Shown: positions 1 to 64,000 of the stretch, piece by piece
Numbering within the stretch: the first letter of the stretch is position 1
How the letters are laid out: the number at the start of each line of letters is the position of its first letter
DNA from: Rothia halotolerans
GTDB lineage: Bacteria; Actinomycetota; Actinomycetes; Actinomycetales; Micrococcaceae
Assembly: GCF_004136635.1 (NCBI RefSeq)
Contig: NZ_NOIU01000002.1
Span: forward strand, 62,001 to 126,000
DNA: 64,000 bases
Reading direction: 5' to 3'
Notes under the pieces: generated by a model
Databases searched by the model: none
What the model saw: the letters and a program-made list of their open reading frames with translations, nothing else
Told to the model about the DNA's origin: nothing
Made by a program: the position numbers and the translations under genes

Positions 1-81
1 GCGGCGGATACAGGCCGGGGGGATGGCGGGGCCGGATCCCCCGGCGGGGGGGGGGTCCTGGAACGGCGGGGCGGCGCCGGG

Positions 82-915
82 CTAGGCCTGCTCGTCCATC
101 AGGCCGAGCTCCTCCCACGCCTGCTCGACGCGGCCGAGGGAGGCCCGCGTCGGGGTGCTCTCCAGCTCCGCGAGGATGGCCTGCACGACCGCCGACATGG
201 CCGTGAGCGAGGGGCTCGCGGCGATCCCCTCGATCGGGGTGAGCACCACGTGGTCGGCGTCCGCGCTCAGGGGCGAGGAGCGCAGGTCCGTCAGCACGGC
301 GACCGTGGTCCCGTTCTCCCGCCCGAGCCGGGTCAGGGAGCGCAGGGCGCGGGTGAGCCGCCAGACGTTGAGGACCACGAGGCAGTCGCGCTCGTCCATC
401 TGGGAGACGGAGACCGCCTGGGTCGTGGCAGGCCCCGCGGCCAGCTGGACGTCGTACCCGTAGATGGAGGCGAGGTAGCACAGGATCTGGCCGGGCCCGG
501 TGCCGGAGCCGGTGGTGACCACCACGGTGCGGCGCGCCGAGCGGATCGCCTCGGCGACGCTGCGGACGGCCTCGACGTTGGCGGGGGAGGCGGCGGCCGC
601 GAGGTTCGCCGCGTCCTGGCGCAGCATCCGCGCCGCGGCGTCGGAGGAGGCGGGACGCTCGGCCCCGGTGGTCACGAGCGAGCCGAGGTACTCCGCCCGG
701 AGCGTGCCGCGCAGATCCGTCCACCCCTCGAAGCCGAGCTGCTGGGCGGCGCGGACCACGGTGGAGACGTTCACCCCGGCGCGCTCGGCGACCTCCCGCG
801 CTGAGGCGTAGGAGGCGAACTGGGGCATCTGCGCCAGGAGCTGGACGACGCGCTCGGACTGGGCGCCGAGGCGGGCCCGTCCCGCCCGCTGTGCGAGCAT
901 CGAATCGATCGTCAC
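82..915 (-). CDS. MurR/RpiR family transcriptional regulator
   Basis: A 277-residue repressor/activator of the RpiR type: an N-terminal helix-turn-helix (about residues 20-80; 'VAERAGVNVSTVVRAAQQLG') and a C-terminal SIS sugar-phosphate-binding domain (about 110-260, with the 'VVVTTGSGTGPGQ' loop). Family members sense phosphosugars or related metabolites. The start is GTG at 915; ATG at 900 (residue 6) is an alternative. It follows the ABM gene by 32 bases on the same strand, so the two are probably cotranscribed. A 7-7-7 inverted repeat at 1253-1273, between this unit and the divergent MFS gene, is its likely operator. The ligand is unknown; the MFS/amidohydrolase substrate is the obvious candidate. 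Confidence 0.85.
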   Translation of the reverse strand: MTIDSMLAQRAGRARLGAQSERVVQLLAQMPQFASYASAREVAERAGVNVSTVVRAAQQLGFEGWTDLRGTLRAEYLGSLVTTGAERPASSDAAARMLRQDAANLAAAASPANVEAVRSVAEAIRSARRTVVVTTGSGTGPGQILCYLASIYGYDVQLAAGPATTQAVSVSQMDERDCLVVLNVWRLTRALRSLTRLGRENGTTVAVLTDLRSSPLSADADHVVLTPIEGIAASPSLTAMSAVVQAILAELESTPTRASLGRVEQAWEELGLMDEQA

Positions 916-947
916 CCGGGTGCGCCCCTCTTCCGTTCACCTGTGCG

Positions 948-1241
948 TCATTCCTCGAGGACCTGGAGCACCTGCCCGCCCGCATCCACGGCGCCGCCCG
1001 CGGCGCCCAGGATCCCTCGCGAGAACTCCTCGCGCTCGGGGGCGCCCTGCCAGGCCTCGTACGCGGCGGCGTCGGGCCATTCCGCGACGACGACCACGTT
1101 ACCGGAGTCCTCGGCGTCCACGCAGAGACGCGCAGAGGCGGCGCCGGACTCCTCGAGGATGCGGGCGCTGCGGTAGTAGCGCACGACGTCGTCGCTGCGG
1201 TCCCGGGGGACCCGAAGGGTGAGAATCGTCAGAATTGTCAT
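948..1241 (-). CDS. Antibiotic biosynthesis monooxygenase (ABM) domain protein
   Basis: A 97-residue single-domain protein of the dimeric alpha/beta ABM fold: N-terminal strand 'MTILTILTLRVP', a central 'RLCVDAEDSGNVVVVAEWPDAAAYEAW' pattern (the EW-x-x-x-x-A-Y-E signature of the family) and a C-terminal helix. Such proteins are small oxygenases, isomerases or stress proteins; the substrate cannot be told from sequence. The ATG at 1241 is chosen over an upstream in-frame ATG at 1262 because homology begins there. First gene of a two-gene unit with the RpiR regulator, divergent from the MFS transporter. Confidence 0.75.
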   Translation of the reverse strand: MTILTILTLRVPRDRSDDVVRYYRSARILEESGAASARLCVDAEDSGNVVVVAEWPDAAAYEAWQGAPEREEFSRGILGAAGGAVDAGGQVLQVLEE

Positions 1242-1252
1242 GTTCCAAGTGT

Positions 1253-1273
1253 TGCACATCACTTATATGTGCA
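1253..1273. promoter_or_regulatory. Divergent promoter region with inverted repeat (putative RpiR operator)
   Basis: TGCACAT (1253-1259) and ATGTGCA (1267-1273) are perfect inverted 7-mers separated by 7 bases. They lie between a -35-like TTGCAC (1252-1257) and a -10-like TACTGT (1276-1281) reading toward the MFS gene. On the other strand TATAAG is a possible -10 for the ABM/RpiR unit. A regulator bound here could control both directions. Assignment to the RpiR protein is inference from position. Confidence 0.55.
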
Positions 1274-1314
1274 TCTACTGTTGCATTCGACATCCCTGTT
1301 GAACGGAGCCCACC

Positions 1315-2760
1315 ATGACCACATCGGCCGATCCGACGGCTGCGCAGCACGCCGTGCTGCTCGCGAGACTGGACAACCTGAAGCCCGGCAGGCCCCACCG
1401 CCGCCTCATGGTGATGGGCGGCCTCGGCTACACCTTCGACTCCTTCGACGGGCAGCTGATGGGGTACGCGCTCTCCGCGCTCATCGTCATCTGGGCGATC
1501 CCCTCCTCGATCTCCGGGTGGCTGCTCTCCTCGATCTTCTTCGGCTACCTGGTCGGCGCGGTGGTCGCCGGGGTGCTGGCGGACCGCTTCGGGCGCCGCC
1601 GGCTGATGATGACCTCGCTGCTGGTGTTCTGCGCCTGCAGCCTGCTGATGGGCACCGCGCACTCCGTGCCGGAGCTGTTCGTCTGGCGCGCTCTGGCCGG
1701 CCTCGGCATCGGCGCCGAGACCGCGCTGATCACCCCCTACATCTCCGAGTTCCTCCCGGCGCGCGTGCGCGGCAGGTTCGTCGCCCGCACCGTCGGCTTC
1801 CTCGCCTTCGGGTACGTCCTCGCCGGGGTCCTCGCCCCGGTGATCATCTCGCCCAACCCGGAGGTCGGTTGGCGGATCGCCGCGGTGGTGACCGCGCTGC
1901 CGGTGGTCCTGCTGCTGTGGTGGCGGCGCTCGCTGCCGGAGTCGCCGCGGTACCTGCTCTCCCGTGGGAGGTACGAGGAGGCCCTCACGGTCGTCGAGGA
2001 CTTCGAGCGGCGCAGCGGAGTGGAGTCCGCCGCCCGCAGCCCTCGCGAGGAGATCCAGGCCGCCCCGGCCCCGGTGGGCGGCGCGGCGCTCGCGGCCGAG
2101 CCCCAGCCCGCCCGGCGCGGCGCCCTCGCCCCGCTGGCCGCCCTGTGGAAGGGCCGTCTGGCCCGGACGACGCTGGTGATCTGGCTGCTCTGGTTCATCC
2201 TGACCGGCGTCAACTACGGCTTCGCCTCCTGGCTGCCGGCGCTGCTGGTCACGGCCAAGGGCTTCACGCTCACCGGGTCCTTCCTCTTCGCCCTGGTGAC
2301 CGCCCTCGCCCAGATCCCCGGCTACTACCTCGCGAGCGTCCTGATCGAGCGGATGGAGCGGAAGTGGCTCATCGCGATCTACGCGACGGCGGGCACCGTC
2401 TCCGCGGTCATCGTCGCCCTGGCTCAGACCAACGGGGTGCTCCTGCTCGGCTGCGCCCTGCTGGCCGCCTTCACCAACGGCGTCGCCGCCGTCTACTACG
2501 CCTACACCTCGGAGCTCTACCCGACCTCGGTCCGTGCCACGGGGATGGGCGCGGCCTCGGCCATCGGGCGGGTGGGGGCCATCGCCGCCCCGGTCGCCAT
2601 CGGCTACCTCTACGCCGTCATCGGGTTCACCAACGTCTTCCTCGTCCTCGTCGGGGCCCTGGCGCTCGCCGTCGTCGTGGTGGTCGTCTTCGGCGAGCGC
2701 ACCTCCGGGCGCAGCCTCAACGAGGACGTGCCCGCCGAGGACGAGGCGGCCCGAGCCTGA
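1315..2760 (+). CDS. MFS transporter, sugar/aromatic-acid porter type
   Basis: A 481-residue major facilitator with about twelve hydrophobic segments. It carries the loop motif 'DRFGRRR' after TM2 and the 'PESPRYLL' motif after TM6 typical of sugar porters and related NiaP/SV2-like carriers, with a hydrophilic central loop (about residues 215-285). It probably moves an organic substrate with protons across the cytoplasmic membrane. ATG at 1315 is preceded by 'gaacggagcc'. The amidohydrolase 102 bases downstream suggests import of a compound that is then hydrolysed. The substrate cannot be named. Confidence 0.85.
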   Translation: MTTSADPTAAQHAVLLARLDNLKPGRPHRRLMVMGGLGYTFDSFDGQLMGYALSALIVIWAIPSSISGWLLSSIFFGYLVGAVVAGVLADRFGRRRLMMTSLLVFCACSLLMGTAHSVPELFVWRALAGLGIGAETALITPYISEFLPARVRGRFVARTVGFLAFGYVLAGVLAPVIISPNPEVGWRIAAVVTALPVVLLLWWRRSLPESPRYLLSRGRYEEALTVVEDFERRSGVESAARSPREEIQAAPAPVGGAALAAEPQPARRGALAPLAALWKGRLARTTLVIWLLWFILTGVNYGFASWLPALLVTAKGFTLTGSFLFALVTALAQIPGYYLASVLIERMERKWLIAIYATAGTVSAVIVALAQTNGVLLLGCALLAAFTNGVAAVYYAYTSELYPTSVRATGMGAASAIGRVGAIAAPVAIGYLYAVIGFTNVFLVLVGALALAVVVVVVFGERTSGRSLNEDVPAEDEAARA

Positions 2761-2862
2761 TCCCGACCCGGGTCCGGCCCCACCGGGGTCTGGCCCGCAG
2801 CTCGACGCACCCCGCGCCGGAGGGGCCGACCCTCCGCCGCGCCGACCTCCTAAGGAGACCCA

Positions 2863-4122
2863 ATGCGCATCCGCATCATCAACGCCCACACCCTCGAGCC
2901 CTCCACCGGGGAGCGCAGGGAGGGGGCCTGGATCGACGTCGCCGACGGGCGGATCGCCGGCAGCGGCACGGGCGAGCCCCCGGCGGCCGCCGAGGACCTG
3001 CGTCTGATCGACGCCGCCGGCGGCACCGTGATGCCGGGCCTGGTCGACGCCCACGTGCACATCATGGTGACCTCGACGGACGCCGCCGACCGGGCCAGCT
3101 GGACGCCGGGCTACACCACGGTCCGGGCCCTGCGCTCGGCCGGGGACATGCTCCGGCGCGGCTTCACCACGGTGCGCGACGTCGGCGGCGCCGACTACGG
3201 CATGGCCCGCGCGCTGGGGGAGGGGCTCGCCGTCGGCCCGCGGCTGATCTTCGGCGGCAAGGCGCTCTCCCAGACCGGCGGTCACGGCGACTTCCGGCCC
3301 CTCACCGACGACTCGTACCGCTGCTGCGAGCTCAAGCCGGACTTCGGCCGCATCGCCGACGGCGCCGACGCCGTGCGCCTGGCCGCCCGGGACGAGTTCC
3401 GCAAGGGCGCCCACCACCTCAAGCTGGTCGTCTCCGGCGGGGTGGCGTCCCCGACCGACGAGATCTCCGCGGTCCAGTACACCCCGGAGGAGATCCGGGC
3501 CGCCGTCGTCGAGGCGGAGAACCACAACCGGTACGTCACGGTGCACGCCTACCACCCGCGGGCGGTGAACCAGGCGCTGCGGGCGGGGGTGCGCTGCGTC
3601 GAGCACGGGAACCTCGTCGACGCGGAGTCGATCCGGCTGCTCGTCGAGCGGGACGCCTTCCTGGTGCCCACGATCATCACCTACGAGGCGATGTACGAGG
3701 CGGGGGAGGCCTCCGGCCTGTCCGCCGGCTCCCTGGAGAAGCTCGCCGAGGTGCGCACGGCGGCCGTCGCCGCGCTCGAGCAGGCCCACCGGGCGGGGGT
3801 GAACCTGGTCTACGGCAGCGACCTGCTCGGCGACCTGCAGACCCGTCAGCTCGACGAGTTCGCCATCCGCGCGCGGGTCCTGCCGATCATGGACGTGCTC
3901 CGCAGCGCCACCAGCACCGCGGCGCGCCTGCTCGGCATGGAGGGGGAGATCGGGACCCTCGCGCCGGGCGCCCTCGCCGACCTGCTGGTGCTGGACGGGG
4001 ACCCGGAGCAGGGCGTCGAGGTCCTCACGACGCCGGAGCGGCACCTGCGGCACGTGATCCACGGCGGGGCCGTGACCGACGTGGCGGGCGCGCGAGCGGA
4101 GGACGCCGCAGCAGTGCGTTAG
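2863..4122 (+). CDS. Metal-dependent amidohydrolase family protein
   Basis: A 419-residue amidohydrolase-superfamily enzyme of the imidazolonepropionase/prolidase-like type. The metal ligands are visible in order: HxH at 64/66 ('VDAHVHIMV'), Lys187 (presumed carbamylated; 'LKLVVSGG'), His228 ('VTVHAY'), His248 ('VEHGN') and Asp320 ('YGSDLLG'). The N- and C-terminal strands form the usual composite beta domain ending 'GALADLLVLDGDP'. Start ATG follows a strong 'aaggag' site. It hydrolyses C-N bonds of cyclic amides, dipeptides or similar compounds; the substrate is unknown but likely imported by the preceding MFS carrier and sensed by the RpiR regulator. Confidence 0.85.
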   Translation: MRIRIINAHTLEPSTGERREGAWIDVADGRIAGSGTGEPPAAAEDLRLIDAAGGTVMPGLVDAHVHIMVTSTDAADRASWTPGYTTVRALRSAGDMLRRGFTTVRDVGGADYGMARALGEGLAVGPRLIFGGKALSQTGGHGDFRPLTDDSYRCCELKPDFGRIADGADAVRLAARDEFRKGAHHLKLVVSGGVASPTDEISAVQYTPEEIRAAVVEAENHNRYVTVHAYHPRAVNQALRAGVRCVEHGNLVDAESIRLLVERDAFLVPTIITYEAMYEAGEASGLSAGSLEKLAEVRTAAVAALEQAHRAGVNLVYGSDLLGDLQTRQLDEFAIRARVLPIMDVLRSATSTAARLLGMEGEIGTLAPGALADLLVLDGDPEQGVEVLTTPERHLRHVIHGGAVTDVAGARAEDAAAVR

Positions 4123-4163
4123 TCCGACGCCGCGGGGTGCTCACCAGTCAGAGGCGACGGCCG

Positions 4164-4232
4164 CCCGTCAGCCGGAGGTCACGGTGCCCGCCCGCCAGCC
4201 GTCACGGCACCCGCCAGCCGGACGTCGCGGGA
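4164..4232. repeat. Degenerate intergenic tandem repeat, about three units
   Basis: Three imperfect units begin at 4164, 4191 and 4210, each reading roughly CCCG(T/C)CAGCCG followed by GTCACGG or GTCGCGG. They lie between the amidohydrolase stop and the following terminator. No protein is encoded. Confidence 0.5.
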
Positions 4233-4266
4233 GTCCGCCGGTCGGCGGGTCGGAAGACGATGCGGT

Positions 4267-4317
4267 GACGACGCCGGTGCCGCGGGAGAGAGGATCTCCT
4301 GCGGCACCGGCGTCGTC
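4267..4317. terminator. Strong hairpin terminator after the amidohydrolase gene
   Basis: A perfect 17-bp stem (4267-4283 with 4301-4317) enclosing a smaller GGAGA/TCTCC stem. It sits 145 bases after the amidohydrolase stop and 26 bases before the marR start. There is no U-tract, as is common in high-GC actinomycetes. Confidence 0.7.
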
Positions 4318-4330
4318 GCGTCTTGGCAGT

Positions 4331-4344
4331 TAGGTTTCTACCTA
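4331..4344. promoter_or_regulatory. Palindrome overlapping leaderless-type promoter of MarR gene
   Basis: TAGGT (4331-4335) and ACCTA (4340-4344) are inverted 5-mers four bases apart; the last A is the first base of the ATG. TAGGTT (4331-4336) is also a plausible -10, seven bases before the ATG, with no Shine-Dalgarno in between. Autoregulation by the MarR protein is the simplest reading. Confidence 0.45.
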
Positions 4345-4805
4345 TGACCGATCGCGCCGAGCAGTTCTCCGTCGCCATCCGCTCCATCGCCTTCGCCCAG
4401 CGGGCGGCGGCCGACGAGCGGGTGCGCACCAGCGGGCTCACCCGCCAGCAGGGCTTCACGATCGGGTACATCGAGGAGCATCAAGACTGCGGAGTGATCG
4501 CCCGCGAGATCTCTGAGGCCTCCGGGACCACGCCGGCCTCCGTCGCGAGCCTCCTGCAGGGGCTCGAGGACCGGGGCCTCATCACGCGCACGCCCTCGCC
4601 GGGCGACTCGCGCGTGAAGCTCCTCTCCGTCACCGAGGAGGGGAGCCGCCTCACCGAGGGCTTCGACGAGGCGGTCCGCGCCGCCCAGTTCCGGCTCCTG
4701 GCGGCCCTGAGCCCCGAGGAGCAGGACCAGCTGCTCGCCCTGCTGGGCCGGGTGGTCGAGGCCGTGAGCCCCGATGTGCCCCCGCGCCCCCGCAGAGGCG
4801 CTTAG
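4344..4805 (+). CDS. MarR family transcriptional regulator
   Basis: A 153-residue winged-helix regulator: dimerisation helices at both ends and a central HTH ('ISEASGTTPASVASLLQGLEDRGLITRTPSPGDSRVKLLSVTEEG' region, about residues 52-100, with the DxR wing). ATG at 4344 is preferred over an in-frame TTG at 4323; no ribosome site is present, and a -10-like hexamer lies seven bases upstream, suggesting a leaderless mRNA. The only downstream neighbour on the strand is a broken HAD phosphatase gene, so the original target may be lost. Confidence 0.85.
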   Translation: MTDRAEQFSVAIRSIAFAQRAAADERVRTSGLTRQQGFTIGYIEEHQDCGVIAREISEASGTTPASVASLLQGLEDRGLITRTPSPGDSRVKLLSVTEEGSRLTEGFDEAVRAAQFRLLAALSPEEQDQLLALLGRVVEAVSPDVPPRPRRGA

Positions 4806-4848
4806 CCTCCCGCCGCGCACCACCGCCGGGCCCTCTCATCCTAGGCGA

Positions 4849-5260
4849 GTCGCCCTGCCCGCCGCCGCGGAGCTGCTCGCGCTCCTGCCCGCCGGACGCT
4901 GGGCCGCCGTCACCTCCGGCTCGCGCACGCTGATGCGGGACCGCCTGCGGGCTGCCGGGATCCCCGTGCCGGAGGTCCTCGTCAGCGCCGAGGACGTGCG
5001 AGCGGGCAAGCCCGACCCGGAGGGCTACCTGGCCGCGGCCGCGCGGCTCGGGGTGGACCCTTCACCGCTGCCTGGTGGTCGAGGACGCGCCGGCCGGCAT
5101 CGGGGCAGGGCGGGCCGCCGGCGCGCGGGTGCTCGCCGTCGCCACCTCCCACGAGCCGGGGCAGCTGGTCGAGGCCGACGTCGTGGTCGAGGACCTTCGG
5201 GCCTGCGAGATCGTCCCGGAGGAGGGTGGCCTGCGCGTCGCTCTGCGGCCCCTCTCCTGA
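4849..5260 (+). pseudogene. HAD-family phosphatase remnant (N-terminally deleted, frameshifted)
   Basis: Only the C-terminal half of a sugar-phosphatase/beta-phosphoglucomutase-like HAD enzyme remains. Frame 1 encodes the 'AVTSGS' motif II region and 'SAEDVRAGKPDPEGYLAAA' (motif III lysine) up to about 5060; frame 2 then continues 'CLVVEDAPAGIGAGRAAGA' (motif IV) to a stop at 5260. An extra T in 'ccctt' near 5060 accounts for the shift: removing one T gives a reading of Val-Asp-Pro-His-Arg-Cys-Leu-Val-Val-Glu-Asp. The motif I DxDGT and the cap domain (about 80-100 residues) are absent, so even without the shift the gene would be dead. No recognisable start. Confidence 0.75.
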
Positions 5261-5425
5261 GGGGCGCCGGGCGTTCCGGACGCGCGTCCAAGGGGCACCG
5301 CGCTCTCGGCGGCGGGCTCATCCTATCTTCCCCGGCCCCGGCTGAGTCGGCTCGGGAGCCGGGTGCGTGACGACGGCGAGGGCGGGGGCCCCTCGAGAGG
5401 CGAGGGCCGAGGGGTCCCCGTCATA

Positions 5426-5446
5426 GACACGCAAGTGTCCGCTTGC
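5426..5446. promoter_or_regulatory. Overlapping inverted repeats, putative ArsR-type operator
   Basis: GACAC (5426-5430) pairs with GTGTC (5435-5439), and GCAAG (5431-5435) pairs with CTTGC (5442-5446). The overlapping palindromes end six bases before the ArsR-type ATG at 5452, the usual place for an autoregulatory site in this family. Confidence 0.5.
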
Positions 5447-5451
5447 CTATT

Positions 5452-5763
5452 ATGGACCGCGTGACCGACGTCTTCAAAGCCCTCGCCGACCCCACGCGCC
5501 GGATCATCCTGGATGAGCTGACGGCTCGGGACGGCCAGACGCTCTTCGAGCTCTGCGCCCGTCTGCTCACCCAGCACGGGCTCGGCTCCTCCCGCCAGGC
5601 CGTCTCACAGCACCTCGGGCTCCTCGAGGACGCCGGACTGGTCGAGGTCCGGCGCGAGGGACGCTGCAAGTTCCACTACATCAACACCGACCCGCTCGGG
5701 CCGATCGTCCAGCGGTGGCTCAGGGGCGGCGACGCCGCGGGGTCGCGAAAGGAAACGACATGA
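5452..5763 (+). CDS. ArsR-type winged-helix regulator
   Basis: A 103-residue HTH protein opening 'MDRVTDVFKALADPTRRIILDELTARDG', the classic ArsR/SmtB start, with the recognition helix in 'SSRQAVSQHLGLLEDAGLVEVRREGRCKFHYI'. No cysteine-rich metal site is evident; it resembles the SdpR-like subgroup often paired with VOC or SRPBCC genes. ATG at 5452 is preferred to TTG at 5443. It overlaps the VOC gene by ATGA, so translation is coupled and the two proteins are probably coregulated. Confidence 0.85.
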   Translation: MDRVTDVFKALADPTRRIILDELTARDGQTLFELCARLLTQHGLGSSRQAVSQHLGLLEDAGLVEVRREGRCKFHYINTDPLGPIVQRWLRGGDAAGSRKETT

Positions 5764-6161
5764 GGATCAACCTGACGAGCGTCTTCGTCGACGACCAGGA
5801 GAAGGCCGCACGGTTCTACACCGAGGTGCTGGGCTTCGTGGAGAAGCACGACGTCCCGCTGGGCGAGGACCGGTGGCTGACCGTCGTCTCGTCCCAGGAC
5901 CCGGACGGCGTCGAGCTGCTGCTCGAGCCGAGCGGGCATCCCGCCGTGGGGCCCTTCAAGGAGGCGCTCGTCGGGGACGGGATCCCGGCGGCGCAGTTCG
6001 CCGTCGACGACGTCCACGCCGAGTGCGAGCGGCTCCGGGCCCTCGGGGTGCGCTTCACCCAGGAGCCCGTGGAGATGGGGCCGGTCACCACGGCGGTCTT
6101 CGACGACACCTGCGGCAACCTCATCCAGATCGCGCATCATGCAGAGGCCTCGTCCCGGTGA
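5760..6161 (+). CDS. VOC family protein (glyoxalase/bleomycin-resistance fold)
   Basis: A 133-residue protein with two beta-alpha-beta-beta-beta modules: 'INLTSVFVDDQEKAARFYTEVLGF' at the N terminus and 'AAQFAVDDVHAECERLRALGVRF...FDDTCGNLIQIAHH' at the C terminus. Members bind a divalent metal and act as glyoxalases, dioxygenases or drug-sequestering proteins. The role here is unknown. It is translationally coupled to the ArsR-type gene (ATGA overlap) and followed by a strong terminator. Confidence 0.8.
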   Translation: MRINLTSVFVDDQEKAARFYTEVLGFVEKHDVPLGEDRWLTVVSSQDPDGVELLLEPSGHPAVGPFKEALVGDGIPAAQFAVDDVHAECERLRALGVRFTQEPVEMGPVTTAVFDDTCGNLIQIAHHAEASSR

Positions 6162-6235
6162 GCCCGGCTGCGGGCTCCGCTCGGATCCAGGCTCCTGAGG
6201 GGAGCCTGCCGCGCGGCGGACGGACAGAGCGAAGA

Positions 6236-6270
6236 CGGGAGGCCCCCACCGATCCGGTGGGGGCCTCCCG
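6236..6270. terminator. Bidirectional terminator between convergent genes
   Basis: A perfect 15-bp inverted repeat (6236-6250 with 6256-6270, core GGGAGGCCCCCACC) with a five-base loop, placed between the VOC gene and the opposing small HTH gene. Confidence 0.85.
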
Positions 6271-6302
6271 CGTGCTTCAGCAGATCTGTCGAGAGACCTC
6301 GA

Positions 6303-6485
6303 TCAGTAGACGATGATCTTCACGCTGACGGCGTCGAGACCCGTGCAGGACGCGATCTCCTCCGCGCTCATCCCGGCCGAGTAGGCGTTCCGGATGGCGT
6401 TGTCCCGGCTCGTGAGGGCCCGTCGTACTCCTTCGGCCTCGTCTTCCAGCAGGGTCCGGAGACCCTCGTGTGCTTCGGCTGCCAT
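6303..6485 (-). CDS. Small helix-turn-helix protein (60 aa)
   Basis: A 60-residue protein ending in a compact HTH: 'RNAYSAGMSAEEIASCTGLDAVSVKIIVY', preceded by an acidic/basic helix. The size and sequence look like a minimal DNA-binding protein. An 'aagga' site lies five bases from the ATG at 6485; an ATG two codons upstream (6491) overlaps that site, so 6485 is preferred. The open frame extends farther upstream, but that part is arginine/proline-rich and non-coding in character. Function and targets are unknown; it is monocistronic. Confidence 0.6.
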   Translation of the reverse strand: MAAEAHEGLRTLLEDEAEGVRRALTSRDNAIRNAYSAGMSAEEIASCTGLDAVSVKIIVY

Positions 6486-6751
6486 TGCCATCCTTAGAAA
6501 GTGGTGAATACGGATGGTGGCCCCGCACCCCACCCTAGACCATGCCCCCGGCGCCGACCGGACCGCCCCGTGTGGGCTCGATCCCGCCCCTGGGACGGCG
6601 GGCGCCCGATGCTGCGGGTGCCGAAATCTCACGTCATGGACGCTCCGAGGCCGAGCAGGCCGGTGGGGTCGCGACCAGCAGGAGCCCTCGCTCCGAGGAG
6701 GCTCGCCGAGCCGCACTGAACCGAGAGCGGCACGAGGTCTACGCTCGGGGT

Positions 6752-7510
6752 ATGAGTGATAACGCAGAGGACGGGGCCGCGGACCGCGCCGAGCCCGGTC
6801 CCGAACCCCTGGACGAGGCGGGCATCGAGCGGGTCCTGGTGGTGGTGGCCCACCCCGACGACGCCGAGTACGGCACCTCGGCGGCGGTCGCGAGCTGGAC
6901 CTCACGCGGCGTCGGCGTGGCCTACCTGCTGCTGACAGCGGGGGAGGCCGGGATGAAACGGCCGCCGGAGGAGGCGGGCCCCCTGCGGGCCCGGGAGCAG
7001 CGCCGGGCCGGGGAGGCCGTGGGGGTCGAGCGACTCACCATCCTCGACTTCCCCGACGGCACGCTGGAGTACGGCCTGCCCCTGCGGCGGGCGATCGCCC
7101 GCGAGATCAGGGCGTACCGCCCCGACGCGGTGGTGACCGGCTCCGGCGACCTCTTCGTGGGCTGGGGCCTCGACCACGCCGATCACCGGGCCGCCGGGCT
7201 CGCGGCCGTCGACGCCGTGCGCGACGCCGAGAACCGCTGGGTCTTCCCGGAGCTCGCGGACGAGGAGGACCTGGAGCCGTGGGGCGCGACCTGGCTGCTG
7301 CTGACCGGCCGCGAGCCCACCCGCTACGTGCCGCTGGACGAGGACGCCGAGGCGCGGGCCGTGGCCTCGCTCGAGGCCCACGAGGCATATCTCGCCGATC
7401 TGCCCGGCCACCCCACGCCCGCGGAGTTCGTCCCGTGGATGCTCGCCGGCATGGGGAGGGCCGCCGTGGTGCCCCGGGCGATGGGCTTCGACGCGCACCG
7501 GCTGCGCTAG
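6752..7510 (+). CDS. PIG-L family deacetylase (LmbE-like)
   Basis: A 252-residue zinc hydrolase. Zinc ligands are visible in 'VVVAHPDDAEYG' (HPDD) and 'GWGLDHADHRAAG'. The family removes acetyl from N-acetylglucosamine-type groups; in actinomycetes it includes MshB and Mca of mycothiol metabolism and many uncharacterised members. It is shorter than typical Mca/MshB and lacks pathway neighbours, so the substrate is open. ATG at 6752 has TACGCT six bases upstream and no ribosome site, suggesting leaderless expression. It is convergent with the MocR gene across a hexanucleotide repeat. Confidence 0.8.
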   Translation: MSDNAEDGAADRAEPGPEPLDEAGIERVLVVVAHPDDAEYGTSAAVASWTSRGVGVAYLLLTAGEAGMKRPPEEAGPLRAREQRRAGEAVGVERLTILDFPDGTLEYGLPLRRAIAREIRAYRPDAVVTGSGDLFVGWGLDHADHRAAGLAAVDAVRDAENRWVFPELADEEDLEPWGATWLLLTGREPTRYVPLDEDAEARAVASLEAHEAYLADLPGHPTPAEFVPWMLAGMGRAAVVPRAMGFDAHRLR

Positions 7511-7516
7511 CCTCCC

Positions 7517-7558
7517 ACCTGGACCTGGACCTGGACCTGGACCTGGACCTGGACCTGG
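7517..7558. repeat. Seven perfect tandem copies of ACCTGG
   Basis: A pure hexanucleotide microsatellite (7 x 6 bp) starting six bases after the PIG-L deacetylase stop and 44 bases before the stop of the opposing MocR gene. It is non-coding in the annotated frames. Copy number could vary by slippage. Confidence 0.95.
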
Positions 7559-7601
7559 CTGTGACCCCGGAGCCGGCTTTGCCCCTGGTGGCGGCCCTGC
7601 C

Positions 7602-9020
7602 CTAGCCCTGGCCGACGACCGGCCCGAGCACGTCGCCGATCACCCGCGCCGCCTCCGGGAAGCGCTCGGGGCGCGGGCCGGAGTAGTTGAGGCGGACGTA
7701 GGCCCCGGCGGGCTCCGCCGGGAACCACTCGCCGCCCGGCGCGATCACCACGCCGCGCCCCTCGCACTCGCGGGCGAAGCCCTCGGCCTCGACGCCCTCG
7801 GGCAACCGGACCCAGAGGTTGAGCCCGCCGAGCGGCAGGTGCTCGAGGGTCGCGGCGGGCGCGTGCTCCCGCAGGCTCCCGGCCAGGAGGTCGCGCCGCT
7901 CCCGGAGCTGGCGCCGCAGCCCCCGCCGGTGCGCCTCCCACCCGGGCTGGGCGACGACGTCGAGCGCCGCCGCCTGCAGGAGCCCGCTGACGTACATCGA
8001 CCCCGCCGCGTGGTCGGCGAGGATCCTGTCGCGGGCCGGCCCCCGGGCGACGACGGCCGCGACGCGCAGCGCCGGTGAGACGCTCTTGGTCAGCGAGCGC
8101 AGGTAGATCACGTGTCCGTCCCCGTCCTGGGCCGCCAGCGGCCGCGGGTCGCTGTCGATGGCCAGGTCGTGCGCCCAGTCGTCCTCGATGAGGAACGCCC
8201 CGTGCCGCCGCACGACGTCGAGCAGCTCCTCTCCGCGCCGCGGTGACCACTGCGCGCCCGTGGGGTTCGCGTACGTCGGCTGGGCGTAGAACGCGCGGGC
8301 GCCGGAGAGCTCCAGGGCCCGCTCGACCTCGGCCGGCTCCGGCCCGCGTGGCCCCGAGGGGACCGGCACGAGGACGACGCCGGCCTGCCGGGCGGCGAGG
8401 ATCGCGCCCCAGTAGCTCGGGGACTCGATCAGCAGCGGCCGGCCCGGGCCGACGAGCGCGCGGAAGAGCGAGCTGAGCCCGCTCTGGCTCCCGGGGAGGA
8501 CGAGCACGTCGCGGTCGCTGGGAGCGGTGGCCCCCGCCGGGGCCGTCTCGGCGAGCTCGGCGGCGAACCAGGCCTGGAGCTCCGGCAGGCCGGCAGGTGG
8601 GGAGCGGGTCCCGGCCGCCTCGGTGCGCGCCGCCCGGGCGAGCGCCGCGCGGACCAGCCGCCCCGGCAGCAGTTCCTGCGCCGGGTAGCCGGAGTGCAGC
8701 CCGATGAGGTCGGGGGCGAGGGTGCGCTGCGTCGAGGAGAGCAGCCGGCCCTGGGCGGGCGGCGGCCCCAGGGCGGCGGTCTGCCAGCCGTAGTCCGCGG
8801 GCCGGGCCGGGCGCCGCGCGCGGACGAAGGTGCCGACGCCGGGGCGGCTCTCGACGAGCCCCTGGGCCGCGAGCATCCGCATGGCCTTCTGGACGGTCAC
8901 CGGGCTCGCGCCGTGGTCCGCGCTCAGCCGCCGGTTGGAGGGCAGCCTGGCGCCGGCCGGCGCCTCGGCGATCCAGGCCCTCAGCGCCGAGGCGATCCGC
9001 TCAGTGCTATCGTTGTTCAT
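7602..9020 (-). CDS. MocR-type GntR/aminotransferase fusion regulator
   Basis: A 472-residue protein with an N-terminal GntR winged helix (about 5-70; 'LPSNRRLSADHGASPVTVQKAMRMLAAQGLV') joined to a fold-type I aminotransferase domain (about 110-465). The PLP lysine is in 'LRSLTKSVSPALR'. MocR proteins are usually PLP-sensing transcription factors rather than metabolic aminotransferases. ATG at 9020 overlaps the ATG of the divergent EamA transporter at 9019 (shared CATG), and a pair of CGTTATC direct repeats lies just inside the transporter frame, so direct control of the exporter is likely. Confidence 0.85.
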   Translation of the reverse strand: MNNDSTERIASALRAWIAEAPAGARLPSNRRLSADHGASPVTVQKAMRMLAAQGLVESRPGVGTFVRARRPARPADYGWQTAALGPPPAQGRLLSSTQRTLAPDLIGLHSGYPAQELLPGRLVRAALARAARTEAAGTRSPPAGLPELQAWFAAELAETAPAGATAPSDRDVLVLPGSQSGLSSLFRALVGPGRPLLIESPSYWGAILAARQAGVVLVPVPSGPRGPEPAEVERALELSGARAFYAQPTYANPTGAQWSPRRGEELLDVVRRHGAFLIEDDWAHDLAIDSDPRPLAAQDGDGHVIYLRSLTKSVSPALRVAAVVARGPARDRILADHAAGSMYVSGLLQAAALDVVAQPGWEAHRRGLRRQLRERRDLLAGSLREHAPAATLEHLPLGGLNLWVRLPEGVEAEGFARECEGRGVVIAPGGEWFPAEPAGAYVRLNYSGPRPERFPEAARVIGDVLGPVVGQG

Positions 9021-9996
9021 GAAAGACAATAGTAACGTTATCTCAACATTACCCACAGCGTTATCCTCCCGGGCCGGGCTCTGGTGGGGCCTGCTCGGCG
9101 TCGCCGCCTTCTCCTTCACGGTCCCCTTCACCCGGGTCGCGGTCGAGGGGATCCCGCCCCTGTTCATCGGCTCGGCTCGCGCCGTGGTCGCGGCGGTCCT
9201 CGCGGCCCTCGTGCTGGCTATCACCCGTCAGCGCCGGCCGGACCGGCGGCAGTGGGGACGGCTGGCGCTCGTGGCCGGCGGCGTCGTGCTCGGCTTCCCG
9301 ATGCTGACCTCCTACGCCCTGACGACGGCGCCCGCGAGCCACGGCGCGGTGGTCACCGGCCTGCTCCCCGCCGCCACCGCGCTCGTGGCCGTCCTGAGGG
9401 GCAAGGAGCGCCCGCCGCGGGCCTTCTGGGGGTTCACGGCCCTGGGCGCGGCGGCCGCGCTCGGCTTCGCCGCGCTGCAGGGCGGCGGCCTCGGCACCCT
9501 GCACTGGGCTGACCTCCTGCTCTTCGGTGCGGTGCTCGCCGCGGCGGTCGGCTACGCCGAGGGCGGGCTGCTGGCCCGCGAGCTGGGCGCCTGGCAGACC
9601 GTCTCCTGGGCCCTGGTCCTCGCCTCGCCCCTGATGCTCGTCCTCACCCTCCTCTCGGCCGTCGAGGAGCCCCCGGCCGGGACCCCGGTCCAGTGGCTCG
9701 CCTTCGCCTACCTCGCGGTGGTGAGCATGTACCTCGGCTTCTTCGCCTGGTACCGGGGGCTGGCCATCGGGCCGATGACGCGGGTCAGCCAGATCCAGCT
9801 CGCCCAGCCCGTGATGAGCATCGTGTGGGCCGCGCTGCTCCTGCGCGAGGAGCTCACCTGGCCTACTGTCCTGGGCGGGGTCGCGGTGGTGGGCTGCGCG
9901 CTGCTGGCCGTGCGCGCCCGGGCCGGAGCCAGGGGCGTTCGGCCCGTCGCGGAATCGGGCCGGGCCGTGCCCTCGTCGGCAGAGTCGGGTCGATAG
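9019..9996 (+). CDS. EamA/DMT family transporter
   Basis: A 325-residue inner-membrane protein with about ten hydrophobic segments in two EamA halves, the second opening 'LHWADLLLFGAVLAAAVGYAEGGLLARELG'. The family exports amino acids and metabolites. The first 18 residues are polar and AT-rich in DNA, because the same bases carry the MocR promoter and putative operators. The only in-frame ATG is 9019, which shares CATG with the MocR start. Pairing with a MocR regulator is common for amine, amino acid or vitamin B6-related exporters; the substrate is not known. Confidence 0.85.
   Translation: MKDNSNVISTLPTALSSRAGLWWGLLGVAAFSFTVPFTRVAVEGIPPLFIGSARAVVAAVLAALVLAITRQRRPDRRQWGRLALVAGGVVLGFPMLTSYALTTAPASHGAVVTGLLPAATALVAVLRGKERPPRAFWGFTALGAAAALGFAALQGGGLGTLHWADLLLFGAVLAAAVGYAEGGLLARELGAWQTVSWALVLASPLMLVLTLLSAVEEPPAGTPVQWLAFAYLAVVSMYLGFFAWYRGLAIGPMTRVSQIQLAQPVMSIVWAALLLREELTWPTVLGGVAVVGCALLAVRARAGARGVRPVAESGRAVPSSAESGR
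9036..9065. promoter_or_regulatory. Direct repeats CGTTATC, putative MocR operator
   Basis: CGTTATC occurs at 9036-9042 and 9059-9065, 23 bp apart (about two helical turns), within an AT-rich stretch in an otherwise very GC-rich region. The first copy sits in the palindrome TAACGTTA. Direct repeats two turns apart fit the dimeric head-to-tail MocR binding mode (GabR, PdxR). The site lies inside the first codons of the transporter. Confidence 0.5.
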
Positions 9997-10040
9997 CCTG
10001 GAGCCGGATCCCTGAGGCGCAGTCGTATCGGAGGCAGAGC

Positions 10041-10982
10041 ATGGCAGAGGCGGGCGGGCGGCGTCGTCATCCGGAGCGGGCGGAGGCGGAGCGCGAGGCG
10101 GCTCCGGCGGATGCGGGGTCCGGGAGGCCCTCTGCAGAGGCGAGGCCCGATGCGTCCGGAGCGGATGCGGGGCCCGGGGCGGCTAGCGTCGCCGCGGAGG
10201 AAGCGGCCGGGGCGGCCTGCCGGGGCGACCCCTGGGCGGGCTCGCCGCCCGCGCCGGACGCCTCGATGGTCGCCTTCGCCCGGCGGATGCGCGGGGAGTT
10301 CACCCGCTTCCTCATGGAGTACCGCTTCGCCGTGGACGAGGTGCTCACCAAGGTGACCATCCTCCGCGAGGAGTTCCTCCACCTGCACCGCTACAACCCG
10401 ATCGAGCACGTCACCTCCCGGGTGAAGACGCCGGAGAGCATCCTCGGCAAGGTCGTCCGCCGGGGCATCGCCCCCGAGCTGGCGACCATCCGGAGGCACA
10501 TCACCGACATCGGCGGGATCCGCATCACCTGCGCGTTCATCGCCGACACCTACCGGGTGCTCGAGGCGCTGACCTCCCAGGACGACGTCCGGGTGCTGGA
10601 GATCAAGGACTACATCGCGGATCCGAAGCCGAACGGGTACAAGAGCCTCCACGCCATCATCGAGGTGCCGGTCTTCCTCTCCACGGGCACCGTGCCCGTG
10701 ATCGTGGAGGTGCAGATCCGCACCATCGCGATGGACTTCTGGGCCAGCCTGGAGCACAAGATCTTCTACAAGCACGCCGGGGAGGTGCCGGACCACATCG
10801 CCAGCGACCTCGCCGAGGCGGCGGCCGCGGCCGAGCAGCTCGACCGCCGCATGGAGCAGCTGCACACCGAGGTGCACGGCCCCGCCCCGAGCGAGGCCGA
10901 GGGCCCCGCGGACACGGAGATCGACGACGCCCTGCTCCGGCGGCTGTGGGAGCTCTCCCGCAGCTCAGGCACCGGTCCCTGA
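10041..10982 (+). CDS. (p)ppGpp synthetase-type RelA/SpoT domain protein
   Basis: A 313-residue protein. Residues about 85-275 form a RelA/SpoT nucleotidyltransferase domain: 'VTSRVKTPESILGKV', 'ITDIGGIRITCAFIADTYRV', 'DYIADPKPNGYKSLHAI' (G-loop) and 'VEVQIRTIAMDFWASLEHKIFYK'. No HD hydrolase, TGS or ACT domain is present, so this is a small alarmone synthetase-like enzyme making pppGpp/ppGpp or pGpp. The first 75 residues are Ala/Glu/Gly/Pro-rich and probably disordered. ATG at 10041 is preceded by 'ggaggcagagc'. Monocistronic, followed by a hairpin. Confidence 0.85.
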   Translation: MAEAGGRRRHPERAEAEREAAPADAGSGRPSAEARPDASGADAGPGAASVAAEEAAGAACRGDPWAGSPPAPDASMVAFARRMRGEFTRFLMEYRFAVDEVLTKVTILREEFLHLHRYNPIEHVTSRVKTPESILGKVVRRGIAPELATIRRHITDIGGIRITCAFIADTYRVLEALTSQDDVRVLEIKDYIADPKPNGYKSLHAIIEVPVFLSTGTVPVIVEVQIRTIAMDFWASLEHKIFYKHAGEVPDHIASDLAEAAAAAEQLDRRMEQLHTEVHGPAPSEAEGPADTEIDDALLRRLWELSRSSGTGP

Positions 10983-11031
10983 TCGAGGAGCCGCCCGCCG
11001 GATCCCGCCGAGGGGCCCTCCGCTCGAAACC

Positions 11032-11066
11032 CGGCCGGGGGAGCCGTTCGCAGGCTCTCCCGGCCG
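11032..11066. terminator. Hairpin terminator after the RelA/SpoT-type gene
   Basis: A 14-bp stem (11032-11045 with 11053-11066, one G-U pair) and a seven-base loop, 49 bases after the stop. Confidence 0.65.
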
Positions 11067-11159
11067 AGGACCCCACCGGGGACCCCTGGCCGCCCGCCCT
11101 CCACGGTGACTAGAATCACAGGACAGTGCAATGACGCGCGACACCAGGAGGAACGCCGA

Positions 11160-12682
<1,523 letters not shown>

Positions 12683-12683
<1 letters not shown>

Positions 12684-13096
12684 TGGGCGACGCCGCACCG
12701 CAGGCCCTGGAGTCCCGCCCCGCCGTCGAGGGGGAGCGGGACTCCCGGGTCGCCCTGAGCCCGGCCGCGGTCCGGCTGCTGCGGACCCTGTGGGACATCC
12801 ACGGACCGCTGATGTTCCATCAGTCCGGCGGCTGCTGCGACGGCTCCTCGCCTATGTGCTACCCGACCGGGGACTTCCGGTCCGGGGACGCGGACGTGCT
12901 GCTCGGCGTCTTCGACCTGGACGACGACGCCGGGTCCCGGCTCGGCGAGCTCGAGTTCTGGATGAGCCGCGAGCAGTTCGAGTACTGGCGGCACACGCAC
13001 CTGACGGTCGACGTCGTGGACGGGCGGGGCTCCGGCTTCTCCGTGGAGGCGCCGGAGGGCAAGAGGTTCCTGATCCGCAGCCGGCTGATGGGCTGA
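12683..13096 (+). CDS. DUF779 domain protein, aldehyde dehydrogenase partner
   Basis: A 137-residue protein with the DUF779 signature 'MFHQSGGCCDGSSPMCYPTGDF', a paired-cysteine region, and a C-terminal 'FSVEAPEGKRFLIRSR'. The ATG overlaps the aldehyde dehydrogenase stop (TGATG), so translation is coupled. The family is regularly found beside ExaC/AldA-type dehydrogenases; its biochemical role is not established. The conserved cysteines suggest metal or thiol chemistry, which is inference. Confidence 0.85.
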
Positions 13097-13353
13097 GCGC
13101 TCGGCCCGGTCCGGGTTGCCCCTGTCCCGGTCCGGGCTCTCCGCTCCGCCCCGGCTCGCTCCTGTCTTGGCCCGGTCGCTCCGGTCTGCCTCTCTGGGCC
13201 GCCCCCGTCCCGGCCCGGGCGCGCCGGTCCGGCGGTGCTAACCTCGTCCAAGGGAGCGGCCGCAGGCGTCCGTTCGGAGCATCGCGCCGGCCTTCCCCGC
13301 CCCGATGCTCCCTCGTGCCCGCGGCACGCCGAGAAGGAAGAACCGACCCGACC

Positions 13354-14619
13354 GTGCCCCTCGTCCCCTCGGCCCGCAGACGCGTCGCCCTGCTGCCCGC
13401 GCTCGCGTCCTGCGTGGCGGGCATCGTGCTCCTCCACGCCCTCCTGCTGCGGATCGCGCGGCTGCGGTTGGACGGCGCGGAGGCCGGGGTGCCGGCCGGG
13501 GCGGAGGCGGCGTCGTCGGGCTCCGGATGGTTCGACGCCGTCGCCGGCCTGCTCGCCCAGACCACCGCACCGCAGTTCTACGGCTCCGCGCTGGCGGGGC
13601 TGGGGATGATCGCGGGCGCCGGGGCGGCCCACCTGGCGGCCTCGCGGCGCTCGCGCTGGCGGGGGTTCGACGTCGCCTACGGCACCAGGCTGTGGCCGTG
13701 GGTGCTCGCCGCGGCAGGCCTCGCGCTGATCCTGTCCGACCTGCTGTGGGGCCGGGTGCGGCTGGAGGGGCAGTGGGGGGCGGCCTTCTCGGCCTTCGTC
13801 TCCGCCGCGCCTGCGATCGTGCTGATCTACGGCCCCGGCTGGCGCACCGCCGTGACCGGGGCCGTGCTGGGAACCCTCACGACGCCGCCGCTCGCCCTCC
13901 TGCTGGTCTCCGCCGCGGCAGACCCGCTGGGCCTGCCGCGCGTGACCGGGAGCGTGGCGGCCATGGCCCTCGGCGCGCTGGCGTCCTTCCTGATCTGCCG
14001 GGCGCTGCCGTGGATGCGGGCCCCCGCCCCGCTCCCGCCGCGCCGCGACGTCCAGGTGGAGGCCAACCTCATCGCCGAGCAGGGCGCGGCCGGCTCGGGA
14101 GGGCGTCGCTGGTGGCGCCGCCGCGGCCGGCGCCGGGTCCGCGGCTTCGGCATGCACGACGCGCTCTGGCTACCCCGCCGCGCGCTCGCGGACTTCACCG
14201 AGGCGCAGTTCTACGGCAGAGAGTGGGCCTCGCTGGGCCTCATCGGCGGGATGCTGGTGGGCTGGTGGTGGACGCTGCCGGCGGGAGCGGGCGTCTCCGC
14301 CCTGATCCCGGACGTGCTCGCCGCCCAGCTGCTCACCGCCTGCCTGGCGGTGTGGCTCTACGCCGACCGGTGGTCGGCGGAGGGCTGGTACCCGACCTTC
14401 GTGCCGATCGTCTCCCTCGTCCCGGCCGCCGTGCTCGACCTCGGGGGCGGCTGGCCTGTCATCCTGGCCGCCAGCGCGCTGGGCGCGGTGATCGGCCCGA
14501 GCCTGGCCCGGAGGATCGCGCGGCTGCTGCCGGTGGACTTCCACCCCTTCATCGGCAGCGTGGCGGCGATGTGCCTGCTGACGGCCGGGGGAGTGCCGGT
14601 GCTGCGCCTGTTGCTCTGA
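13354..14619 (+). CDS. Unrecognised integral membrane protein with two-fold internal repeat
   Basis: A 421-residue protein with about nine to eleven hydrophobic segments and no family I recognise. It contains two copies of one unit: 'QFYG' at 74-77 and 285-288, each followed by an A/S-LG-x-I-x-G helix; a 'G-x-GW' turn at 160-163 and 364-367; and 'GSVAAM' at 199-204 and 400-405. Spacings agree (86/39 versus 79/36 residues). An Arg-rich cytoplasmic linker (about 224-265) joins the halves. The start is taken as GTG 13354 with 'aaggaag' 13 bases upstream; TAACCT at 13239-13244 (TG-extended) is a possible -10. Transporter-like architecture, but function unknown. Confidence 0.7.
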   Translation: MPLVPSARRRVALLPALASCVAGIVLLHALLLRIARLRLDGAEAGVPAGAEAASSGSGWFDAVAGLLAQTTAPQFYGSALAGLGMIAGAGAAHLAASRRSRWRGFDVAYGTRLWPWVLAAAGLALILSDLLWGRVRLEGQWGAAFSAFVSAAPAIVLIYGPGWRTAVTGAVLGTLTTPPLALLLVSAAADPLGLPRVTGSVAAMALGALASFLICRALPWMRAPAPLPPRRDVQVEANLIAEQGAAGSGGRRWWRRRGRRRVRGFGMHDALWLPRRALADFTEAQFYGREWASLGLIGGMLVGWWWTLPAGAGVSALIPDVLAAQLLTACLAVWLYADRWSAEGWYPTFVPIVSLVPAAVLDLGGGWPVILAASALGAVIGPSLARRIARLLPVDFHPFIGSVAAMCLLTAGGVPVLRLLL

Positions 14620-14697
14620 GGCGCCCCACGGGCGCCCTCTCCGGCTCCGCCCCTGCATCCGGAGCCCTCCTGCACCGTGCCCGTCCGCAGGCGGCGT

Positions 14698-14789
14698 CAT
14701 CCGGCACCCGCCCCTTGCCCGCCTTCGCGCGGCCGATATCATCCGGCGCCTTTCCCCCCCCCTCGCACGCCCGGCGTCATCCGGCGCCC
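14698..14789. repeat. Three direct repeats TCATCCGGCRCC upstream of glpT-like gene
   Basis: TCATCCGGC(G/A)CC occurs at 14698-14709, 14739-14750 and 14778-14789, about 40 bp apart (41 and 39), all on the same face of the helix and ending 29 bases before the transporter ATG. A degenerate copy (GCATCCGGAGCC) lies at about 14655. The spacing suggests a regulatory array rather than chance. Confidence 0.5.
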
Positions 14790-14818
14790 CGCGACGCGGG
14801 GCGTGGTACCTTGCGGGC

Positions 14819-16243
14819 ATGACTCAGCACTCGCACCATGAGGCGGGAGAGGCCGGGGGGCGACGTCGTTCCGGCTGGCTCTCCGTCCCCGCCCCGCGCC
14901 CCCAGCTCGATCCCGAGACCGTCCGGCACCGGTATCCTCGGCTGAGGACCCAGGTCTTCCTCGGCATCTTCATCGGCTACGCCGCCTACTACCTCATCCG
15001 CAACAACGTCCCGCTGGTGGCCTCCATCCTGGAGGCCGAGTACGGCTTCAGCACCTTCGGCCTCGGCCTGATCACCAACGCGGCCCTGCTCTCCTACGGC
15101 TTCAGCAAGTTCCTCACCGCGATCATCTCCGACCGCTCCAACGCCCGCTGGTTCCTGCCCATCGGCCTGGTGCTCTCGGCGATCGCCAACATCGTGCTGG
15201 CCTTCTCCTCGGCGCTGAGCGTCACGGTCGCCCTGTTCGCGGTCATCATGATCTTCAACGGCCTCTTCCAGGGCATGGGGTGGCCGCCCTCGGGCCGGGT
15301 CGTGGTCCACTGGTTCTCGACCAACGAGCGCGGCTCCAAGATGGCGATCTGGAACCTGGCGCACAACGTCGGCGGGGCGGGCGCGGGCCTGCTCGCGGCG
15401 GCGTCGATCTCGGCGTTCGGCCAGTGGCAGGCCGCCTTCTGGGCGCCGTCGATCGTCTGCGTGGTGCTGGCCGGCGTCGCCTTCCTGCTGATCAGGGACA
15501 ACCCGCCCTCGCAGGGGCTGCCGCCGATCGCGGAGTACCGGGACAACCCGGACAAGGTGGAGACCACCGAGGCCGAGGACTCCGAGTCCACGTGGGAGCG
15601 GGTGCGCAAGCACGTCCTGACCAACCGGACCATGATCAACCTCGCCCTGGCCAACGTGTTCGTCTACACCCTGCGCTACGGCGTGCTGGTGTGGGCGCCG
15701 ATCTACCTTGTCCAGGTGCGCGGGGCGGACCTCGGGGCGGGCATCGCGGGCTTCTCGGTCTTCGAGCTCGCGGGCATCCCTGGCACGCTGCTGTGCGGCT
15801 GGGTCTCGGACAAGGTGTTCAAGGGGCGGCGCTCGCCGGCGGGCGTGCTCTTCCTGGTCGGCGTGGGGCTCGCGGTGCTGCTGTACTGGCTCCCGGCGCG
15901 CGACGAGCCGCTGTGGCTGGCCTACACGGCCCTGGTGCTGATCGGCGGACTCATCTACGGGCCGGTCATGCTGATCGGCCTGCAGGCGCTGGACCTCTCG
16001 CCCAAGCACGTGGCGGGCACCGCCGCGGGTTTCACCGGCCTGTTCGGCTACGCCCTCGGGGCGACGCTGGCCTCCTCCGGCGTCGGGTTCATCGTCCAGC
16101 GCTTCGGCTGGGACCAGGCGTTCATCTTCATCCTGGTCTGCGTGGCCCTGGGCATCCTCTTCCTGCTGCTGGTCAACACCGACGAGAAACGGCTCGCCGA
16201 GCGGGCCCGCCGTCGCGCGGAGCAGGGGGAGCCGGAGTCCTGA
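14819..16243 (+). CDS. Organophosphate:phosphate antiporter (GlpT/UhpT-type MFS)
   Basis: A 474-residue, twelve-segment MFS protein of the organophosphate:Pi antiporter family: 'FIGYAAYYLIRNNVPLV' in TM1 (the family's YxxY..RxN pattern), 'NGLFQGMGWPPSGRVVVHWF' in TM4-5 and 'LAHNVGGAGAGLL'. Likely substrates are glycerol-3-phosphate, phosphoglycerate or hexose phosphate in exchange for phosphate. ATG 14819 has TACCTT (14807-14812) six bases upstream and no ribosome site, suggesting a leaderless transcript. A triple direct repeat lies immediately upstream. It is not adjacent to the glycerol regulon at 31-36 kb. Confidence 0.85.
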   Translation: MTQHSHHEAGEAGGRRRSGWLSVPAPRPQLDPETVRHRYPRLRTQVFLGIFIGYAAYYLIRNNVPLVASILEAEYGFSTFGLGLITNAALLSYGFSKFLTAIISDRSNARWFLPIGLVLSAIANIVLAFSSALSVTVALFAVIMIFNGLFQGMGWPPSGRVVVHWFSTNERGSKMAIWNLAHNVGGAGAGLLAAASISAFGQWQAAFWAPSIVCVVLAGVAFLLIRDNPPSQGLPPIAEYRDNPDKVETTEAEDSESTWERVRKHVLTNRTMINLALANVFVYTLRYGVLVWAPIYLVQVRGADLGAGIAGFSVFELAGIPGTLLCGWVSDKVFKGRRSPAGVLFLVGVGLAVLLYWLPARDEPLWLAYTALVLIGGLIYGPVMLIGLQALDLSPKHVAGTAAGFTGLFGYALGATLASSGVGFIVQRFGWDQAFIFILVCVALGILFLLLVNTDEKRLAERARRRAEQGEPES

Positions 16244-16295
16244 CGGCCTCGCACGTGCCCGCCGGTTCCGCGCCGGCCGCGCTATCCTGAGAAGC

Positions 16296-16925
16296 GTGGT
16301 GGAATCGGAATCTCAGCCCCGCCGGCGGGGGCGCCCGCGCAAGGCGCGCACCGGCGACGCCCGGGCGGCGATCGCCGACGCCGCCTCCGCCGAGTTCGCC
16401 GAGAAGGGGTACGATGCCGCCTCGATCCGCGGCATCGCCCGCCGCGCCCAGGTTGACTCGGCGCTGGTCCACCACTACTTCGAGTCCAAGGCCGGGCTGT
16501 TCGCCGAGGTGGTCAGGCTTCCCGTCCGCCCCGACGAGGTCATCAGGCCCAGCCTGGAGGCCCCGGACGCCCGCCTCGGCGAGTCGATCGCGCGCGCGGT
16601 GCTCACGGCGTGGGAGCGGACGAGTGTGAAGTCGGTCGGGGTGACCATGCTGCGCTCCGTCGTCAGCGACTCCGCCGCCGGCCGCCTCATCCGGCAGTTC
16701 CTGATGCGCGAGATCAAGGGATCCATCGCGCGGCGGCTGCGGGCCGGGGGAGCCGACGCCGAGGAGGCGGACCTGCGGGCGACGCTGGTGCTGAGCCAGC
16801 TGGCGGGCGCCCTCATCATGAGGCACGTCCTGGGGCTCGAGCCCCTGGCATCGCTGCCGGTCGAGGACGCGGTCGCCCGCCTTGCCCCGGCGGTGCAGGC
16901 GCACCTCGACGGGATCGCCGGGTAG
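16296..16925 (+). CDS. TetR/AcrR family regulator
   Basis: A 209-residue repressor: a basic N-terminal 'RRRGRPRKA' tail, HTH at about 20-65 ('SIRGIARRAQVDSALVHHYFESKAGLFAEVV'), then a ligand domain. The start is GTG 16296 with TATCCT seven bases upstream (possible leaderless transcript). It precedes the ABC exporter operon, whose promoter carries a perfect 10-2-10 palindrome (17080-17101), the presumed target. No matching palindrome is seen before tetR itself, so it may not be autoregulated. Confidence 0.85.
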   Translation: MVESESQPRRRGRPRKARTGDARAAIADAASAEFAEKGYDAASIRGIARRAQVDSALVHHYFESKAGLFAEVVRLPVRPDEVIRPSLEAPDARLGESIARAVLTAWERTSVKSVGVTMLRSVVSDSAAGRLIRQFLMREIKGSIARRLRAGGADAEEADLRATLVLSQLAGALIMRHVLGLEPLASLPVEDAVARLAPAVQAHLDGIAG

Positions 16926-16936
16926 GAGGCTGGGAC

Positions 16937-16955
16937 AACGGCCGCGGGGGCCGTT
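16937..16955. terminator. Short hairpin after tetR
   Basis: AACGGCC (16937-16943) and GGCCGTT (16949-16955) around a five-base loop, 12 bases past the tetR stop, followed by TT. A modest terminator. Confidence 0.45.
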
Positions 16956-17054
16956 TCCGGCGCACTCTGCCCACCCGCTGTCCGGGGAGCCCAGCCCCTG
17001 GCCCCTGACCGGAGAGCGCAGGCCCGCCCCCTCCCAGGACGTATTCCCGAGCCC

Positions 17055-17101
17055 TTGACCCCGGCGTCGGCCGGTGCCATTATTCATCACATGATGAATA
17101 A
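17055..17101 (+). promoter_or_regulatory. Promoter, leaderless start and TetR-type palindromic operator of ABC operon
   Basis: TTGACC (17055-17060), a 17-base spacer and CATTAT (17078-17083) form the best -35/-10 pair in the window. Transcription would begin at about 17090-17091, the A of the ATG. A perfect inverted repeat, TTATTCATCA (17080-17089) and TGATGAATAA (17092-17101) with CA between, covers the -10, the start point and the first codons. A bound TetR dimer would block polymerase directly. Confidence 0.8.
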
Positions 17102-18035
17102 CGTGGTCGAGACGCGGGGCCTCACGGTCCGCCGCGGCCGCAGGACCGTGATCGACCGGCTCGACCTCGCGGTGCCCCGCGGGGCGGTCGTCGGCCTCCT
17201 CGGGCCCAGCGGCAGCGGGAAGACGACGCTCATGCGGGCGATCGTCGGCGTGCAGGTCGTCGCGGACGGGACGGTGACCGTGCTCGGCCGGCCCGCGGGG
17301 AGCGCGCCGCTGCGCGGCCGCGTCGGCTACATGACCCAGCAGGCCAGCATCTACGAGGACCTCAGCGTGCGGGCGAACCTGCGCTACTTCGCCCGCGTCC
17401 GGGGCGCGCCGGCTGCCGAGGTCGAGCACGTCCTCGAGCGCACCGACCTCACGGCCCAGGCGGACCAGCTCGCCCGCACGCTCTCGGGCGGCCAGGCCAA
17501 CCGGGTCTCGCTGGCGGCGGCCATGCTCGGCTCCCCGGACCTGCTCGTGCTCGACGAGCCCACCGTCGGCCTCGACCCCGTCCTGCGCGCCGACCTCTGG
17601 GACATCTTCCGCGGCCTCGCCGAGACCGGCACGACCCTGCTGGTCTCGAGCCACGTCATGGACGAGGCGACGCGCTGCGACCGCCTGCTGCTCATGCGTG
17701 AGGGCGAGGTCATCTCCGACCTCACGCCGGAGGAGCTGCTGGAGTCCACCGGCGCGCAGAGCGCCGAGGAGGCGTTCCTCAGCATCATCGAGGCCGACGC
17801 CGCCGACGCCGCCGACGCCGCCGACGCCGCCGACATCGGCGTGGGCACCGCCAGCACCACCGACGCTGTTGGCACCTCCGGCACAGACGCGCCTGCCGTG
17901 CGGGCGGCGGGGAGGCCGACGTCGCCGGAGGTGACCCCGCCCGGGTACCGCCCGCGCCATCGACGCGACGCCGTACCCCGCTCGCGCTCACAGGGCGGAC
18001 GGGACGGGGACGTCCAGGGGGAGGAGACGCCATGA
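17091..18035 (+). CDS. ABC transporter ATP-binding protein (exporter)
   Basis: A 314-residue ATPase with Walker A 'GPSGSGKTT', Q-loop 'MTQQASIYEDLS', signature 'LSGGQ', Walker B 'LLVLDEPTVGLDP' and H-loop 'SSHVMDE'; a DrrA/CcmA-like ABC-2 exporter subunit. After about residue 232 comes an odd tail of some 80 residues: an Ala-Asp run from a nine-base repeat (about 17791-17835), then Thr/Gly- and Arg-rich sequence. ATG 17091 (or 17094) lies at the predicted transcription start and inside the TetR-type operator. It overlaps the permease gene by ATGA. Confidence 0.9.
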   Translation: MMNNVVETRGLTVRRGRRTVIDRLDLAVPRGAVVGLLGPSGSGKTTLMRAIVGVQVVADGTVTVLGRPAGSAPLRGRVGYMTQQASIYEDLSVRANLRYFARVRGAPAAEVEHVLERTDLTAQADQLARTLSGGQANRVSLAAAMLGSPDLLVLDEPTVGLDPVLRADLWDIFRGLAETGTTLLVSSHVMDEATRCDRLLLMREGEVISDLTPEELLESTGAQSAEEAFLSIIEADAADAADAADAADIGVGTASTTDAVGTSGTDAPAVRAAGRPTSPEVTPPGYRPRHRRDAVPRSRSQGGRDGDVQGEETP

Positions 18036-18766
18036 CGCCGCGACGGACGCTGGCCACCGCCGGGCGCGTGCTGCTGCAGATCCGCAACGACCCGCGCACG
18101 ATCGTCCTGCTGCTGGTCGTGCCCAGCCTGCTCATCGGCCTCGTGGCCTGGATCTTCGACGAGACCGAGGTCTTCGCGAGCATCGGCCCGGCGATGCTCG
18201 CGCTGTTCCCCTTCATCGTGATGTTCCTCGTCACCAGTATCTCCACGCTGCGCGAGCGCCGCAGCGGCACCCTGGAGCGGCTGCTGTCGATGCCGATGGG
18301 GCGCGGCGACTTCATCCTCGGGTACACGCTCGCCTTCGGCCTGCTGGCCGTCGTCCAGACCTCGGTCGCCGTCGCCTACGCGACGCTGGTCTGCGGCCTC
18401 GAGATCGAGGGCTCCGTCGGCCTGCTCTTCGTCGTCGCCGTCGCCGACGCGCTGCTCGGCACCTCGCTGGGGCTGCTCGCCAGCGCCTTCGCCCGCACCG
18501 AGTTCCAGGTCGTGCAGTTCATGCCCGGGCTGGTGTTCCCGCAGATCCTGCTCGGCGGCATCTTCCTGCCCCGCGGGCAGCTCCCCGGCGTGCTCGAGGT
18601 GATCGGTGACTGGCTGCCCCTCTCGCACGCGATCGACGCGCTCACCGCGGTCGCGACCGGCGACGAGGATGCCGGGTACGTCTGGCTGCGGGTGTTCTTC
18701 ATCGCCTGCTGGGTCGTCGGCGCCGTGACCGTCGGCTCGCTGACGCTGCGCCGCCGGACGTCGTGA
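18032..18766 (+). CDS. ABC-2 type permease
   Basis: A 244-residue membrane protein with six hydrophobic segments, the cytoplasmic 'STLRERRSGTLERLLSMPM' coupling segment and the 'PQILLGGIFLPRGQLPGVLEVIGDWLPLSHAID' region characteristic of ABC2_membrane (DrrB-like) permeases. It pairs with the preceding ATPase through an ATGA overlap. Probably exports a toxic or hydrophobic compound that releases the TetR repressor; the substrate is unknown. Confidence 0.9.
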   Translation: MTPRRTLATAGRVLLQIRNDPRTIVLLLVVPSLLIGLVAWIFDETEVFASIGPAMLALFPFIVMFLVTSISTLRERRSGTLERLLSMPMGRGDFILGYTLAFGLLAVVQTSVAVAYATLVCGLEIEGSVGLLFVVAVADALLGTSLGLLASAFARTEFQVVQFMPGLVFPQILLGGIFLPRGQLPGVLEVIGDWLPLSHAIDALTAVATGDEDAGYVWLRVFFIACWVVGAVTVGSLTLRRRTS

Positions 18767-18844
18767 CCCGGCGGGGCCGCCACGGGCAGGGCCAGGGGTG
18801 GGCGCCTGCGGGCTGAGGACTGCGCGGCACGAGCCCCTCGGCAT

Positions 18845-18932
18845 CCGCGGGCACATGGCCGGCGCTCGGTACCCGCGGGCACGACGTCGGCGCGGCCGGC
18901 GCCCGCGGACAGGACGTCGGCGCCCGACGCCG
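18845..18932. repeat. Degenerate intergenic tandem repeat, about 29-bp period
   Basis: CCGCGG(G/A)CA(C/G) recurs at 18845, 18873 and 18903, each followed by a diverged (A)CGTCGGCGC-like stretch. It lies between the convergent ABC permease and PIG-L/methyltransferase genes. No clean terminator hairpin was identified beyond this repeat. Confidence 0.5.
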
Positions 18933-18938
18933 CGGATC

Positions 18939-20390
18939 TCACCCGCCCCGCGCCGGAGCCTCCCGCTCGCCGTCCGCGGTCCCGAGGAACTCGGCCTCCG
19001 CCACGCTGGGCCCGGGAGGGCCGAAGACCTCGATGAGGACGTCCTCGTCGCGGTAGGAGGCGTGCCGGATCCACCCCGGGGTCTCCGCGAGGGCCCGGTG
19101 CACCTGCTCCGCCGTCCGGTGGGCCTCCTCGATCGGGTGGCGCCAGTGCACGGCGATCAGGAACCCGTCCGGGGCCAGGGCCCCGCGCGTCCGTTCCCTG
19201 AAGGCGGCGAACTCGGCCTCCGAGAGGTAGTAGCCCAGCTCGCTGAGCACGACGAGGTCGAGGGGCCCCTCGGGCACCTCGCTCGCCGCCCCCTCCCGGA
19301 ACTCCACGTTCGCCGCCGGCACCCTCTGCCGGGCGGTCCGCACGGCGGAGGGCACGACGTCGCTCGCCAGCACCTCCTCGCAGCGCTCGGCGAGCCGGGC
19401 GGTCAGCCAGCCGGAGGAACACCCCGGCTCGTAGGCGCGGCGGAAGCGGCGCCGGGGCAGCATCGCCGTCGTGAGCTCGAACTTCCGCTGCTCGTACCAG
19501 CGTCCGTCCACCGCCCACGGATCCTCCGACTCCCGGTAGAGGGAGGCGAAGTCCATGGCCGCTGCGGGGAACAGGACGAAGCGCTCGCGCCACATCGTCT
19601 CGAGCGCGTGCTCGGTGATCACCGGGGCGCCCGCCGGGCGGTCGACGGCGCGGCCGAGCCCGGCGTCGAGCTGCGTGGAGAAGCGGCGCATCGCCTCCAC
19701 CCGGGCCTGGGCCATCGCGGGGTCCACGGGGATCGTGCGGGCGAGGTCCCACTCGACCGAGGGATCCTCGCCGGCCTTCGCGTGATGCCAGAGCCACACC
19801 GGCACGTGGACGAGGTCCAGGTCCCGGCGGGCTTCCGCGGCCCTGACGGCGGCGCGGCCGACGGCCTCGTGGTCGGGATGGCCGTCCCGGGGGTGGGTCG
19901 CCGCGAGCCAGGCCCCGCGGGGCAGGGGCTCCGCGGCGGCGAGGACGGCCCCGGCGATCTCCTCCTCGTGCCCGGCCAGCGAGCCGTCGGGCAGGTCCAG
20001 GGGGATGCGGCGGATGCCGGGCGCGCCCTCGGCGCGGAAGGTCGACTCGAGCACGGCGAGGGCCTCCTGGGACTCGCGGCGGCGCACGGCGGCCAGCTCG
20101 GCCGCCGCGATCTCCTCGGGAGGGTGGGAGCCCTCGCCCTCCGTCGCGGCGAGGACCACGACCGGCGCCCCGGCGCGCAGCGCCGTGACGATCAGCGGGG
20201 CGGCCCCGAGCACCTCGTCATCCGGGTGCGGCGCGAGGACGATCAGGGCGGGCAGGCTGCAGGGGGCCCACCGGCCCGTCAGAGGGTCCTCGCTCCCAAC
20301 CGGCCAGGGCGGGAGGGCGGCATCGAAGGCGCGCAGCTCGGCCGGGGTGCTGGCGGCGGCGGCGTCGCCGTGGAAGGCCGGCTCGCTCAT
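18939..20390 (-). CDS. Fused PIG-L deacetylase / NodS-like methyltransferase
   Basis: A 483-residue two-domain enzyme. Residues about 45-260 are a PIG-L zinc deacetylase ('VLAPHPDDEVLGA' and 'THPRDGHPDHEAVG' supply the ligands). Residues about 285-480 are a class I SAM methyltransferase resembling NodS: 'WYEQRKFELTTAMLPRRRF', motif I 'AYEPGCSSGWLTARLA', 'VLASDVVPSA' and 'DLVVLSELGYYLS'. NodS N-methylates the deacetylated glucosamine of Nod factors, so deacetylation followed by N-methylation in one chain is a natural reading, though unproven. ATG 20390 overlaps the acyl-CoA dehydrogenase stop (ATGA). Last gene of the operon. Confidence 0.85.
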   Translation of the reverse strand: MSEPAFHGDAAAASTPAELRAFDAALPPWPVGSEDPLTGRWAPCSLPALIVLAPHPDDEVLGAAPLIVTALRAGAPVVVLAATEGEGSHPPEEIAAAELAAVRRRESQEALAVLESTFRAEGAPGIRRIPLDLPDGSLAGHEEEIAGAVLAAAEPLPRGAWLAATHPRDGHPDHEAVGRAAVRAAEARRDLDLVHVPVWLWHHAKAGEDPSVEWDLARTIPVDPAMAQARVEAMRRFSTQLDAGLGRAVDRPAGAPVITEHALETMWRERFVLFPAAAMDFASLYRESEDPWAVDGRWYEQRKFELTTAMLPRRRFRRAYEPGCSSGWLTARLAERCEEVLASDVVPSAVRTARQRVPAANVEFREGAASEVPEGPLDLVVLSELGYYLSEAEFAAFRERTRGALAPDGFLIAVHWRHPIEEAHRTAEQVHRALAETPGWIRHASYRDEDVLIEVFGPPGPSVAEAEFLGTADGEREAPARGG

Positions 20391-21571
20391 GCCCGGCCCC
20401 CTTCCGGGTCCGCGGCGTCCCCGGGCTCCGGGCCGAGGCCGATCAGGGTGTCCCACGGGTCCGCCGCCGCTTCCCCCGGCTCGTCGGCCGAGGCGGTATG
20501 GGCCCCGGCCGAGGTCCGGGCGGCCTCGACCGATGCCCGGACGGAGCCCTCAGAGGGCACGCCCGCCTCGGAGGCGGCCTCGGCGAGGGCCGCCGCGACC
20601 GCCGCCTCGTCGCGCTCGGCGTGCGACTGCCGGACGTAGACGGAGAGGTCCACGGCCAGCCGGGCGTGCGCGGCGTCCTCGCTCAGCGGGCCGGGGCCCA
20701 GGGCCCGGCCGGAGCGGAGGGCCACCTCGTCGCAGAGCCGCTCGACCCGGGTGCGGACCAGCAGGGCGCGGGCGGCCGCGGCCGGCCCGGCCTCCTCCGG
20801 GTGCCGGTCCACGTGCTCGGCGCTCCGGAGCAGCAGCGACCACCCCGCGGCCAGCTCGCCCGCCGCCGCCCCCGCGTGGGAGCGCAGCAGCTCGGGGGCG
20901 CCGGGGCGCAGGGCGCGGTCCAGGAGGGGACCGGCCAGGGCGCGGGCCCCGCCGAACCAGCACGCGGCCACGCCGATGCCGCCGTGCCAGAAGCCCGGGC
21001 GGTCCAGGTAGTCCGCGTGGGAGCCGAGGCGCCGGGCGGGGACGTCGTCGAAGGCGACCTGCCCCGAGTCGCTCTCCGCCATCCCCACCGCGTTCCAGGT
21101 GCCCGGCACGGGCGCGACGCCGGGGTGCGATAGGTCGACGGCGAACAGGCCGGTGCCGGCGTCGCCGCCCTCCGGCCCGGTGCCGTCCCCGGTTCCCTCC
21201 TCCGGCCCGGCCTCCCGGGCGGTCACCAGCGCGTGGGTGGAGCCGGAGGCGCCCGAGCACCACGGCTTGACGCCGCGCAGCGTCCACCCGCCGCCGGATG
21301 CGGCCGGGATGGCGCGCAGCACCGGGCTCGGCGGCTCGGCGGCCCACACGCCCCACCGGCTGCCCGGCTCCACCAGGTCCGGCAGGCCGAGGTCGGCGGA
21401 GATGGCCGCGGCGTCGGCGTGCGCCTCGGCCAGGCGGGCGGCCACCAGGTCCCGGCGGGCCCACCCGGCCAGCGTCCGCCATCGCCGGAGGGTCCGCCCC
21501 CGTCCCGGCAGCGGGAGCCGGCGGGCGGCCGCGAAGAGGCCCGCGGCGTCGGGGGTGATGGGAGGGGTCAT
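20387..21571 (-). CDS. Acyl-CoA dehydrogenase-like flavoprotein
   Basis: A 394-residue acyl-CoA dehydrogenase-superfamily protein: 'WGVWAAEPPSPVLRA' and 'GWTLRGVKPWCSGASGSTHALVTA' correspond to the FAD-binding middle domain, and the helical C-terminal domain follows ('FWHGGIGVAACWFGGARALAGPLL'). I could not place a clear catalytic glutamate. The last 60 residues are Ala/Glu-rich and variable. Four-base overlaps on both sides tie it to the GT2 and PIG-L/NodS-like genes. The substrate may be an acyl chain or an amino-sugar intermediate rather than a beta-oxidation acyl-CoA. Confidence 0.8.
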   Translation of the reverse strand: MTPPITPDAAGLFAAARRLPLPGRGRTLRRWRTLAGWARRDLVAARLAEAHADAAAISADLGLPDLVEPGSRWGVWAAEPPSPVLRAIPAASGGGWTLRGVKPWCSGASGSTHALVTAREAGPEEGTGDGTGPEGGDAGTGLFAVDLSHPGVAPVPGTWNAVGMAESDSGQVAFDDVPARRLGSHADYLDRPGFWHGGIGVAACWFGGARALAGPLLDRALRPGAPELLRSHAGAAAGELAAGWSLLLRSAEHVDRHPEEAGPAAAARALLVRTRVERLCDEVALRSGRALGPGPLSEDAAHARLAVDLSVYVRQSHAERDEAAVAAALAEAASEAGVPSEGSVRASVEAARTSAGAHTASADEPGEAAADPWDTLIGLGPEPGDAADPEGGRA

Positions 21572-22317
21572 GGGATCTCCTTCAGGAAGTGGGCGAAGCC
21601 CCCGGGAGCGCGGCCCGTCAGCCGTCCCGAGGTCACCACGGTCAGGGTGGGCGGGCGGACCACGCGCATCCCGGCGGCCGTGGCCCGGAGGTACAGGTCG
21701 ACGTCCTCGTCACGCGGGAGCGGGCGGAAGCCGCCCAGGGTCAGGTAGGCGCGCGCCGTCATCGAGAGGTTCGCGCCGTGGACGTGCTCGTGGAAGCCGC
21801 GGTGCACGCCGAGGGCGTAGTCGGTGCGCCACCGCGTGCGGCGGGGCTCCGCCAGCGAGGCCCGCCCGACGCCGACGGTCCCCAGCACCATGTCCGCGCC
21901 CTGCGCCCGGTGGCTCAGCTGCCGGGCGAACCAGGTGGGCGGGACGAGGGTGTCGGCGTCGGTGGTGGCCAGCCAGAGCCGCTCGGGGGAACGGTGGCCG
22001 GCCAGGGCGAGCTCGAATCCCGCCCGTCGGGCCGCCCCCACGCTGCGCGCCCCGATCTCGAGGACCTCGGCGTCCCGGCTGCGGGCGATCTCGGCGGTCC
22101 GGTCCCCGCAGGCGTCCGCCACCACGATCAGGCGCAGCGGGGTGCGCGCGACGCGGGCGGCACGGCGCAGCGCGTCGACGGCGGCGCCGATGCTCGGAGC
22201 CTCGTCGTGGGCGGGGACCACCGCTGCGATCTCACACCCGCGGTCTCGCCGCCGGGCGGATGTGGTGGCATTGATGGGGTCTCTCCCTCGGGCTGGTGCG
22301 TCCTCCCATCGTCCCAC
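21568..22317 (-). CDS. Family 2 glycosyltransferase
   Basis: A 249-residue GT-A fold enzyme: 'AAVVPAHDEAPSIGAAVDAL' (UDP-sugar binding), the DxD-type 'TTDADTLVPPTWF', and 'GGFRPLPRDEDVDLYLRA' (acceptor/base region). No transmembrane anchor is evident, so it probably acts in the cytosol. The start is uncertain: GTG 22317 opens the frame but lacks a good ribosome site, while the best ribosome site precedes an ATG at about 22272 that is out of frame. First biosynthetic gene after tetR (22-base gap); the stop overlaps the acyl-CoA dehydrogenase start. Confidence 0.8.
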   Translation of the reverse strand: MGRWEDAPARGRDPINATTSARRRDRGCEIAAVVPAHDEAPSIGAAVDALRRAARVARTPLRLIVVADACGDRTAEIARSRDAEVLEIGARSVGAARRAGFELALAGHRSPERLWLATTDADTLVPPTWFARQLSHRAQGADMVLGTVGVGRASLAEPRRTRWRTDYALGVHRGFHEHVHGANLSMTARAYLTLGGFRPLPRDEDVDLYLRATAAGMRVVRPPTLTVVTSGRLTGRAPGGFAHFLKEIP

Positions 22318-22339
22318 AGGGGAGAGGGAGCGCCCAGGG

Positions 22340-22951
22340 CTAGCAGAGCGGATGTTCGCCCTCGGCGCCGGCGCCGAGGAGCTCGCAGACGGCCTGGACG
22401 GTGCTCCTGGCGAGGGCGTCGTCCACGGGCGAGTCGAGGGGCAGCATCAGCCGGGCGAGGACCGGGCCCATCAGCAGGTCGCGGACCGTCTCCACGGGGA
22501 CGGCCCCGGCCTCGATCTCGTCCCGCTCGGCGGCGGCCTCCAGGATGGCCTCGAGGCGCGTGCGGCGGGGCACGGTGAAGTACTCGGCGAACAGCTCGCG
22601 GACGGCCGGGTCGAGCCGGAGGGGCTCCATGAGGCCGGCCAGGTTGTGGCGGAACAGCGGCGAGGACAGGGCGGTGATCTCGTCCCGCTGGAAGCGCAGG
22701 AGGTCCCCGCGCAGCGAGCCCGTGGTCTGGTAGGCCGGGCGGGTGTAGTGGCTGTTGAGCACGTCGAGGACCAGGTGGGCGAGGTTCGCGTAGCGGCGGT
22801 AGAAGGTCGGCCGGGTGGTGCCGATCTCGGTGACCAGCCGGTCCACCGACAAGTGCGAGTAGCCCTCGTCGGCCATGATGCGCTCGGCGGCCTGCATCAG
22901 TGCCTCGCTGATGCCGGATTGGAAGGGCCGCCCTACTTTTCTGCTGGTCAC
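22340..22951 (-). CDS. TetR/AcrR family regulator of the GT2 operon
   Basis: A 203-residue regulator starting 'VTSRKVGRPFQSGISEALMQAAERIMADEGYSHLSV', with the HTH recognition segment 'LVTEIGTTRPTFYRRYANLAHLV'. GTG 22951 is chosen because the family homology begins there and TACTGT lies six bases upstream (leaderless pattern); a longer frame to 23125 has non-coding character. It heads a four-gene minus-strand operon with GT2, acyl-CoA dehydrogenase and the PIG-L/NodS-like fusion, and is divergent from an MFS gene 286 bases away. Inverted repeats in that gap (GACATGTC near 23020; AGCAGCTGCT 23039-23048) are possible operators. Confidence 0.8.
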   Translation of the reverse strand: MTSRKVGRPFQSGISEALMQAAERIMADEGYSHLSVDRLVTEIGTTRPTFYRRYANLAHLVLDVLNSHYTRPAYQTTGSLRGDLLRFQRDEITALSSPLFRHNLAGLMEPLRLDPAVRELFAEYFTVPRRTRLEAILEAAAERDEIEAGAVPVETVRDLLMGPVLARLMLPLDSPVDDALARSTVQAVCELLGAGAEGEHPLC

Positions 22952-23237
22952 ACCGTCACAGTAGCAATCGGGGCAGGGTGGTGGACTCGTCGAACCGCTC
23001 CTGACAGCATCATGACAAGACATGTCGGCCTCTCGGACAGCAGCTGCTCGTTGGGCGCCGCGTACGGCATGGTCCACCGGACGGTCACCGGGGGCGCGAC
23101 GGCTCGCCGAGCACCATCGCGTCATCCGGCGAGGAGCGCCCGGACGTCATCCGCACCATGGCACGCGGCCGCGGGAGCCGATGCGGCGGCCTCTGCCGGG
23201 CCCGTGCCCAGAGACCCCGACAGGAGCGCAGGTTCCC

Positions 23238-24632
23238 ATGACACAGCGAGCCTCCTCACCCTGCCCCGGCGACGCCCCCCGCCCCGAGGACGCCGACGTC
23301 GCCCCCTCGCGGAGGACGGTGCGCCAGGCGGTCGCCGCCTCTGCGATCGGCAACGGCACCGAATGGTTCGACTACGGCATCTTCGCCGTCTCGATCACCT
23401 ACATCACCCACCACTTCTTCCCGGGCGACGCCGCGACGGGCACGCTCCTCTCCCTGGCCACGTTCGCCTTCTCCTTCGTCATGAGACCCCTGGGCGGGCT
23501 CTTCTGGGGGCCCCTCGGCGACCGGATCGGCCGCAAGCGGGTGCTGGCGATGACCATCCTCCTGATGGCCGGCGCGACGTTCCTGATCGGGTTGCTGCCC
23601 ACCGCGGGGAGCATCGGGGCGGCGGCGCCGGTGGCCCTGATCGTCCTCAGGGCCGTGCAGGGCTTCTCCTCCGGCGGCGAGTACGGCGGGGCCGCCACGT
23701 TCATGGCCGAGTACGCCCCGGACCGGCGTCGCGGCTTCTACGGGAGCTTCCTTGAGTTCGGGACGCTCGCCGGCTACGCCTTCGGCTCCCTCATCGTCCT
23801 GACGGGCGAGATCGTCCTGGGCGGCGAGGCGATGATGGAGTGGGGATGGCGCATCCCCTTCCTCGTGGCGGGACCGCTCGGCGTCGTCGGGCTCTATCTG
23901 CGCTCCAGGCTCTCGGACTCCCCGGTCTTCGAGGAGCTCGAGGGCCGGCAGGAGCGGCAGGGCGCGCTGGCGGGCCTGAAGGTCCTCTTCCGCGACCACT
24001 GGCGCCGGATGCTCGTCATGACGGGGCTCGTGATCTCCGTGAACGTCGTCAACTACACCCTCATCAGCTACATGCCCACCTACCTGGAGGGGCAGGTCGG
24101 CATGGCGAACAGGACGGCCCTGACCGTGATGTTCCTGGCCCAGCTCATGATGATGCTGCTGATGCCGCTGGGCGGGGCCCTGTCCGACCGGCTGGGGCGC
24201 AAGCCGCTCTGGTACGCCTCGCTCGTCGGCCTCATCGTCTTCTCCGTGCCCATGTACCTGCTGATGGACCAGGGGTTCTGGCTCGCCCTGCTGGGCTTCG
24301 CGGTGCTGGGCCTGCTCTTCATCCCGCAGCTGAGCACCATCTCCGCGACCTTCCCCGCCATGTTCCCGGCACCGGTCCGGTACGCTGGGTTCGCCATCAC
24401 CTACAACGTGGCGACCTCGGTCTTCGGGGGCACCGCGCCCCTGCTGAACGAATGGCTGGTCGGTGAGACGGGCAACGCCCTCGTCCCCGCCTTCTTCATG
24501 GTCGCGGCCTCCGTGCTGGGGCTCGTGGCGACCCTGTTCATGAAGGAGACCGCCGGCGCCTCCCTGCGCGGCACGGGCGTTCCCGAGACGGGCGTCCAGC
24601 CGATCCTCCCCGAAGGGACGAAGACACCATGA
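23238..24632 (+). CDS. MFS transporter, metabolite:H+ symporter (ProP/ShiA-like)
   Basis: A 464-residue MHS-family carrier: 'ASAIGNGTEWFDYGIFA' in TM1 is the hallmark, with 'DRIGRKRVLAMTILLMAG', 'GFSSGGEYGGAATFMAEYAP' (MHS signature) and 'DRLGRKPLWYASL'. Members import organic acids, betaine/proline or shikimate-like solutes with protons. ATG 23238 has 'caggagcgcagg' upstream. Translation is coupled by an ATGA overlap to a PLP-dependent lyase, implying that the carrier brings in the lyase's hydroxy-amino acid or dicarboxylate-type substrate. Two GTCATCCG copies lie upstream (23121 and 23146). Confidence 0.85.
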   Translation: MTQRASSPCPGDAPRPEDADVAPSRRTVRQAVAASAIGNGTEWFDYGIFAVSITYITHHFFPGDAATGTLLSLATFAFSFVMRPLGGLFWGPLGDRIGRKRVLAMTILLMAGATFLIGLLPTAGSIGAAAPVALIVLRAVQGFSSGGEYGGAATFMAEYAPDRRRGFYGSFLEFGTLAGYAFGSLIVLTGEIVLGGEAMMEWGWRIPFLVAGPLGVVGLYLRSRLSDSPVFEELEGRQERQGALAGLKVLFRDHWRRMLVMTGLVISVNVVNYTLISYMPTYLEGQVGMANRTALTVMFLAQLMMMLLMPLGGALSDRLGRKPLWYASLVGLIVFSVPMYLLMDQGFWLALLGFAVLGLLFIPQLSTISATFPAMFPAPVRYAGFAITYNVATSVFGGTAPLLNEWLVGETGNALVPAFFMVAASVLGLVATLFMKETAGASLRGTGVPETGVQPILPEGTKTP

Positions 24633-25750
24633 ACCACACCCCGGGCCCGGCCCTCGAGGGCCCCGAGACGCCCGCCGTCGTCGTCGACCTCGAGGTCCTG
24701 CGGCGCAACGTCCGCCGGATGGCCGACGCCGCCGCCTCGGCCGGCCTGGCCCTGCGCCCGCACGCCAAGACCCACAAGATCCCCGAGATCGGCCGCCTGC
24801 AGGTCGAGGCCGGCGCGGCCGGGCTGACGGTGGCCACCGTGGGGGAGGCGGAGGTCTTCGCCGAGCACGGGATCGAGGTGCTGTTCATCGCCTACCCGCT
24901 GTGGGTGACGGAGCGGATGGCGCGGCGGCTCCTCGACCTCGCCGGACGGGTGCGCCTGAGCTTCGGCGTCGACTCGGCGGAGGGGGCCGCCCATGCCGCC
25001 CGCCGCCTGGCCGCCGCGTCCGGCGGGGCAGGCGGAGCCCTGCCCGAGGTGCTGGTGGAGGTGGACAGCGGCCACCATCGCAGCGGCGTCGCCCCCGGGC
25101 ACGCGCTCGCCGTGGCCGAGGCGGCGCGGGCCGGCGGGCTGGAGGTCGCCGGGGTCTTCACCTTCCCGGGGCACAGCTACGGGCCCGGCGCCGCGGCAGG
25201 CGCCGCGCACAGCGAGCACGAGGCCCTCACCGAGGCCGCCTCCCTCCTCGAGGAGGCCGGCTTCGAGGTCAGGCGGCGCAGCGGCGGCTCGACGCCGAGC
25301 GCCCTGCTCACCGAGCCCGGCGGCGCCACGGAGATCCGGCCGGGCGTCTACGTCTTCGGCGACGCGCAGCAGCTCGAGCTGGGGCGCTGCGCCGCGGAGG
25401 ACGTCGCGCTGACGGTGTGGTCCACGGTGGTGAGCCGGCACGAGAGCCCGGAGGGCCCGCGCCGGACGGTGCTGGACGCCGGGAGCAAGGTGCTGGGCGG
25501 GGACCGGCCGGGGTGGGCGAGCGGCTACGGGCGCCTCGCCGACCACCCGGAGGCCCGGATCGAGGCCCTGTCCGAGCACCACGCCACCGTCGTCTGGCCG
25601 GAGGACCGGGAGCTGCCGCCGCTGGGCTCGCGGCTGCGGGTGATCCCCAACCACGTCTGCCTCGTGCCCAACCTGGTGGACGAGGTGCTCGTGGACGACG
25701 GCGCCTCGCTGCGGGCCTGGCGGGTGGCCGCCCGGGGCCGCAACAGCTGA
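24629..25750 (+). CDS. D-threonine aldolase / D-serine dehydratase-like PLP enzyme
   Basis: A 373-residue fold-type III enzyme: an alanine racemase-like barrel with the PLP lysine in 'ALRPHAKTHKIPEI' (about residue 49), and a C-terminal metal-binding domain ('LSEHHATVVW' and 'LRVIPNHVCLVPNLV', where His and Cys normally hold Mn or Zn). The family comprises D-threonine aldolase, D-serine dehydratase (DSD1) and 3-hydroxyaspartate aldolase. The two-gene operon with an MHS carrier suggests catabolism of an imported D- or beta-hydroxy-amino acid; the exact substrate cannot be read from sequence. Confidence 0.85.
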   Translation: MNHTPGPALEGPETPAVVVDLEVLRRNVRRMADAAASAGLALRPHAKTHKIPEIGRLQVEAGAAGLTVATVGEAEVFAEHGIEVLFIAYPLWVTERMARRLLDLAGRVRLSFGVDSAEGAAHAARRLAAASGGAGGALPEVLVEVDSGHHRSGVAPGHALAVAEAARAGGLEVAGVFTFPGHSYGPGAAAGAAHSEHEALTEAASLLEEAGFEVRRRSGGSTPSALLTEPGGATEIRPGVYVFGDAQQLELGRCAAEDVALTVWSTVVSRHESPEGPRRTVLDAGSKVLGGDRPGWASGYGRLADHPEARIEALSEHHATVVWPEDRELPPLGSRLRVIPNHVCLVPNLVDEVLVDDGASLRAWRVAARGRNS

Positions 25751-25805
25751 GCCGGTGCCGGGGCGGCGTCGTGACGGTCCTGGAGCCCGCGGAGGGCGGG
25801 CCGGC

Positions 25806-26162
25806 CTAGCGGGCCGCGGCGGCCTCCTCCGGCGCCCCCGAGGAGGGTACCCGCCGGGAGAGCCGGCCGTGGCGGCGCAGCCACATCTCCATCGGGATCG
25901 TGCACAGCGGGGGCACCGAGGCCGCCAGCGCCACGACCCCGGCGACCACGCCCCAGCGGAGGCGGACCGCGGCGATCACCGTGACCAGCACGTAGAGCAG
26001 GAACGCGAAGCCGTGGGCGTAGCCGAAGACCGTGACGACGTCCTCCGTGGTGCGGGTGACGTACTTGAGGAACATGCCGGTCAGCAGACCGAGCCAGGTG
26101 AACGCCTCGATGAAGGCGATCGTCGCGTAGAGGCGGCCGATGCCGCTGAGGGGCTGCTTCAT
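25806..26162 (-). CDS. DUF3817 membrane protein
   Basis: A 118-residue membrane protein with three hydrophobic segments and the DUF3817 pattern: 'RLYATIAFIEAFTWLGLLTGMFLKYV' then 'VFGYAHGFAFLLYVLVTVIAAVRLRW' and 'ALAASVPPLCTIPMEMWLRRHG'. The family is common in actinomycetes and has no assigned function. ATG 26162 has a 'ggaaga' site. It lies 113 bases downstream of the ABC-class ATPase gene on the same strand; co-transcription is possible but not shown. Confidence 0.8.
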   Translation of the reverse strand: MKQPLSGIGRLYATIAFIEAFTWLGLLTGMFLKYVTRTTEDVVTVFGYAHGFAFLLYVLVTVIAAVRLRWGVVAGVVALAASVPPLCTIPMEMWLRRHGRLSRRVPSSGAPEEAAAAR

Positions 26163-26275
26163 GGGGGTCTTCCTGCTTTCTCGGAAGGCGCCGTTCCGTC
26201 GGAAGGCGCCGGTGCCCCGGAGGGCTCCGGGGCGTGGTCTCATCGGGATGGGGCGGGGCAGGCGGGTGTGGAGCC

Positions 26276-27955
26276 TCAGCGGACGCGGAGCCGGCGGTGC
26301 CGGCTCACGGCGGCGTGGACCTCGTGGCGCCGGGGCAGCGCGAGGTCCCCGCGGATCCTGCGGGGGCCGGTGAGGGAGTCGAGGCCCTCCTCCTCGAGCG
26401 CCTCCAGCGCCCGCCGGACGGCCTCGCCGAGGCTCGTCTCCCCGTCCAGGGAGGCTCCGACCCTCTCCAGCAGCAGTGCGATGGCGGCGGTCTGCGCGCC
26501 GTCCACCAGCTGCGGCAGGTACGCGAGGTCGATGTCCTCCTTCCCGGCCTGGATCGTCTCGCGCCCGCGGGCCCGCGGCGGCTTGCGCTCCTCGGAGCGG
26601 AGGCAGCCGCGCGCCGGGATCCGCTCGCCGGAGCGGGCGAAGGCGCCGGCGGCGGGGGCCTCCGCGGCGTCGTCCTGCGCCGCGTGCCGGGCCGCGATCC
26701 GCCGGGCGTGCTCCGTGACCTCCTCGGGGACGTAGGTGTCCATCGCGACGACGTGGTCGGCCACCGGGAAGAACGCCCCGGACCCGCCGGCCACCAGGAC
26801 GGTGGAGACGCCGCGCTCGTCGAAGAGCGCGCGGACCCGGTCCACGAAGGGGGTGATCGGCTCCGAGCCGGCCGGGATCAGCTCCCGCATGGCCCGGTCG
26901 CGGATCATGAAGTTGGTGGCCGAGGTGTCCTCGTCGATGAGCAGGGCCGAGGCGCCCGCCTCCAGGGCCTCGGCGAGGTTGGTGGCCTGCGAGGTCGAGC
27001 CGGAGGCGTTGGCGGTGGTGAAGGCGGCGGTGTCCGCCCCGGAGGGCAGGTCGGAGATGAAGGGCGAGATGTCGACGCCGGCCGCGGCCCGACCGTCCTC
27101 CGCCCGGATGCTGACGGCGTCGGGCACCGTGAGCACCCACTCCCGGCCGTCGCCGCCCAGGTGCGGGTACACCCCGCGCTCCACCGCGCGCAGCAGCGTC
27201 GACTTCCCGTGGTACCCGCCGCCCACGATGACCGTCACCCCGCGCGGGATGCCCATGCCCGTCACGGTGCGGCCGCTGCGCAGCGTGAACTTGGTGCGCA
27301 GCGAAGCGGGGGAGCGGAAGGCGACGCCGCCCTCGAGGGGCAGGTCGGAGACCCCGGAGCGCCGCGGCAGCACCGCGCCGTCGCCGACGAAGGCGATCAG
27401 GCCCCGCTCGGCGAGCTGGCCGTACAGGTCCAGCTGGTCCAGGTGCAGGCGCACGTGCTCGTCCAGCCGCTCCCGGTCCATCCCCTCCAGCAGGGCCGAG
27501 TCCTCGATGAGCCGCGGCAGCTCCTCGGTGAGCAGGCGGGCGGCGGCCCGGCCCTTGACGCGGCGGCCCGCGGCCGGCAGCGAGGCCGTCATGCGGACCT
27601 CCACGGCGTCGCCGTCGATCACGACGCTGCTGCGCTCGAGGACCTCCTGGCCCGGCCGGGTGATGCGCAGGTCGCGGGAGGCCTCGGCGAGGCGGGCGGC
27701 GAGGTCGCGGGCGAGGAAGTCGGCCACGGCGGTGCGCTGCTCGCGGGTGGCGGTGGCCTCGGCCGGCACGGAGGACTCGGCGAGCGAGACCACCGCGCGG
27801 ATCGAGGACGGCGGCGCGTAGGGGTCGCTCTGGACATGGTCGACCACGAGGTCGCAGGCGCCGAGGTCGTAGCGCCCGACCAGCCGCTTGTAGGCGCCGT
27901 ATCCGGAGCCGTCCATCTGGTTCAGGGTCTGCTGCAGCTGCTCGCGTTCGCGCAC
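26276..27955 (-). CDS. ABC-class ATPase (PF09818-type)
   Basis: A 559-residue soluble P-loop protein of the 'predicted ABC-class ATPase' family. Landmarks: an N-terminal domain ('MDGSGYGAYKRLVGRYDL'), Walker A 'VIVGGGYHGKSTLLRAVERG', an ABC-like 'NASGSTSQATNLAEALEAGA' signature region and Walker B 'LLIDEDTSATNFMIRD'. It lacks membrane segments and permease partners; function unknown, with nucleic-acid or stress roles suggested by analogy only. GTG 27955 with 'gaggag' five bases upstream is preferred over a longer frame to 28003. Confidence 0.85.
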   Translation of the reverse strand: MREREQLQQTLNQMDGSGYGAYKRLVGRYDLGACDLVVDHVQSDPYAPPSSIRAVVSLAESSVPAEATATREQRTAVADFLARDLAARLAEASRDLRITRPGQEVLERSSVVIDGDAVEVRMTASLPAAGRRVKGRAAARLLTEELPRLIEDSALLEGMDRERLDEHVRLHLDQLDLYGQLAERGLIAFVGDGAVLPRRSGVSDLPLEGGVAFRSPASLRTKFTLRSGRTVTGMGIPRGVTVIVGGGYHGKSTLLRAVERGVYPHLGGDGREWVLTVPDAVSIRAEDGRAAAGVDISPFISDLPSGADTAAFTTANASGSTSQATNLAEALEAGASALLIDEDTSATNFMIRDRAMRELIPAGSEPITPFVDRVRALFDERGVSTVLVAGGSGAFFPVADHVVAMDTYVPEEVTEHARRIAARHAAQDDAAEAPAAGAFARSGERIPARGCLRSEERKPPRARGRETIQAGKEDIDLAYLPQLVDGAQTAAIALLLERVGASLDGETSLGEAVRRALEALEEEGLDSLTGPRRIRGDLALPRRHEVHAAVSRHRRLRVR

Positions 27956-28137
27956 GGGGCTCCTCGGGGATCGGCGGGTCTTCCTCCCGCCCCACCGTAG
28001 CAATCCGGGGCGTCACGAGGGGCTTCCGGCGCGCGCTTAACAATCGCTCGAGGTTGTCGAATCCGCGTAGAATGGTGTCATCAGGGCGTCAGCGAGGGGC
28101 GGCGCCCTCGGGGAACGCGGACATGAGCCTAAATAAG

Positions 28138-28150
28138 ATAGCCAAGCTAT
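28138..28150. promoter_or_regulatory. Inverted repeat upstream of MarR gene (putative operator)
   Basis: ATAGC (28138-28142) and GCTAT (28146-28150) flank CAA, in an AT-rich segment overlapping the expected -35 position of the marR promoter (-10 TAGGAT, 28162-28167). A related half-site, ATATAGCAAG, lies near 28697 upstream of the downstream MFS gene, so the same protein may bind both promoters. Confidence 0.5.
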
Positions 28151-28174
28151 GTAATTGGTGGTAGGATTCCAGAT

Positions 28175-28636
28175 ATGCAGTCATCGCGCGAGACCCCCCA
28201 GGCCGACGCCGCCACCGAGCGCCGCGCGAGCGAGCTCATCGTCGCCGCCAGCCGCTTCGTCAGGGCGGCGTCGCGGCACCGGGGGAGGGACCGCTCGCCG
28301 ATCGTGCTGCGCACGCTCTCCAACCTCCTGGCCAGCGGCCCCATGCGCATCGGGGACCTCGCGGTCGCCGAGCACATCACCCAGCCGACCATGACCGGGG
28401 TGGTCAAGCGGATGGAGCTCGAGGGCCTGGTGGCCCGCGAGAGCGATCCCGACGACGGCCGCGCCTGGCTGGTCGCGATCACCCCGGCGGGCCAGGAGGT
28501 CCTCGAGGGCTTCCGCGTCCGGGCCGGCGAGCGGGTGGAGCCCGCCCTCGCCCACCTGACCGAGGAGGAGCGCTCCATCCTGTGGAGCGCGGCTCGCATC
28601 ATGGGCAAGGTCACCGCCGAGCTCAACAGCGAGTAG
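28175..28636 (+). CDS. MarR family regulator of the adjacent efflux gene
   Basis: A 153-residue MarR protein: HTH 'RIGDLAVAEHITQPTMTGVVKRMELEGLVARESDPDDGRAW' with the DDGR wing (about 58-100), flanked by dimerisation helices. ATG 28175 has TAGGAT seven bases upstream and no ribosome site (leaderless pattern). It is followed after 108 bases by an MFS drug exporter, whose own AT-rich promoter carries a matching half-site; repression of efflux relieved by a phenolic or drug ligand is the usual arrangement. Confidence 0.85.
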   Translation: MQSSRETPQADAATERRASELIVAASRFVRAASRHRGRDRSPIVLRTLSNLLASGPMRIGDLAVAEHITQPTMTGVVKRMELEGLVARESDPDDGRAWLVAITPAGQEVLEGFRVRAGERVEPALAHLTEEERSILWSAARIMGKVTAELNSE

Positions 28637-28744
28637 CCGCACCCCGAAGCGCCGCCGCTCTCACCCGACGGGACGGCGGCATTTTTCCGGCCATATATAT
28701 AGCAAGACAAAGTACACACGTCGATCCGAAGGAATCCCCCACAG

Positions 28745-30052
28745 ATGTCATCCAGCACCTCGTCCACCGCGACGGAGACGCACGGGACGGCCGACGCCGC
28801 GCCGCCCAAGACGTCCATCCTGAAGCAGCCCATCGCCGTATGGGCCATCGCCTTCGCGTGCATGGTCTCCTTCATGGGCATCGGCCTGGTCGATCCGATC
28901 CTCCCCGCCATCAGCCAGGATCTGGACGCGACCCCCGGCCAGACCATGCTGCTGTTCACCAGCTACCTCTTCATCACCGGCATCGCGATGTTCTTCACCG
29001 GCTGGGTCTCCAGCCGCATCGGGGTCAAGAAGACGCTGCTCATCGGCCTCGTCCTGATCGTCGCCTTCGCCGCGCTCGCCGGCGCCTCCGGCAACGTCGG
29101 GGAGATCATCGGCTTCCGCGCCGGCTGGGGCCTGGGCAACGCGCTGTTCATCTCGACCGCGCTCTCGGCGATCGTCGGCGCCGCGGCCGGCGGCAGCGGC
29201 CAGGCCGTGATGCTCTACGAGGCGGCGCTGGGCGTCGGCATGGCGGTCGGCCCGCTGCTCGGCGGGCTGCTGGGATCCATCTCCTGGCGCGGTCCGTTCT
29301 TCGGCACCGCCGCGCTGATGGCCATCGGCTTCATCGCCGTCATGGCCCTGCTGCGCGGGCCCCAGAACTCCGCGCCCAGCGGCCAGAAGATCTCCCTGAC
29401 CGCCGGCTTCAGCGCCCTGAAGGACCCGGCGCTGCGCATCCTGGCCCTGACCGCGCTGTTCTACAACTTCGCCTTCTTCACCCTGCTCGCCTACAGCCCC
29501 TACCCCCTGGAGGCCGCGGCCGCCCAGGTGGGCAAGGAGTTCGGCGCCCACGAGCTCGGCCTGGTCTTCTTCGGCTGGGGCCTGGCGCTGGCCATCGCCT
29601 CGGTGTTCATCGCCCCGCTGCTGACCCGCCGCTTCGGCCTGCGCCCCGTGCTGTACACCATGCTCGGCCTCCTGGCCGTCTGCATGGCGGTCGCGGCGTT
29701 GGCCATCGACTCCCTCGTGACGCTGATCGTCATGATCGTCCTCTCCGGCCTCTTCCAGGGCGTGATGAACACCGCCCTGACCGAGACCGTCATGGAGGCC
29801 ACCTCCCTGCCCCGCTCGATCGCCTCCTCGACGTACTCGGGCGTGCGCTTCATCGGCGGTGGTCTCGCCCCGGCCATCGCGGGGCCGATCTCCGATGCCC
29901 TGGGCGCCGAGATCCCCTACTGGCTGGCGGTGGTCACCATCGCGGTGGCCATCGTGCTCCTGGTCTTCGGCGGCAAGCACCTGACGGCTCCCCGCCGTCC
30001 GCACGAGAGCGCGGAGGGCGAGGCCGAGGCCATCGCCGTCGGCTCCGAGTGA
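28745..30052 (+). CDS. MFS drug efflux transporter
   Basis: A 435-residue, twelve-segment exporter of the DHA1 type: 'MVSFMGIGLVDPILPAISQDL' in TM1, the loop 'GWVSSRIGVKKTLLIG', and motif C-like 'YEAALGVGMAVGPLLGGLLGSISWRGPFFG' in TM5, which marks antiporters. ATG 28745 has 'gaaggaa' upstream. A promoter region rich in TATAT (28692-28700) precedes it, with a half-site like the marR operator. Probably exports toxic hydrophobic compounds under MarR control. Confidence 0.85.
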   Translation: MSSSTSSTATETHGTADAAPPKTSILKQPIAVWAIAFACMVSFMGIGLVDPILPAISQDLDATPGQTMLLFTSYLFITGIAMFFTGWVSSRIGVKKTLLIGLVLIVAFAALAGASGNVGEIIGFRAGWGLGNALFISTALSAIVGAAAGGSGQAVMLYEAALGVGMAVGPLLGGLLGSISWRGPFFGTAALMAIGFIAVMALLRGPQNSAPSGQKISLTAGFSALKDPALRILALTALFYNFAFFTLLAYSPYPLEAAAAQVGKEFGAHELGLVFFGWGLALAIASVFIAPLLTRRFGLRPVLYTMLGLLAVCMAVAALAIDSLVTLIVMIVLSGLFQGVMNTALTETVMEATSLPRSIASSTYSGVRFIGGGLAPAIAGPISDALGAEIPYWLAVVTIAVAIVLLVFGGKHLTAPRRPHESAEGEAEAIAVGSE

Positions 30053-30097
30053 CCGCGCCGTGAGCGCTCGCACCGCGAGGCGCTGAGGACATCCGCC

Positions 30098-30138
30098 GGG
30101 CCGGGTGCCCGTCCTCCACAGGGACGGGCGCCCGGCCC
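30098..30138. terminator. Strong hairpin terminator after the MFS efflux gene
   Basis: A 17-bp stem (30098-30114 with 30122-30138, one G-U pair) with a seven-base loop, followed by 'gtctcatt', 46 bases after the stop. Confidence 0.75.
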
Positions 30139-30299
30139 GTCTCATTGCGCGGCCGGCGGCGGCACCGCCCGGGGCCTCCTCGGCGGCGTTCCGGCGCGCC
30201 GCGCCAGGCCCCCGCCCTCGTCCTCGCCCCGGGACTCCGGGGAGAGCACGGCATCCGGGTGAACCTGTTCCGCCTCGCCCATCACTCGCCTAAGCCCCC

Positions 30300-31013
30300 T
30301 CACTCCTGCCGCCCGGTGGCCCGCACCGTGATGTTGATCCTCCCGCGGAGCACCCCGCACCCTTGCGGGGCGCTGCCCTCGAGGACCCTGGGGACCCCGT
30401 GGAACATGAAGCGGCTCGGACCGCCGAAGACGATCAGGTCGCCCGAGGCGAGCCGCAGGTCCTCGTAGGGGCGGGAGCGGGTCTGGGTGTTGCCGGCCCT
30501 GAAGACGGCGGTGTCCCCGATGCTCAGGCTCACCACCGGTGCCGAGGAGCTCTCGTCCCGGTCCTGGTGCATGCCCATCCGGGCGCCGGGCGGATAGTAG
30601 TTGACCAGGGCGACGTCGGGCTCGTAGGTCTCGGCCCAGGCGTCGAGGCGGGCGGGGTCGAGGCCCGGCCAGGAGGGGGCCGTGCGGGGGTCGAAGGCGC
30701 TGCGCAGGGCGGCGCGGGAGAGGCGGACGAGCCACTCGGGCAGCGGCAGCGGGGCGGCGCCCTCAGGGCCGGCCGTCTCACTCCACCCCGCCGGCCCCCA
30801 CACGAGGCCGAGCGGGACCATCCGCACCGACATGGGGTGCCCGCCCACCAGGGGCGAGTGCGGGGCGATCGGCCCCCGGCCCCACTCCTCGAAGCGGTCC
30901 GCGATCCACCGCTGCCGCCGGAGGCTCAGCCAGGCGGGGACGTGCACGGCGCCGGGCAGCACCTCGCGCGCCCGGCGGTCCAGGCGCTCCTCGCCGAACA
31001 GCGCGTCGTCCAT
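30300..31013 (-). CDS. alkB: AlkB-type 2-oxoglutarate/Fe(II) DNA dealkylase
   Basis: A 237-residue dioxygenase. The iron ligands HxD are in 'MGMHQDRDE' and the distal His in 'FMFHGVPRV'; the oxoglutarate-binding arginines are in 'RGRINITVRATG'. 'ALVNYYPPGARMG' and 'VVSLSIGDTAVFR' are family blocks. It removes methyl groups from N1-methyladenine and N3-methylcytosine. Start ATG 31013 has 'ggaggga' upstream. Monocistronic, with a terminator separating it from glpK. Confidence 0.88.
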   Translation of the reverse strand: MDDALFGEERLDRRAREVLPGAVHVPAWLSLRRQRWIADRFEEWGRGPIAPHSPLVGGHPMSVRMVPLGLVWGPAGWSETAGPEGAAPLPLPEWLVRLSRAALRSAFDPRTAPSWPGLDPARLDAWAETYEPDVALVNYYPPGARMGMHQDRDESSSAPVVSLSIGDTAVFRAGNTQTRSRPYEDLRLASGDLIVFGGPSRFMFHGVPRVLEGSAPQGCGVLRGRINITVRATGRQE

Positions 31014-31072
31014 CTCAGGCTCCCTCCGGGAACGCGGTGCAGGGGGTCGCGGGGTGCGGGCCCTGACGCGAG

Positions 31073-31118
31073 CGGGCCGCCGTCCGCACCCCGCGGCGGG
31101 GGAGCGGACGGCGGCCCG
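31073..31118. terminator. Terminator at the end of the glp operon
   Basis: A perfect 15-bp stem (31073-31087 with 31104-31118, core GGGCCGCCGTCCGC), enclosing a nested CCCGC/GCGGG stem, 22 bases after the glpK stop. Confidence 0.75.
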
Positions 31119-31139
31119 GCATGCGTGGGTCCGAGGGTA

Positions 31140-32717
31140 TCAGCCCTCGTGGACGTCGTCGTCGACCCAGTCGAAGGTCCGCGTCACGGCCTTCTTCCAG
31201 AGACGGTACTGCCGCTCGATGTCGGCCTCGTCCGCCTGCGGGCTCCAGCGCTTGTCCTCCTGCCAGTTGGCGGTGACGTCGTCCTCGCCGGACCAGAAGC
31301 CCACCGCGATGCCGGCCGCGTAGGCCGCGCCCAGCGCCGTCGTCTCGATGACGTGGGGCCGGATGACGTCCACCCGGAGCACGTCCGCCTGGAACTGCAT
31401 GAGGAACTCGTTGGCGGTCATCCCGCCGTCCACGCGCAGCTCGGTCAGGTCGACGCCGGAGTCGGCGTTCATCGCGTCCAGGACCTCGCGGGACTGGAAC
31501 GCGGTCGCCTCCAGCGCGGCCCGGACGATGTGCTCCTTGCGGGCGTAGCGGGTCAGGCCCACCAGCGCGCCGCGGGCGTCGGAGCGCCAGTAGGGGGCGA
31601 ACAGGCCGGAGAAGGCGGGCACGAAGTAGCACCCGCCGGTGTCCTCCACCGACTTCGCCAGCTCCTCCGTCTCCTGCGCGCTGCCGATCAGGCCCAGGTT
31701 GTCCCGCAGCCACTGGATCAGCGAGCCGGAGACCGCGACCGAGCCCTCCAGCGCGTAGACCGGCTTCTGGTCCCCGAGCTGGTAGGCCACCGTGGTCAGC
31801 AGGCCGTTCTCCGAGAACACCGGCTCCTCGCCGGTGTTCATCAGCATGAAGTTGCCGGTCCCGTAGGTGTTCTTGGACATGCCCTTCTCGAAGCACGCCT
31901 GGCCGAAGGTCGCCGCCTGCTGGTCGCCCAGGATGCCCGCGATGGGGGTCCCGCGCAGCATGCCGCCGACGCGGCCCTGGCCGTACACCTCGGAGGAGGA
32001 GCGGATCTCCGGCAGCATCGACATCGGGATGCCGAAGTCCTCGGCGATGTCCTCCTCCCACTCGAGCGTGCGGATGTTCATCAGCATCGTCCGGGAGGCG
32101 TTGGTGACGTCGGTGATGTGGATGCCGCCGCTGGTGCCGCCGGTCAGGTGCCACATGACCCACGAGTCGGTGGTGCCGAACAGGAGGTCGCCCTTCTCGG
32201 CGCGCTCGCGGGCGCCCTCCACGTTGTCCAGGATCCACTTGACCTTGGGACCGGCGAAGTACGTGGTCAGGGACAGCCCCACGCGGTCGTGGTACCTGTC
32301 GTAGCCGACGTCGCCGGCGAGCTCGTCGCAGATCTTCTGGGTCCGGGTGTCCTGCCAGACGATGGCGTTGTACACCGGCTCGCCGGTGTTCTTGTCCCAG
32401 ACCACCGCCGTCTCGCGCTGGTTGGTGATGCCCACCGCGGCCACCAGGTGGTGGTTGACGTCCGCGTCCGTGAGGCACTGCGCCACGGCGCGGCGCACGT
32501 TGCGCCAGATCTCCTGCGGGTCGTGCTCGACCCATCCCGCCTTGGGGAAGATCTGCTCGTGCTCGTACTGGGAGACCGAGACGATCTCGCCCTTCTTGTT
32601 GAAGAGGATCGCGCGGGAGCTCGTGGTCCCCTGATCGATCGCCAGCACGTACTGCTTGTCGGTGTCCAGAGTCTGTGAGAACAAGGTCGAGGTACCTGAA
32701 TCTTCCTGCTGCGTCAT
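31140..32717 (-). CDS. glpK: Glycerol kinase
   Basis: A 525-residue FGGY kinase that phosphorylates glycerol to sn-glycerol-3-phosphate. Full length, with '[16 protein letters not shown]' (ATP phosphate-1), '[12 protein letters not shown]' (glycerol-binding Glu/Asp region), '[16 protein letters not shown]', '[10 protein letters not shown]' and '[18 protein letters not shown]'. ATG 32717 has an 'aaaggaag' site. Last gene of the glpD-glpF-glpK unit, 70 bases after glpF. Confidence 0.95.
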
Positions 32718-32787
32718 TGCGGCTTCCTTTCTGTGGCGCCTCCGCGGGGGAGGCGGGGGTCTTCTCCGGCGGGCTGCGCCGCCGGGA

Positions 32788-33594
32788 TCAGAGGGCGACG
32801 AGGAGCGGGATCACCAGGGCCGCCAGCAGACCGCCCAGGATGGGCCCCAGGACGGGGACCCACGAGTAGGACCAGTCGGAGCCGCCCTTGCCGCGGATCG
32901 GCAGCACGGCGTGCGCGATGCGGGGCCCGAGGTCTCGGGCGGGGTTGATCGCGTAGCCGGTGGGGCCGCCGAGCGAGACGCCGATGGCCAGCACGACCAG
33001 GGCGACCGGCAGCGGGCCGACCTCGGCCGGTGTCATGCCCGAGTAGAGGACGAAGCCGACGAGAACGAAGGTCGCCAGGACCTCGGTCACCAGGTTCCAC
33101 CCGTAGGAGCGGATCTCGGGACCGGTCGAGAAGACGCCGAGCTTCAGGGCCGGCTCCTCGTCCTGGTCGAAGTGCTGCTTGTAGGCCAGCCAGCACAGCA
33201 CGGCGCCGACGATGGCGCCGACCATCTGCGCGACGATGTAGATCGCGATGTTGGCGAAGGTGGCGGGGACGCCATCGGCCAGGTCCTCGCCCGCGGCGGC
33301 CATGCCGATCGTCACCGCCGGATTGAGGTGCCCGCCGGTGAGGTAGGCGGCGTGGACGCCGGCGTAGACGCCGAGGCCCCAGCCGAAGGAGATCATCAGC
33401 CAGCCGCCGGCGTGGCTCTTGGTCTTGGGAAGCAGCTGCCCCGCCACGACGCCCGCGCCGAGCAGGATGAGGATCGCCGTGCCGATGAACTCCGAGGCGA
33501 ACATCCCCAGGGGTGTGGGGGCGCCGTCCTGGACGAAGGCGGGGGAGAGTCCGAGGATCCCCACCGCGTCGGATGCGAGAAGTGGAATCGACAT
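32788..33594 (-). CDS. glpF: Glycerol uptake facilitator (MIP family)
   Basis: A 268-residue aquaglyceroporin with six membrane segments and two NPA loops: 'GGHLNPAVT' and '[13 protein letters not shown]'. The Asp after the second NPAR marks glycerol facilitators rather than water channels. ATG 33594 is preferred; an in-frame GTG two codons upstream (33600) is only four bases from the 'ggaaag' site. An 18-base palindrome at 33611-33628 lies 16 bases upstream of the ATG. Located between glpD and glpK, giving the full uptake-phosphorylation-oxidation set. Confidence 0.92.
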
Positions 33595-33610
33595 TGCCAC
33601 TCAACTTTCC

Positions 33611-33628
33611 TGGCACAGCACTGTGCCA
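33611..33628. promoter_or_regulatory. 18-bp perfect palindrome upstream of glpF
   Basis: TGGCACAG (33611-33618) and CTGTGCCA (33621-33628) with CA between, in the 123-base glpD-glpF gap. A second inverted pair, CCCGGTCC (33644-33651) and GGACCGGG (33662-33669), lies just upstream. These could be an internal operator plus partial terminator, or RNA hairpins setting differential expression of glpD and glpFK. Confidence 0.5.
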
Positions 33629-33717
33629 TCTCTTCAGAGGTGCCCCGGTCCCGCGAGCGCTGGACCGGGAGGTGATTGATGGGTCAGGGGTGGTCGGTGG
33701 TCAGGGGACCGGCGGGG

Positions 33718-35469
33718 TCAGGAGGAGTGGAGCGCGATCTTGGGCGCGATCTCGGTCTCGGCCGTGACCTCGGCGGCGGCGCTCGCGTCGTCCTCGTGGG
33801 TCTCGGCCGCGGCCATGCTCTCGACGCGGCGCCGGTAGGTCGCCAGCTCCCGCTTCCGTGCCTCGGCGTCCCAGCCCAGCTCCGCGCCGGCGATCTCGAC
33901 GATCTCCTCGGCGGCGGCCAGGCCGCGGTCGCGCTGCTCGAGGTCCAGGCGGACGCGGCGGATCAGGAGGTCCTCCAGGTGCAGCGCGCCCTCGTGGCGC
34001 ACGCCGAGCAGGACCTCGGCCCGCAGGAAGGCGGGGGCGTCCCGGAGGGGGCGGCCCCAGACGGGGTCCTCCTCGATCAGCTCCAGGACGTCGTCGATCT
34101 CGGAGCCGTAGCGCTCCAGCAGGCTGTCCACCCGGGCCGCCGTCCAGCCGTGCCGCTGGGCGATCGCGTCGGCGCGGTTCCGCGCCGCCTCGTAGCCCTC
34201 GGCGCCGACCAGCGGGATGTCGTGGGTGACGGAGGGGCGCGCCTTGGCGGCGGAGCCGAGGGCGAAGTCGACGGCGTCGCGCGCCATCACCCGGTAGGTG
34301 GTCAGCTTGCCGCCGGCGATGACCGACAGGCCCGGGGCCGCCTCGGTCACGGTGTGCTCGCGGGAGACCTTGGTGGACTGGGCGGCGTCGTCCTTCTTGA
34401 CCACCGGCTGCAGCAGCGGGCGCAGGCCGGCGTAGGTGCTGAGGATGTCGTCCCGGGTCAGCGGCTTGTCGAGGATCGCGTTGGCGTGCTCGAGGACGTA
34501 GTCGATGTCCTCGCGGGTGGCCACCGGCCGGGAGTAGTTCTGCTCGTACGGGGTGTCCGTGGTGCCGATGACCCAGTAGCGCTGCCAGGGGATGATGAAC
34601 AGCACCGACTTCTCGGTGCGCAGGAAGATCCCGGTCTCGGCGTCGATGCGCTCGCGCGGGACCACGATGTGGATGCCCTTGGAGGCCAGCACCTTCAGCC
34701 CGGCCTCGGTGCCGCCGAGCCGCTCGGTCTGCTCGGTCCACACGCCGGTCGCGTTGACCACGTGGCGGGCCTTGATCTCGTGCTCGGCGCCGGTCTCCAG
34801 GTCCGTGACCTTGGCGCCGACGACGCGGCCGGTGGAGGACTTGACCAGCTCCGTGACCTGGGTGCGGTTGGCGGCGAGGGCGCCGTAGCCGGCCGCGGTG
34901 CGCACGACGTCGACGACGAGGCGGGCGTCGTCCACCCGGGCGTCGTAGAAGCGGATGGCCCCGGTCAGGGAGTCCGGGCGGATGCCGGGGAACAGCCGGC
35001 GCGCGCCCTTCTTGGTGTAGTGCCGCTGGGTCGGGACGATCTTGCGTCCGCGGGCGCCCAGCCGGGCGAGCGTGTCGTACATCCCGATGCCGACCGCCGA
35101 GTAGCTGCGCTCGATCACCGGCATCTTCAGGGGCCACAGGAAAGGCTGGGCCTTGACCAGGTGCGGCGCGATCCGGGTGAGCAGCAGGCCGCGCTCGGCC
35201 AGTGCCTCGGAGACGAGCTTGAAGTCGAGGTTGTAGAGGTAGCGCAGTCCGCCGTGGACCAGCTTGGAGGACCAGGAGGAGGTGCCGGAGGCCCAGTCGC
35301 CGGCCTCCACGACGGCGGTGCGCATCCCGCGCGTCGCGGCGTCGAGCGCGATGCCCGCGCCGGTGATGCCGCCGCCGATGACGAGGATGTCCACCCCCTC
35401 CTCGTCGGACATGCTCTCGAGGGCTCGTGACCGGTTCTCGGCCGTGAGATGGGTGGCGGAGATCTTCAT
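33718..35469 (-). CDS. glpD: Glycerol-3-phosphate dehydrogenase (FAD, aerobic)
   Basis: A 583-residue membrane-associated flavoenzyme that oxidises glycerol-3-phosphate to dihydroxyacetone phosphate and feeds electrons to quinone. FAD site 'ILVIGGGITGAGIALDAATRG', 'SSKLVHGGLRYLYN' and 'IHIVVPRERID' are diagnostic; a C-terminal helical DAO_C domain follows (about 420-545). ATG 35469 has an ideal 'aggagg' site. First gene of the operon, divergent from a SorC/DeoR-type regulator across a 144-base region with a 6-2-6 palindrome. Confidence 0.95.
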   Translation of the reverse strand: MKISATHLTAENRSRALESMSDEEGVDILVIGGGITGAGIALDAATRGMRTAVVEAGDWASGTSSWSSKLVHGGLRYLYNLDFKLVSEALAERGLLLTRIAPHLVKAQPFLWPLKMPVIERSYSAVGIGMYDTLARLGARGRKIVPTQRHYTKKGARRLFPGIRPDSLTGAIRFYDARVDDARLVVDVVRTAAGYGALAANRTQVTELVKSSTGRVVGAKVTDLETGAEHEIKARHVVNATGVWTEQTERLGGTEAGLKVLASKGIHIVVPRERIDAETGIFLRTEKSVLFIIPWQRYWVIGTTDTPYEQNYSRPVATREDIDYVLEHANAILDKPLTRDDILSTYAGLRPLLQPVVKKDDAAQSTKVSREHTVTEAAPGLSVIAGGKLTTYRVMARDAVDFALGSAAKARPSVTHDIPLVGAEGYEAARNRADAIAQRHGWTAARVDSLLERYGSEIDDVLELIEEDPVWGRPLRDAPAFLRAEVLLGVRHEGALHLEDLLIRRVRLDLEQRDRGLAAAEEIVEIAGAELGWDAEARKRELATYRRRVESMAAAETHEDDASAAAEVTAETEIAPKIALHSS

Positions 35470-35582
35470 GGTTCCTCCTGTGCTGAACGCCGGATGCTTT
35501 CCTCGCCCCGCCTGACTGGGGTCTCACGGGGCGCGGGACTACATCCAGTTCTACCCAATCGTGAAAGAATGAGCACGACCTG

Positions 35583-35596
35583 TGCACGAACGTGCA
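35583..35596. promoter_or_regulatory. Palindromic operator in the glpD/regulator divergent promoter
   Basis: TGCACG (35583-35588) and CGTGCA (35591-35596) separated by AA, followed directly by the regulator's 'aaaggag' site. A related GTG..CAC pair lies just upstream (about 35561-35576). Its place between the divergent genes suggests one protein controlling both sides. Confidence 0.6.
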
Positions 35597-35613
35597 GAAA
35601 GGAGCGTCGCCTC

Positions 35614-36573
35614 ATGAAAAAACGTGATGACCTGGCTCACTCGGCGGCCGTGATGTACTACGTCCAGGACCAGACCATGGACGCCATCTCCACCGAGTTC
35701 GGGGTCTCCCGGGCCACAGTCTCCCGCCTGCTCAAGCACGCCCGGGACACGGGACTGGTGCGGATCACCGTCACGGACGTCTCGCGGGGGACCGACGTGC
35801 TCGCCCGCCAGCTGGAGCGGGCCTTCGGGATCACCGCCCACGTGGTCCAGGTCAGGGGCGCGGCCACCGAGGCCGTGCGCCTGGAGCAGGTCTCCAAGGT
35901 CGCCGCCTCCGTGCTCGACACCCTGATGGAGCCCGGGACCATCCTGGGGCTGGCGTGGGGCTCGACCATCACGGAGCTGTCCAGGCACCTCTCACCCCGC
36001 CGGGTCCCCGAGTCGGTCATCGTCCAGCTCAACGGGGCCGGCAGCGCGCGGCGCTCGGGCATCCCCTACACCGGCGCGATCCTGAACTCCGCCGCGGAGG
36101 CCTTCGGCTCCCAGGTCGTGCACTTCCCGGTGCCCGCCTTCTTCGACTACGCGGAGACCAAGCGGGCGATGTGGCGGGAGCGGAGCATCCGCGGGGTGCT
36201 CGCGCTGCAGGCGCAGGCCACGGTCGCCGTCTTCGGCGTCGGGGCGCTGTACGGGACGGTGCCCTCGCACGTGTACAGCTCCGGCTATTTCGACGAGGAG
36301 GACTACGCCCTGCTCGCGCGCGAGCACGTGGTGGGCGACGTCTGCACCGTGCTGCTGCGGGAGGACGGCACCTGGGCCGACATCGAGATGAACAGCAGGG
36401 CCACGGGCCCGACGCCGCACGAGCTGTCCCGGATCGAGCACCGCCTGTGCGTGGTCGCCGGCGCGCACCGGACCCCGGCCCTGCTGGGCGCCCTGCGGGC
36501 CCGCGCCGTCACCGACCTGGTGGTGGACGAGCTCACGGCGAAGCTCCTGATGGACAAGGTCGAGCCGGTCTAG
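35614..36573 (+). CDS. SorC/DeoR-type sugar-binding regulator of the glp operon
   Basis: A 319-residue regulator. The N-terminal HTH is at about 8-55 ('AAVMYYVQDQTMDAISTEFGVSRATVSRLLKHARDTGLV'), and residues about 65-315 are the SorC effector-binding domain ('GLAWGSTITELSRHL', 'VVHFPVPAFF', 'VAGAHRTPALLGALRARAVTDLVVDELTA'). It is not related to the classical E. coli GlpR subgroup in length. Divergent from glpD, so glycerol-3-phosphate or dihydroxyacetone phosphate is the likely effector (inference). ATG 35614 has 'aaaggag'. Confidence 0.85.
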   Translation: MKKRDDLAHSAAVMYYVQDQTMDAISTEFGVSRATVSRLLKHARDTGLVRITVTDVSRGTDVLARQLERAFGITAHVVQVRGAATEAVRLEQVSKVAASVLDTLMEPGTILGLAWGSTITELSRHLSPRRVPESVIVQLNGAGSARRSGIPYTGAILNSAAEAFGSQVVHFPVPAFFDYAETKRAMWRERSIRGVLALQAQATVAVFGVGALYGTVPSHVYSSGYFDEEDYALLAREHVVGDVCTVLLREDGTWADIEMNSRATGPTPHELSRIEHRLCVVAGAHRTPALLGALRARAVTDLVVDELTAKLLMDKVEPV

Positions 36574-36896
36574 GGGCCGAGGACGGCTCCTTCCCGCGGC
36601 GGGACCACCCGGGGGCGGCGCTGCCGACGATCGCCTTCGGCGTCCGGCCCTCTTCCCCCGCGGTGGCCGCTCGGCACGTCGTCGCGCGCTCGGGTAGCAC
36701 CCGTCGTCGCTCCGAGGCCGGGAAAGCCCTTCCCATGCGCCGTCGGTGAACATTAACCGAATCCCGCCGGGAGATTATCGTCGCCGGATGGGCTGAACCA
36801 TACTGGGAAGAGCGCCGCGGCGATCCGCATCACCAGCGATGGGTCCGGGCCGGACGGCGCTGACCGCAGCTGTACGGAGACGCCCGAGGAGGTCGC
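36574..36896 (+). promoter_or_regulatory. Intergenic region with putative putA promoter
   Basis: This 323-base gap separates the glp regulator from putA. I see no gene in it. TTATCG (36775-36780) and CATACT (36799-36804) are spaced 18 bases and could be the putA promoter, giving an approximately 85-base leader. The first 150 bases hold only weak stems and no convincing terminator. The AT-rich 'gaacattaaccga' (36748-36760) just upstream stands out and may be a regulator site. Confidence 0.4.
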
Positions 36897-39800
36897 ATGC
36901 CCACGCACCAGTTCACCGACGAGAAGCACCAGGCGATGGCGGACGAGGCCGTCTCCCTCGTCCAGCGGTGGGTCGAGGAGTCCCGCGCGGTGCCCGAGGA
37001 CCCCGCCGCCGCGCACCTGGCCGGCGTACTCAAGGACCCGCACGGGCTGGAGTTCACCGTCGGATTCGTCGACGGCGTCATCCGCCCCGAGGACGACGCC
37101 GCCGCCGGACGCAACCTCGGCGAGCTCGCCCCCATCGCCCCGAAGTTCCTTCCCCCGCACCTGCTCGGGGCCGTCAGGGCCGGCGGCTGGGTGGCGCCGA
37201 AGCTGCCGTGGCCGGTCATCCCGATCGCCCGGACCGCGATGCGCCAGATGGTCGGCCACCTCATCGTCGACGCCCGCGAGGACAAGCTCGGTGGCGCCAT
37301 CGAGCACCTGACCGCCGGCGGCAACCGGCTGAACATCAACCTGCTGGGCGAGGCCGTGCTCGGCGACGAGGAGGCCGAGCGGCGGCTGGCCGAGACCGAG
37401 CGCGTGCTGCGCCGGGACGACGTCGACTACGTCTCCATCAAGGTCTCCGCCGTCACCGGCCCGCACGCCCCCTGGGCCTTCGACGAGGTGGTCGAGCACG
37501 CCGTCGAGCGGCTGACGCCCCTGTACGAGTACGCCGCGCGCTCGGCGACGCCGAAGTTCATCAACCTGGACATGGAGGAGTACAAGGACCTCGACATGAC
37601 CACCGAGGTCTTCCGCCGCATCCTCGACCAGCCGCAGCTCAAGGGGCTCGAGGCCGGCATCGTGCTCCAGGCCTACCTGCCGGACACGCTCGGCGTCCTG
37701 CAGGAGCTGCGCGACTGGGCGCAGCGGCGCGTGGAGGACGGCGGGGCCCCGATCAAGGTGCGCCTGGTCAAGGGCGCCAACCTCTCGATGGAGCTCGTCG
37801 AGGCCGCCCTGCACTGCTGGCCGCTGACCACCTGCTCCTCGAAGGAGGAGACGGACGCCAACTACAAGCGGATCCTGGACTACGCGCTGCGGCCGGAGAA
37901 CGCCCGGTACGTCAAGCTCGGCGTCGCCGGGCACAACCTCTTCGACATCGCCTTCGCCCTGCTGCTGGCCCGGGAGCGCGGCGTCGAGGAGCACATCGAC
38001 TTCGAGATGCTGATCGGCATGGCCGCCCAGCAGGCCGAGGTGGTCCGGCGCGACGTCGGGCAGCTGCTGCTCTACACCCCCGCGGTCCGCCCCCAGGAGT
38101 TCGACGTCGCGATCTCCTACCTGGTGCGCCGGCTGGAGGAGAACGCCTCGAGCGAGAACTTCATGTCCGCCGTCTTCGAGATCGCCGAGAGCCGTTTCCT
38201 CTTCGACCGCGAGCGCGAGCGCTTCCGCCGCGCGCTGGCGGACGTCACCGACGAGGTCCCCGGCCCCGCCCGCACCCAGAACCGGGCCGAGGAGACCGAG
38301 GAGACGGTCTTCCGCCCCGAGGGCGGCTTCGACAACGCCCCGGACACCGACACCACGCTGGCCCACAACCGCCGCTGGGGCCGGGAGATCCTGGAGCGGG
38401 CGAAGGACTCCCGCCTGGGCGTCGAGCGGATCGAGGCGGCGCAGCTCGGCACCGAGGAGGAGGTCGACGACGCCGTCGGGCGGGCCCGCGAGGCAGGCAG
38501 GCGCTGGGGCGCCCGCCCGGCCGCCGAGCGCGCGGAGATCCTCCGCGAGGCCGGCGTGCAGCTGGGCCTGCGCCGGGCCGAGCTGCTGGAGGTCATGGCC
38601 TCCGAGACCGGCAAGGTCCTGGACCAGGGCGACCCGGAGGTCTCCGAGGCCATCGACTTCGCGAACTACTACGCGCAGCTGGCCGAGGGGCTGGAGGACG
38701 TCGACGGCGCCGAGTACCACCCGGTGGCGGTCACCGTGGTGACCCCGCCGTGGAACTTCCCCGTCGCGATCCCCACCGGATCGACCCTGGCGGCGCTCGC
38801 CGCCGGCTCCGCCGTGCTGTTCAAGCCGGCGGGGGAGTCCCGCCGGTGCGGCGCGGTGATCGCCGAGGCGCTCTGGGCCGCGGGCGTGCCGGAGGACGTC
38901 CTGCAGCTGATCCAGGTGGGGGAGAAGGAGCACGGCCAGCGGCTGATCTCCCACCAGGACGTGGAACGGGTCATCCTCACCGGCGGCTACGAGACCGCCG
39001 AGCTGTTCCGCTCCTTCCGGCAGGACCTTCCGCTGCTGGGCGAGACCTCGGGGAAGAACTCGATCATCGTCACTCCCAACGCGGACCTCGACCTCGCCGC
39101 GCGCGACGTCGTGAACTCCGCCTTCGGCCACGCCGGCCAGAAGTGCTCGGCGGCCTCCACGGTGATCCTGGTCGGGACCGTGGCGACCTCCAAGCGGTTC
39201 TACCGCCAGATCGTCGACGCCGTGCAGAGCCTGCACGTCGCGCACCCCACCGACGTCCGCGCCGAGATGGGCCCGGTGATCGCCCCGCCCGAGGGCAAGC
39301 TCAAGCGCGGCCTGACGACGCTGGGCGAGGGCGAGCGCTGGATCATCGAGCCGCGCCAGCTCGACGAGACGGGGAAGCTGTGGTCCCCGGGCGTGCGGGC
39401 CGGCGTGCGGCCGGGCAGCGAGTACCACCTGACCGAGTACTTCGGGCCGATCCTCGGCGTGATGACCGCCCAGACCCTTGAGGAGGCCATCGAACTGCAG
39501 AACGCGCCCGAGTACGGCCTGACCGCGGGCCTGCACTCGCTGAGCGCCGACGAGCTGGCCCGGTGGATCGACCGGGTCGAGGCCGGGAACGTCTACGTCA
39601 ACCGCGGGATCACCGGCGCGATCGTGCGCCGCCAGTCCTTCGGCGGCTGGAAGAAGTCCGCCGTGGGCACCGGCACCAAGGCGGGCGGGCCGAACTACCT
39701 GGTGGCCCTGGGGAACTGGACGCGGCGCCCCTCGCGCTCGATCGCCTCGCCGGCCGGCGAGCACGTGAGGAACCTGCTCAAGCGCATCCGCGAGCCGCAC

Positions 39801-40382
39801 GCCTTCGGCCGCGAGGAGATCGACTTCGTCTCCCGCGCGGCGTCCTCGGACGCGGCGGCCTGGGCGGCGGAGTTCGGCGTGGGGCACGACCCCTCGCGGC
39901 TCGGCGTCGAGCGCAACATCCTGCGCTACGTCCCCCATCAGGTGCACGTTCGGCTGGACTCCGGCGGCGCCCTCGCGGACGCCCTGCGGGTCGTGGCGGC
40001 CGGCATGACCGCCGGCGCGCCGATCAGCCTCTCCACGGCCCGGGCGCTGCCGGTAGCCATCGGCGGGGCGCTCGCGGAGGCCGGCGTCGAGGTCCTGGAG
40101 GAGAACGACGCCGACTGGCGGGCCGCGCTGCGCCACCTCGCCGGGACGCCGATCGGGGAGCTCGCCGGCGGCCGCTTCGAGGGCGCGCGCATCCGGTACG
40201 TGGGCCAGGACCCGGCCTCGGTCTACGAGGCCCTGGGCGGCCGCCCCGACATCGGCGTCTACGACGGCGAGGTGACCGAGGCGGGCCGCGTCGAGATGCT
40301 CCCCTTCCTCAAGGAGCAGGCCGTCTCCATCACCGCCCACCGGTACGGGAACCCGGACCGGTTCTCGGAGGGTGTGATCTGA
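36897..40382 (+). CDS. putA: Bifunctional proline dehydrogenase / P5C dehydrogenase
   Basis: A 1161-residue enzyme converting proline to glutamate. The N-terminal FAD proline dehydrogenase barrel covers about residues 60-470 ('YVSIKVSAV', 'INLDMEEYKDLDM', 'VRLVKGANLSMELVEA', 'LLYTPAVRPQEF'). The P5C dehydrogenase domain covers about 500-985 ('VTPPWNFPVAIPTGSTLAAL', 'GETSGKNSII', catalytic Cys in 'GQKCSAAST', 'GGWKKSAVGTGTKAGGPNY'). A C-terminal tail of some 170 residues follows. No N-terminal DNA-binding domain, so it is an enzyme only. 'gaggagg' precedes ATG 36897. No proline carrier or regulator adjoins it. Confidence 0.95.
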   Translation: MPTHQFTDEKHQAMADEAVSLVQRWVEESRAVPEDPAAAHLAGVLKDPHGLEFTVGFVDGVIRPEDDAAAGRNLGELAPIAPKFLPPHLLGAVRAGGWVAPKLPWPVIPIARTAMRQMVGHLIVDAREDKLGGAIEHLTAGGNRLNINLLGEAVLGDEEAERRLAETERVLRRDDVDYVSIKVSAVTGPHAPWAFDEVVEHAVERLTPLYEYAARSATPKFINLDMEEYKDLDMTTEVFRRILDQPQLKGLEAGIVLQAYLPDTLGVLQELRDWAQRRVEDGGAPIKVRLVKGANLSMELVEAALHCWPLTTCSSKEETDANYKRILDYALRPENARYVKLGVAGHNLFDIAFALLLARERGVEEHIDFEMLIGMAAQQAEVVRRDVGQLLLYTPAVRPQEFDVAISYLVRRLEENASSENFMSAVFEIAESRFLFDRERERFRRALADVTDEVPGPARTQNRAEETEETVFRPEGGFDNAPDTDTTLAHNRRWGREILERAKDSRLGVERIEAAQLGTEEEVDDAVGRAREAGRRWGARPAAERAEILREAGVQLGLRRAELLEVMASETGKVLDQGDPEVSEAIDFANYYAQLAEGLEDVDGAEYHPVAVTVVTPPWNFPVAIPTGSTLAALAAGSAVLFKPAGESRRCGAVIAEALWAAGVPEDVLQLIQVGEKEHGQRLISHQDVERVILTGGYETAELFRSFRQDLPLLGETSGKNSIIVTPNADLDLAARDVVNSAFGHAGQKCSAASTVILVGTVATSKRFYRQIVDAVQSLHVAHPTDVRAEMGPVIAPPEGKLKRGLTTLGEGERWIIEPRQLDETGKLWSPGVRAGVRPGSEYHLTEYFGPILGVMTAQTLEEAIELQNAPEYGLTAGLHSLSADELARWIDRVEAGNVYVNRGITGAIVRRQSFGGWKKSAVGTGTKAGGPNYLVALGNWTRRPSRSIASPAGEHVRNLLKRIREPHAFGREEIDFVSRAASSDAAAWAAEFGVGHDPSRLGVERNILRYVPHQVHVRLDSGGALADALRVVAAGMTAGAPISLSTARALPVAIGGALAEAGVEVLEENDADWRAALRHLAGTPIGELAGGRFEGARIRYVGQDPASVYEALGGRPDIGVYDGEVTEAGRVEMLPFLKEQAVSITAHRYGNPDRFSEGVI

Positions 40383-40411
40383 CGCCCGTTCGTCTCGCGG
40401 TGTGAGATAAT

Positions 40412-40450
40412 GGTGACCGGCGTCTCCCCTCTGGGTGGGCGCCGGTCACC
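40412..40450. terminator. Hairpin between putA and gcvH
   Basis: GGTGACCGGCG (40412-40422) pairs perfectly with CGCCGGTCACC (40440-40450) around a 17-base loop, 29 bases after the putA stop. A GATAAT hexamer (40406-40411) directly precedes it, so it might instead form the 5' end of a gcvH leader. Confidence 0.55.
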
Positions 40451-40475
40451 CGTCGTCGCCAGTTGAGAGGCCCTG

Positions 40476-40862
40476 ATGAGCAGCATCCCCGCAGAGTTGT
40501 CCTACACCGCCGAGCACGAGTGGGTCTCCGCCCCCGATGACCAGGGCATCGTGACGGTGGGCATCACCGACCACGCGCAGGACGCGCTGGGCGACGTCGT
40601 CTACGTGGACCTGCCCGAGGCCGGCACGAGCTTCCCCGCGGGGGAGAGCTTCGGCGAGGTCGAGTCCACCAAGTCCGTCTCGGACCTCTACATGCCGATC
40701 GAGGGGGAGATCGTGGAGGTCAACGACGCCGTCGGCGACGAGCCCGGCAGCCTCAACCAGGATCCCTACGGCACCGGCTGGCTGGTCAAGATCCGCCCCG
40801 CGAGCCCCGAGGCGCTGAACCCGCTGCTCGACGCGGAGGGCTACGCCGCGGAGATCTCCTGA
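40476..40862 (+). CDS. gcvH: Glycine cleavage system H protein
   Basis: A 128-residue lipoyl carrier. The lipoylated residue is Lys66 in 'EVESTKSVSDLYMPIEGEI'; the fold runs from 'YTAEHEWVS' to 'GWLVKIRP'. It shuttles the aminomethyl group between the P, T and L proteins; gcvP and gcvT are not in this window. Its place before garA is conserved in actinobacteria (as in mycobacteria), which suggests an additional link to GarA control of nitrogen and 2-oxoglutarate metabolism or to lipoate handling. ATG 40476 has 'gagagg'. Confidence 0.92.
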   Translation: MSSIPAELSYTAEHEWVSAPDDQGIVTVGITDHAQDALGDVVYVDLPEAGTSFPAGESFGEVESTKSVSDLYMPIEGEIVEVNDAVGDEPGSLNQDPYGTGWLVKIRPASPEALNPLLDAEGYAAEIS

Positions 40863-40916
40863 AGGTTCGACTGCGAATTTCACTCAGGGCTGTCCGCCGC
40901 CGGCGCGCTCTGCGGA

Positions 40917-41013
40917 TAGAATGGGGAATCAAGTCCGCGTTGCCACCGCCACGAGGACGACGACCGGCGCCTCGGGGCGGGACCGGCGGTCAGCGGGCGG
41001 GGGAGCGCCCGCT
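40917..41013 (+). promoter_or_regulatory. Putative garA promoter and structured leader
   Basis: TAGAAT (40917-40922) is a good -10; no strong -35 is visible. The transcript would carry a leader of about 150 bases containing an 8-bp hairpin, AGCGGGCG (40992-40999) with CGCCCGCT (41006-41013), before the garA ribosome site 'gagggg'. The long structured leader is unusual among the short or absent leaders here. Confidence 0.4.
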
Positions 41014-41077
41014 CCCTCCCGGCGCGCGGCACCTACCCAGCGTCACGAGGCGCTGCGGGCCTGATCGAGGGGAACAC

Positions 41078-41530
41078 ATGTCTGAACATCACGAAGCCGG
41101 GCCGGACACGACCGCCATCGGCATCACCCAGTCCGCCGCCTCCGTGGGCGGCAAGCGGCAGCTCGCCGAGGAGGAGATCGCGGCGATCAACGCCCTGCCG
41201 GCCGAGTCGGCGCTGCTGATCGCCCAGGGCGGTCCCAACAACAGCGCCCGGTTCCTGCTGGACGCGGACCTCCCGCAGTCCTCCGGCTCCAAGGAGGGCA
41301 TCGTGGCGGGCCGTCATCCCGAGGCGGACATCTTCCTGGACGACGTCACCGTCTCGCGCAAGCACGCGCTGTTCCAGTTCAACGCGGGCGCCTTCGACCT
41401 GACCGACATCGGCTCGCTCAACGGCACCTACGTCAACGGGGACCGGGTGGACCACGTGACGCTGAAGAACGGCGACGAGGTCCGCATCGGCAAGTTCGTC
41501 TTCGTCTACTACGCCAGCACCGCCCACTAG
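41078..41530 (+). CDS. garA: FHA-domain regulator GarA (OdhI-like)
   Basis: A 150-residue FHA protein. The FHA domain (about 50-145) shows 'GIVAGRHPEADIFLDDVTVSRKHALFQF' and 'LTDIGSLNGTYVNGDRV', with the phosphothreonine-binding Arg, Ser and Asn. The N-terminal phospho-switch is 'PDTTAIGIT' (Thr11/Thr12), where mycobacterial GarA and corynebacterial OdhI have ETTS. Unphosphorylated GarA binds 2-oxoglutarate dehydrogenase and glutamate enzymes; Ser/Thr kinases (PknB/PknG) release it. The variant TTA instead of TTS is notable. Followed by ftsR. Confidence 0.9.
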   Translation: MSEHHEAGPDTTAIGITQSAASVGGKRQLAEEEIAAINALPAESALLIAQGGPNNSARFLLDADLPQSSGSKEGIVAGRHPEADIFLDDVTVSRKHALFQFNAGAFDLTDIGSLNGTYVNGDRVDHVTLKNGDEVRIGKFVFVYYASTAH

Positions 41531-41599
41531 GACTCTCCGGGCGCCCGCGCCCGTCAGAGAGGAACGCGCCCGCGCGGCAGGAAGGGGACAACGAGCTCC

Positions 41600-42364
41600 A
41601 TGACCACGCCCGACCCCAGCAGCGATCCGAGCGCCGGCGATCCCGGGGCCGCGCGGCCCTCCGAGGCCGCCGAGGACCGCAAGGACAAGACGATCGGCCA
41701 GGTGCTGAGCCACCTGGAGGGCGACTTCCCGGGGCTGAGCGCGTCGAAGATCAGGTTCCTGGAGGACCGGGGCCTGGTGTACCCGCAGCGCACCAGCACC
41801 GGCTACCGCAAGTACTCCGGCGGCGACATCGAGCGGCTGCGCTACATCCTCACCCTGCAGCGGGACCACTACCTCCCCCTGCGGGTCATCAAGGAGAAGG
41901 TGGACGAGCTGGAGGGTGCCGGCGCCGCCGCGCCGGCCGAGGCCGAGGCCGTGCCGGAGCAGACGAGCGCCCCCGAGGGCCTGGGCCTCGGCGAGGCCGG
42001 CCGGAGCTACTCGATGCGGGAGCTCTCCAACCACACCGGCATCCCGCTGCCGATGCTGCGCGAGCTCATCAACTACGGGCTGATCGGCGAGGACGCGGAG
42101 GGGCAGTTCGACGCGAACGCGGCGCGGGTGGCCGCGCTGTGCGTCCAGCTGACCTCCCACGGGTTCGAGCCGCGGCACCTGCGCTTCTTCCGCGCCGCGG
42201 CCGACCGCGAGGTGGGCCTGGTGCAGCAGGCGGTGGCCCCCTGGGCGATCCGCCGGGACGAGCGCTCCCGGGAGCGCGCCGCCGCCACGGCGCGGGAGAT
42301 CTCCGCGCTGTGCACCAGCCTGCACGCCGCCCTGGTGAACGAGCAGGTCGCCAAGAGCTGGTGA
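41600..42364 (+). CDS. ftsR: MerR-type cell-division regulator FtsR (Rv1828-like)
   Basis: A 254-residue MerR-fold protein. An N-terminal HTH segment 'TIGQVLSHLEGDFPGLSASKIRFLEDRGLVYPQRTSTGYRKYSGGDIERLRYIL' lacks the metal or drug site of classical MerR proteins; a second HTH-like part ('SMRELSNHTGIPLPMLRELINYGLI') forms the C-terminal half. Homologues are Rv1828 and corynebacterial FtsR, an activator of ftsZ. Gene order gcvH-garA-ftsR is conserved. ATG 41600. Confidence 0.85.
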   Translation: MTTPDPSSDPSAGDPGAARPSEAAEDRKDKTIGQVLSHLEGDFPGLSASKIRFLEDRGLVYPQRTSTGYRKYSGGDIERLRYILTLQRDHYLPLRVIKEKVDELEGAGAAAPAEAEAVPEQTSAPEGLGLGEAGRSYSMRELSNHTGIPLPMLRELINYGLIGEDAEGQFDANAARVAALCVQLTSHGFEPRHLRFFRAAADREVGLVQQAVAPWAIRRDERSRERAAATAREISALCTSLHAALVNEQVAKSW

Positions 42365-42481
42365 GCGCGGCCCCGCGGGGCGGCAGGACACGGGCGAATG
42401 TCTTTGACCAGCACACCTCGTGGATCTAACGTCAGTACGACAGCACGACGAGCATCATTCTTTCTGCCGAGGAGGACCCGG

Positions 42482-43171
42482 GTGGGCCACGAAGGATCAC
42501 ACGACGACCCGCGAGCGGGTCGCGCCCCCGCGGGCCTTCGGCTCACCCCCGCCCCGGCGTTCGACGAGCAGCAGCTCCCCGGCCTGGAGGCGGAGGGCCC
42601 CGGCGCCCCGCCCACCGGCCGCCAGGGCATGCTGTTCGACGAGGACCTGGTGGCCCTCGACGAGAACATCGGCTACCGGGGCCCGGTGGCCTGCAAGGCG
42701 GCCGGGATCACCTACCGGCAGCTGGACTACTGGGCGCGGACCAAGCTCGTGGAGCCCACCGTCCGCGGGGCCCGCGGGTCGGGCACGCAGCGGCTCTACT
42801 CCTTCCGCGACGTCCTGGTCCTCAAGATCGTCAAGCGGCTGCTGGACACGGGCGTCTCCCTCCAGCAGATCCGCTCCTCGGTGGAGCACCTGCGCACCCG
42901 CGGGGTCGAGGACCTCGCCGAGATCACCCTCATGTCCGACGGCGCGAGCGTCTACGAGTGCACCTCCCCCGACGAGGTGATCGACCTGGTCCAGGCCGGG
43001 CAGGGGGTCTTCGGCATCGCCGTCGGGCGCGTCTGGCGCGAGCTGGAGAACAACCTGGCGACCATGCCCGGCGAGGACCTCCGCGCCGCCGTCGAGGAGG
43101 CGGAGGCCGGAGCCCTCCCCGCGGACGAGCTCTCGGCCCGCCGGCAGTCCAAGCGCGACGCCGCGGGCTAG
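42482..43171 (+). CDS. Second MerR-type regulator (Rv1830-like)
   Basis: A 229-residue MerR protein: HTH at about 60-125 ('YRGPVACKAAGITYRQLDYWARTKLVEPTVRGARGSGTQRLYSFRDVLVLKIVKRLLDTGVSLQQI'), then a coiled and acidic C-terminal half. It corresponds to Rv1830 in the conserved gcvH-garA-merR-merR locus, but the bifunctional-nuclease gene (Rv1829-like) usual between the two MerR genes is absent. GTG 42482 has 'gaggagg' six bases upstream. Its stop and the stop of the opposing ParA gene share CTAG (43168-43171). Confidence 0.85.
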   Translation: MGHEGSHDDPRAGRAPAGLRLTPAPAFDEQQLPGLEAEGPGAPPTGRQGMLFDEDLVALDENIGYRGPVACKAAGITYRQLDYWARTKLVEPTVRGARGSGTQRLYSFRDVLVLKIVKRLLDTGVSLQQIRSSVEHLRTRGVEDLAEITLMSDGASVYECTSPDEVIDLVQAGQGVFGIAVGRVWRELENNLATMPGEDLRAAVEEAEAGALPADELSARRQSKRDAAG

Positions 43172-43965
43172 ACCAGCAGCCCCTCCAGGATCGCGTCGAA
43201 GCGGCGGGCCGTCTCCGCGGCCTCGCCCCCGGGCCACGCGTGCACCGGGTACGCCGCCCCCTGCACCTGCTGCCACACGCTCGAGTCCTCGATCTCCGGG
43301 GAGACCACGAGCCGGCCGAACATGCTCCGCAGCTCCTCGGAACGGTACCGGTGCTCCTCCGAGTGCCGCTGCACCTTGTTCACCACGACGCCGGCCGCTG
43401 GCACCTTGAACTCGCTCTCGGTCTCGAAGCGGGCGATGGCCCGCATGGTCCGCTCGGTCCCGGCCACGGCGAAGAGGCTGGGCTCGGCGACCGAGAGCAC
43501 CTTCTGCGAGGCCGCCCACCCGATCCGGGTCAGGGAGTTCAGCGTCGGCGGGCAGTCGATGAGCACCAGGTCGTAGCGGTCGGTGCGCTCCAGCGCACGG
43601 CGCAGGCGGCCCAGGTTCTTCCGGGTGGCGGGCAGCCGGTCGTAGGGGAGTGCGCGGGCCGAGCCGGCGACGACGTCGAGCCTGGCCCGCTCGCCGATGC
43701 CCGCGATGCGCCCCCAGCCCGAGGGGACGGCGCTCCGGTCGAAGGAGGCCTTCCTCGGGGCCGCGAGCAGGGCGGCGGTGTCGGCCTCGCGGGTGTCGGC
43801 GGCGGAGAGCCCCAGGCCGGTGCTGGCGTCCCCGTGGGGGTCCAGGTCCACCACCAGGGTGTCGACGCCGCGCCGGAGCGCCGCGGAGGCCAGCCCCAGA
43901 GTCACCGAGGTCTTGCCGACCCCGCCCTTGAGGGAGCTCATGCTGACGACCTGGGTCACATCCAC
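43168..43965 (-). CDS. Orphan ParA/Soj-type ATPase
   Basis: A 265-residue P-loop ATPase: deviant Walker A 'SSLKGGVGKTSVTLGLA' with the signature lysine, 'VVDLDPHGDAST' (Walker A') and 'YDLVLIDCPPTLNSLT' (Walker B). No ParB and no parS-like palindrome are nearby, so it is not the chromosome partition operon. Similar orphan ParA proteins position cargo or act in cell organisation. ATG 43965 has 'gaggtgg'. It converges with merR (four-base stop overlap) and diverges from pyc. Confidence 0.85.
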   Translation of the reverse strand: MDVTQVVSMSSLKGGVGKTSVTLGLASAALRRGVDTLVVDLDPHGDASTGLGLSAADTREADTAALLAAPRKASFDRSAVPSGWGRIAGIGERARLDVVAGSARALPYDRLPATRKNLGRLRRALERTDRYDLVLIDCPPTLNSLTRIGWAASQKVLSVAEPSLFAVAGTERTMRAIARFETESEFKVPAAGVVVNKVQRHSEEHRYRSEELRSMFGRLVVSPEIEDSSVWQQVQGAAYPVHAWPGGEAAETARRFDAILEGLLV

Positions 43966-44099
43966 CTCGCGATGACGTATTCGTACGGGAACGACTATCC
44001 ATCATATCCGCCGCGCCCGGGTCGTCCACGCCACCGGAGGGAGGCCTCGCCCGGCGCCTCACCCGCCCGTCCTCCCGAGTACGCTCTCGTGACCGAAGG

Positions 44100-44158
44100 G
44101 TCACTATGTGACGTGCGGCTCCGCAATGGCGGCCTGTCCCTGTGATGCCCGTTATATT
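44100..44158 (+). promoter_or_regulatory. pyc promoter region with inverted repeat
   Basis: GTCAC (44100-44104) and GTGAC (44108-44112) flank TAT, about 40 bases upstream of a -10-like TATATT (44153-44158). The predicted pyc leader is about 80 bases. The inverted repeat is a candidate activator or repressor site in the 279-base parA/pyc divergent region. Confidence 0.4.
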
Positions 44159-44244
44159 GGTGGGGACAACGGTGTCGACAAGTCACTGTCATTCGACGTG
44201 CCCTCGCGCGCCCCACCGGGGCCGGGGCAGGAAACGGACCGCGC

Positions 44245-47200
44245 ATGTTCTCTAAGATCCTGGTCGCCAATCGTGGCGAGATCGCCATCCGCGCCTACCG
44301 CGCCGCCTACGAGCTCGGTGCCAAGACCGTCGGCGTCTTCCCCTACGAGGACCGGAACTCGATCCATCGCCAGCAGGCCGACGAGGCCTACCCGATCGGC
44401 GAGGAGGGGCACCCGGTCCGGGCCTACCTGGACGTGGACGAGATCATCAGGGTCGCCCAGGAGTCCGGCGCGGACGCGATCTACCCCGGCTACGGCTTCC
44501 TCTCGGAGAACCCCCGCCTGGCCTCCGCCGCGGCCGAGAACGGCATCACCTTCATCGGCCCGCCGCCGGAGGTCCTGGACCTGGCCGGCAACAAGGTCGC
44601 GGCGCTGAAGGCCGCGCGCAAGGCGGGCATCCCCGTCCTGGACTCCTCCGAGCCCTCCGCCGACGCCGAGGCGCTGCTGGCCGAGGCGGAGAAGATCGGC
44701 TTCCCGATCTTCGTCAAGGCCGTGGCCGGCGGCGGCGGGCGCGGCATGCGCCGGGTGGACACCGCCAAGGAGCTGCCGGACGCGCTGGCCGCAGCGATGC
44801 GCGAGGCCGAGACCGCCTTCGGGGACCCCACCGTGTTCCTCGAGCAGGCGGTGCTGCGCCCGCGGCACATCGAGGTGCAGATCCTCGCCGACTCGGACGG
44901 CGAGACCGTGCACCTGTTCGAGCGGGACTGCTCGCTGCAGCGTCGGCACCAGAAGGTCGTGGAGATCGCCCCGGCCCCGCACCTGGACGAGGACATCCGC
45001 CAGGCCCTGCACCGCGACGCCGTGAAGTTCGCCCGGGCGCTGGGCTACGTCAACGCCGGCACCGTGGAGTTCCTGGTGGACACCGCCGGGGAGCGGGCGG
45101 GCCAGCACGTGTTCATCGAGATGAACCCGCGCATCCAGGTCGAGCACACGGTCACCGAGGAGATCACCGACATCGACCTGGTCCAGTCGCAGATGCGCAT
45201 CGCCGCCGGCGAGTCGCTGGAGGACCTGGGCATCCGCCAGGAGGAGCTGCGCGTCAGGGGCGCGGCCCTGCAGTGCCGCATCACCACCGAGGACCCGACC
45301 AACGGCTTCCGGCCCGACGTCGGCAAGATCAGCGCCTACCGCTCGGCCGGCGGCGCGGGGGTACGCCTGGACGGCGGCACCGTCTACGCCGGGGCGGAGA
45401 TCTCCCCGCACTTCGACTCGATGCTGTGCAAGGTCACCTGCCGCGGCAAGGACTTCACCACCGCGGTCCAGCGGGCCCAGCGCGCCCTGGCCGAGTTCCG
45501 CATCCGCGGCGTGGCGACCAACATCCCCTTCATCCAGGCGGTGTTGGAGGACCCGACCTTCCAGGCCGGGGACGTCTCGACGCCGTTCATCGACGAGCAC
45601 CCGGAGCTGCTGACCAAGAAGCACTCCTCGGACCGGGCCACCAAGGCGCTGTCCTACCTGGCCAAGGTGACCGTCAACCGCCCCAACGGGGCGCGCGTGG
45701 AGGGCATCGACCCGCGCGAGAAGCTGCCGCGCTTCCCCGGGGACAAGGTCTCGGAGCCCTTCCGCAGCCCCTTCGACGGGCCCACCGAGCACCAGCCGCA
45801 GGACGGCTGGCGGCAGAAGCTGCTCCAGCTGGGCCCGGAGGGCTTCGCGAAGGCCCTGCGCGAGCACCGGCAGCTGGCGGTGACCGACACGACCTTCCGC
45901 GACGCCCACCAGTCGCTGCTGGCGACCCGGGTGCGCACCCGCGACCTGCTCGCCGCGGCCCCGGCCGTGGCCCACACCCTGCCCGAGCTGTTCTCGGTGG
46001 AGGCCTGGGGCGGGGCGACCTACGACGTCGCCCTGCGCTTCCTCGGCGAGGACCCCTGGCGCCGGCTGGAGCTGCTGCGCGACGCGATGCCCAACATCCC
46101 GATCCAGATGCTGCTGCGCGGCCGGAACACGGTGGGCTACACCCCGTACCCCACCGAGGTCACCGACGCCTTCGTGGCCGAGGCCGCCGAGGCCGGGGTG
46201 GACATCTTCCGCATCTTCGACGCGCTGAACGACGTCTCCCAGATGGCCCCGGCCATCGCCGCGGTCCGGGCCACCGGCACCGCGGTGGCCGAGGTCGCGA
46301 TGTGCTACACCGGCAACCTGCTGGACCCGGACGAGAAGATCTACACGCTGGACTACTACCTGGAGCTGGCGCAGCGGATCGTCGACGCCGGCGCGCACGT
46401 CCTGGCGATCAAGGACATGGCCGGGCTGCTGCGCCCGGAGGCCGCCCGCCGGCTGGTCACGGCCCTGCGCGAGCGCTTCGACCTGCCGGTGCACCTGCAC
46501 ACCCACGACACCGCCGGCGGCCAGCTGGCCACCCTGCTGGCGGCCTCGGAGGCCGGGGTCGACGCCGTGGACACCGCGACCGCCTCGATGGCGGGGACCA
46601 CCAGCCAGGTCTCGGCCTCGGCGCTGGTCGCGGCCACCGCGGCCACCGACCGGGAGACGGGCCTGTCCCTGGACGCGGTCTGCGCCCTGGAGCCGTACTG
46701 GGAGTCGGTGCGCTCGATCTACCAGCCCTTCGAGATGGGCCTGTCCTCCCCGACGGGACGGGTGTACACCCACGAGATCCCCGGCGGGCAGCTGTCGAAC
46801 CTGCGGGCTCAGGCGACCGCCCTGGGCCTGGCCGAGCACTTCGAGGCCATCGAGGACATGTACACCGCGGCCAACCGGATGCTGGGCGACATCGTCAAGG
46901 TCACCCCCTCCTCGAAGGTGGTCGGGGACCTCGCGCTGCAGCTGGTCGGGATGAGCGTGGACCCGGCCGAGTTCGAGGCGGATCCGGGCAGCTTCGACAT
47001 CCCGGACTCGGTGATCGGCTTCCTCAACGGCGAGCTGGGGACCCCGCCGGCCGGCTGGCCCGAGCCGTTCCGCTCCAAGGCGCTGGCCGGGCGGAAGTCC
47101 TCCCCGCGCCTGGTCGAGATCAGCGAGGAGGACCGGCAGGGCCTGGAGGGCGACTCGCAGACCCGCCGGTCGGTGCTCAATCGCCTGCTCTTCCCGGCCC

Positions 47201-47694
47201 CGACCGCCGAGTTCGAGCGGACCCGCTCCGAGTACGGCGACGTGTCGATGCTGCACACCCGCGACTACCTCTACGGGATGGTCGAGGGCCGCGAGCACGT
47301 GATCTCGCTGGGCAAGGGCGTGCGCCTGCTGGCCACGCTGCAGGCGATCTCCGAGCCCAACGAGAAGGGCTTCCGGACGGTGCTGTGCACCCTCAACGGC
47401 CAGCAGCGCTCCCTGGACGTGCGCGACGAGTCGGTCGAGAGCTCGGTGGCCGCGGCGGAGAAGGCCGATCCGGGCCGGGCCGGGCACGTCGCGGCGCCCT
47501 TCGCCGGGGCCGTGACGGTCACGGTCGAGGAGGGCGAGTCGGTGGAGCCCGGCGGGCAGGTCGCGACGATCGAGGCGATGAAGATGGAGGCCTCGATCAC
47601 CACCCCGTCCGGCGGGAAGGTCAAGCGCGTGGTGCTGACCGGCGTCCAGCAGGTCGCCGGCGGGGACCTCGTCGTCGAGCTCGACCCGGCGTAG
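44245..47694 (+). CDS. pyc: Pyruvate carboxylase
   Basis: An 1149-residue multifunctional anaplerotic enzyme making oxaloacetate. Order: biotin carboxylase domain (about 1-460; 'ILVANRGEIAIRAYRAA', ATP-grasp 'KAVAGGGGRGMRRV', 'EMNPRIQVEHTVTEEI'), carboxyltransferase barrel (about 540-810; 'DTTFRDAHQSLLATRVRT', 'LHTHDTAGGQ'), PYC/OADA domain and C-terminal biotinyl domain with Lys1113 in 'EAMKMEAS'. ATG 44245 with 'caggaaa' upstream. Full length for an alpha4-type enzyme; monocistronic, followed by a long hairpin. Confidence 0.95.
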   Translation: MFSKILVANRGEIAIRAYRAAYELGAKTVGVFPYEDRNSIHRQQADEAYPIGEEGHPVRAYLDVDEIIRVAQESGADAIYPGYGFLSENPRLASAAAENGITFIGPPPEVLDLAGNKVAALKAARKAGIPVLDSSEPSADAEALLAEAEKIGFPIFVKAVAGGGGRGMRRVDTAKELPDALAAAMREAETAFGDPTVFLEQAVLRPRHIEVQILADSDGETVHLFERDCSLQRRHQKVVEIAPAPHLDEDIRQALHRDAVKFARALGYVNAGTVEFLVDTAGERAGQHVFIEMNPRIQVEHTVTEEITDIDLVQSQMRIAAGESLEDLGIRQEELRVRGAALQCRITTEDPTNGFRPDVGKISAYRSAGGAGVRLDGGTVYAGAEISPHFDSMLCKVTCRGKDFTTAVQRAQRALAEFRIRGVATNIPFIQAVLEDPTFQAGDVSTPFIDEHPELLTKKHSSDRATKALSYLAKVTVNRPNGARVEGIDPREKLPRFPGDKVSEPFRSPFDGPTEHQPQDGWRQKLLQLGPEGFAKALREHRQLAVTDTTFRDAHQSLLATRVRTRDLLAAAPAVAHTLPELFSVEAWGGATYDVALRFLGEDPWRRLELLRDAMPNIPIQMLLRGRNTVGYTPYPTEVTDAFVAEAAEAGVDIFRIFDALNDVSQMAPAIAAVRATGTAVAEVAMCYTGNLLDPDEKIYTLDYYLELAQRIVDAGAHVLAIKDMAGLLRPEAARRLVTALRERFDLPVHLHTHDTAGGQLATLLAASEAGVDAVDTATASMAGTTSQVSASALVAATAATDRETGLSLDAVCALEPYWESVRSIYQPFEMGLSSPTGRVYTHEIPGGQLSNLRAQATALGLAEHFEAIEDMYTAANRMLGDIVKVTPSSKVVGDLALQLVGMSVDPAEFEADPGSFDIPDSVIGFLNGELGTPPAGWPEPFRSKALAGRKSSPRLVEISEEDRQGLEGDSQTRRSVLNRLLFPAPTAEFERTRSEYGDVSMLHTRDYLYGMVEGREHVISLGKGVRLLATLQAISEPNEKGFRTVLCTLNGQQRSLDVRDESVESSVAAAEKADPGRAGHVAAPFAGAVTVTVEEGESVEPGGQVATIEAMKMEASITTPSGGKVKRVVLTGVQQVAGGDLVVELDPA

Positions 47695-47744
47695 GGCCCG
47701 GCGCGTCCGGCGGGGAATGAACGGCCCCGCCGGGTGGTTCCCCT

Positions 47745-47776
47745 CTCTGGGCGGTCCCGCGCGGGACCGTCCAGAG
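47745..47776. terminator. Long hairpin between pyc and mycothione reductase
   Basis: Adjacent arms 47745-47760 and 47761-47776 are complementary over 16 bases with one G-U pair (core CGGTCCCGC/GCGGGACCG). It lies 50 bases past pyc and 23 bases before the next ATG; the ribosome site 'gaagga' falls just outside the stem. Confidence 0.65.
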
Positions 47777-47799
47777 CCGAGACCACGCGAAGGAGCCCC

Positions 47800-49224
47800 A
47801 TGTCCCACCAGACGCAGCCGAAGACCGAGGACTACGACCTCATCATCGTGGGGTCCGGCTCGGGCAACAGCCTCATCACCGATGAGTGGGCGGATCGCCG
47901 GGTCGCCATCGTCGACGGCGGCGTCTTCGGCGGCACCTGCCTCAACGTCGGGTGCATCCCGACCAAGATGTACGTCTACCCCTCGGCGACGGCGCAGCAC
48001 GGGCTGGAGCTGGACCGGCTCGGCGTCGGGATGGAGCGCACGGAGGTCAGCTGGCCGGCGATCCGGGACCGCGTCTTCGGCAGGATCGACGCGATCTCCC
48101 GGGGCGGTCTCGAGTACCGCGAGGGGCTTCCGAACGTGGACGTCTACGCCGAGTACGCGCGGCTGGTCGAGCCCCGGGTGCTGGAGACCGCCTCCGGGGC
48201 GAGGCTGCGCGGCGAGCAGATCGTCTTCGCGGCCGGCTCCCGCAGCGTCCTGCCGGAGATCCCGGGCATCGAGCTCGAGGGCGTCCACACCTCGGACACC
48301 GTGATGCGGCTCGAGGAGCTCCCGCGCGACGTCGTGATCCTCGGCGGCGGCTTCATCGCCGCCGAGTTCGCCGGCATCTTCACCGGACTGGGCTCCCGGG
48401 TGATCCAGGTCAACCGCTCCGGGCGGGCCCTGCGCGACCATGACGCCGAGATCGCCGCGCGCTACGTCCGCGAGGCCGGCCGCCGCTGGGACCTGCGGAT
48501 GAACACGCAGATCGGGCGGATCGAGCGGGCCGGCGAGCGGCTCGCGGTCACCTTGGACGCCGAGGGCGGCGAGGAGACGGTGGAGGCCGACGTCGTGCTG
48601 GTCGCCACCGGCCGCCGCTCCAATGTGGACCTGCTGGGCGCGGAGGAGGCAGGGCTCGACGTCGTCGACGGCGTGCTCGCCGCGGACCGGCACCAGCGGG
48701 TCCTCTCCGGCGGGGAGCCGGTCCCCGGCCTGTGGGCCCTCGGCGACGTCAGCTCGAGGACGCAGCTCAAGCACCTCGCCAACGCCCAGGCCCGCACGGT
48801 CTCCCACAACCTGCTCCACCCCGAGGACCTGGAGTCCACCGACGAGCGCTACGTGCCGCACGCCGTGTTCACCACCCCGCAGATCGCCGCCGTGGGCCTG
48901 ACCGAGGAGGAGGCCGCCCGCGACGCCGCCCTCGGGGACTACGAGATCGCGATCAAGGTCCAGGACTACGGCGACGTCGCGTACGGCTGGGCGATGGAGG
49001 ACCACGAGGGCTTCGTGAAGCTCATAGCGCGGCGGGACACCGGCGAGCTGCTGGGCGCTCACATCATCGGCACCGAGGCCTCCAACCTCATCCAGCCGCT
49101 GATCCAGGCGATGAGCTTCGGCCTCACCGCGCACCGGATGGCCCGGGGGCAGTTCTGGATCCACCCGGCGCTGGCCGAGGTGGTCGAGAACGCCCTGCTC
49201 GGGCTCGAGGTGCCGGGCAACTGA
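47800..49224 (+). CDS. mtr: Mycothione reductase
   Basis: A 474-residue pyridine nucleotide-disulfide oxidoreductase that keeps mycothiol reduced. FAD site 'DLIIVGSGSGNSLI', redox-active pair in 'GGTCLNVGCIPTKMY', NADPH site 'VVILGGGFIAAEFAGIF', 'GLWALGDVSSRTQLKHLAN' and the C-terminal catalytic His-Glu in 'WIHPALAEVVENALLGL'. The 'GSGSGNS' start separates it from lipoamide and mercuric reductases. ATG 47800 has 'gaagga'. Supports an actinobacterial, mycothiol-using host. Confidence 0.92.
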   Translation: MSHQTQPKTEDYDLIIVGSGSGNSLITDEWADRRVAIVDGGVFGGTCLNVGCIPTKMYVYPSATAQHGLELDRLGVGMERTEVSWPAIRDRVFGRIDAISRGGLEYREGLPNVDVYAEYARLVEPRVLETASGARLRGEQIVFAAGSRSVLPEIPGIELEGVHTSDTVMRLEELPRDVVILGGGFIAAEFAGIFTGLGSRVIQVNRSGRALRDHDAEIAARYVREAGRRWDLRMNTQIGRIERAGERLAVTLDAEGGEETVEADVVLVATGRRSNVDLLGAEEAGLDVVDGVLAADRHQRVLSGGEPVPGLWALGDVSSRTQLKHLANAQARTVSHNLLHPEDLESTDERYVPHAVFTTPQIAAVGLTEEEAARDAALGDYEIAIKVQDYGDVAYGWAMEDHEGFVKLIARRDTGELLGAHIIGTEASNLIQPLIQAMSFGLTAHRMARGQFWIHPALAEVVENALLGLEVPGN

Positions 49225-49320
49225 GGTCCCGCGGCGGCCGGGCGGGGCGCGGCGTCCCGCTTCCGGGCCCCGCGCCCGTCCTGCCACGGCCCGCGGCGGC
49301 CCGGCGCCCGGCCTCGTCCC

Positions 49321-51165
<1,845 letters not shown>

Positions 51166-51203
51166 GAAAAGCCCTCCTGATCTGCCGCAGCGCGGCGTTG
51201 GGT

Positions 51204-52028
51204 TCACCGGCCGGCGGGGTGCCCGGCCCGGAGTCCTTCGTCGGCGAAGAACCTGAGTGAATTCTCGAAGATGGTCGGCGCGTCCCGGTCCAGCGTCGCG
51301 ACGTGGAAGCTGCCCCGCAGCTCGAGAACCTCCGGGGGGCGCCCCAGGTGCCGCACCAGGTGGTCCAGGCTGCCCTGCGGCACCACGTGGTCCCGCAGCG
51401 ACTTGAAGATCTGCACCGGCGCCGTGACGGCCGGTAGGGTCCGGCGGGTCGCGCGGAACAGCGCGTGCAGCTCTCCCGCGGCCCTCAGGGGGGTCCGCCC
51501 GTAGGCGCCCTCACTCCGGCCGGGAACGCTGATGTCGTCCCCCACGCCGTTCACCGTGGGCACCGCCGCGGCCAGCAGCCGGGCCACCGAGAGCAGGGGA
51601 GTGGGGGAGACGACGCCGGGGTTGACCAGCGAGACCGCGGAGACGGATCGCCGCGCGGCCAGGTGGAGGGCCAGGGCGCCTCCCATGGACAGGCCGGCGA
51701 CGGCGACCCGCCCGGCGCGGCGGCGCAGCCGCCAGTACGCCTGGTCCGTCGCCTCGGTCCACTCCCGCCACGAGCGGGCGGCCAGGTCCTCGACGCTGGT
51801 GCCGTGCCCCGGCAGCAGGGGCAGCTCGACGGCGTATCCCGCCTCGGCCAGGGCCCGGCCCCAGGGGCGCATGCTGTGCGGGGAGCCGGTGAAGCCGTGC
51901 AGGAGCAGGACGCCGTCGGGCCCTCCCTCCCAGGAGGCCGGGGCGGTGCTGATCCCGGCGTCGGGGGTCCCCGCGGGCGCGGCGGCGCCGGACGCCATCG
52001 CGCTGACCGCTTCTGTGAGGTATCCCAT
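51204..52028 (-). CDS. Carboxylesterase / monoacylglycerol lipase-like alpha/beta hydrolase
   Basis: A 274-residue serine hydrolase: oxyanion 'VLLLHGFTGSPHSMRPWG', nucleophile elbow 'VAGLSMGGALALHL', Asp in 'SLRDHVVPQ' and His in 'LRGSFHVATLDRD'. It resembles Est30-type carboxylesterases. ATG 52028 has CAGAAT (minus strand) six bases upstream with no ribosome site, so it may be leaderless. It heads a two-gene unit with the acyl-CoA ligase and is divergent from plsC, a lipid-linked neighbourhood. Confidence 0.85.
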   Translation of the reverse strand: MGYLTEAVSAMASGAAAPAGTPDAGISTAPASWEGGPDGVLLLHGFTGSPHSMRPWGRALAEAGYAVELPLLPGHGTSVEDLAARSWREWTEATDQAYWRLRRRAGRVAVAGLSMGGALALHLAARRSVSAVSLVNPGVVSPTPLLSVARLLAAAVPTVNGVGDDISVPGRSEGAYGRTPLRAAGELHALFRATRRTLPAVTAPVQIFKSLRDHVVPQGSLDHLVRHLGRPPEVLELRGSFHVATLDRDAPTIFENSLRFFADEGLRAGHPAGR

Positions 52029-52177
52029 ATCCCCATTCTGTCACGAGGTCCGCCCGCCGGGGGGACATCCGGGGCGCAGCTCGTCGCCGTCAGCGGATAG
52101 GCTGGGCGGAGGCGTCGCGGACGGCAGCGTGGCCTCCGGCGTCGTCCGGCCATCCCCATACCCGAAAGGGAGCCCGC

Positions 52178-53086
52178 GTGCTGTACATGTTCCTCAAGAG
52201 ATGGGTGATCGGCCCGGTCGTCGAGCGCGTCTTCCGCCCGGAGGCCGAGGGGCTGGAGCATCTGCCCGCCTCCGGGGGCGCCATCCTCGCCTCCAACCAC
52301 CTCTCCTTCTCCGACTCGGTCTTCCTCCCGGTCTCGGTGCCGCGGCAGGTGTACTTCCTCGCCAAATCGGACTACTTCACGGGCAGGGGGCTGCGGGGCC
52401 GGGCGGTCGCCGCCTTCTTCCGGGGCATCCAGCAGATCCCGATGGACCGCTCGGGCGGCAGCGGCAGCCAGGCCTCGCTGGGCGCGGCCGCGGAGGCCCT
52501 CGCGGAGGGCAAGGTGCTCGGCATCTACCCCGAGGGGACGCGCTCCCCGGACGGCCGGCTCTACCGGCCCAAGCTCGGCGTCGCCCGCCTCGCGCTGGAG
52601 AGCGGCGCGCCCGTGATCCCCGTGGCGATGGTCAACACCGACGGCGTCCAGCCGGTCGGCTCGCGGCTGCCGCGCCGGCGGGGCCGGGACGGCCGCAGGA
52701 TCGAGCCGGTGCGCACGGTGCTCGGGCCGCCCGTGGACCTCTCCGGGTACGCGGGCCGGGGCACCGGGCACGCCGTGCAGCGGGCGGTGGCCGACGAGAT
52801 CTCCGCCGCGATCCGCGAGCTGTCGGGGCAGGAGTACGTGGACGTCTACGCCTCCACCGTGAAGTCGCTCATGGAGGGGCAGCGGATCGCGGACGCGAAG
52901 CTGGCCGTGGCCGAGCTGCTGGAGCGGGCCAGGAAGCGCACCCAGGAGACCGTCGAGACGGCGAAGGACCGGGTGGAGACGGCGAAGGACCGCGTGGCCC
53001 CCGCCCTGGAGCGGGTGGAGGAGAGGGTCAGGGAGCTGCGGCGCCCGGACCAGGAGGACGGCGGGGAGGGCCCCGAGGGGCGCTAG
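52178..53086 (+). CDS. 1-acyl-sn-glycerol-3-phosphate acyltransferase (PlsC-like)
   Basis: A 302-residue lysophosphatidic acid acyltransferase: 'SNHLSFSDSV' holds the HxxxxD catalytic motif and 'GIYPEGTRSPDGRLYRPKLGVARLAL' the phosphate-binding EGTR motif; 'GAPVIPVAMVNTDGV' follows. The C-terminal 70 residues are a charged coiled coil with a repeated 'ETAKDRV' heptad-like unit (about 262-275). GTG 52178 has 'aaaggga'. The neighbourhood plsC-aroG-pknL matches the mycobacterial Rv2182c-Rv2176 region. Confidence 0.9.
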   Translation: MLYMFLKRWVIGPVVERVFRPEAEGLEHLPASGGAILASNHLSFSDSVFLPVSVPRQVYFLAKSDYFTGRGLRGRAVAAFFRGIQQIPMDRSGGSGSQASLGAAAEALAEGKVLGIYPEGTRSPDGRLYRPKLGVARLALESGAPVIPVAMVNTDGVQPVGSRLPRRRGRDGRRIEPVRTVLGPPVDLSGYAGRGTGHAVQRAVADEISAAIRELSGQEYVDVYASTVKSLMEGQRIADAKLAVAELLERARKRTQETVETAKDRVETAKDRVAPALERVEERVRELRRPDQEDGGEGPEGR

Positions 53087-53152
53087 CTCACTCTGTGAGC
53101 AGAATGACGCGCGACATAGGTGCGGCGTCCGACATGTCCGTACACTGTACCC

Positions 53153-54544
53153 ATGGTGAATCAGACCCAGACCGCGCTGCACAGCATGCCCACCGAACCC
53201 GCTCCTCCGGCCAAGGACTATCCGGGCCTCGACGAGTGGCGGGAGCGTGCCGTGGACCAGCAGCCGACCTGGGCGGAGCACCCCGACTTCGGGCGCGTCA
53301 TCGGCGAGCTGGAGTCCGTCCCGCCGCTGGTCTTCGCCGGCGAGGTGGACAAGATGCGCCAGCGCCTGGCCGACGTCGCCGAGGGCAGGGCCTTCTTCCT
53401 GACCGGCGGCGACTGCGCGGAGACCTTCGAGGGCGCGACCGCCGACCGCATCAGCGGCCGGGTCCGCACCCTGCTCCAGATGGCGGTGGTGCTGACCTAC
53501 GGCGCCTCCATGCCGGTGGTGAAGATGGGTCGCATGGCGGGCCAGTTCTCCAAGCCGCGCTCCTCCAACCTGGAGACCCGCGACGGCGTGACCCTCCCGA
53601 CCTTCCGCGGCGAGATGGTCAACGGCTTCGACTTCACCGAGGAGTCCCGCGTCCACGACCCGAACCGCATGGTGCAGGGCTACCACACCTCGGCGTCGAC
53701 CCTGAACCTCATTCGCGCCTTCACCACCGGCGGCTTCGCCGACCTGCGGCTGGTGCACGCCTGGAACAAGGGGTTCGTCTCCAACCCGGCGCACGCCCGC
53801 TACGAGACGATGGCGCGCGAGATCGACCGGGCCATCATGTTCATGGACGCCTGCGGCGCGGACTTCGAGGCGCTGAAGAGCACCGAGTTCTACGCCGGCC
53901 ACGAGGCGCTGCTGCTGGACTACGAGCGGGCGCTGACCCGCATCGACTCCCGGACGCACCTGCCGTACGACACCAGCGCCCACTTCCTGTGGGTCGGGGA
54001 GCGCACGCGCGGGATCGAGGACGGGCACGTGGACTTCCTGTCCAAGGTCCGCAACCCGATCGGCGTCAAGCTGGGGCCGAGCACCAGCGTGGACGACACG
54101 CTGCGGCTGATCGACAAGCTCGACCCGGAGCGCGAGCCCGGCCGCCTGACCTTCATCACCCGGATGGGCGCCTCCAAGATCCGGGAGAACCTGCCCGGCC
54201 TGGTGCAGGGCGTGCGCGACGCCGGGGCGAAGGTCGTGTGGGTGACCGACCCCATGCACGGCAACACCATCTCGGTGCCCTCCGGCTTCAAGACGCGCCG
54301 GTTCAACGACGTGATCGACGAGGTCCGCGGGTTCTTCGAGGTCCACGAGGCCCTCGGGACCTTCCCGGGTGGCATCCACGTGGAGATGACCGGGGACGAC
54401 GTCGCGGAGTGCCTCGGCGGCTCGGACGCGGTGGACGAGGCCGCCTTCGCCGACCGCTACGAGACGCTCGTCGACCCGCGGCTGAACCACATGCAGTCCC
54501 TCGAGGTGGCCTTCCTGGTCGCCGAGGCGCTGGCCCGCCGCTGA
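53153..54544 (+). CDS. aroG: Class II 3-deoxy-7-phosphoheptulonate (DAHP) synthase
   Basis: A 463-residue type II DAHP synthase, first enzyme of the shikimate pathway. Diagnostic blocks: 'DDFGRV'-like 'HPDFGRVIGELESVPPLVFAGEV', 'FFLTGGDCAETFEGAT', 'PVVKMGRMAGQFSKPRS', 'NPIGVKLGPSTSVDDTLRLIDKL' and 'VVWVTDPMHGNTI'. ATG 53153 has TACACT (53141-53146) exactly six bases upstream and no ribosome site, so the transcript is probably leaderless. Followed by a very strong terminator. Confidence 0.95.
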   Translation: MVNQTQTALHSMPTEPAPPAKDYPGLDEWRERAVDQQPTWAEHPDFGRVIGELESVPPLVFAGEVDKMRQRLADVAEGRAFFLTGGDCAETFEGATADRISGRVRTLLQMAVVLTYGASMPVVKMGRMAGQFSKPRSSNLETRDGVTLPTFRGEMVNGFDFTEESRVHDPNRMVQGYHTSASTLNLIRAFTTGGFADLRLVHAWNKGFVSNPAHARYETMAREIDRAIMFMDACGADFEALKSTEFYAGHEALLLDYERALTRIDSRTHLPYDTSAHFLWVGERTRGIEDGHVDFLSKVRNPIGVKLGPSTSVDDTLRLIDKLDPEREPGRLTFITRMGASKIRENLPGLVQGVRDAGAKVVWVTDPMHGNTISVPSGFKTRRFNDVIDEVRGFFEVHEALGTFPGGIHVEMTGDDVAECLGGSDAVDEAAFADRYETLVDPRLNHMQSLEVAFLVAEALARR

Positions 54545-54581
54545 TCCGGCCGCGCCGGCCCGCCGCGGACCGGCTCCGCGC

Positions 54582-54623
54582 CCGCCCCGGCACCCGCCCC
54601 TTCACGGGCGGGTGCCGGGGCGG
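54582..54623. terminator. Very strong hairpin between aroG and pknL
   Basis: A perfect 18-bp stem (54582-54599 with 54606-54623) with a six-base loop, between two convergent genes; likely works in both directions. Confidence 0.85.
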
Positions 54624-54679
54624 CATCGTGTGAGGCGGCCTCCGCCGAGGGCCGGCGGCCCGGCGATCAGCCTCGCGGT

Positions 54680-56215
54680 TCAGCCGCCCGCGGAGACCGC
54701 GGCCCCGGCGGAGCCCGCGGCCCCGGCGGAGCCCGCCACGGCTCCCGCCTGCCCCACCTGCTGGGCGAGGATCTCGACGCCGAGCAGCCATCCCAGGTAG
54801 CCCGCCGTGCAGGCGGCGAGGACGAAGACCAGGAGCCAGACCCAGCCCCGGTGCTGGCCGCCGCCGCCGAGAGTGTGCAGCGGCACGGCCGGATCGTGCG
54901 GCGCCCGGGCGGAGGCCGGCAGGGGCGCGGGCTGCTCCCGCACCGCGGCGGTGCGGCCGGGGGAGAAGGCGCGAGTGGCGTCGTCGAGGCCCCGGGCGGC
55001 GGCGACGCTCTCGGTGGGGCGCTCCTCCGGCCCATCGGGAGCGCGGGCGCCCGGTGCGTCACCCGGGGCGTCCGCGGCGGGGGGCGGGCCGCCTGGCAGG
55101 GACGCCGCGCCGGTCATGTCGTCGGGGGAGACCGCCACCGTCGGGCCGGTGACGGGGTCCAGCGCGGCGTCGTCCTCCTCGGGCGGGACCCGGCTTGCTC
55201 CGGCGGAGGCGCGGCCCCCGGTCTCCCCGGCCCCGCCGCGCTCCGGCGAGCGCGGCATCTCCGGCAGGTCCACGGCGGCGGTGTGCGAGTCGGTGCTCAG
55301 GACGCTGAACAGGTCCCGGGCGTCCTCCCGGTAGCCGGGCGGGCGCAGGTCCAGGGCCTCGGCGTCCAGGTCCTGCGAGATGTGCAGCAGCTCTCCCAGC
55401 AGGTCCTCGGCGTGCTGCGGGCGGTTCTCGGGGTCCTTGTCGCAGCACCAGGCGATGACCTCGGCGATCTCGGGGTCCAGGCCGGGGAAGCGGCGGCCGA
55501 TGTCCGGCATCGGGTCGTTCACGTGCGCCATCGAGACCGCGTAGGGGGTCGCGCCGCGGAAGGGCGGCACCCCGGTCAGCATCTCGTACAGCACGATCCC
55601 CACCGAGTACGTGTCCGCCGCCGTCCCCGCAGGCTCCCGCTTGACCAGCTCCGGGGCGATGTAGTTGGCGGAGCCGACCAGCGTCATGGTCGAGGACTCC
55701 GCCTGGACCTGCCGGGTCAGCCCGAAGTCGGTGACCTTGACCGAACCCCGAGGGGAGACCAGGACGTTCTCGGGCTTGACGTCCCGGTGGACCAGCCCCG
55801 AGCGGTGGGCGGCCGCGAGCCCCCGGCTCAGGGGGACGGCGACGCGGAGCATCTCGCGCACGGTCATCGGCGAGCGGCGCTTGACGAGGTCCCGCAGCGT
55901 CGCGCCGTCGACCAGCTCCATGACCAGGAAGGCCAGCGGGGTCTCTCCGGACTCGTCCAGCCCCTGGTCCCACACGGCCACCACGTGCGGGTCGGCGATC
56001 GCGGCCGCGGCCCGTGCCTCCTCGGCGAAGCGTCGCGCCGTGACGGCGTCGGTGCTGAGGGTCTCCTTGAGCAGCTTGACGGCGACGGGCCGGTTCAGGC
56101 GCTCGTCGAGCGCCCGGTAGACCGCGCCCATGCCGCCGCGGGCGATCAGGTCGCCCAGGACGTAGCGGCCTTCGAGGGTGCGACCCGTGTGGGGTCCCGG
56201 TGCCGTTGGTCTCAT
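54680..56215 (-). CDS. pknL: Serine/threonine protein kinase (PknL-like)
   Basis: A 511-residue receptor-type kinase. Catalytic domain about 18-285: glycine loop 'IARGGMGAVYRAL', Lys47, 'HRDVKPENVLV' (Asp145), 'DFG' 163-165. A proline/alanine-rich juxtamembrane stretch follows, then one membrane helix (about 457-479) and a short external Ala/Gly/Ser tail with no PASTA domain. Divergent from the Rv2175c-like gene, whose product is the known PknL substrate in mycobacteria. TAGAAT (minus strand, 56224-56229) lies eight bases before the ATG. An exact 18-bp duplication lies in the tail codons. Confidence 0.9.
   Translation of the reverse strand: MRPTAPGPHTGRTLEGRYVLGDLIARGGMGAVYRALDERLNRPVAVKLLKETLSTDAVTARRFAEEARAAAAIADPHVVAVWDQGLDESGETPLAFLVMELVDGATLRDLVKRRSPMTVREMLRVAVPLSRGLAAAHRSGLVHRDVKPENVLVSPRGSVKVTDFGLTRQVQAESSTMTLVGSANYIAPELVKREPAGTAADTYSVGIVLYEMLTGVPPFRGATPYAVSMAHVNDPMPDIGRRFPGLDPEIAEVIAWCCDKDPENRPQHAEDLLGELLHISQDLDAEALDLRPPGYREDARDLFSVLSTDSHTAAVDLPEMPRSPERGGAGETGGRASAGASRVPPEEDDAALDPVTGPTVAVSPDDMTGAASLPGGPPPAADAPGDAPGARAPDGPEERPTESVAAARGLDDATRAFSPGRTAAVREQPAPLPASARAPHDPAVPLHTLGGGGQHRGWVWLLVFVLAACTAGYLGWLLGVEILAQQVGQAGAVAGSAGAAGSAGAAVSAGG
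54699..54734. repeat. Exact 18-bp tandem duplication in the pknL tail
   Basis: The 18-mer beginning GCGGCCCCGG occurs twice without mismatch (54699-54716 and 54717-54734) and keeps frame, adding a six-residue Ala/Gly/Ser block to the extracytoplasmic tail. Confidence 0.9.
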
Positions 56216-56282
56216 GACCCTCGATTCTAGGCGATGTCGCGGCGCGCGCCGGAACGGGCCGGGCCTGGTCTACGCTGGGAGC

Positions 56283-56651
56283 GTGAGTGCAACAGAAAAA
56301 TCCGCAGAGCTCTTCGATCTGGTACAGGACTGGATCACCATCCCCGACATCGCCGAGACCCTGGACCTCAAGGTCACCCGGGTCCACACCCTGATCTCCG
56401 AGCGGCAGCTGCTGGCCGTGCGCGACGCCGAGGGCGTCCGGCGCGTCCCGGCGCTGTTCATGCGCGAGGACCGGGTGCTGGAGTCCCTCAAGGGCACCCT
56501 GATCGTGCTGGCCGACTCGGGCTTCTCCGACGAGGAGGCCATCAGCTGGCTGTTCACCGAGGACGAGTCGCTGCCGGGACGTCCCATCGACGCCCTGCAC
56601 GACGGCCACAAGACCGAGGTCCGACGCCGGGCGCAGGCCCTGGCCTGGTAG
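56283..56651 (+). CDS. Rv2175c-family DNA-binding protein
   Basis: A 122-residue protein: a winged-HTH-like N-terminal half ('LVQDWITIPDIAETLDLKVTRVHTLISERQLLAVRDAEGVRRVP') and a C-terminal helical domain ('LIVLADSGFSDEEAISWLFTEDESLPGRPIDALHDG'). In mycobacteria Rv2175c is phosphorylated by PknL, which stops DNA binding; the same divergent pair is present here. GTG 56283 has TACGCT (56271-56276) six bases upstream and no clear ribosome site (leaderless pattern). Confidence 0.88.
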   Translation: MSATEKSAELFDLVQDWITIPDIAETLDLKVTRVHTLISERQLLAVRDAEGVRRVPALFMREDRVLESLKGTLIVLADSGFSDEEAISWLFTEDESLPGRPIDALHDGHKTEVRRRAQALAW

Positions 56652-56718
56652 CACCGGCGGCCGCCCCGCGGGCGGCCCCGCCGCGAGAGCGCCCCTGAGC
56701 CGGGCCGGCCGGCCCGGC

Positions 56719-57831
56719 TCAGGAGGCGCGGCGCAGCGCCCTGGAGGCCATGACCTCCAGGGCGCGCCTGCTCTCCGCGTCCGTCTCGATGCGCTGCAGC
56801 GCGGCCCGGACCTGGCGCTCTGTGGTGTCGATGATGCGCTCGACCTCGGTCAGCGCACCCGTGGCCCGGATGGCCTCGCGCACCCGCTCGATGCCGGCGT
56901 CGTCGAGGGCGGGATCCCCCAGCGCCTCGTCCAGAAGGGCCGCCTCCTCGGGGCCGCCGCGCTGCTCGGTCAGCGCGGTCAGCACCGTGCGCTTGCCCTC
57001 CCGCAGGTCGTCCCCGGCCGGCTTGCCGGTGAGCTCGGGCTCGCCGAAGACGCCGAGGACGTCGTCGCGCAGCTGGAAGGCCTCGCCCAGCGGCAGGCCG
57101 AAGCCGCGCAGCTGGCGCAGCAGCGGCTCGGCGGCCCCTGCCAGCGCCGCCCCGATGGCGAGCGGGTGCTCGCAGGAGTACTTCGCGGACTTGAAGCGGA
57201 TCACGGTGCTCGCCCGCTCCAGGGCGGTGGTCGGGTCCTCGCCGCCGATGGCCTCGGAGAGGCCGTCCAGGTACTGCCCGGCCATGACCTCGGTCCGCAT
57301 CGTGTCGAAGATCCGGCGGGCCCTCCCGCTGGCCGACTGCTCGGTGCCGATCGAGGCGAAGACCGCCTCGGAGAAGGACAGGCACAGGTCCCCGGCGATG
57401 ATCCCGGCCATCTCGCCGAAGCCGCGCGCATCGTGGCGCCAGCCCTCCGCCTCGTGGACGGACTGGAAGCGCCGGTGCACGGAGGGGCGGCCGCGGCGGG
57501 TGTCGGAGTGGTCGATGATGTCGTCGTGGATCAGCGCCGCCGCCTGGAACAGCTCGATGGCGGCCCCGGCCCGGACGATCGCCGGGGCCTCGGGGTCCCC
57601 GCCGGCGCACCGCCAGCCCCAGTAGGCGAACAGGGCCCGCAGCCGCTTGCCGCCCCGGCACAGGTCCTCGATGGCGTCGATCAGGGGCAGCGCGTCCAGG
57701 GACACCTCGGTGAGCATCAGCCGCTGCCGGGTGGTGTGGTCCAGCAGGGTCCGCTCGACCGATTCGACGTACCTCTGCTCCTGCTCGCTGAGGGCGGCGT
57801 CGGCGATGGCACGGGGGGCTGGGGAGTTCAC
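56719..57831 (-). CDS. Polyprenyl diphosphate synthase (IdsA-like)
   Basis: A 370-residue trans-prenyltransferase. The first Asp-rich motif is 'IHDDIIDHSDTRRGRPSVH' (103-107) and the second 'QLRDDVLGVFGE'. It condenses isopentenyl diphosphate with allylic primers; a geranylgeranyl or longer product for menaquinone, carotenoids or the undecaprenyl route is typical. GTG 57831 with 'gagga' upstream is preferred over a longer frame that would overlap dinB. Conserved next to the pknL/Rv2175c pair and divergent from dinB. Confidence 0.9.
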   Translation of the reverse strand: MNSPAPRAIADAALSEQEQRYVESVERTLLDHTTRQRLMLTEVSLDALPLIDAIEDLCRGGKRLRALFAYWGWRCAGGDPEAPAIVRAGAAIELFQAAALIHDDIIDHSDTRRGRPSVHRRFQSVHEAEGWRHDARGFGEMAGIIAGDLCLSFSEAVFASIGTEQSASGRARRIFDTMRTEVMAGQYLDGLSEAIGGEDPTTALERASTVIRFKSAKYSCEHPLAIGAALAGAAEPLLRQLRGFGLPLGEAFQLRDDVLGVFGEPELTGKPAGDDLREGKRTVLTALTEQRGGPEEAALLDEALGDPALDDAGIERVREAIRATGALTEVERIIDTTERQVRAALQRIETDAESRRALEVMASRALRRAS

Positions 57832-57944
57832 GGGCGCGTTCCTCGATCTCCGGGTCCCGCCCGCACGCGGCACCCGGGAATAGTTATGGGCTGAGCACTG
57901 CTCTTCAGTGTAGGCGAGAGCGAGAGGGAGGGGGTAGACGGCCC

Positions 57945-59234
57945 GTGGCGCGGACGGCATCGGATTTCAGGGACCGGGTGATCCTGCACGTCGACATGGA
58001 CGCGTTCTTCGTCAACGTGGAGCTGCTGCGGCGTCCCGAGCTGAGGGGGCGGCAGGTCGTGGTCGCCGGCTCGGGGCCGCGCTCGGTGGTGCTCTCCGCC
58101 TCCTACGAGGCCCGCGAGCTGGGGGTGGGCTCGGCGATGCCGGTCTCGCGCGCCCGGGGGCTCGCCCCGCACGCGGTGTACATCGAGCCCTCCCACGGCG
58201 GGTACCGCGACTACTCGCAGCGGATCATGGAGGTCCTGCGCTCGGTCACGGACCTGGTGGAGCAGGTCAGCGTCGACGAGGCGTTCCTCGACGTCACCGG
58301 CTCGCTGCGCCGCCTCGGCGGGCCCGTGGCGATCGCCCGCGGCATCCGGCGGGAGATCTACGAGGCGACGGGCCTGGTCGCCTCCATCGGGGTGGCCGGC
58401 AACAAGTTCATCGCCAAGATGGCCTCGACCGGCTCCAAGCCCGACGGCCTCTGGCTCGTCCCCGACGACCGCATCCTCGACTTCCTCGACCCGCTGCCGG
58501 TGCGCCGCCTGTGGGGAGTGGGGGAGAAGACCGCGGCCAACCTCGACGACGCCGGGCTGCGCACCTCCGGGGACGTGCGCGGCGCGGGCCTGGACTACCT
58601 CCGGCGCCGCCTGGGCCAGGCCGCCGGGACCCACCTGCACCAGATCGTCCGGGGCATCGACGAGCGACCGGTGGTGGTCGAGCGGACGGAGAAGTCGATG
58701 GGGGCGGAGCACACCTTCACCTACGACACCGACGACCTGCAGGAGATCCGCGCGGTGCTGCTGCAGCTGAGCCACGACGTCGCCCGGCGGCTGCGGCGCT
58801 CGGGGCGGCGGGCGCGCGGCGTCGCGATCAAGGTCCGCGACCGGGACTTCAGGACCCACAGCCGCTCCCGTGCGCTGGACCAGGGGATCACCACCGGCCG
58901 GGAGGTGTACGAGGGCGCGGTGCGGCTGCTGACGGAGATGGGGCCGCTGCCCTCCCGCGTCCGGCTCGTCGGCGTGCGGGTCGAGCGCCTGGACGAGGGC
59001 GACGCCGGCCGGCAGCTCTCGCTGTGGGACGGCGACGGCTCGGCCGGCCTGCACGCCGCGCCCGAGTGGGACGAGGCCGAGAGCGCGATGGACGTGATCC
59101 GGGAGAGGTTCGGCCCCCGGGGCCTGCAGCCGGCCCGCCTGGTGAGGGGCGGGGTGAAGCCCCGTTACGGGCCGGACGGCGGTTCCGGCGCCTGTGAGGA
59201 TCCGTACCCCGTGTCCGATGAAAACGAGGCCTAA
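57945..59234 (+). CDS. dinB: DNA polymerase IV (Y family)
   Basis: A 429-residue translesion polymerase: 'ILHVDMDAFFVNVE' (Asp17, Asp19), 'SVDEAFLDVTGS' (Asp111, Glu112), 'SIGVAGNKFIAKMAS' and 'RRLWGVGEKTAANL' (HhH), then a little-finger domain. The C-terminal 60 residues are variable. GTG 57945. No beta-clamp box was identified with confidence at the end. No LexA-box-like palindrome was noticed in the 113-base gap upstream. Confidence 0.92.
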   Translation: MARTASDFRDRVILHVDMDAFFVNVELLRRPELRGRQVVVAGSGPRSVVLSASYEARELGVGSAMPVSRARGLAPHAVYIEPSHGGYRDYSQRIMEVLRSVTDLVEQVSVDEAFLDVTGSLRRLGGPVAIARGIRREIYEATGLVASIGVAGNKFIAKMASTGSKPDGLWLVPDDRILDFLDPLPVRRLWGVGEKTAANLDDAGLRTSGDVRGAGLDYLRRRLGQAAGTHLHQIVRGIDERPVVVERTEKSMGAEHTFTYDTDDLQEIRAVLLQLSHDVARRLRRSGRRARGVAIKVRDRDFRTHSRSRALDQGITTGREVYEGAVRLLTEMGPLPSRVRLVGVRVERLDEGDAGRQLSLWDGDGSAGLHAAPEWDEAESAMDVIRERFGPRGLQPARLVRGGVKPRYGPDGGSGACEDPYPVSDENEA

Positions 59235-59308
59235 AACCACTATCCTTAAGAGTACGGAGACGTCGGCCCGCACCTTGTAAGGCGGCTCCACGGGAAGAGG
59301 AGAAGATC

Positions 59309-59695
59309 ATGCCCCTATCTGAGCGTGAACAGAAGTTGTTGGAGCAGCTCGAACAGCAGCTCAACACCGAGGATCCCAAATTCGCCGAGAGCATGGAGGG
59401 GGAGACCCACGGTCCCGGCACGGTGCGGCTGCCCTCCGTCCGGCACATCGTCCTGGGGGTCGTGGTCGCCGTGATCGGCCTGGCCGCCGTCATCGCCGGA
59501 GTCGCGAGCAAGCTCATCGTCATCGGCGTGGTGGGCTTCGTCATCATGGGGGCGGGCGTCTACCTGGCGACGCTGGGCAAGAAGCGCGAGGCGGGCAATC
59601 CCGGCCGGGCTGAGCGGGGAGGCGGCTCGGGGCAGCAGTCGTCCTTCATGTCCCGGCTCGAGCAGCAGTGGGACAAGAGGCAGGGACGCCCCTGA
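59309..59695 (+). CDS. DUF3040 small membrane protein
   Basis: A 128-residue protein typical of actinobacteria: an N-terminal helix 'LSEREQKLLEQLEQQLNTEDPKFAE', two membrane segments ('HIVLGVVVAVIGLAAVIAGV' and 'LIVIGVVGFVIMGAGVYLATL') and a basic C-terminal tail. The family sits upstream of mraZ in many actinobacterial genomes (Rv2169c position) and has no established role. ATG 59309 with 'gaggagaag'. A classical terminator follows. Confidence 0.85.
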   Translation: MPLSEREQKLLEQLEQQLNTEDPKFAESMEGETHGPGTVRLPSVRHIVLGVVVAVIGLAAVIAGVASKLIVIGVVGFVIMGAGVYLATLGKKREAGNPGRAERGGGSGQQSSFMSRLEQQWDKRQGRP

Positions 59696-59740
59696 GCGTG
59701 AGCGCTCCCGCGCGCTGATCTCCGTCCCCTCGCACCGCAG

Positions 59741-59780
59741 ACCGGTGGCCGACGCCTGAAGGCGTCGGCCACCGGTCTTT
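59741..59780 (+). terminator. Canonical intrinsic terminator before mraZ
   Basis: A perfect 16-bp stem (59741-59756 with 59761-59776), loop TGAA, followed by CTTTTG. It isolates the dcw cluster from upstream transcription. Confidence 0.92.
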
Positions 59781-59869
59781 TGTCATGCGCGCCCGGTCCC
59801 CGCCGCTGGCTCCCCGTCACTGGCTCCGGCGTCCGCGCCTCCTGGGAAAACCCACCGAAAATCCCTTCG

Positions 59870-59936
59870 GTGGAGTTCATCGTGGTCTGTGTGGTGCGGA
59901 GTGGAGTAAAGTGGAGCGCACGGGAGCGGTATAGCT
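59870..59936 (+). promoter_or_regulatory. MraZ-box array and mraZ promoter
   Basis: GTGG(A/T)(G/C) occurs at 59870, 59882, 59891, 59901 and 59911; the last three are spaced exactly 10 bp. Tandem GTGG/TGGG repeats of this kind are the binding sites through which MraZ represses its own operon. TATAGC (59931-59936) is the likely -10, giving a leader of about 50 bases. Confidence 0.75.
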
Positions 59937-59993
59937 CATATCTCGCCCGGACGCATCGGTTGTCGGCCCCCTGCCAGTCACGGAGGTGATGAG

Positions 59994-60425
59994 TTGTTTC
60001 TCGGAACCTACTCGCCTCGTCTCGACGACAAGGGCCGCCTCATCCTCCCGGCGAAGTACCGGGCCGAGCTCGCCGAGGGACTGGTGCTGACGCGGGGGCA
60101 GGAGCGCTGCCTCTACGTGTTCAGCCAGGCCGAGTTCGAGAAGGTCCACGAGCAGATGCGCCAGGCCCCGATCTCCTCCAAGCAGGCGAGGGACTACATC
60201 CGCGTCTTCCTCTCGGGCGCCTCGGACGAGGTGCCCGACAAGCAGGGCCGGGTGACCATCCCGCAGGCCCTGCGGGACTACGCCGGCCTGGAGCGGGAGC
60301 TGGCGGTCATCGGGGCCGGGTCCAGGGCCGAGGTGTGGGACGCCGGAGCCTGGGAGGCCTACCTGGCGGAGAAGGAGAACGAGTTCTCCGAGACCGACGA
60401 GGAGGTGCTCCCCGGCGTGCTGTGA
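59994..60425 (+). CDS. mraZ: Transcriptional regulator MraZ
   Basis: A 143-residue AbrB-fold protein with two tandem MraZ units: '[25 protein letters not shown]' (1-45) and '[23 protein letters not shown]' (about 77-100). It forms rings that bind the GTGG repeats upstream and controls the division and cell wall operon. The start is TTG 59994, supported by a near-perfect 'ggaggtgat' site seven bases away and by homology starting at residue 2. Confidence 0.95.
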
Positions 60426-60602
60426 TCTCTGGTTCGTGATCTCCAGCCGATGCTCCCGCGGTGTTTCCTGACTCATCTTCCCCTGAGGCAGGCGGCGGCG
60501 GGGAGTGTTTGGATGGGGATCAGGTACGAGAGATCTGCCCAGGGCCAGGTGCGGCCCGTGACCCGATGGACGAAGAGACGAAGATGGAGGCCGAGGCCCG
60601 CG

Positions 60603-61589
60603 ATGCAGACCTCTGAGAATCAGCGGCCGGCGCAGGAGCGCCACGTTCCGGTGATGCTGGAGCGGTGCGTGCGCCTGTTGGAGCCCGCGCTGACGGCGGA
60701 GTCCCCCGTCGTCGTCGACGCGACCCTCGGCATGGGCGGGCACAGCGAGGCGCTGCTGGAGGCCTTCCCCGCGCTGCGGATCATCGGCGTCGACCGGGAC
60801 CCGCAGGCGCACGAGCTGGCGGGGGCCCGCCTGCGCCGCTTCGGAGAGCGCTTCATCCCCTTCCACGGCGTCTACGACGAGATCCCCGAGGCACTGGAGC
60901 AGGCCGGGTGCGCCGCGGCCGACGGCGTCCTGTTCGACCTGGGCGTCTCCTCCCTGCAGCTGGACGAGCGGGAGCGCGGCTTCGCCTACTCCTACGACGC
61001 GCCGCTGGACATGCGGATGAACGCCGAGGACGAGCTGACCGCCGAGCGCATCGTGAACGAATATGACGAGGGGCGCCTGCGCCGGGTCCTCAAGGAGCTC
61101 GGTGAGGAGCGCTTCGCCGGGCGAATCGCTAAAGCTCTAGTTGAGGTTCGTCAGGATCACCGGATTTCCAGGACCGGAGAGCTGGTCGAGATCCTCACCC
61201 GTGCCGTTCCGGCCGCCGCACAGCGCACCGGAGGTCACCCGGCGAAGCGGACCTTCCAGGCGCTTCGCATTGAAGTTAATCAAGAGCTTGAAGTTCTGAC
61301 CCGCGCGGTCCCGGCCGCCCTCGACGCGATCCGCATCGGGGGGCGTGTCGTGGCCATGAGCTACCACTCGCTCGAGGACAGGATCGTCAAGAGGGCGATG
61401 ACCAGCCGCGCGGTCTCCTCTGCTCCCAAGGGGTTCCCCGTGGAGCTCGAGGAGCACCGCCCGGAGCTGAAGATCCTGACCCGGGGGGCGGAGCCGCCCA
61501 CCGCGGAGGAGATCGAGGCCAACCCCCGCGCCGCCTCGGCCAAGCTGCGCGCTGCAGAGAAGATTCGCGACACTAGGACGGCAAGATGA
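60603..61589 (+). CDS. rsmH: 16S rRNA (cytosine1402-N4)-methyltransferase
   Basis: A 328-residue RsmH/MraW: '[13 protein letters not shown]', SAM motif '[17 protein letters not shown]', '[10 protein letters not shown]', '[32 protein letters not shown]', '[15 protein letters not shown]' and '[15 protein letters not shown]'. It methylates C1402 of 16S rRNA. ATG 60603 is chosen at the start of homology; the frame is open to 60450. Codons 61122-61175 and about 61261-61299 use A/T-ending triplets (gct, cta, gtt, att, gaa, aat) in contrast to the rest. Overlaps ftsL by ATGA. Confidence 0.95.
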
Positions 61590-62326
61590 GTGCAGAACCC
61601 CGGCACCCGGACTCGGAGACCGAGAACGGCGCGCCCAGCGCTCTGCACCTGACGGCGGTCAGGGAGCGCGGAAGCCTGCGGGTCGTGGGCGCCAGCGAGC
61701 CGGCCGCCGAGCCGCAGGCCCCCGCCCAGGAGCCGGCGGCGCGCCCCGCCCTGGCGCTCGCCCCCGCCGCGCGGCGCCGGCGCCGCATCCCCGCGATCAT
61801 CGCCACCATCCTCGGCGTGCTCGCGGCCCTGGGCTTCGTGCTGCTGCTCAACATCTCGATGTCCTCCAACCAGTACGACCTGGTCCAGCTGCGCAGCGAG
61901 CAGCGGACGCTGATGGAGGAGAACCAGGCGATCGGCCAGGAGATCCAGTACCAGCAGGCGCCCCAGAACCTGGCGATCAGGGCCTCGCAGCTGGGCATGG
62001 TCGCGGCGACCGAGCAGGGCCAGCTCGACGTCGGGGACTCCTCGCTCTCCGGCGAGGCCAAGCCGGCCGAGCCGCTCTCCGAGGACCGCGAGGAGGCCGA
62101 GCACTCCGGTCAGGTCAACCTGATCGACCCCCCGAAGGACAGCGACACCGACGCCGCCTCGGAGGCCGAGAAGCGTGCCGCCGAGCAGGAGAAGTCGGAG
62201 TCCGGCGATGACGGCGCGTCCTCCGGCGGCTCCTCCGACTCCGGCGATGGCTCGAATGGCGGATCCGACGGGGGCGGGGCCTCCTCGGACCAGGGGGCCG
62301 CGGGGAACCAAGGGGCGTCCGACTAG
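61586..62326 (+). CDS. FtsL-like septum protein
   Basis: A 246-residue bitopic protein in the ftsL position: a disordered cytoplasmic N terminus ending in five arginines, one membrane helix (69-90), an external coiled coil ('[28 protein letters not shown]') and '[12 protein letters not shown]', the FtsL/DivIC-type segment. The last 75 residues are acidic and Gly/Ser-rich. Its expected partners are FtsQ/DivIB and DivIC. ATGA overlap with rsmH ensures coupled translation. Confidence 0.85.
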
Positions 62327-62330
62327 CACA

Positions 62331-62370
62331 GGCCGTCCGGCACGAGGCCGCGCGCCCGTGCCGGACGGCC
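62331..62370. terminator. Hairpin inside the dcw cluster (ftsL-ftsI gap)
   Basis: A perfect 13-bp stem (62331-62343 with 62358-62370, GGCCGTCCGGCAC) starting four bases after the ftsL stop. No U-run. May attenuate or separate mraZ-rsmH-ftsL from ftsI. Confidence 0.65.
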
Positions 62371-62464
62371 GGTCACGCGCGCCCGGGGACACGTTCTACA
62401 CTGGGGTCTCGCCGCCCGCGGGCGGCGTCGCGCCCCATCACGAGCTGAGGAAGAAGAGGAGCCT

Positions 62465-64000
62465 GTGGATTCAACGGAGGACCGCCCCGGAGGGGCGGGC
62501 GAGCAGGGCGACGGCGAGGCCCGGGACGGCTCCCGGACCGAGGCGTCCGGGGCCGCGGCAGGACCCGCCCAGGGCATCCTGCGCCGCAGCTTCCTCGGGA
62601 TCTCCGCCTTCCTCGCCGTGCTGGCCGTGCTGGCCGGCCGCCTCTTCTACGTCCAGGCGATCGACCCCACGGGCCGGGCAGAGGAGGCGCTCGAGAAGCG
62701 CCGCCGCACCCAGATCGAGCCCGCCCTGCGCGGGGAGATCCACGACGTGAGCGGCGCGGTCCTGGCCCGCTCCATCCAGCGCTACAAGATCATCGTGGAC
62801 CAGACCGCGGTGACCACCTTCTCCCGGTACAACAACGACGCCCTCGAGGAGGTCACGCCGGAGGAGCTGGTCTACCAGCTGGCCGACCTGCTGGACCTGC
62901 CGGACCGCGAGGTCATGGAGGCCCTCGACGGGGACAGCAGGTACGCCGTCGTCGCCGAGGAGGTCACCCCGGACGTCTACAACGCGGTGATGGACCTCGG
63001 CGCGGACGGCATCCTCTACGGCGAGGCGGTCTCCAAGCGCAGCTACCCGGACGGCTCGGTGGGCGGCTCCGTCGTCGGCTTCCTGAACTCGGAGGGCGCG
63101 GCCGGCGGCATCGAGCAGCAGTTCGACGACGACCTGGCGGGGGAGGACGGCGAGCGCTCCTACGAGATCAGCGCCGACGGCATCCGCATCCCCGTCGGCG
63201 AGGACCTCAACCGCCCCGCCAGGAACGGCAAGACCATCCGCCTGACCATCGACCGGGACATCCAGTACTTCGCGCAGCAGCAGGTCCGGGCCCGGGCCGA
63301 GGAGCTCGACGCCGAGTGGGGCACCGCGGTGGTCCTGCGCGTCAGCGACGGGGCGGTCCTGGCGCTGGCGGACTCGAGCACGATCGACCCCAACGACCTC
63401 GACGACGCCGATCCGGGCGACTTCACGCCCCGCGCCGTCGCCAACATCACCGAGCCCGGCTCGACCGAGAAGATCCTCACCGCCTCCGCGGTGATCGACG
63501 AGGGGCTCTCCCAGCCCACCAGCGTCTTCGACGTGCCCGCCCAGCTGCGGATCGACGGCGAGCTGATCACCGACTCCTTCGACCACGGGGACGAGCGGCG
63601 CACCCTGGCCGGCATCATCGCCGACTCCATGAACACCGGGACCGTGCTGGCGGGCAAGCAGCTGAGCAGGCAGCAGCGCTACGACTGGTTCCGCAAGTTC
63701 GGCGTCGGCACACCGACCGGCATCGAGCTGCCCGGTGAGGGCCAGGGGTTGTTCTCGGAGCCGGACACCTGGGACGTGCGCCAGCAGTACACCGTGCTGT
63801 TCGGCCAAGGCGTCTCCCAGACCCCGCTCCAGAGCGTCATGGCCTACCAGGCGATCGCCAACGACGGCGTCAAGCTCACGCCGAAGATCGTGGACTCGGT
63901 GGTCGACGTCGACGGGACGGAGGAGGATCGCCCCGCCCCCGAGGGCAGCCGGGTGGTCTCCGAGGAGACGGCCCGGAAGGTGCGGGAGATGATGGAGGTG
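62465..64000 (+). CDS. ftsI: Septal penicillin-binding protein 2/FtsI (3' end outside window)
   Basis: The first 512 residues of a class B transpeptidase. A polar cytoplasmic N terminus (40 residues) precedes the membrane anchor (about 43-63), the pedestal domain ('RRTQIEPALRGEIHDVSGAVLARS') and the transpeptidase domain: SxxK at Ser333 ('EPGSTEKI') and SxN at Ser388-Asn390 ('ADSMNTG'). The KTG motif should lie beyond the window edge. It crosslinks septal peptidoglycan with FtsW. The start is taken as GTG 62465 with 'aagagga' upstream. Separated from ftsL by 138 bases with a hairpin. Confidence 0.93.
   Translation, partial: MDSTEDRPGGAGEQGDGEARDGSRTEASGAAAGPAQGILRRSFLGISAFLAVLAVLAGRLFYVQAIDPTGRAEEALEKRRRTQIEPALRGEIHDVSGAVLARSIQRYKIIVDQTAVTTFSRYNNDALEEVTPEELVYQLADLLDLPDREVMEALDGDSRYAVVAEEVTPDVYNAVMDLGADGILYGEAVSKRSYPDGSVGGSVVGFLNSEGAAGGIEQQFDDDLAGEDGERSYEISADGIRIPVGEDLNRPARNGKTIRLTIDRDIQYFAQQQVRARAEELDAEWGTAVVLRVSDGAVLALADSSTIDPNDLDDADPGDFTPRAVANITEPGSTEKILTASAVIDEGLSQPTSVFDVPAQLRIDGELITDSFDHGDERRTLAGIIADSMNTGTVLAGKQLSRQQRYDWFRKFGVGTPTGIELPGEGQGLFSEPDTWDVRQQYTVLFGQGVSQTPLQSVMAYQAIANDGVKLTPKIVDSVVDVDGTEEDRPAPEGSRVVSEETARKVREMMEV

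Follow-up and report, generated by a model that had tools for sequence, protein, structure and literature searches.

A conserved gene set with a NodS-like methyltransferase in Rothia halotolerans may encode a pathway to a small N-methylated amino-sugar glycoside

Among the Nod-factor genes, nodC, nodB and nodS bring together a GT2 glycosyltransferase, a de-N-acetylase and an N-methyltransferase of the NodS family. The routes to mycothiol and bacillithiol likewise proceed from a glycosyltransferase to a deacetylase and on to tailoring reactions. A locus of Rothia halotolerans, lying in a window of 64,000 nucleotides (the whole stretch of DNA that was analysed), resembles these systems in its components and additionally encodes a flavoprotein with the fold of acyl-CoA dehydrogenases (ACAD). 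Titles and abstract openings among the literature matches listed contained no description of this four-gene set. In the parts consulted, PMC7143919 assigns its LmbE protein to tunicamycin synthesis, and no passage of PMC13118837 names the set. As far as our searches show, several bacterial phyla hold a tightly conserved four-enzyme pathway without a described product.

Locus layout and distribution of the gene set

A previous sequence-only reading had described four tightly packed minus-strand genes, and all four frames are present (Table 1). The 22-base gap and the two ATGA overlaps that it reported hold if the GT2 gene starts with GTG at 22317; this start is uncertain because, on reading the sequence, an out-of-frame ATG at 22271 is preceded by a better ribosome-binding-like sequence. 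Scans for promoters and terminators found none.

Table 1. Features of the Rothia halotolerans locus, numbered by position in the window
Feature	Position	Strand	Basis or remark
TetR-family regulator	22340..22951	-	TetR_N and TetR_C_11 (Pfam)
GT2-family glycosyltransferase	21568..22317	-	PF00535; DAD, HxHGAN and ED motifs; start codon uncertain; not NodC-like
ACAD-fold flavoprotein, probably flavin-dependent monooxygenase	20387..21571	-	PDB profile searches; KxWCSGA motif; catalytic Glu absent
PIG-L/methyltransferase fusion	18939..20390	-	two domains on one polypeptide
Fusion N-terminal half, residues 1-272: PIG-L zinc de-N-acetylase	19575..20390	-	HPDDE and HPDH motifs
Fusion C-terminal half, residues 273-483: NodS-like (PF05401) SAM methyltransferase	18939..19574	-	DPW...WYExRK and EPGCSxG motifs

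GT2, ACAD-like flavoprotein, PIG-L and NodS-like methyltransferase form a conserved module. In 80 loci from named genomes, for which the methyltransferase alone served as anchor, the flavoprotein was present in 79, PIG-L in 75, GT2 in 69 and all four in 65, so that the set named in the sequence-only reading indeed co-occurs elsewhere; the observation that this reading had listed as counting against it, a lack of co-occurrence in other genomes, was not made. Loci with all four genes show two circularly permuted gene orders (46 and 19 loci). Within the Micrococcaceae, 98 of 99 flavoprotein matches lie at most 1.1 kb from a methyltransferase/PIG-L match, and the converse is true for 98 of 98. Since the set is kept across several phyla, namely Actinomycetota, Pseudomonadota and Deinococcota, together with one cyanobacterium, a chance association is excluded. 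The distribution is patchy, with the flavoprotein in 30 of 296 genomes of Actinomycetota and the set in 2 of 13 genomes of the own genus among the matches listed. Sixteen of the 30 flavoprotein genomes contain Rubrobacter-type loci, in which a Pyr_redox_2 oxidoreductase joins the operon, and 11 of the other 14 have all four genes. Distant relatives of the flavoprotein without partner genes occur in Methylobacterium (L149, 152 bits) and Burkholderia (L151, 74 bits).

The regulator matches TetR_C_11 with 74.1 bits (Pfam). No relative of it was found by blastp (E <= 1e-4) in 88 other loci, which argues against a TetR-headed operon as the unit and indicates that the TetR gene is local and outside the conserved set. 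The three largest clusters of neighbouring frames (62, 52 and 14 loci) were rejected as conserved neighbours, as their frames run antisense to the operon itself. They are followed, in the 88 loci, by clusters of an ABC ATPase (11), an SBF transporter (9), a LacI regulator (9) and an MFS transporter (8), and by these clusters no further gene is kept with the set across genera. A Pfam scan of neighbouring ORFs from 12 proteobacterial loci, covering 119 of 147 chosen ORFs (the remaining 28 being mostly short), revealed nothing recurrent among the top 25 families of 74 and of 81; the families are scattered and include two-component, LysR, GH13, phosphoketolase, acetate-kinase and catalase proteins.

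Properties of the encoded enzymes

The glycosyltransferase matches PF00535 with 47.1 bits (Pfam), and its residues D120, D122, G181, E204 and D205 are the same in all 32 aligned rows. The AlphaFold model has a pLDDT of 89.5. A fold search for this enzyme returned a mixture of GT-A enzymes (AvpGT, WrtF, PcManGT, ArnC, GtrB and GpgS) and indicated no donor or acceptor.

The PIG-L domain scores 77.6 bits against the Pfam cut-off of 28.2 for PF02585, and H55, D57, D58, E59, H171, D173 and H174 are conserved without exception in the 28 aligned rows. Best matches to the PIG-L profile are, in a tie, TT1542 (79.7 bits) and diacetylchitobiose deacetylase (79.3 bits); BshB (54.1 bits) and MshB (45.1 bits) also match, and these two and diacetylchitobiose deacetylase share the HPDDE and HPDH motifs. 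In contrast to diacetylchitobiose deacetylase, BshB and MshB, the PIG-L proteins of the set form a subfamily of their own, here fused to the methyltransferase. All 16 Rubrobacter-type loci encode a NodB-type CE4 deacetylase (PF01522, 92 bits) and none of them (0/16) a PIG-L protein of the family, and among 30 loci of Actinomycetota CE4 is confined to these 16. The presence of an unrelated CE4 enzyme in the place of PIG-L argues strongly for de-N-acetylation of a sugar.

NodS (PF05401) is the best-scoring methyltransferase family for the C-terminal half of the fusion, with 43.5 bits at a Pfam gathering cut-off of 24. The operon methyltransferase profile, which itself includes the row of the fusion, scores the fusion at 265 bits, and D18, P19, W20, Y27, E49 and G55 (counted from residue 273) do not vary across the 32 rows aligned. 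Of the named enzymes, NodS lies nearest to this profile with 103.6 bits, and the next one reaches 63.0 bits; the sequence-only reading would have been undermined by a closer relationship to unrelated families, but NodS came out nearest. Orthology to NodS is not supported, with 53.5 bits against a cut-off of 300 for the NodS equivalog model NF041650 (NCBIfam). Gentamicin N-methyltransferase is also among the profile matches, and the nearest named relatives of both halves, NodS, gentamicin N-methyltransferase and diacetylchitobiose deacetylase, act on sugar amines. The solved structure 4isc, titled 'Methyltransferase', reaches 240.9 bits and is very like the Pseudomonas caricapapayae operon methyltransferase in sequence; it is evidently a member of the four-gene set, differing as a single methyltransferase domain of 164 residues. 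PADLOC gave a single match, mad2 to the methyltransferase part (55.1 bits, positions 284-424 of 492), which was rejected because it reflects a shared methyltransferase domain.

The flavoprotein has the overall fold of acyl-CoA dehydrogenases (AlphaFold pLDDT 87.7), and its only Pfam match is the ACAD middle domain PF02770 (38.9 bits). Fold searches placed dehydrogenases and monooxygenases in a tie. With profiles A1 and A5, the first nine distinct PDB sequences belong to the DszC/MsuC/TdsC/KijD3/5gj7-5z8t group, a count that includes 5gj7, titled putative dehydrogenase but adjoining 5z8t, titled flavin-containing monooxygenase; the tenth with both profiles, 2dvl, is the first named only as dehydrogenase. 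The profile matches also include KijD3 (3m9v, 4kcf), DnmZ and nitrososynthase. The KxWCSGA sequence corresponds to the K-x-F/W-C-S-G-A motif common to DszC and MsuC, with C105-S106 aligned to their FCSGA and invariant in 56 of 56 rows. An RQxH motif near the C-terminus, with the invariant residues R314, Q315 and H317, is present in all 56 rows (RQSH 31, RQHH 20, RQCH 2, RQTH 2, RQGH 1) and aligns, in 12 aligned rows of the 56, with the YEGT that holds the catalytic Glu in two dehydrogenases of the same genome; the dehydrogenase motif TEPxxGSD is absent. The protein is thus probably a flavin-dependent monooxygenase. Because the dehydrogenase Glu is missing and the K-x-F/W-C-S motif is common to DszC and MsuC, acyl-chain chemistry is unlikely, and the modified acyl chain suggested previously finds no counterpart in a flavoprotein that resembles flavin monooxygenases in sequence.

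Proposed pathway and alternatives

We consider it probable (roughly 0.6) that the three genes with their four activities are a lineage copy of a widespread four-enzyme pathway to a small N-methylated amino-sugar glycoside. The GT2 enzyme would attach a sugar to a small acceptor, the sugar probably being N-acetylglucosamine or an N-acetyl-hexosamine like it. Judging from its family and the CE4 replacement, the PIG-L domain would then remove the N-acetyl group, and the NodS-like domain, by analogy to its nearest relatives, would methylate the freed amine with SAM; the fusion may pass the free amine directly to the methyltransferase. In the least certain step, the flavoprotein might oxygenate the product, perhaps at nitrogen like KijD3-type enzymes. 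Of the N-methylated, possibly acylated amino-sugar conjugate proposed in the sequence-only reading, the sugar-amine substrate is supported by inference from the NodS and diacetylchitobiose deacetylase relatives and the CE4 replacement, but the acyl chain is not. These parts narrow the candidate products to a short list, and the deacetylase swap singles out the reaction to examine first.

Because the set adjoins trehalose (ots) genes in Comamonas, Acinetobacter and Legionella lytica, it might produce a hitherto undescribed stress metabolite that protects against drying or osmotic stress, namely a glucosamine that is N-methylated, N-oxygenated and linked to trehalose or another disaccharide, although we regard this as rather unlikely. 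In Comamonas (L007, L150) the set sits within an otsA-otsB operon; on Acinetobacter plasmids (L004, L146, L152) it is found beside otsA/otsB, and in Legionella lytica (L147) behind otsB and a GH65 gene, which amounts to three different arrangements in three genera. None of the 80 genome loci, the 29 other loci of Actinomycetota or the A. baumannii locus L153 has an ots match close to the set, and neither do positions 10001-31000 of the window. If true, Nod-factor-like tailoring chemistry would be widely used outside symbiosis in desiccation or osmotic protection.

Compatible with the amino-sugar glycoside is a dehydrogenase or oxidase function of the flavoprotein on an amine or sugar, instead of oxygenation. 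The tied fold searches and the Pyr_redox_2 oxidoreductase of the Rubrobacter-type operons agree with such a function, but the CSGA motif, the profile ranking with monooxygenases and RQxH in place of YEGT make it doubtful. Tailoring of an antibiotic-type secondary metabolite, in which the flavoprotein would act as an amino-sugar N-oxygenase of the KijD3/nitrososynthase type, would explain the matches to these enzymes, to DnmZ and to gentamicin N-methyltransferase; it appears improbable in view of the spread over the phyla named above, a largest genuine neighbour cluster of 11 of 88 loci, followed by two of 9, and the lack of recurrent neighbour families. For a GlcN-based small cofactor instead of a solute, the order of steps shared with mycothiol and bacillithiol and the BshB and MshB relatives can be adduced. 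Such a product is highly improbable, as the operon proteins include no cysteine ligase, the glycosyltransferase is of the GT2 type and the distribution is patchy both in Actinomycetota and in the own genus.

Comparison with the Nod-factor genes

A Nod-factor-like pathway would yield an N-methylated, acylated chitooligosaccharide with an acyl chain desaturated by the flavoprotein. NodS as nearest named enzyme of the methyltransferase, diacetylchitobiose deacetylase among the nearest PIG-L relatives and the NodB-type CE4 of Rubrobacter-type loci are in line with this, but it is very improbable, considering the flavoprotein, which lacks the dehydrogenase Glu and TEPxxGSD and ranks with monooxygenases, and the low score with the NodS equivalog. 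Pfam identified no NodA acyltransferase among the four operon proteins. NodC of one Rhizobium etli record (L120) was unreported by the 32-row GT2 profile at E <= 10, although two other GT2 proteins were reported, and NodB of this record was unreported by the PIG-L profile. By sequence, the gene set is not a Nod-factor operon: the Nod-like logic of a deacetylase followed by a NodS-like N-methyltransferase together with a GT2 enzyme stands, whereas membership in the Nod system fails for the NodS equivalog, NodC and NodB alike.

If our reading is true, NodS-type N-methylation of sugars would be a bacterial chemistry wider than symbiosis, and 'acyl-CoA dehydrogenase' names in public records would be wrong for this flavoprotein subfamily. 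DszC, MsuC, TdsC and KijD3 share its fold and profile ranking at about 16-18% identity in structural alignments, but differ from it by the RQxH motif near the C-terminus. In comparison to the Nod-factor genes, the same three types of activity are combined, but NodB is a CE4 deacetylase whereas the Rothia halotolerans locus has PIG-L, and the flavoprotein is an addition of the set.

The locus and its occurrence elsewhere

The sequence-only reading had placed four reading frames here, and all four stand at those positions, with Pfam assigning TetR, GT2, acyl-CoA dehydrogenase (ACAD) middle, PIG-L and NodS/methyltransferase domains. A search of the source assembly (3.04 Mb, ten contigs) gave one match only to the fusion, and GC along the window is 0.70–0.76. 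As read from the sequence, the GT2 frame is opened by GTG 22317 without a clear ribosome-binding site, and ATG 22271, in another frame, is preceded by a ribosome-binding-like GAGGGAG (window 22200–22320, minus strand). The start of GT2 is uncertain: GTG 22317 is one possibility, a shifted 5' end in the assembly another.

Features of the window and of compared loci
Feature	Position	Strand	Basis
MFS transporter, TetR gene after	window 14819-16925	+	Pfam
Two-gene ABC-2 transporter, convergent with the operon	window 17055-18766	+	Pfam
PIG-L/methyltransferase fusion	window 18939-20390	-	Pfam
Flavoprotein	window 20387-21571	-	Pfam
GT2	window 21568-22317	-	Pfam
TetR	window 22340-22951	-	Pfam
Flavoprotein in three pieces, G009	L142 (C15:150000-162400) 5605-6798
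Extended flavoprotein, D. radiodurans	L006:2172-4511
Annotated trifunctional glycosyltransferase/methyltransferase/polysaccharide deacetylase, Rhizobium leguminosarum	L010:6387-9389

The gene set does co-occur in other genomes. A search of named genomes was anchored on the methyltransferase alone, and partners were counted by profile if on the same strand and within 4.5 kb. Among the best 80 of 568 confirmed stretches, the flavoprotein accompanied the methyltransferase in 79, PIG-L in 75, GT2 in 69 and all three in 65. Complete sets were ordered ACAD-PIGL-MT-GT2 (46 loci) or, as in the window, GT2-ACAD-PIGL-MT (19); the remainder were ACAD-PIGL-MT (10), ACAD-MT-GT2 (4) and the methyltransferase alone (1). 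PIG-L and methyltransferase share a single open frame in 11 of these best 80, including Nesterenkonia, Brevibacterium and Cryobacterium. Across the window's family (197 genomes, the source genome among them), the flavoprotein profile gave 99 matches at 1e-20; 90 lay at most 600 bases from a fusion-type match and eight further ones 819–1023 bases from a methyltransferase piece, so that 98 of 99 have a partner. Conversely, a flavoprotein adjoined all 98 strong fusion-type matches in the family (95 + three). The lone exception, genome G009, looks like decay of the set, since its flavoprotein is in three pieces and no partner gene was found in the surrounding 12.4 kb. The trait is patchy, with the flavoprotein profile matching 30 of 296 genomes of the phylum (the window's own included); in the genus, 2 of 13 listed genomes have a match.

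With the fusion as query, 163 plasmid records matched; coverage of the query reached 80% or more in 24, nine of which were examined. Profile searches found the four genes mutually adjacent in Kitasatospora, Acinetobacter, Pandoraea and Comamonas, the Acinetobacter flavoprotein (L004) and the Pandoraea GT2 being in two pieces. GT2 lies on the opposite strand in Deinococcus sp. NW-56 and was not detected by profile in the D. radiodurans record; in Cupriavidus the sole PIG-L match is weak and 4 kb away, and PIG-L was not found by profile in the Rubrobacter record. In D. radiodurans (L006), a DEAD/DEAH helicase gene separates PIG-L and methyltransferase, and the flavoprotein is extended at its N-terminus by about 390 residues. 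A second and separate fusion of glycosyltransferase, methyltransferase and deacetylase activities is the trifunctional protein of R. leguminosarum, to which the profile of the operon methyltransferase gives 101.6 bits.

The set has trehalose genes next to it in three genera and three arrangements: inside the ots operon in Comamonas (two records), on Acinetobacter plasmids (three records) and in Legionella lytica. These are six of 127 loci (109 + nine + nine), a biased frequency, as four of the six came via the Comamonas flavoprotein query. A catalase lies in the same stretch in two Acinetobacter plasmids.

Exchange of the deacetylase

All 30 flavoprotein loci of the phylum were inspected (20 + nine + the window). 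Sixteen of them, 15 in family f18 and the other in f9, belong to the Rubrobacter type: a CE4 (NodB-type) deacetylase precedes flavoprotein and methyltransferase in all 16, and a profile search found family PIG-L in none. Downstream follow an FAD oxidoreductase (15 of 16) and GT2 (14 of 16); two loci, L126 and L155, reach contig ends. The oxidoreductase, which might supply reduced flavin or perform a further oxidation, belongs to the set throughout the 15 loci L126–L140; in L009 it is a Pyr_redox_2 protein. The CE4 protein (Polysacc_deac_1, 92 bits in Pfam) is closest to chitin and peptidoglycan-GlcNAc deacetylases. Eleven of the other 14 loci have all four genes, PIG-L included; the rest are L141 (GT2-ACAD-MT), L142 of G009, and, as a counter-example, L158 with flavoprotein and PIG-L only.

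Because PIG-L and CE4 proteins, unrelated in fold, share an activity and occupy the same slot, this exchange is the best evidence here for de-N-acetylation of an amino sugar. Against it stand five of the best 80 of 568 methyltransferase loci that have no family PIG-L; a search at 1e-10 found none in those five genomes, and two control genomes gave matches. The PIG-L zinc motifs are kept in 28 of 28 rows; among solved structures, PIG-L is closest to TT1542 and diacetylchitobiose deacetylase, followed by BshB, LnmX, teicoplanin-type deacetylases and MshB.

Oxygenase or dehydrogenase

At odds of about three to one, the flavoprotein is an oxygenase rather than a dehydrogenase. The flavoprotein profiles A1 and A5 agree: nine distinct sequences from the DszC, MsuC, TdsC, KijD3 and 5gj7/5z8t group outrank the first other dehydrogenase; 5z8t is titled flavin-containing monooxygenase and 5gj7 putative acyl-CoA dehydrogenase. 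Aligned with DszC and MsuC, C105-S106 falls on FCSGA, a motif kept as CSGA in 53 of 56 rows (otherwise CSLA, two rows, or CSLG, one row), and S106 lies opposite DszC residue 163 (counted along the printed alignment), an active-site serine. In an alignment with two dehydrogenases from the same genome, their YEGT glutamate falls on RQxH of the flavoprotein and their TEPxxGSD on AAEPP. The fold, in contrast, is undecided: the AlphaFold model, of good quality with pLDDT 87.7, is equally close to the dehydrogenase and monooxygenase groups, and its first Foldseek match is a dehydrogenase.

Product and relation to Nod-factor synthesis

The most likely product of the set is an N-methylated, flavin-oxygenated amino-sugar glycoside, the deacetylation and methylation steps being well supported by inference. 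In GT2, all 32 of 32 rows retain the two DAD aspartates and the ED motif, and the model (pLDDT 89.5, good confidence) matches GT-A enzymes.

Against solved structures, the methyltransferase profile (32 rows) scores 240.9 bits with 4isc, 103.6 with NodS, 63.0 with phosphomethylethanolamine N-methyltransferase and 38.9 with gentamicin N-methyltransferase. The printed sequence of 4isc is very like the Pseudomonas caricapapayae methyltransferase (L082), which plainly points to 4isc as a member of the set. NodS of Rhizobium etli reaches 100.2 bits with the operon profile, against 265.0 for the window, itself among the profile rows. Orthology of the window methyltransferase with NodS was rejected (53.5 bits, cut-off 300); judged by sequence, NodS is its closest named enzyme, not its orthologue. 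The activities of KijD3, DszC, NodB, NodC, NodS and gentamicin N-methyltransferase are general knowledge.

The sequence-only reading had proposed a Nod-factor-like, TetR-headed operon with a possibly acylated product. The TetR-headed unit is not borne out, as blastp at 1e-4 found no relative of this TetR in the 88 other loci; since the gene also stands in back-to-back orientation to an MFS gene, TetR may regulate the latter instead of the operon. Acyl-chain chemistry is disfavored by RQxH in place of YEGT and by the ranking with DszC, MsuC, TdsC and KijD3. Likeness of GT2 to NodC fails as well: in the Rhizobium record, the GT2 profile reports two other GT2 proteins and not NodC. What holds of the Nod-factor analogy is the logic of deacetylase and methyltransferase, with a CE4 enzyme able to take the PIG-L slot and NodS as the closest named methyltransferase.
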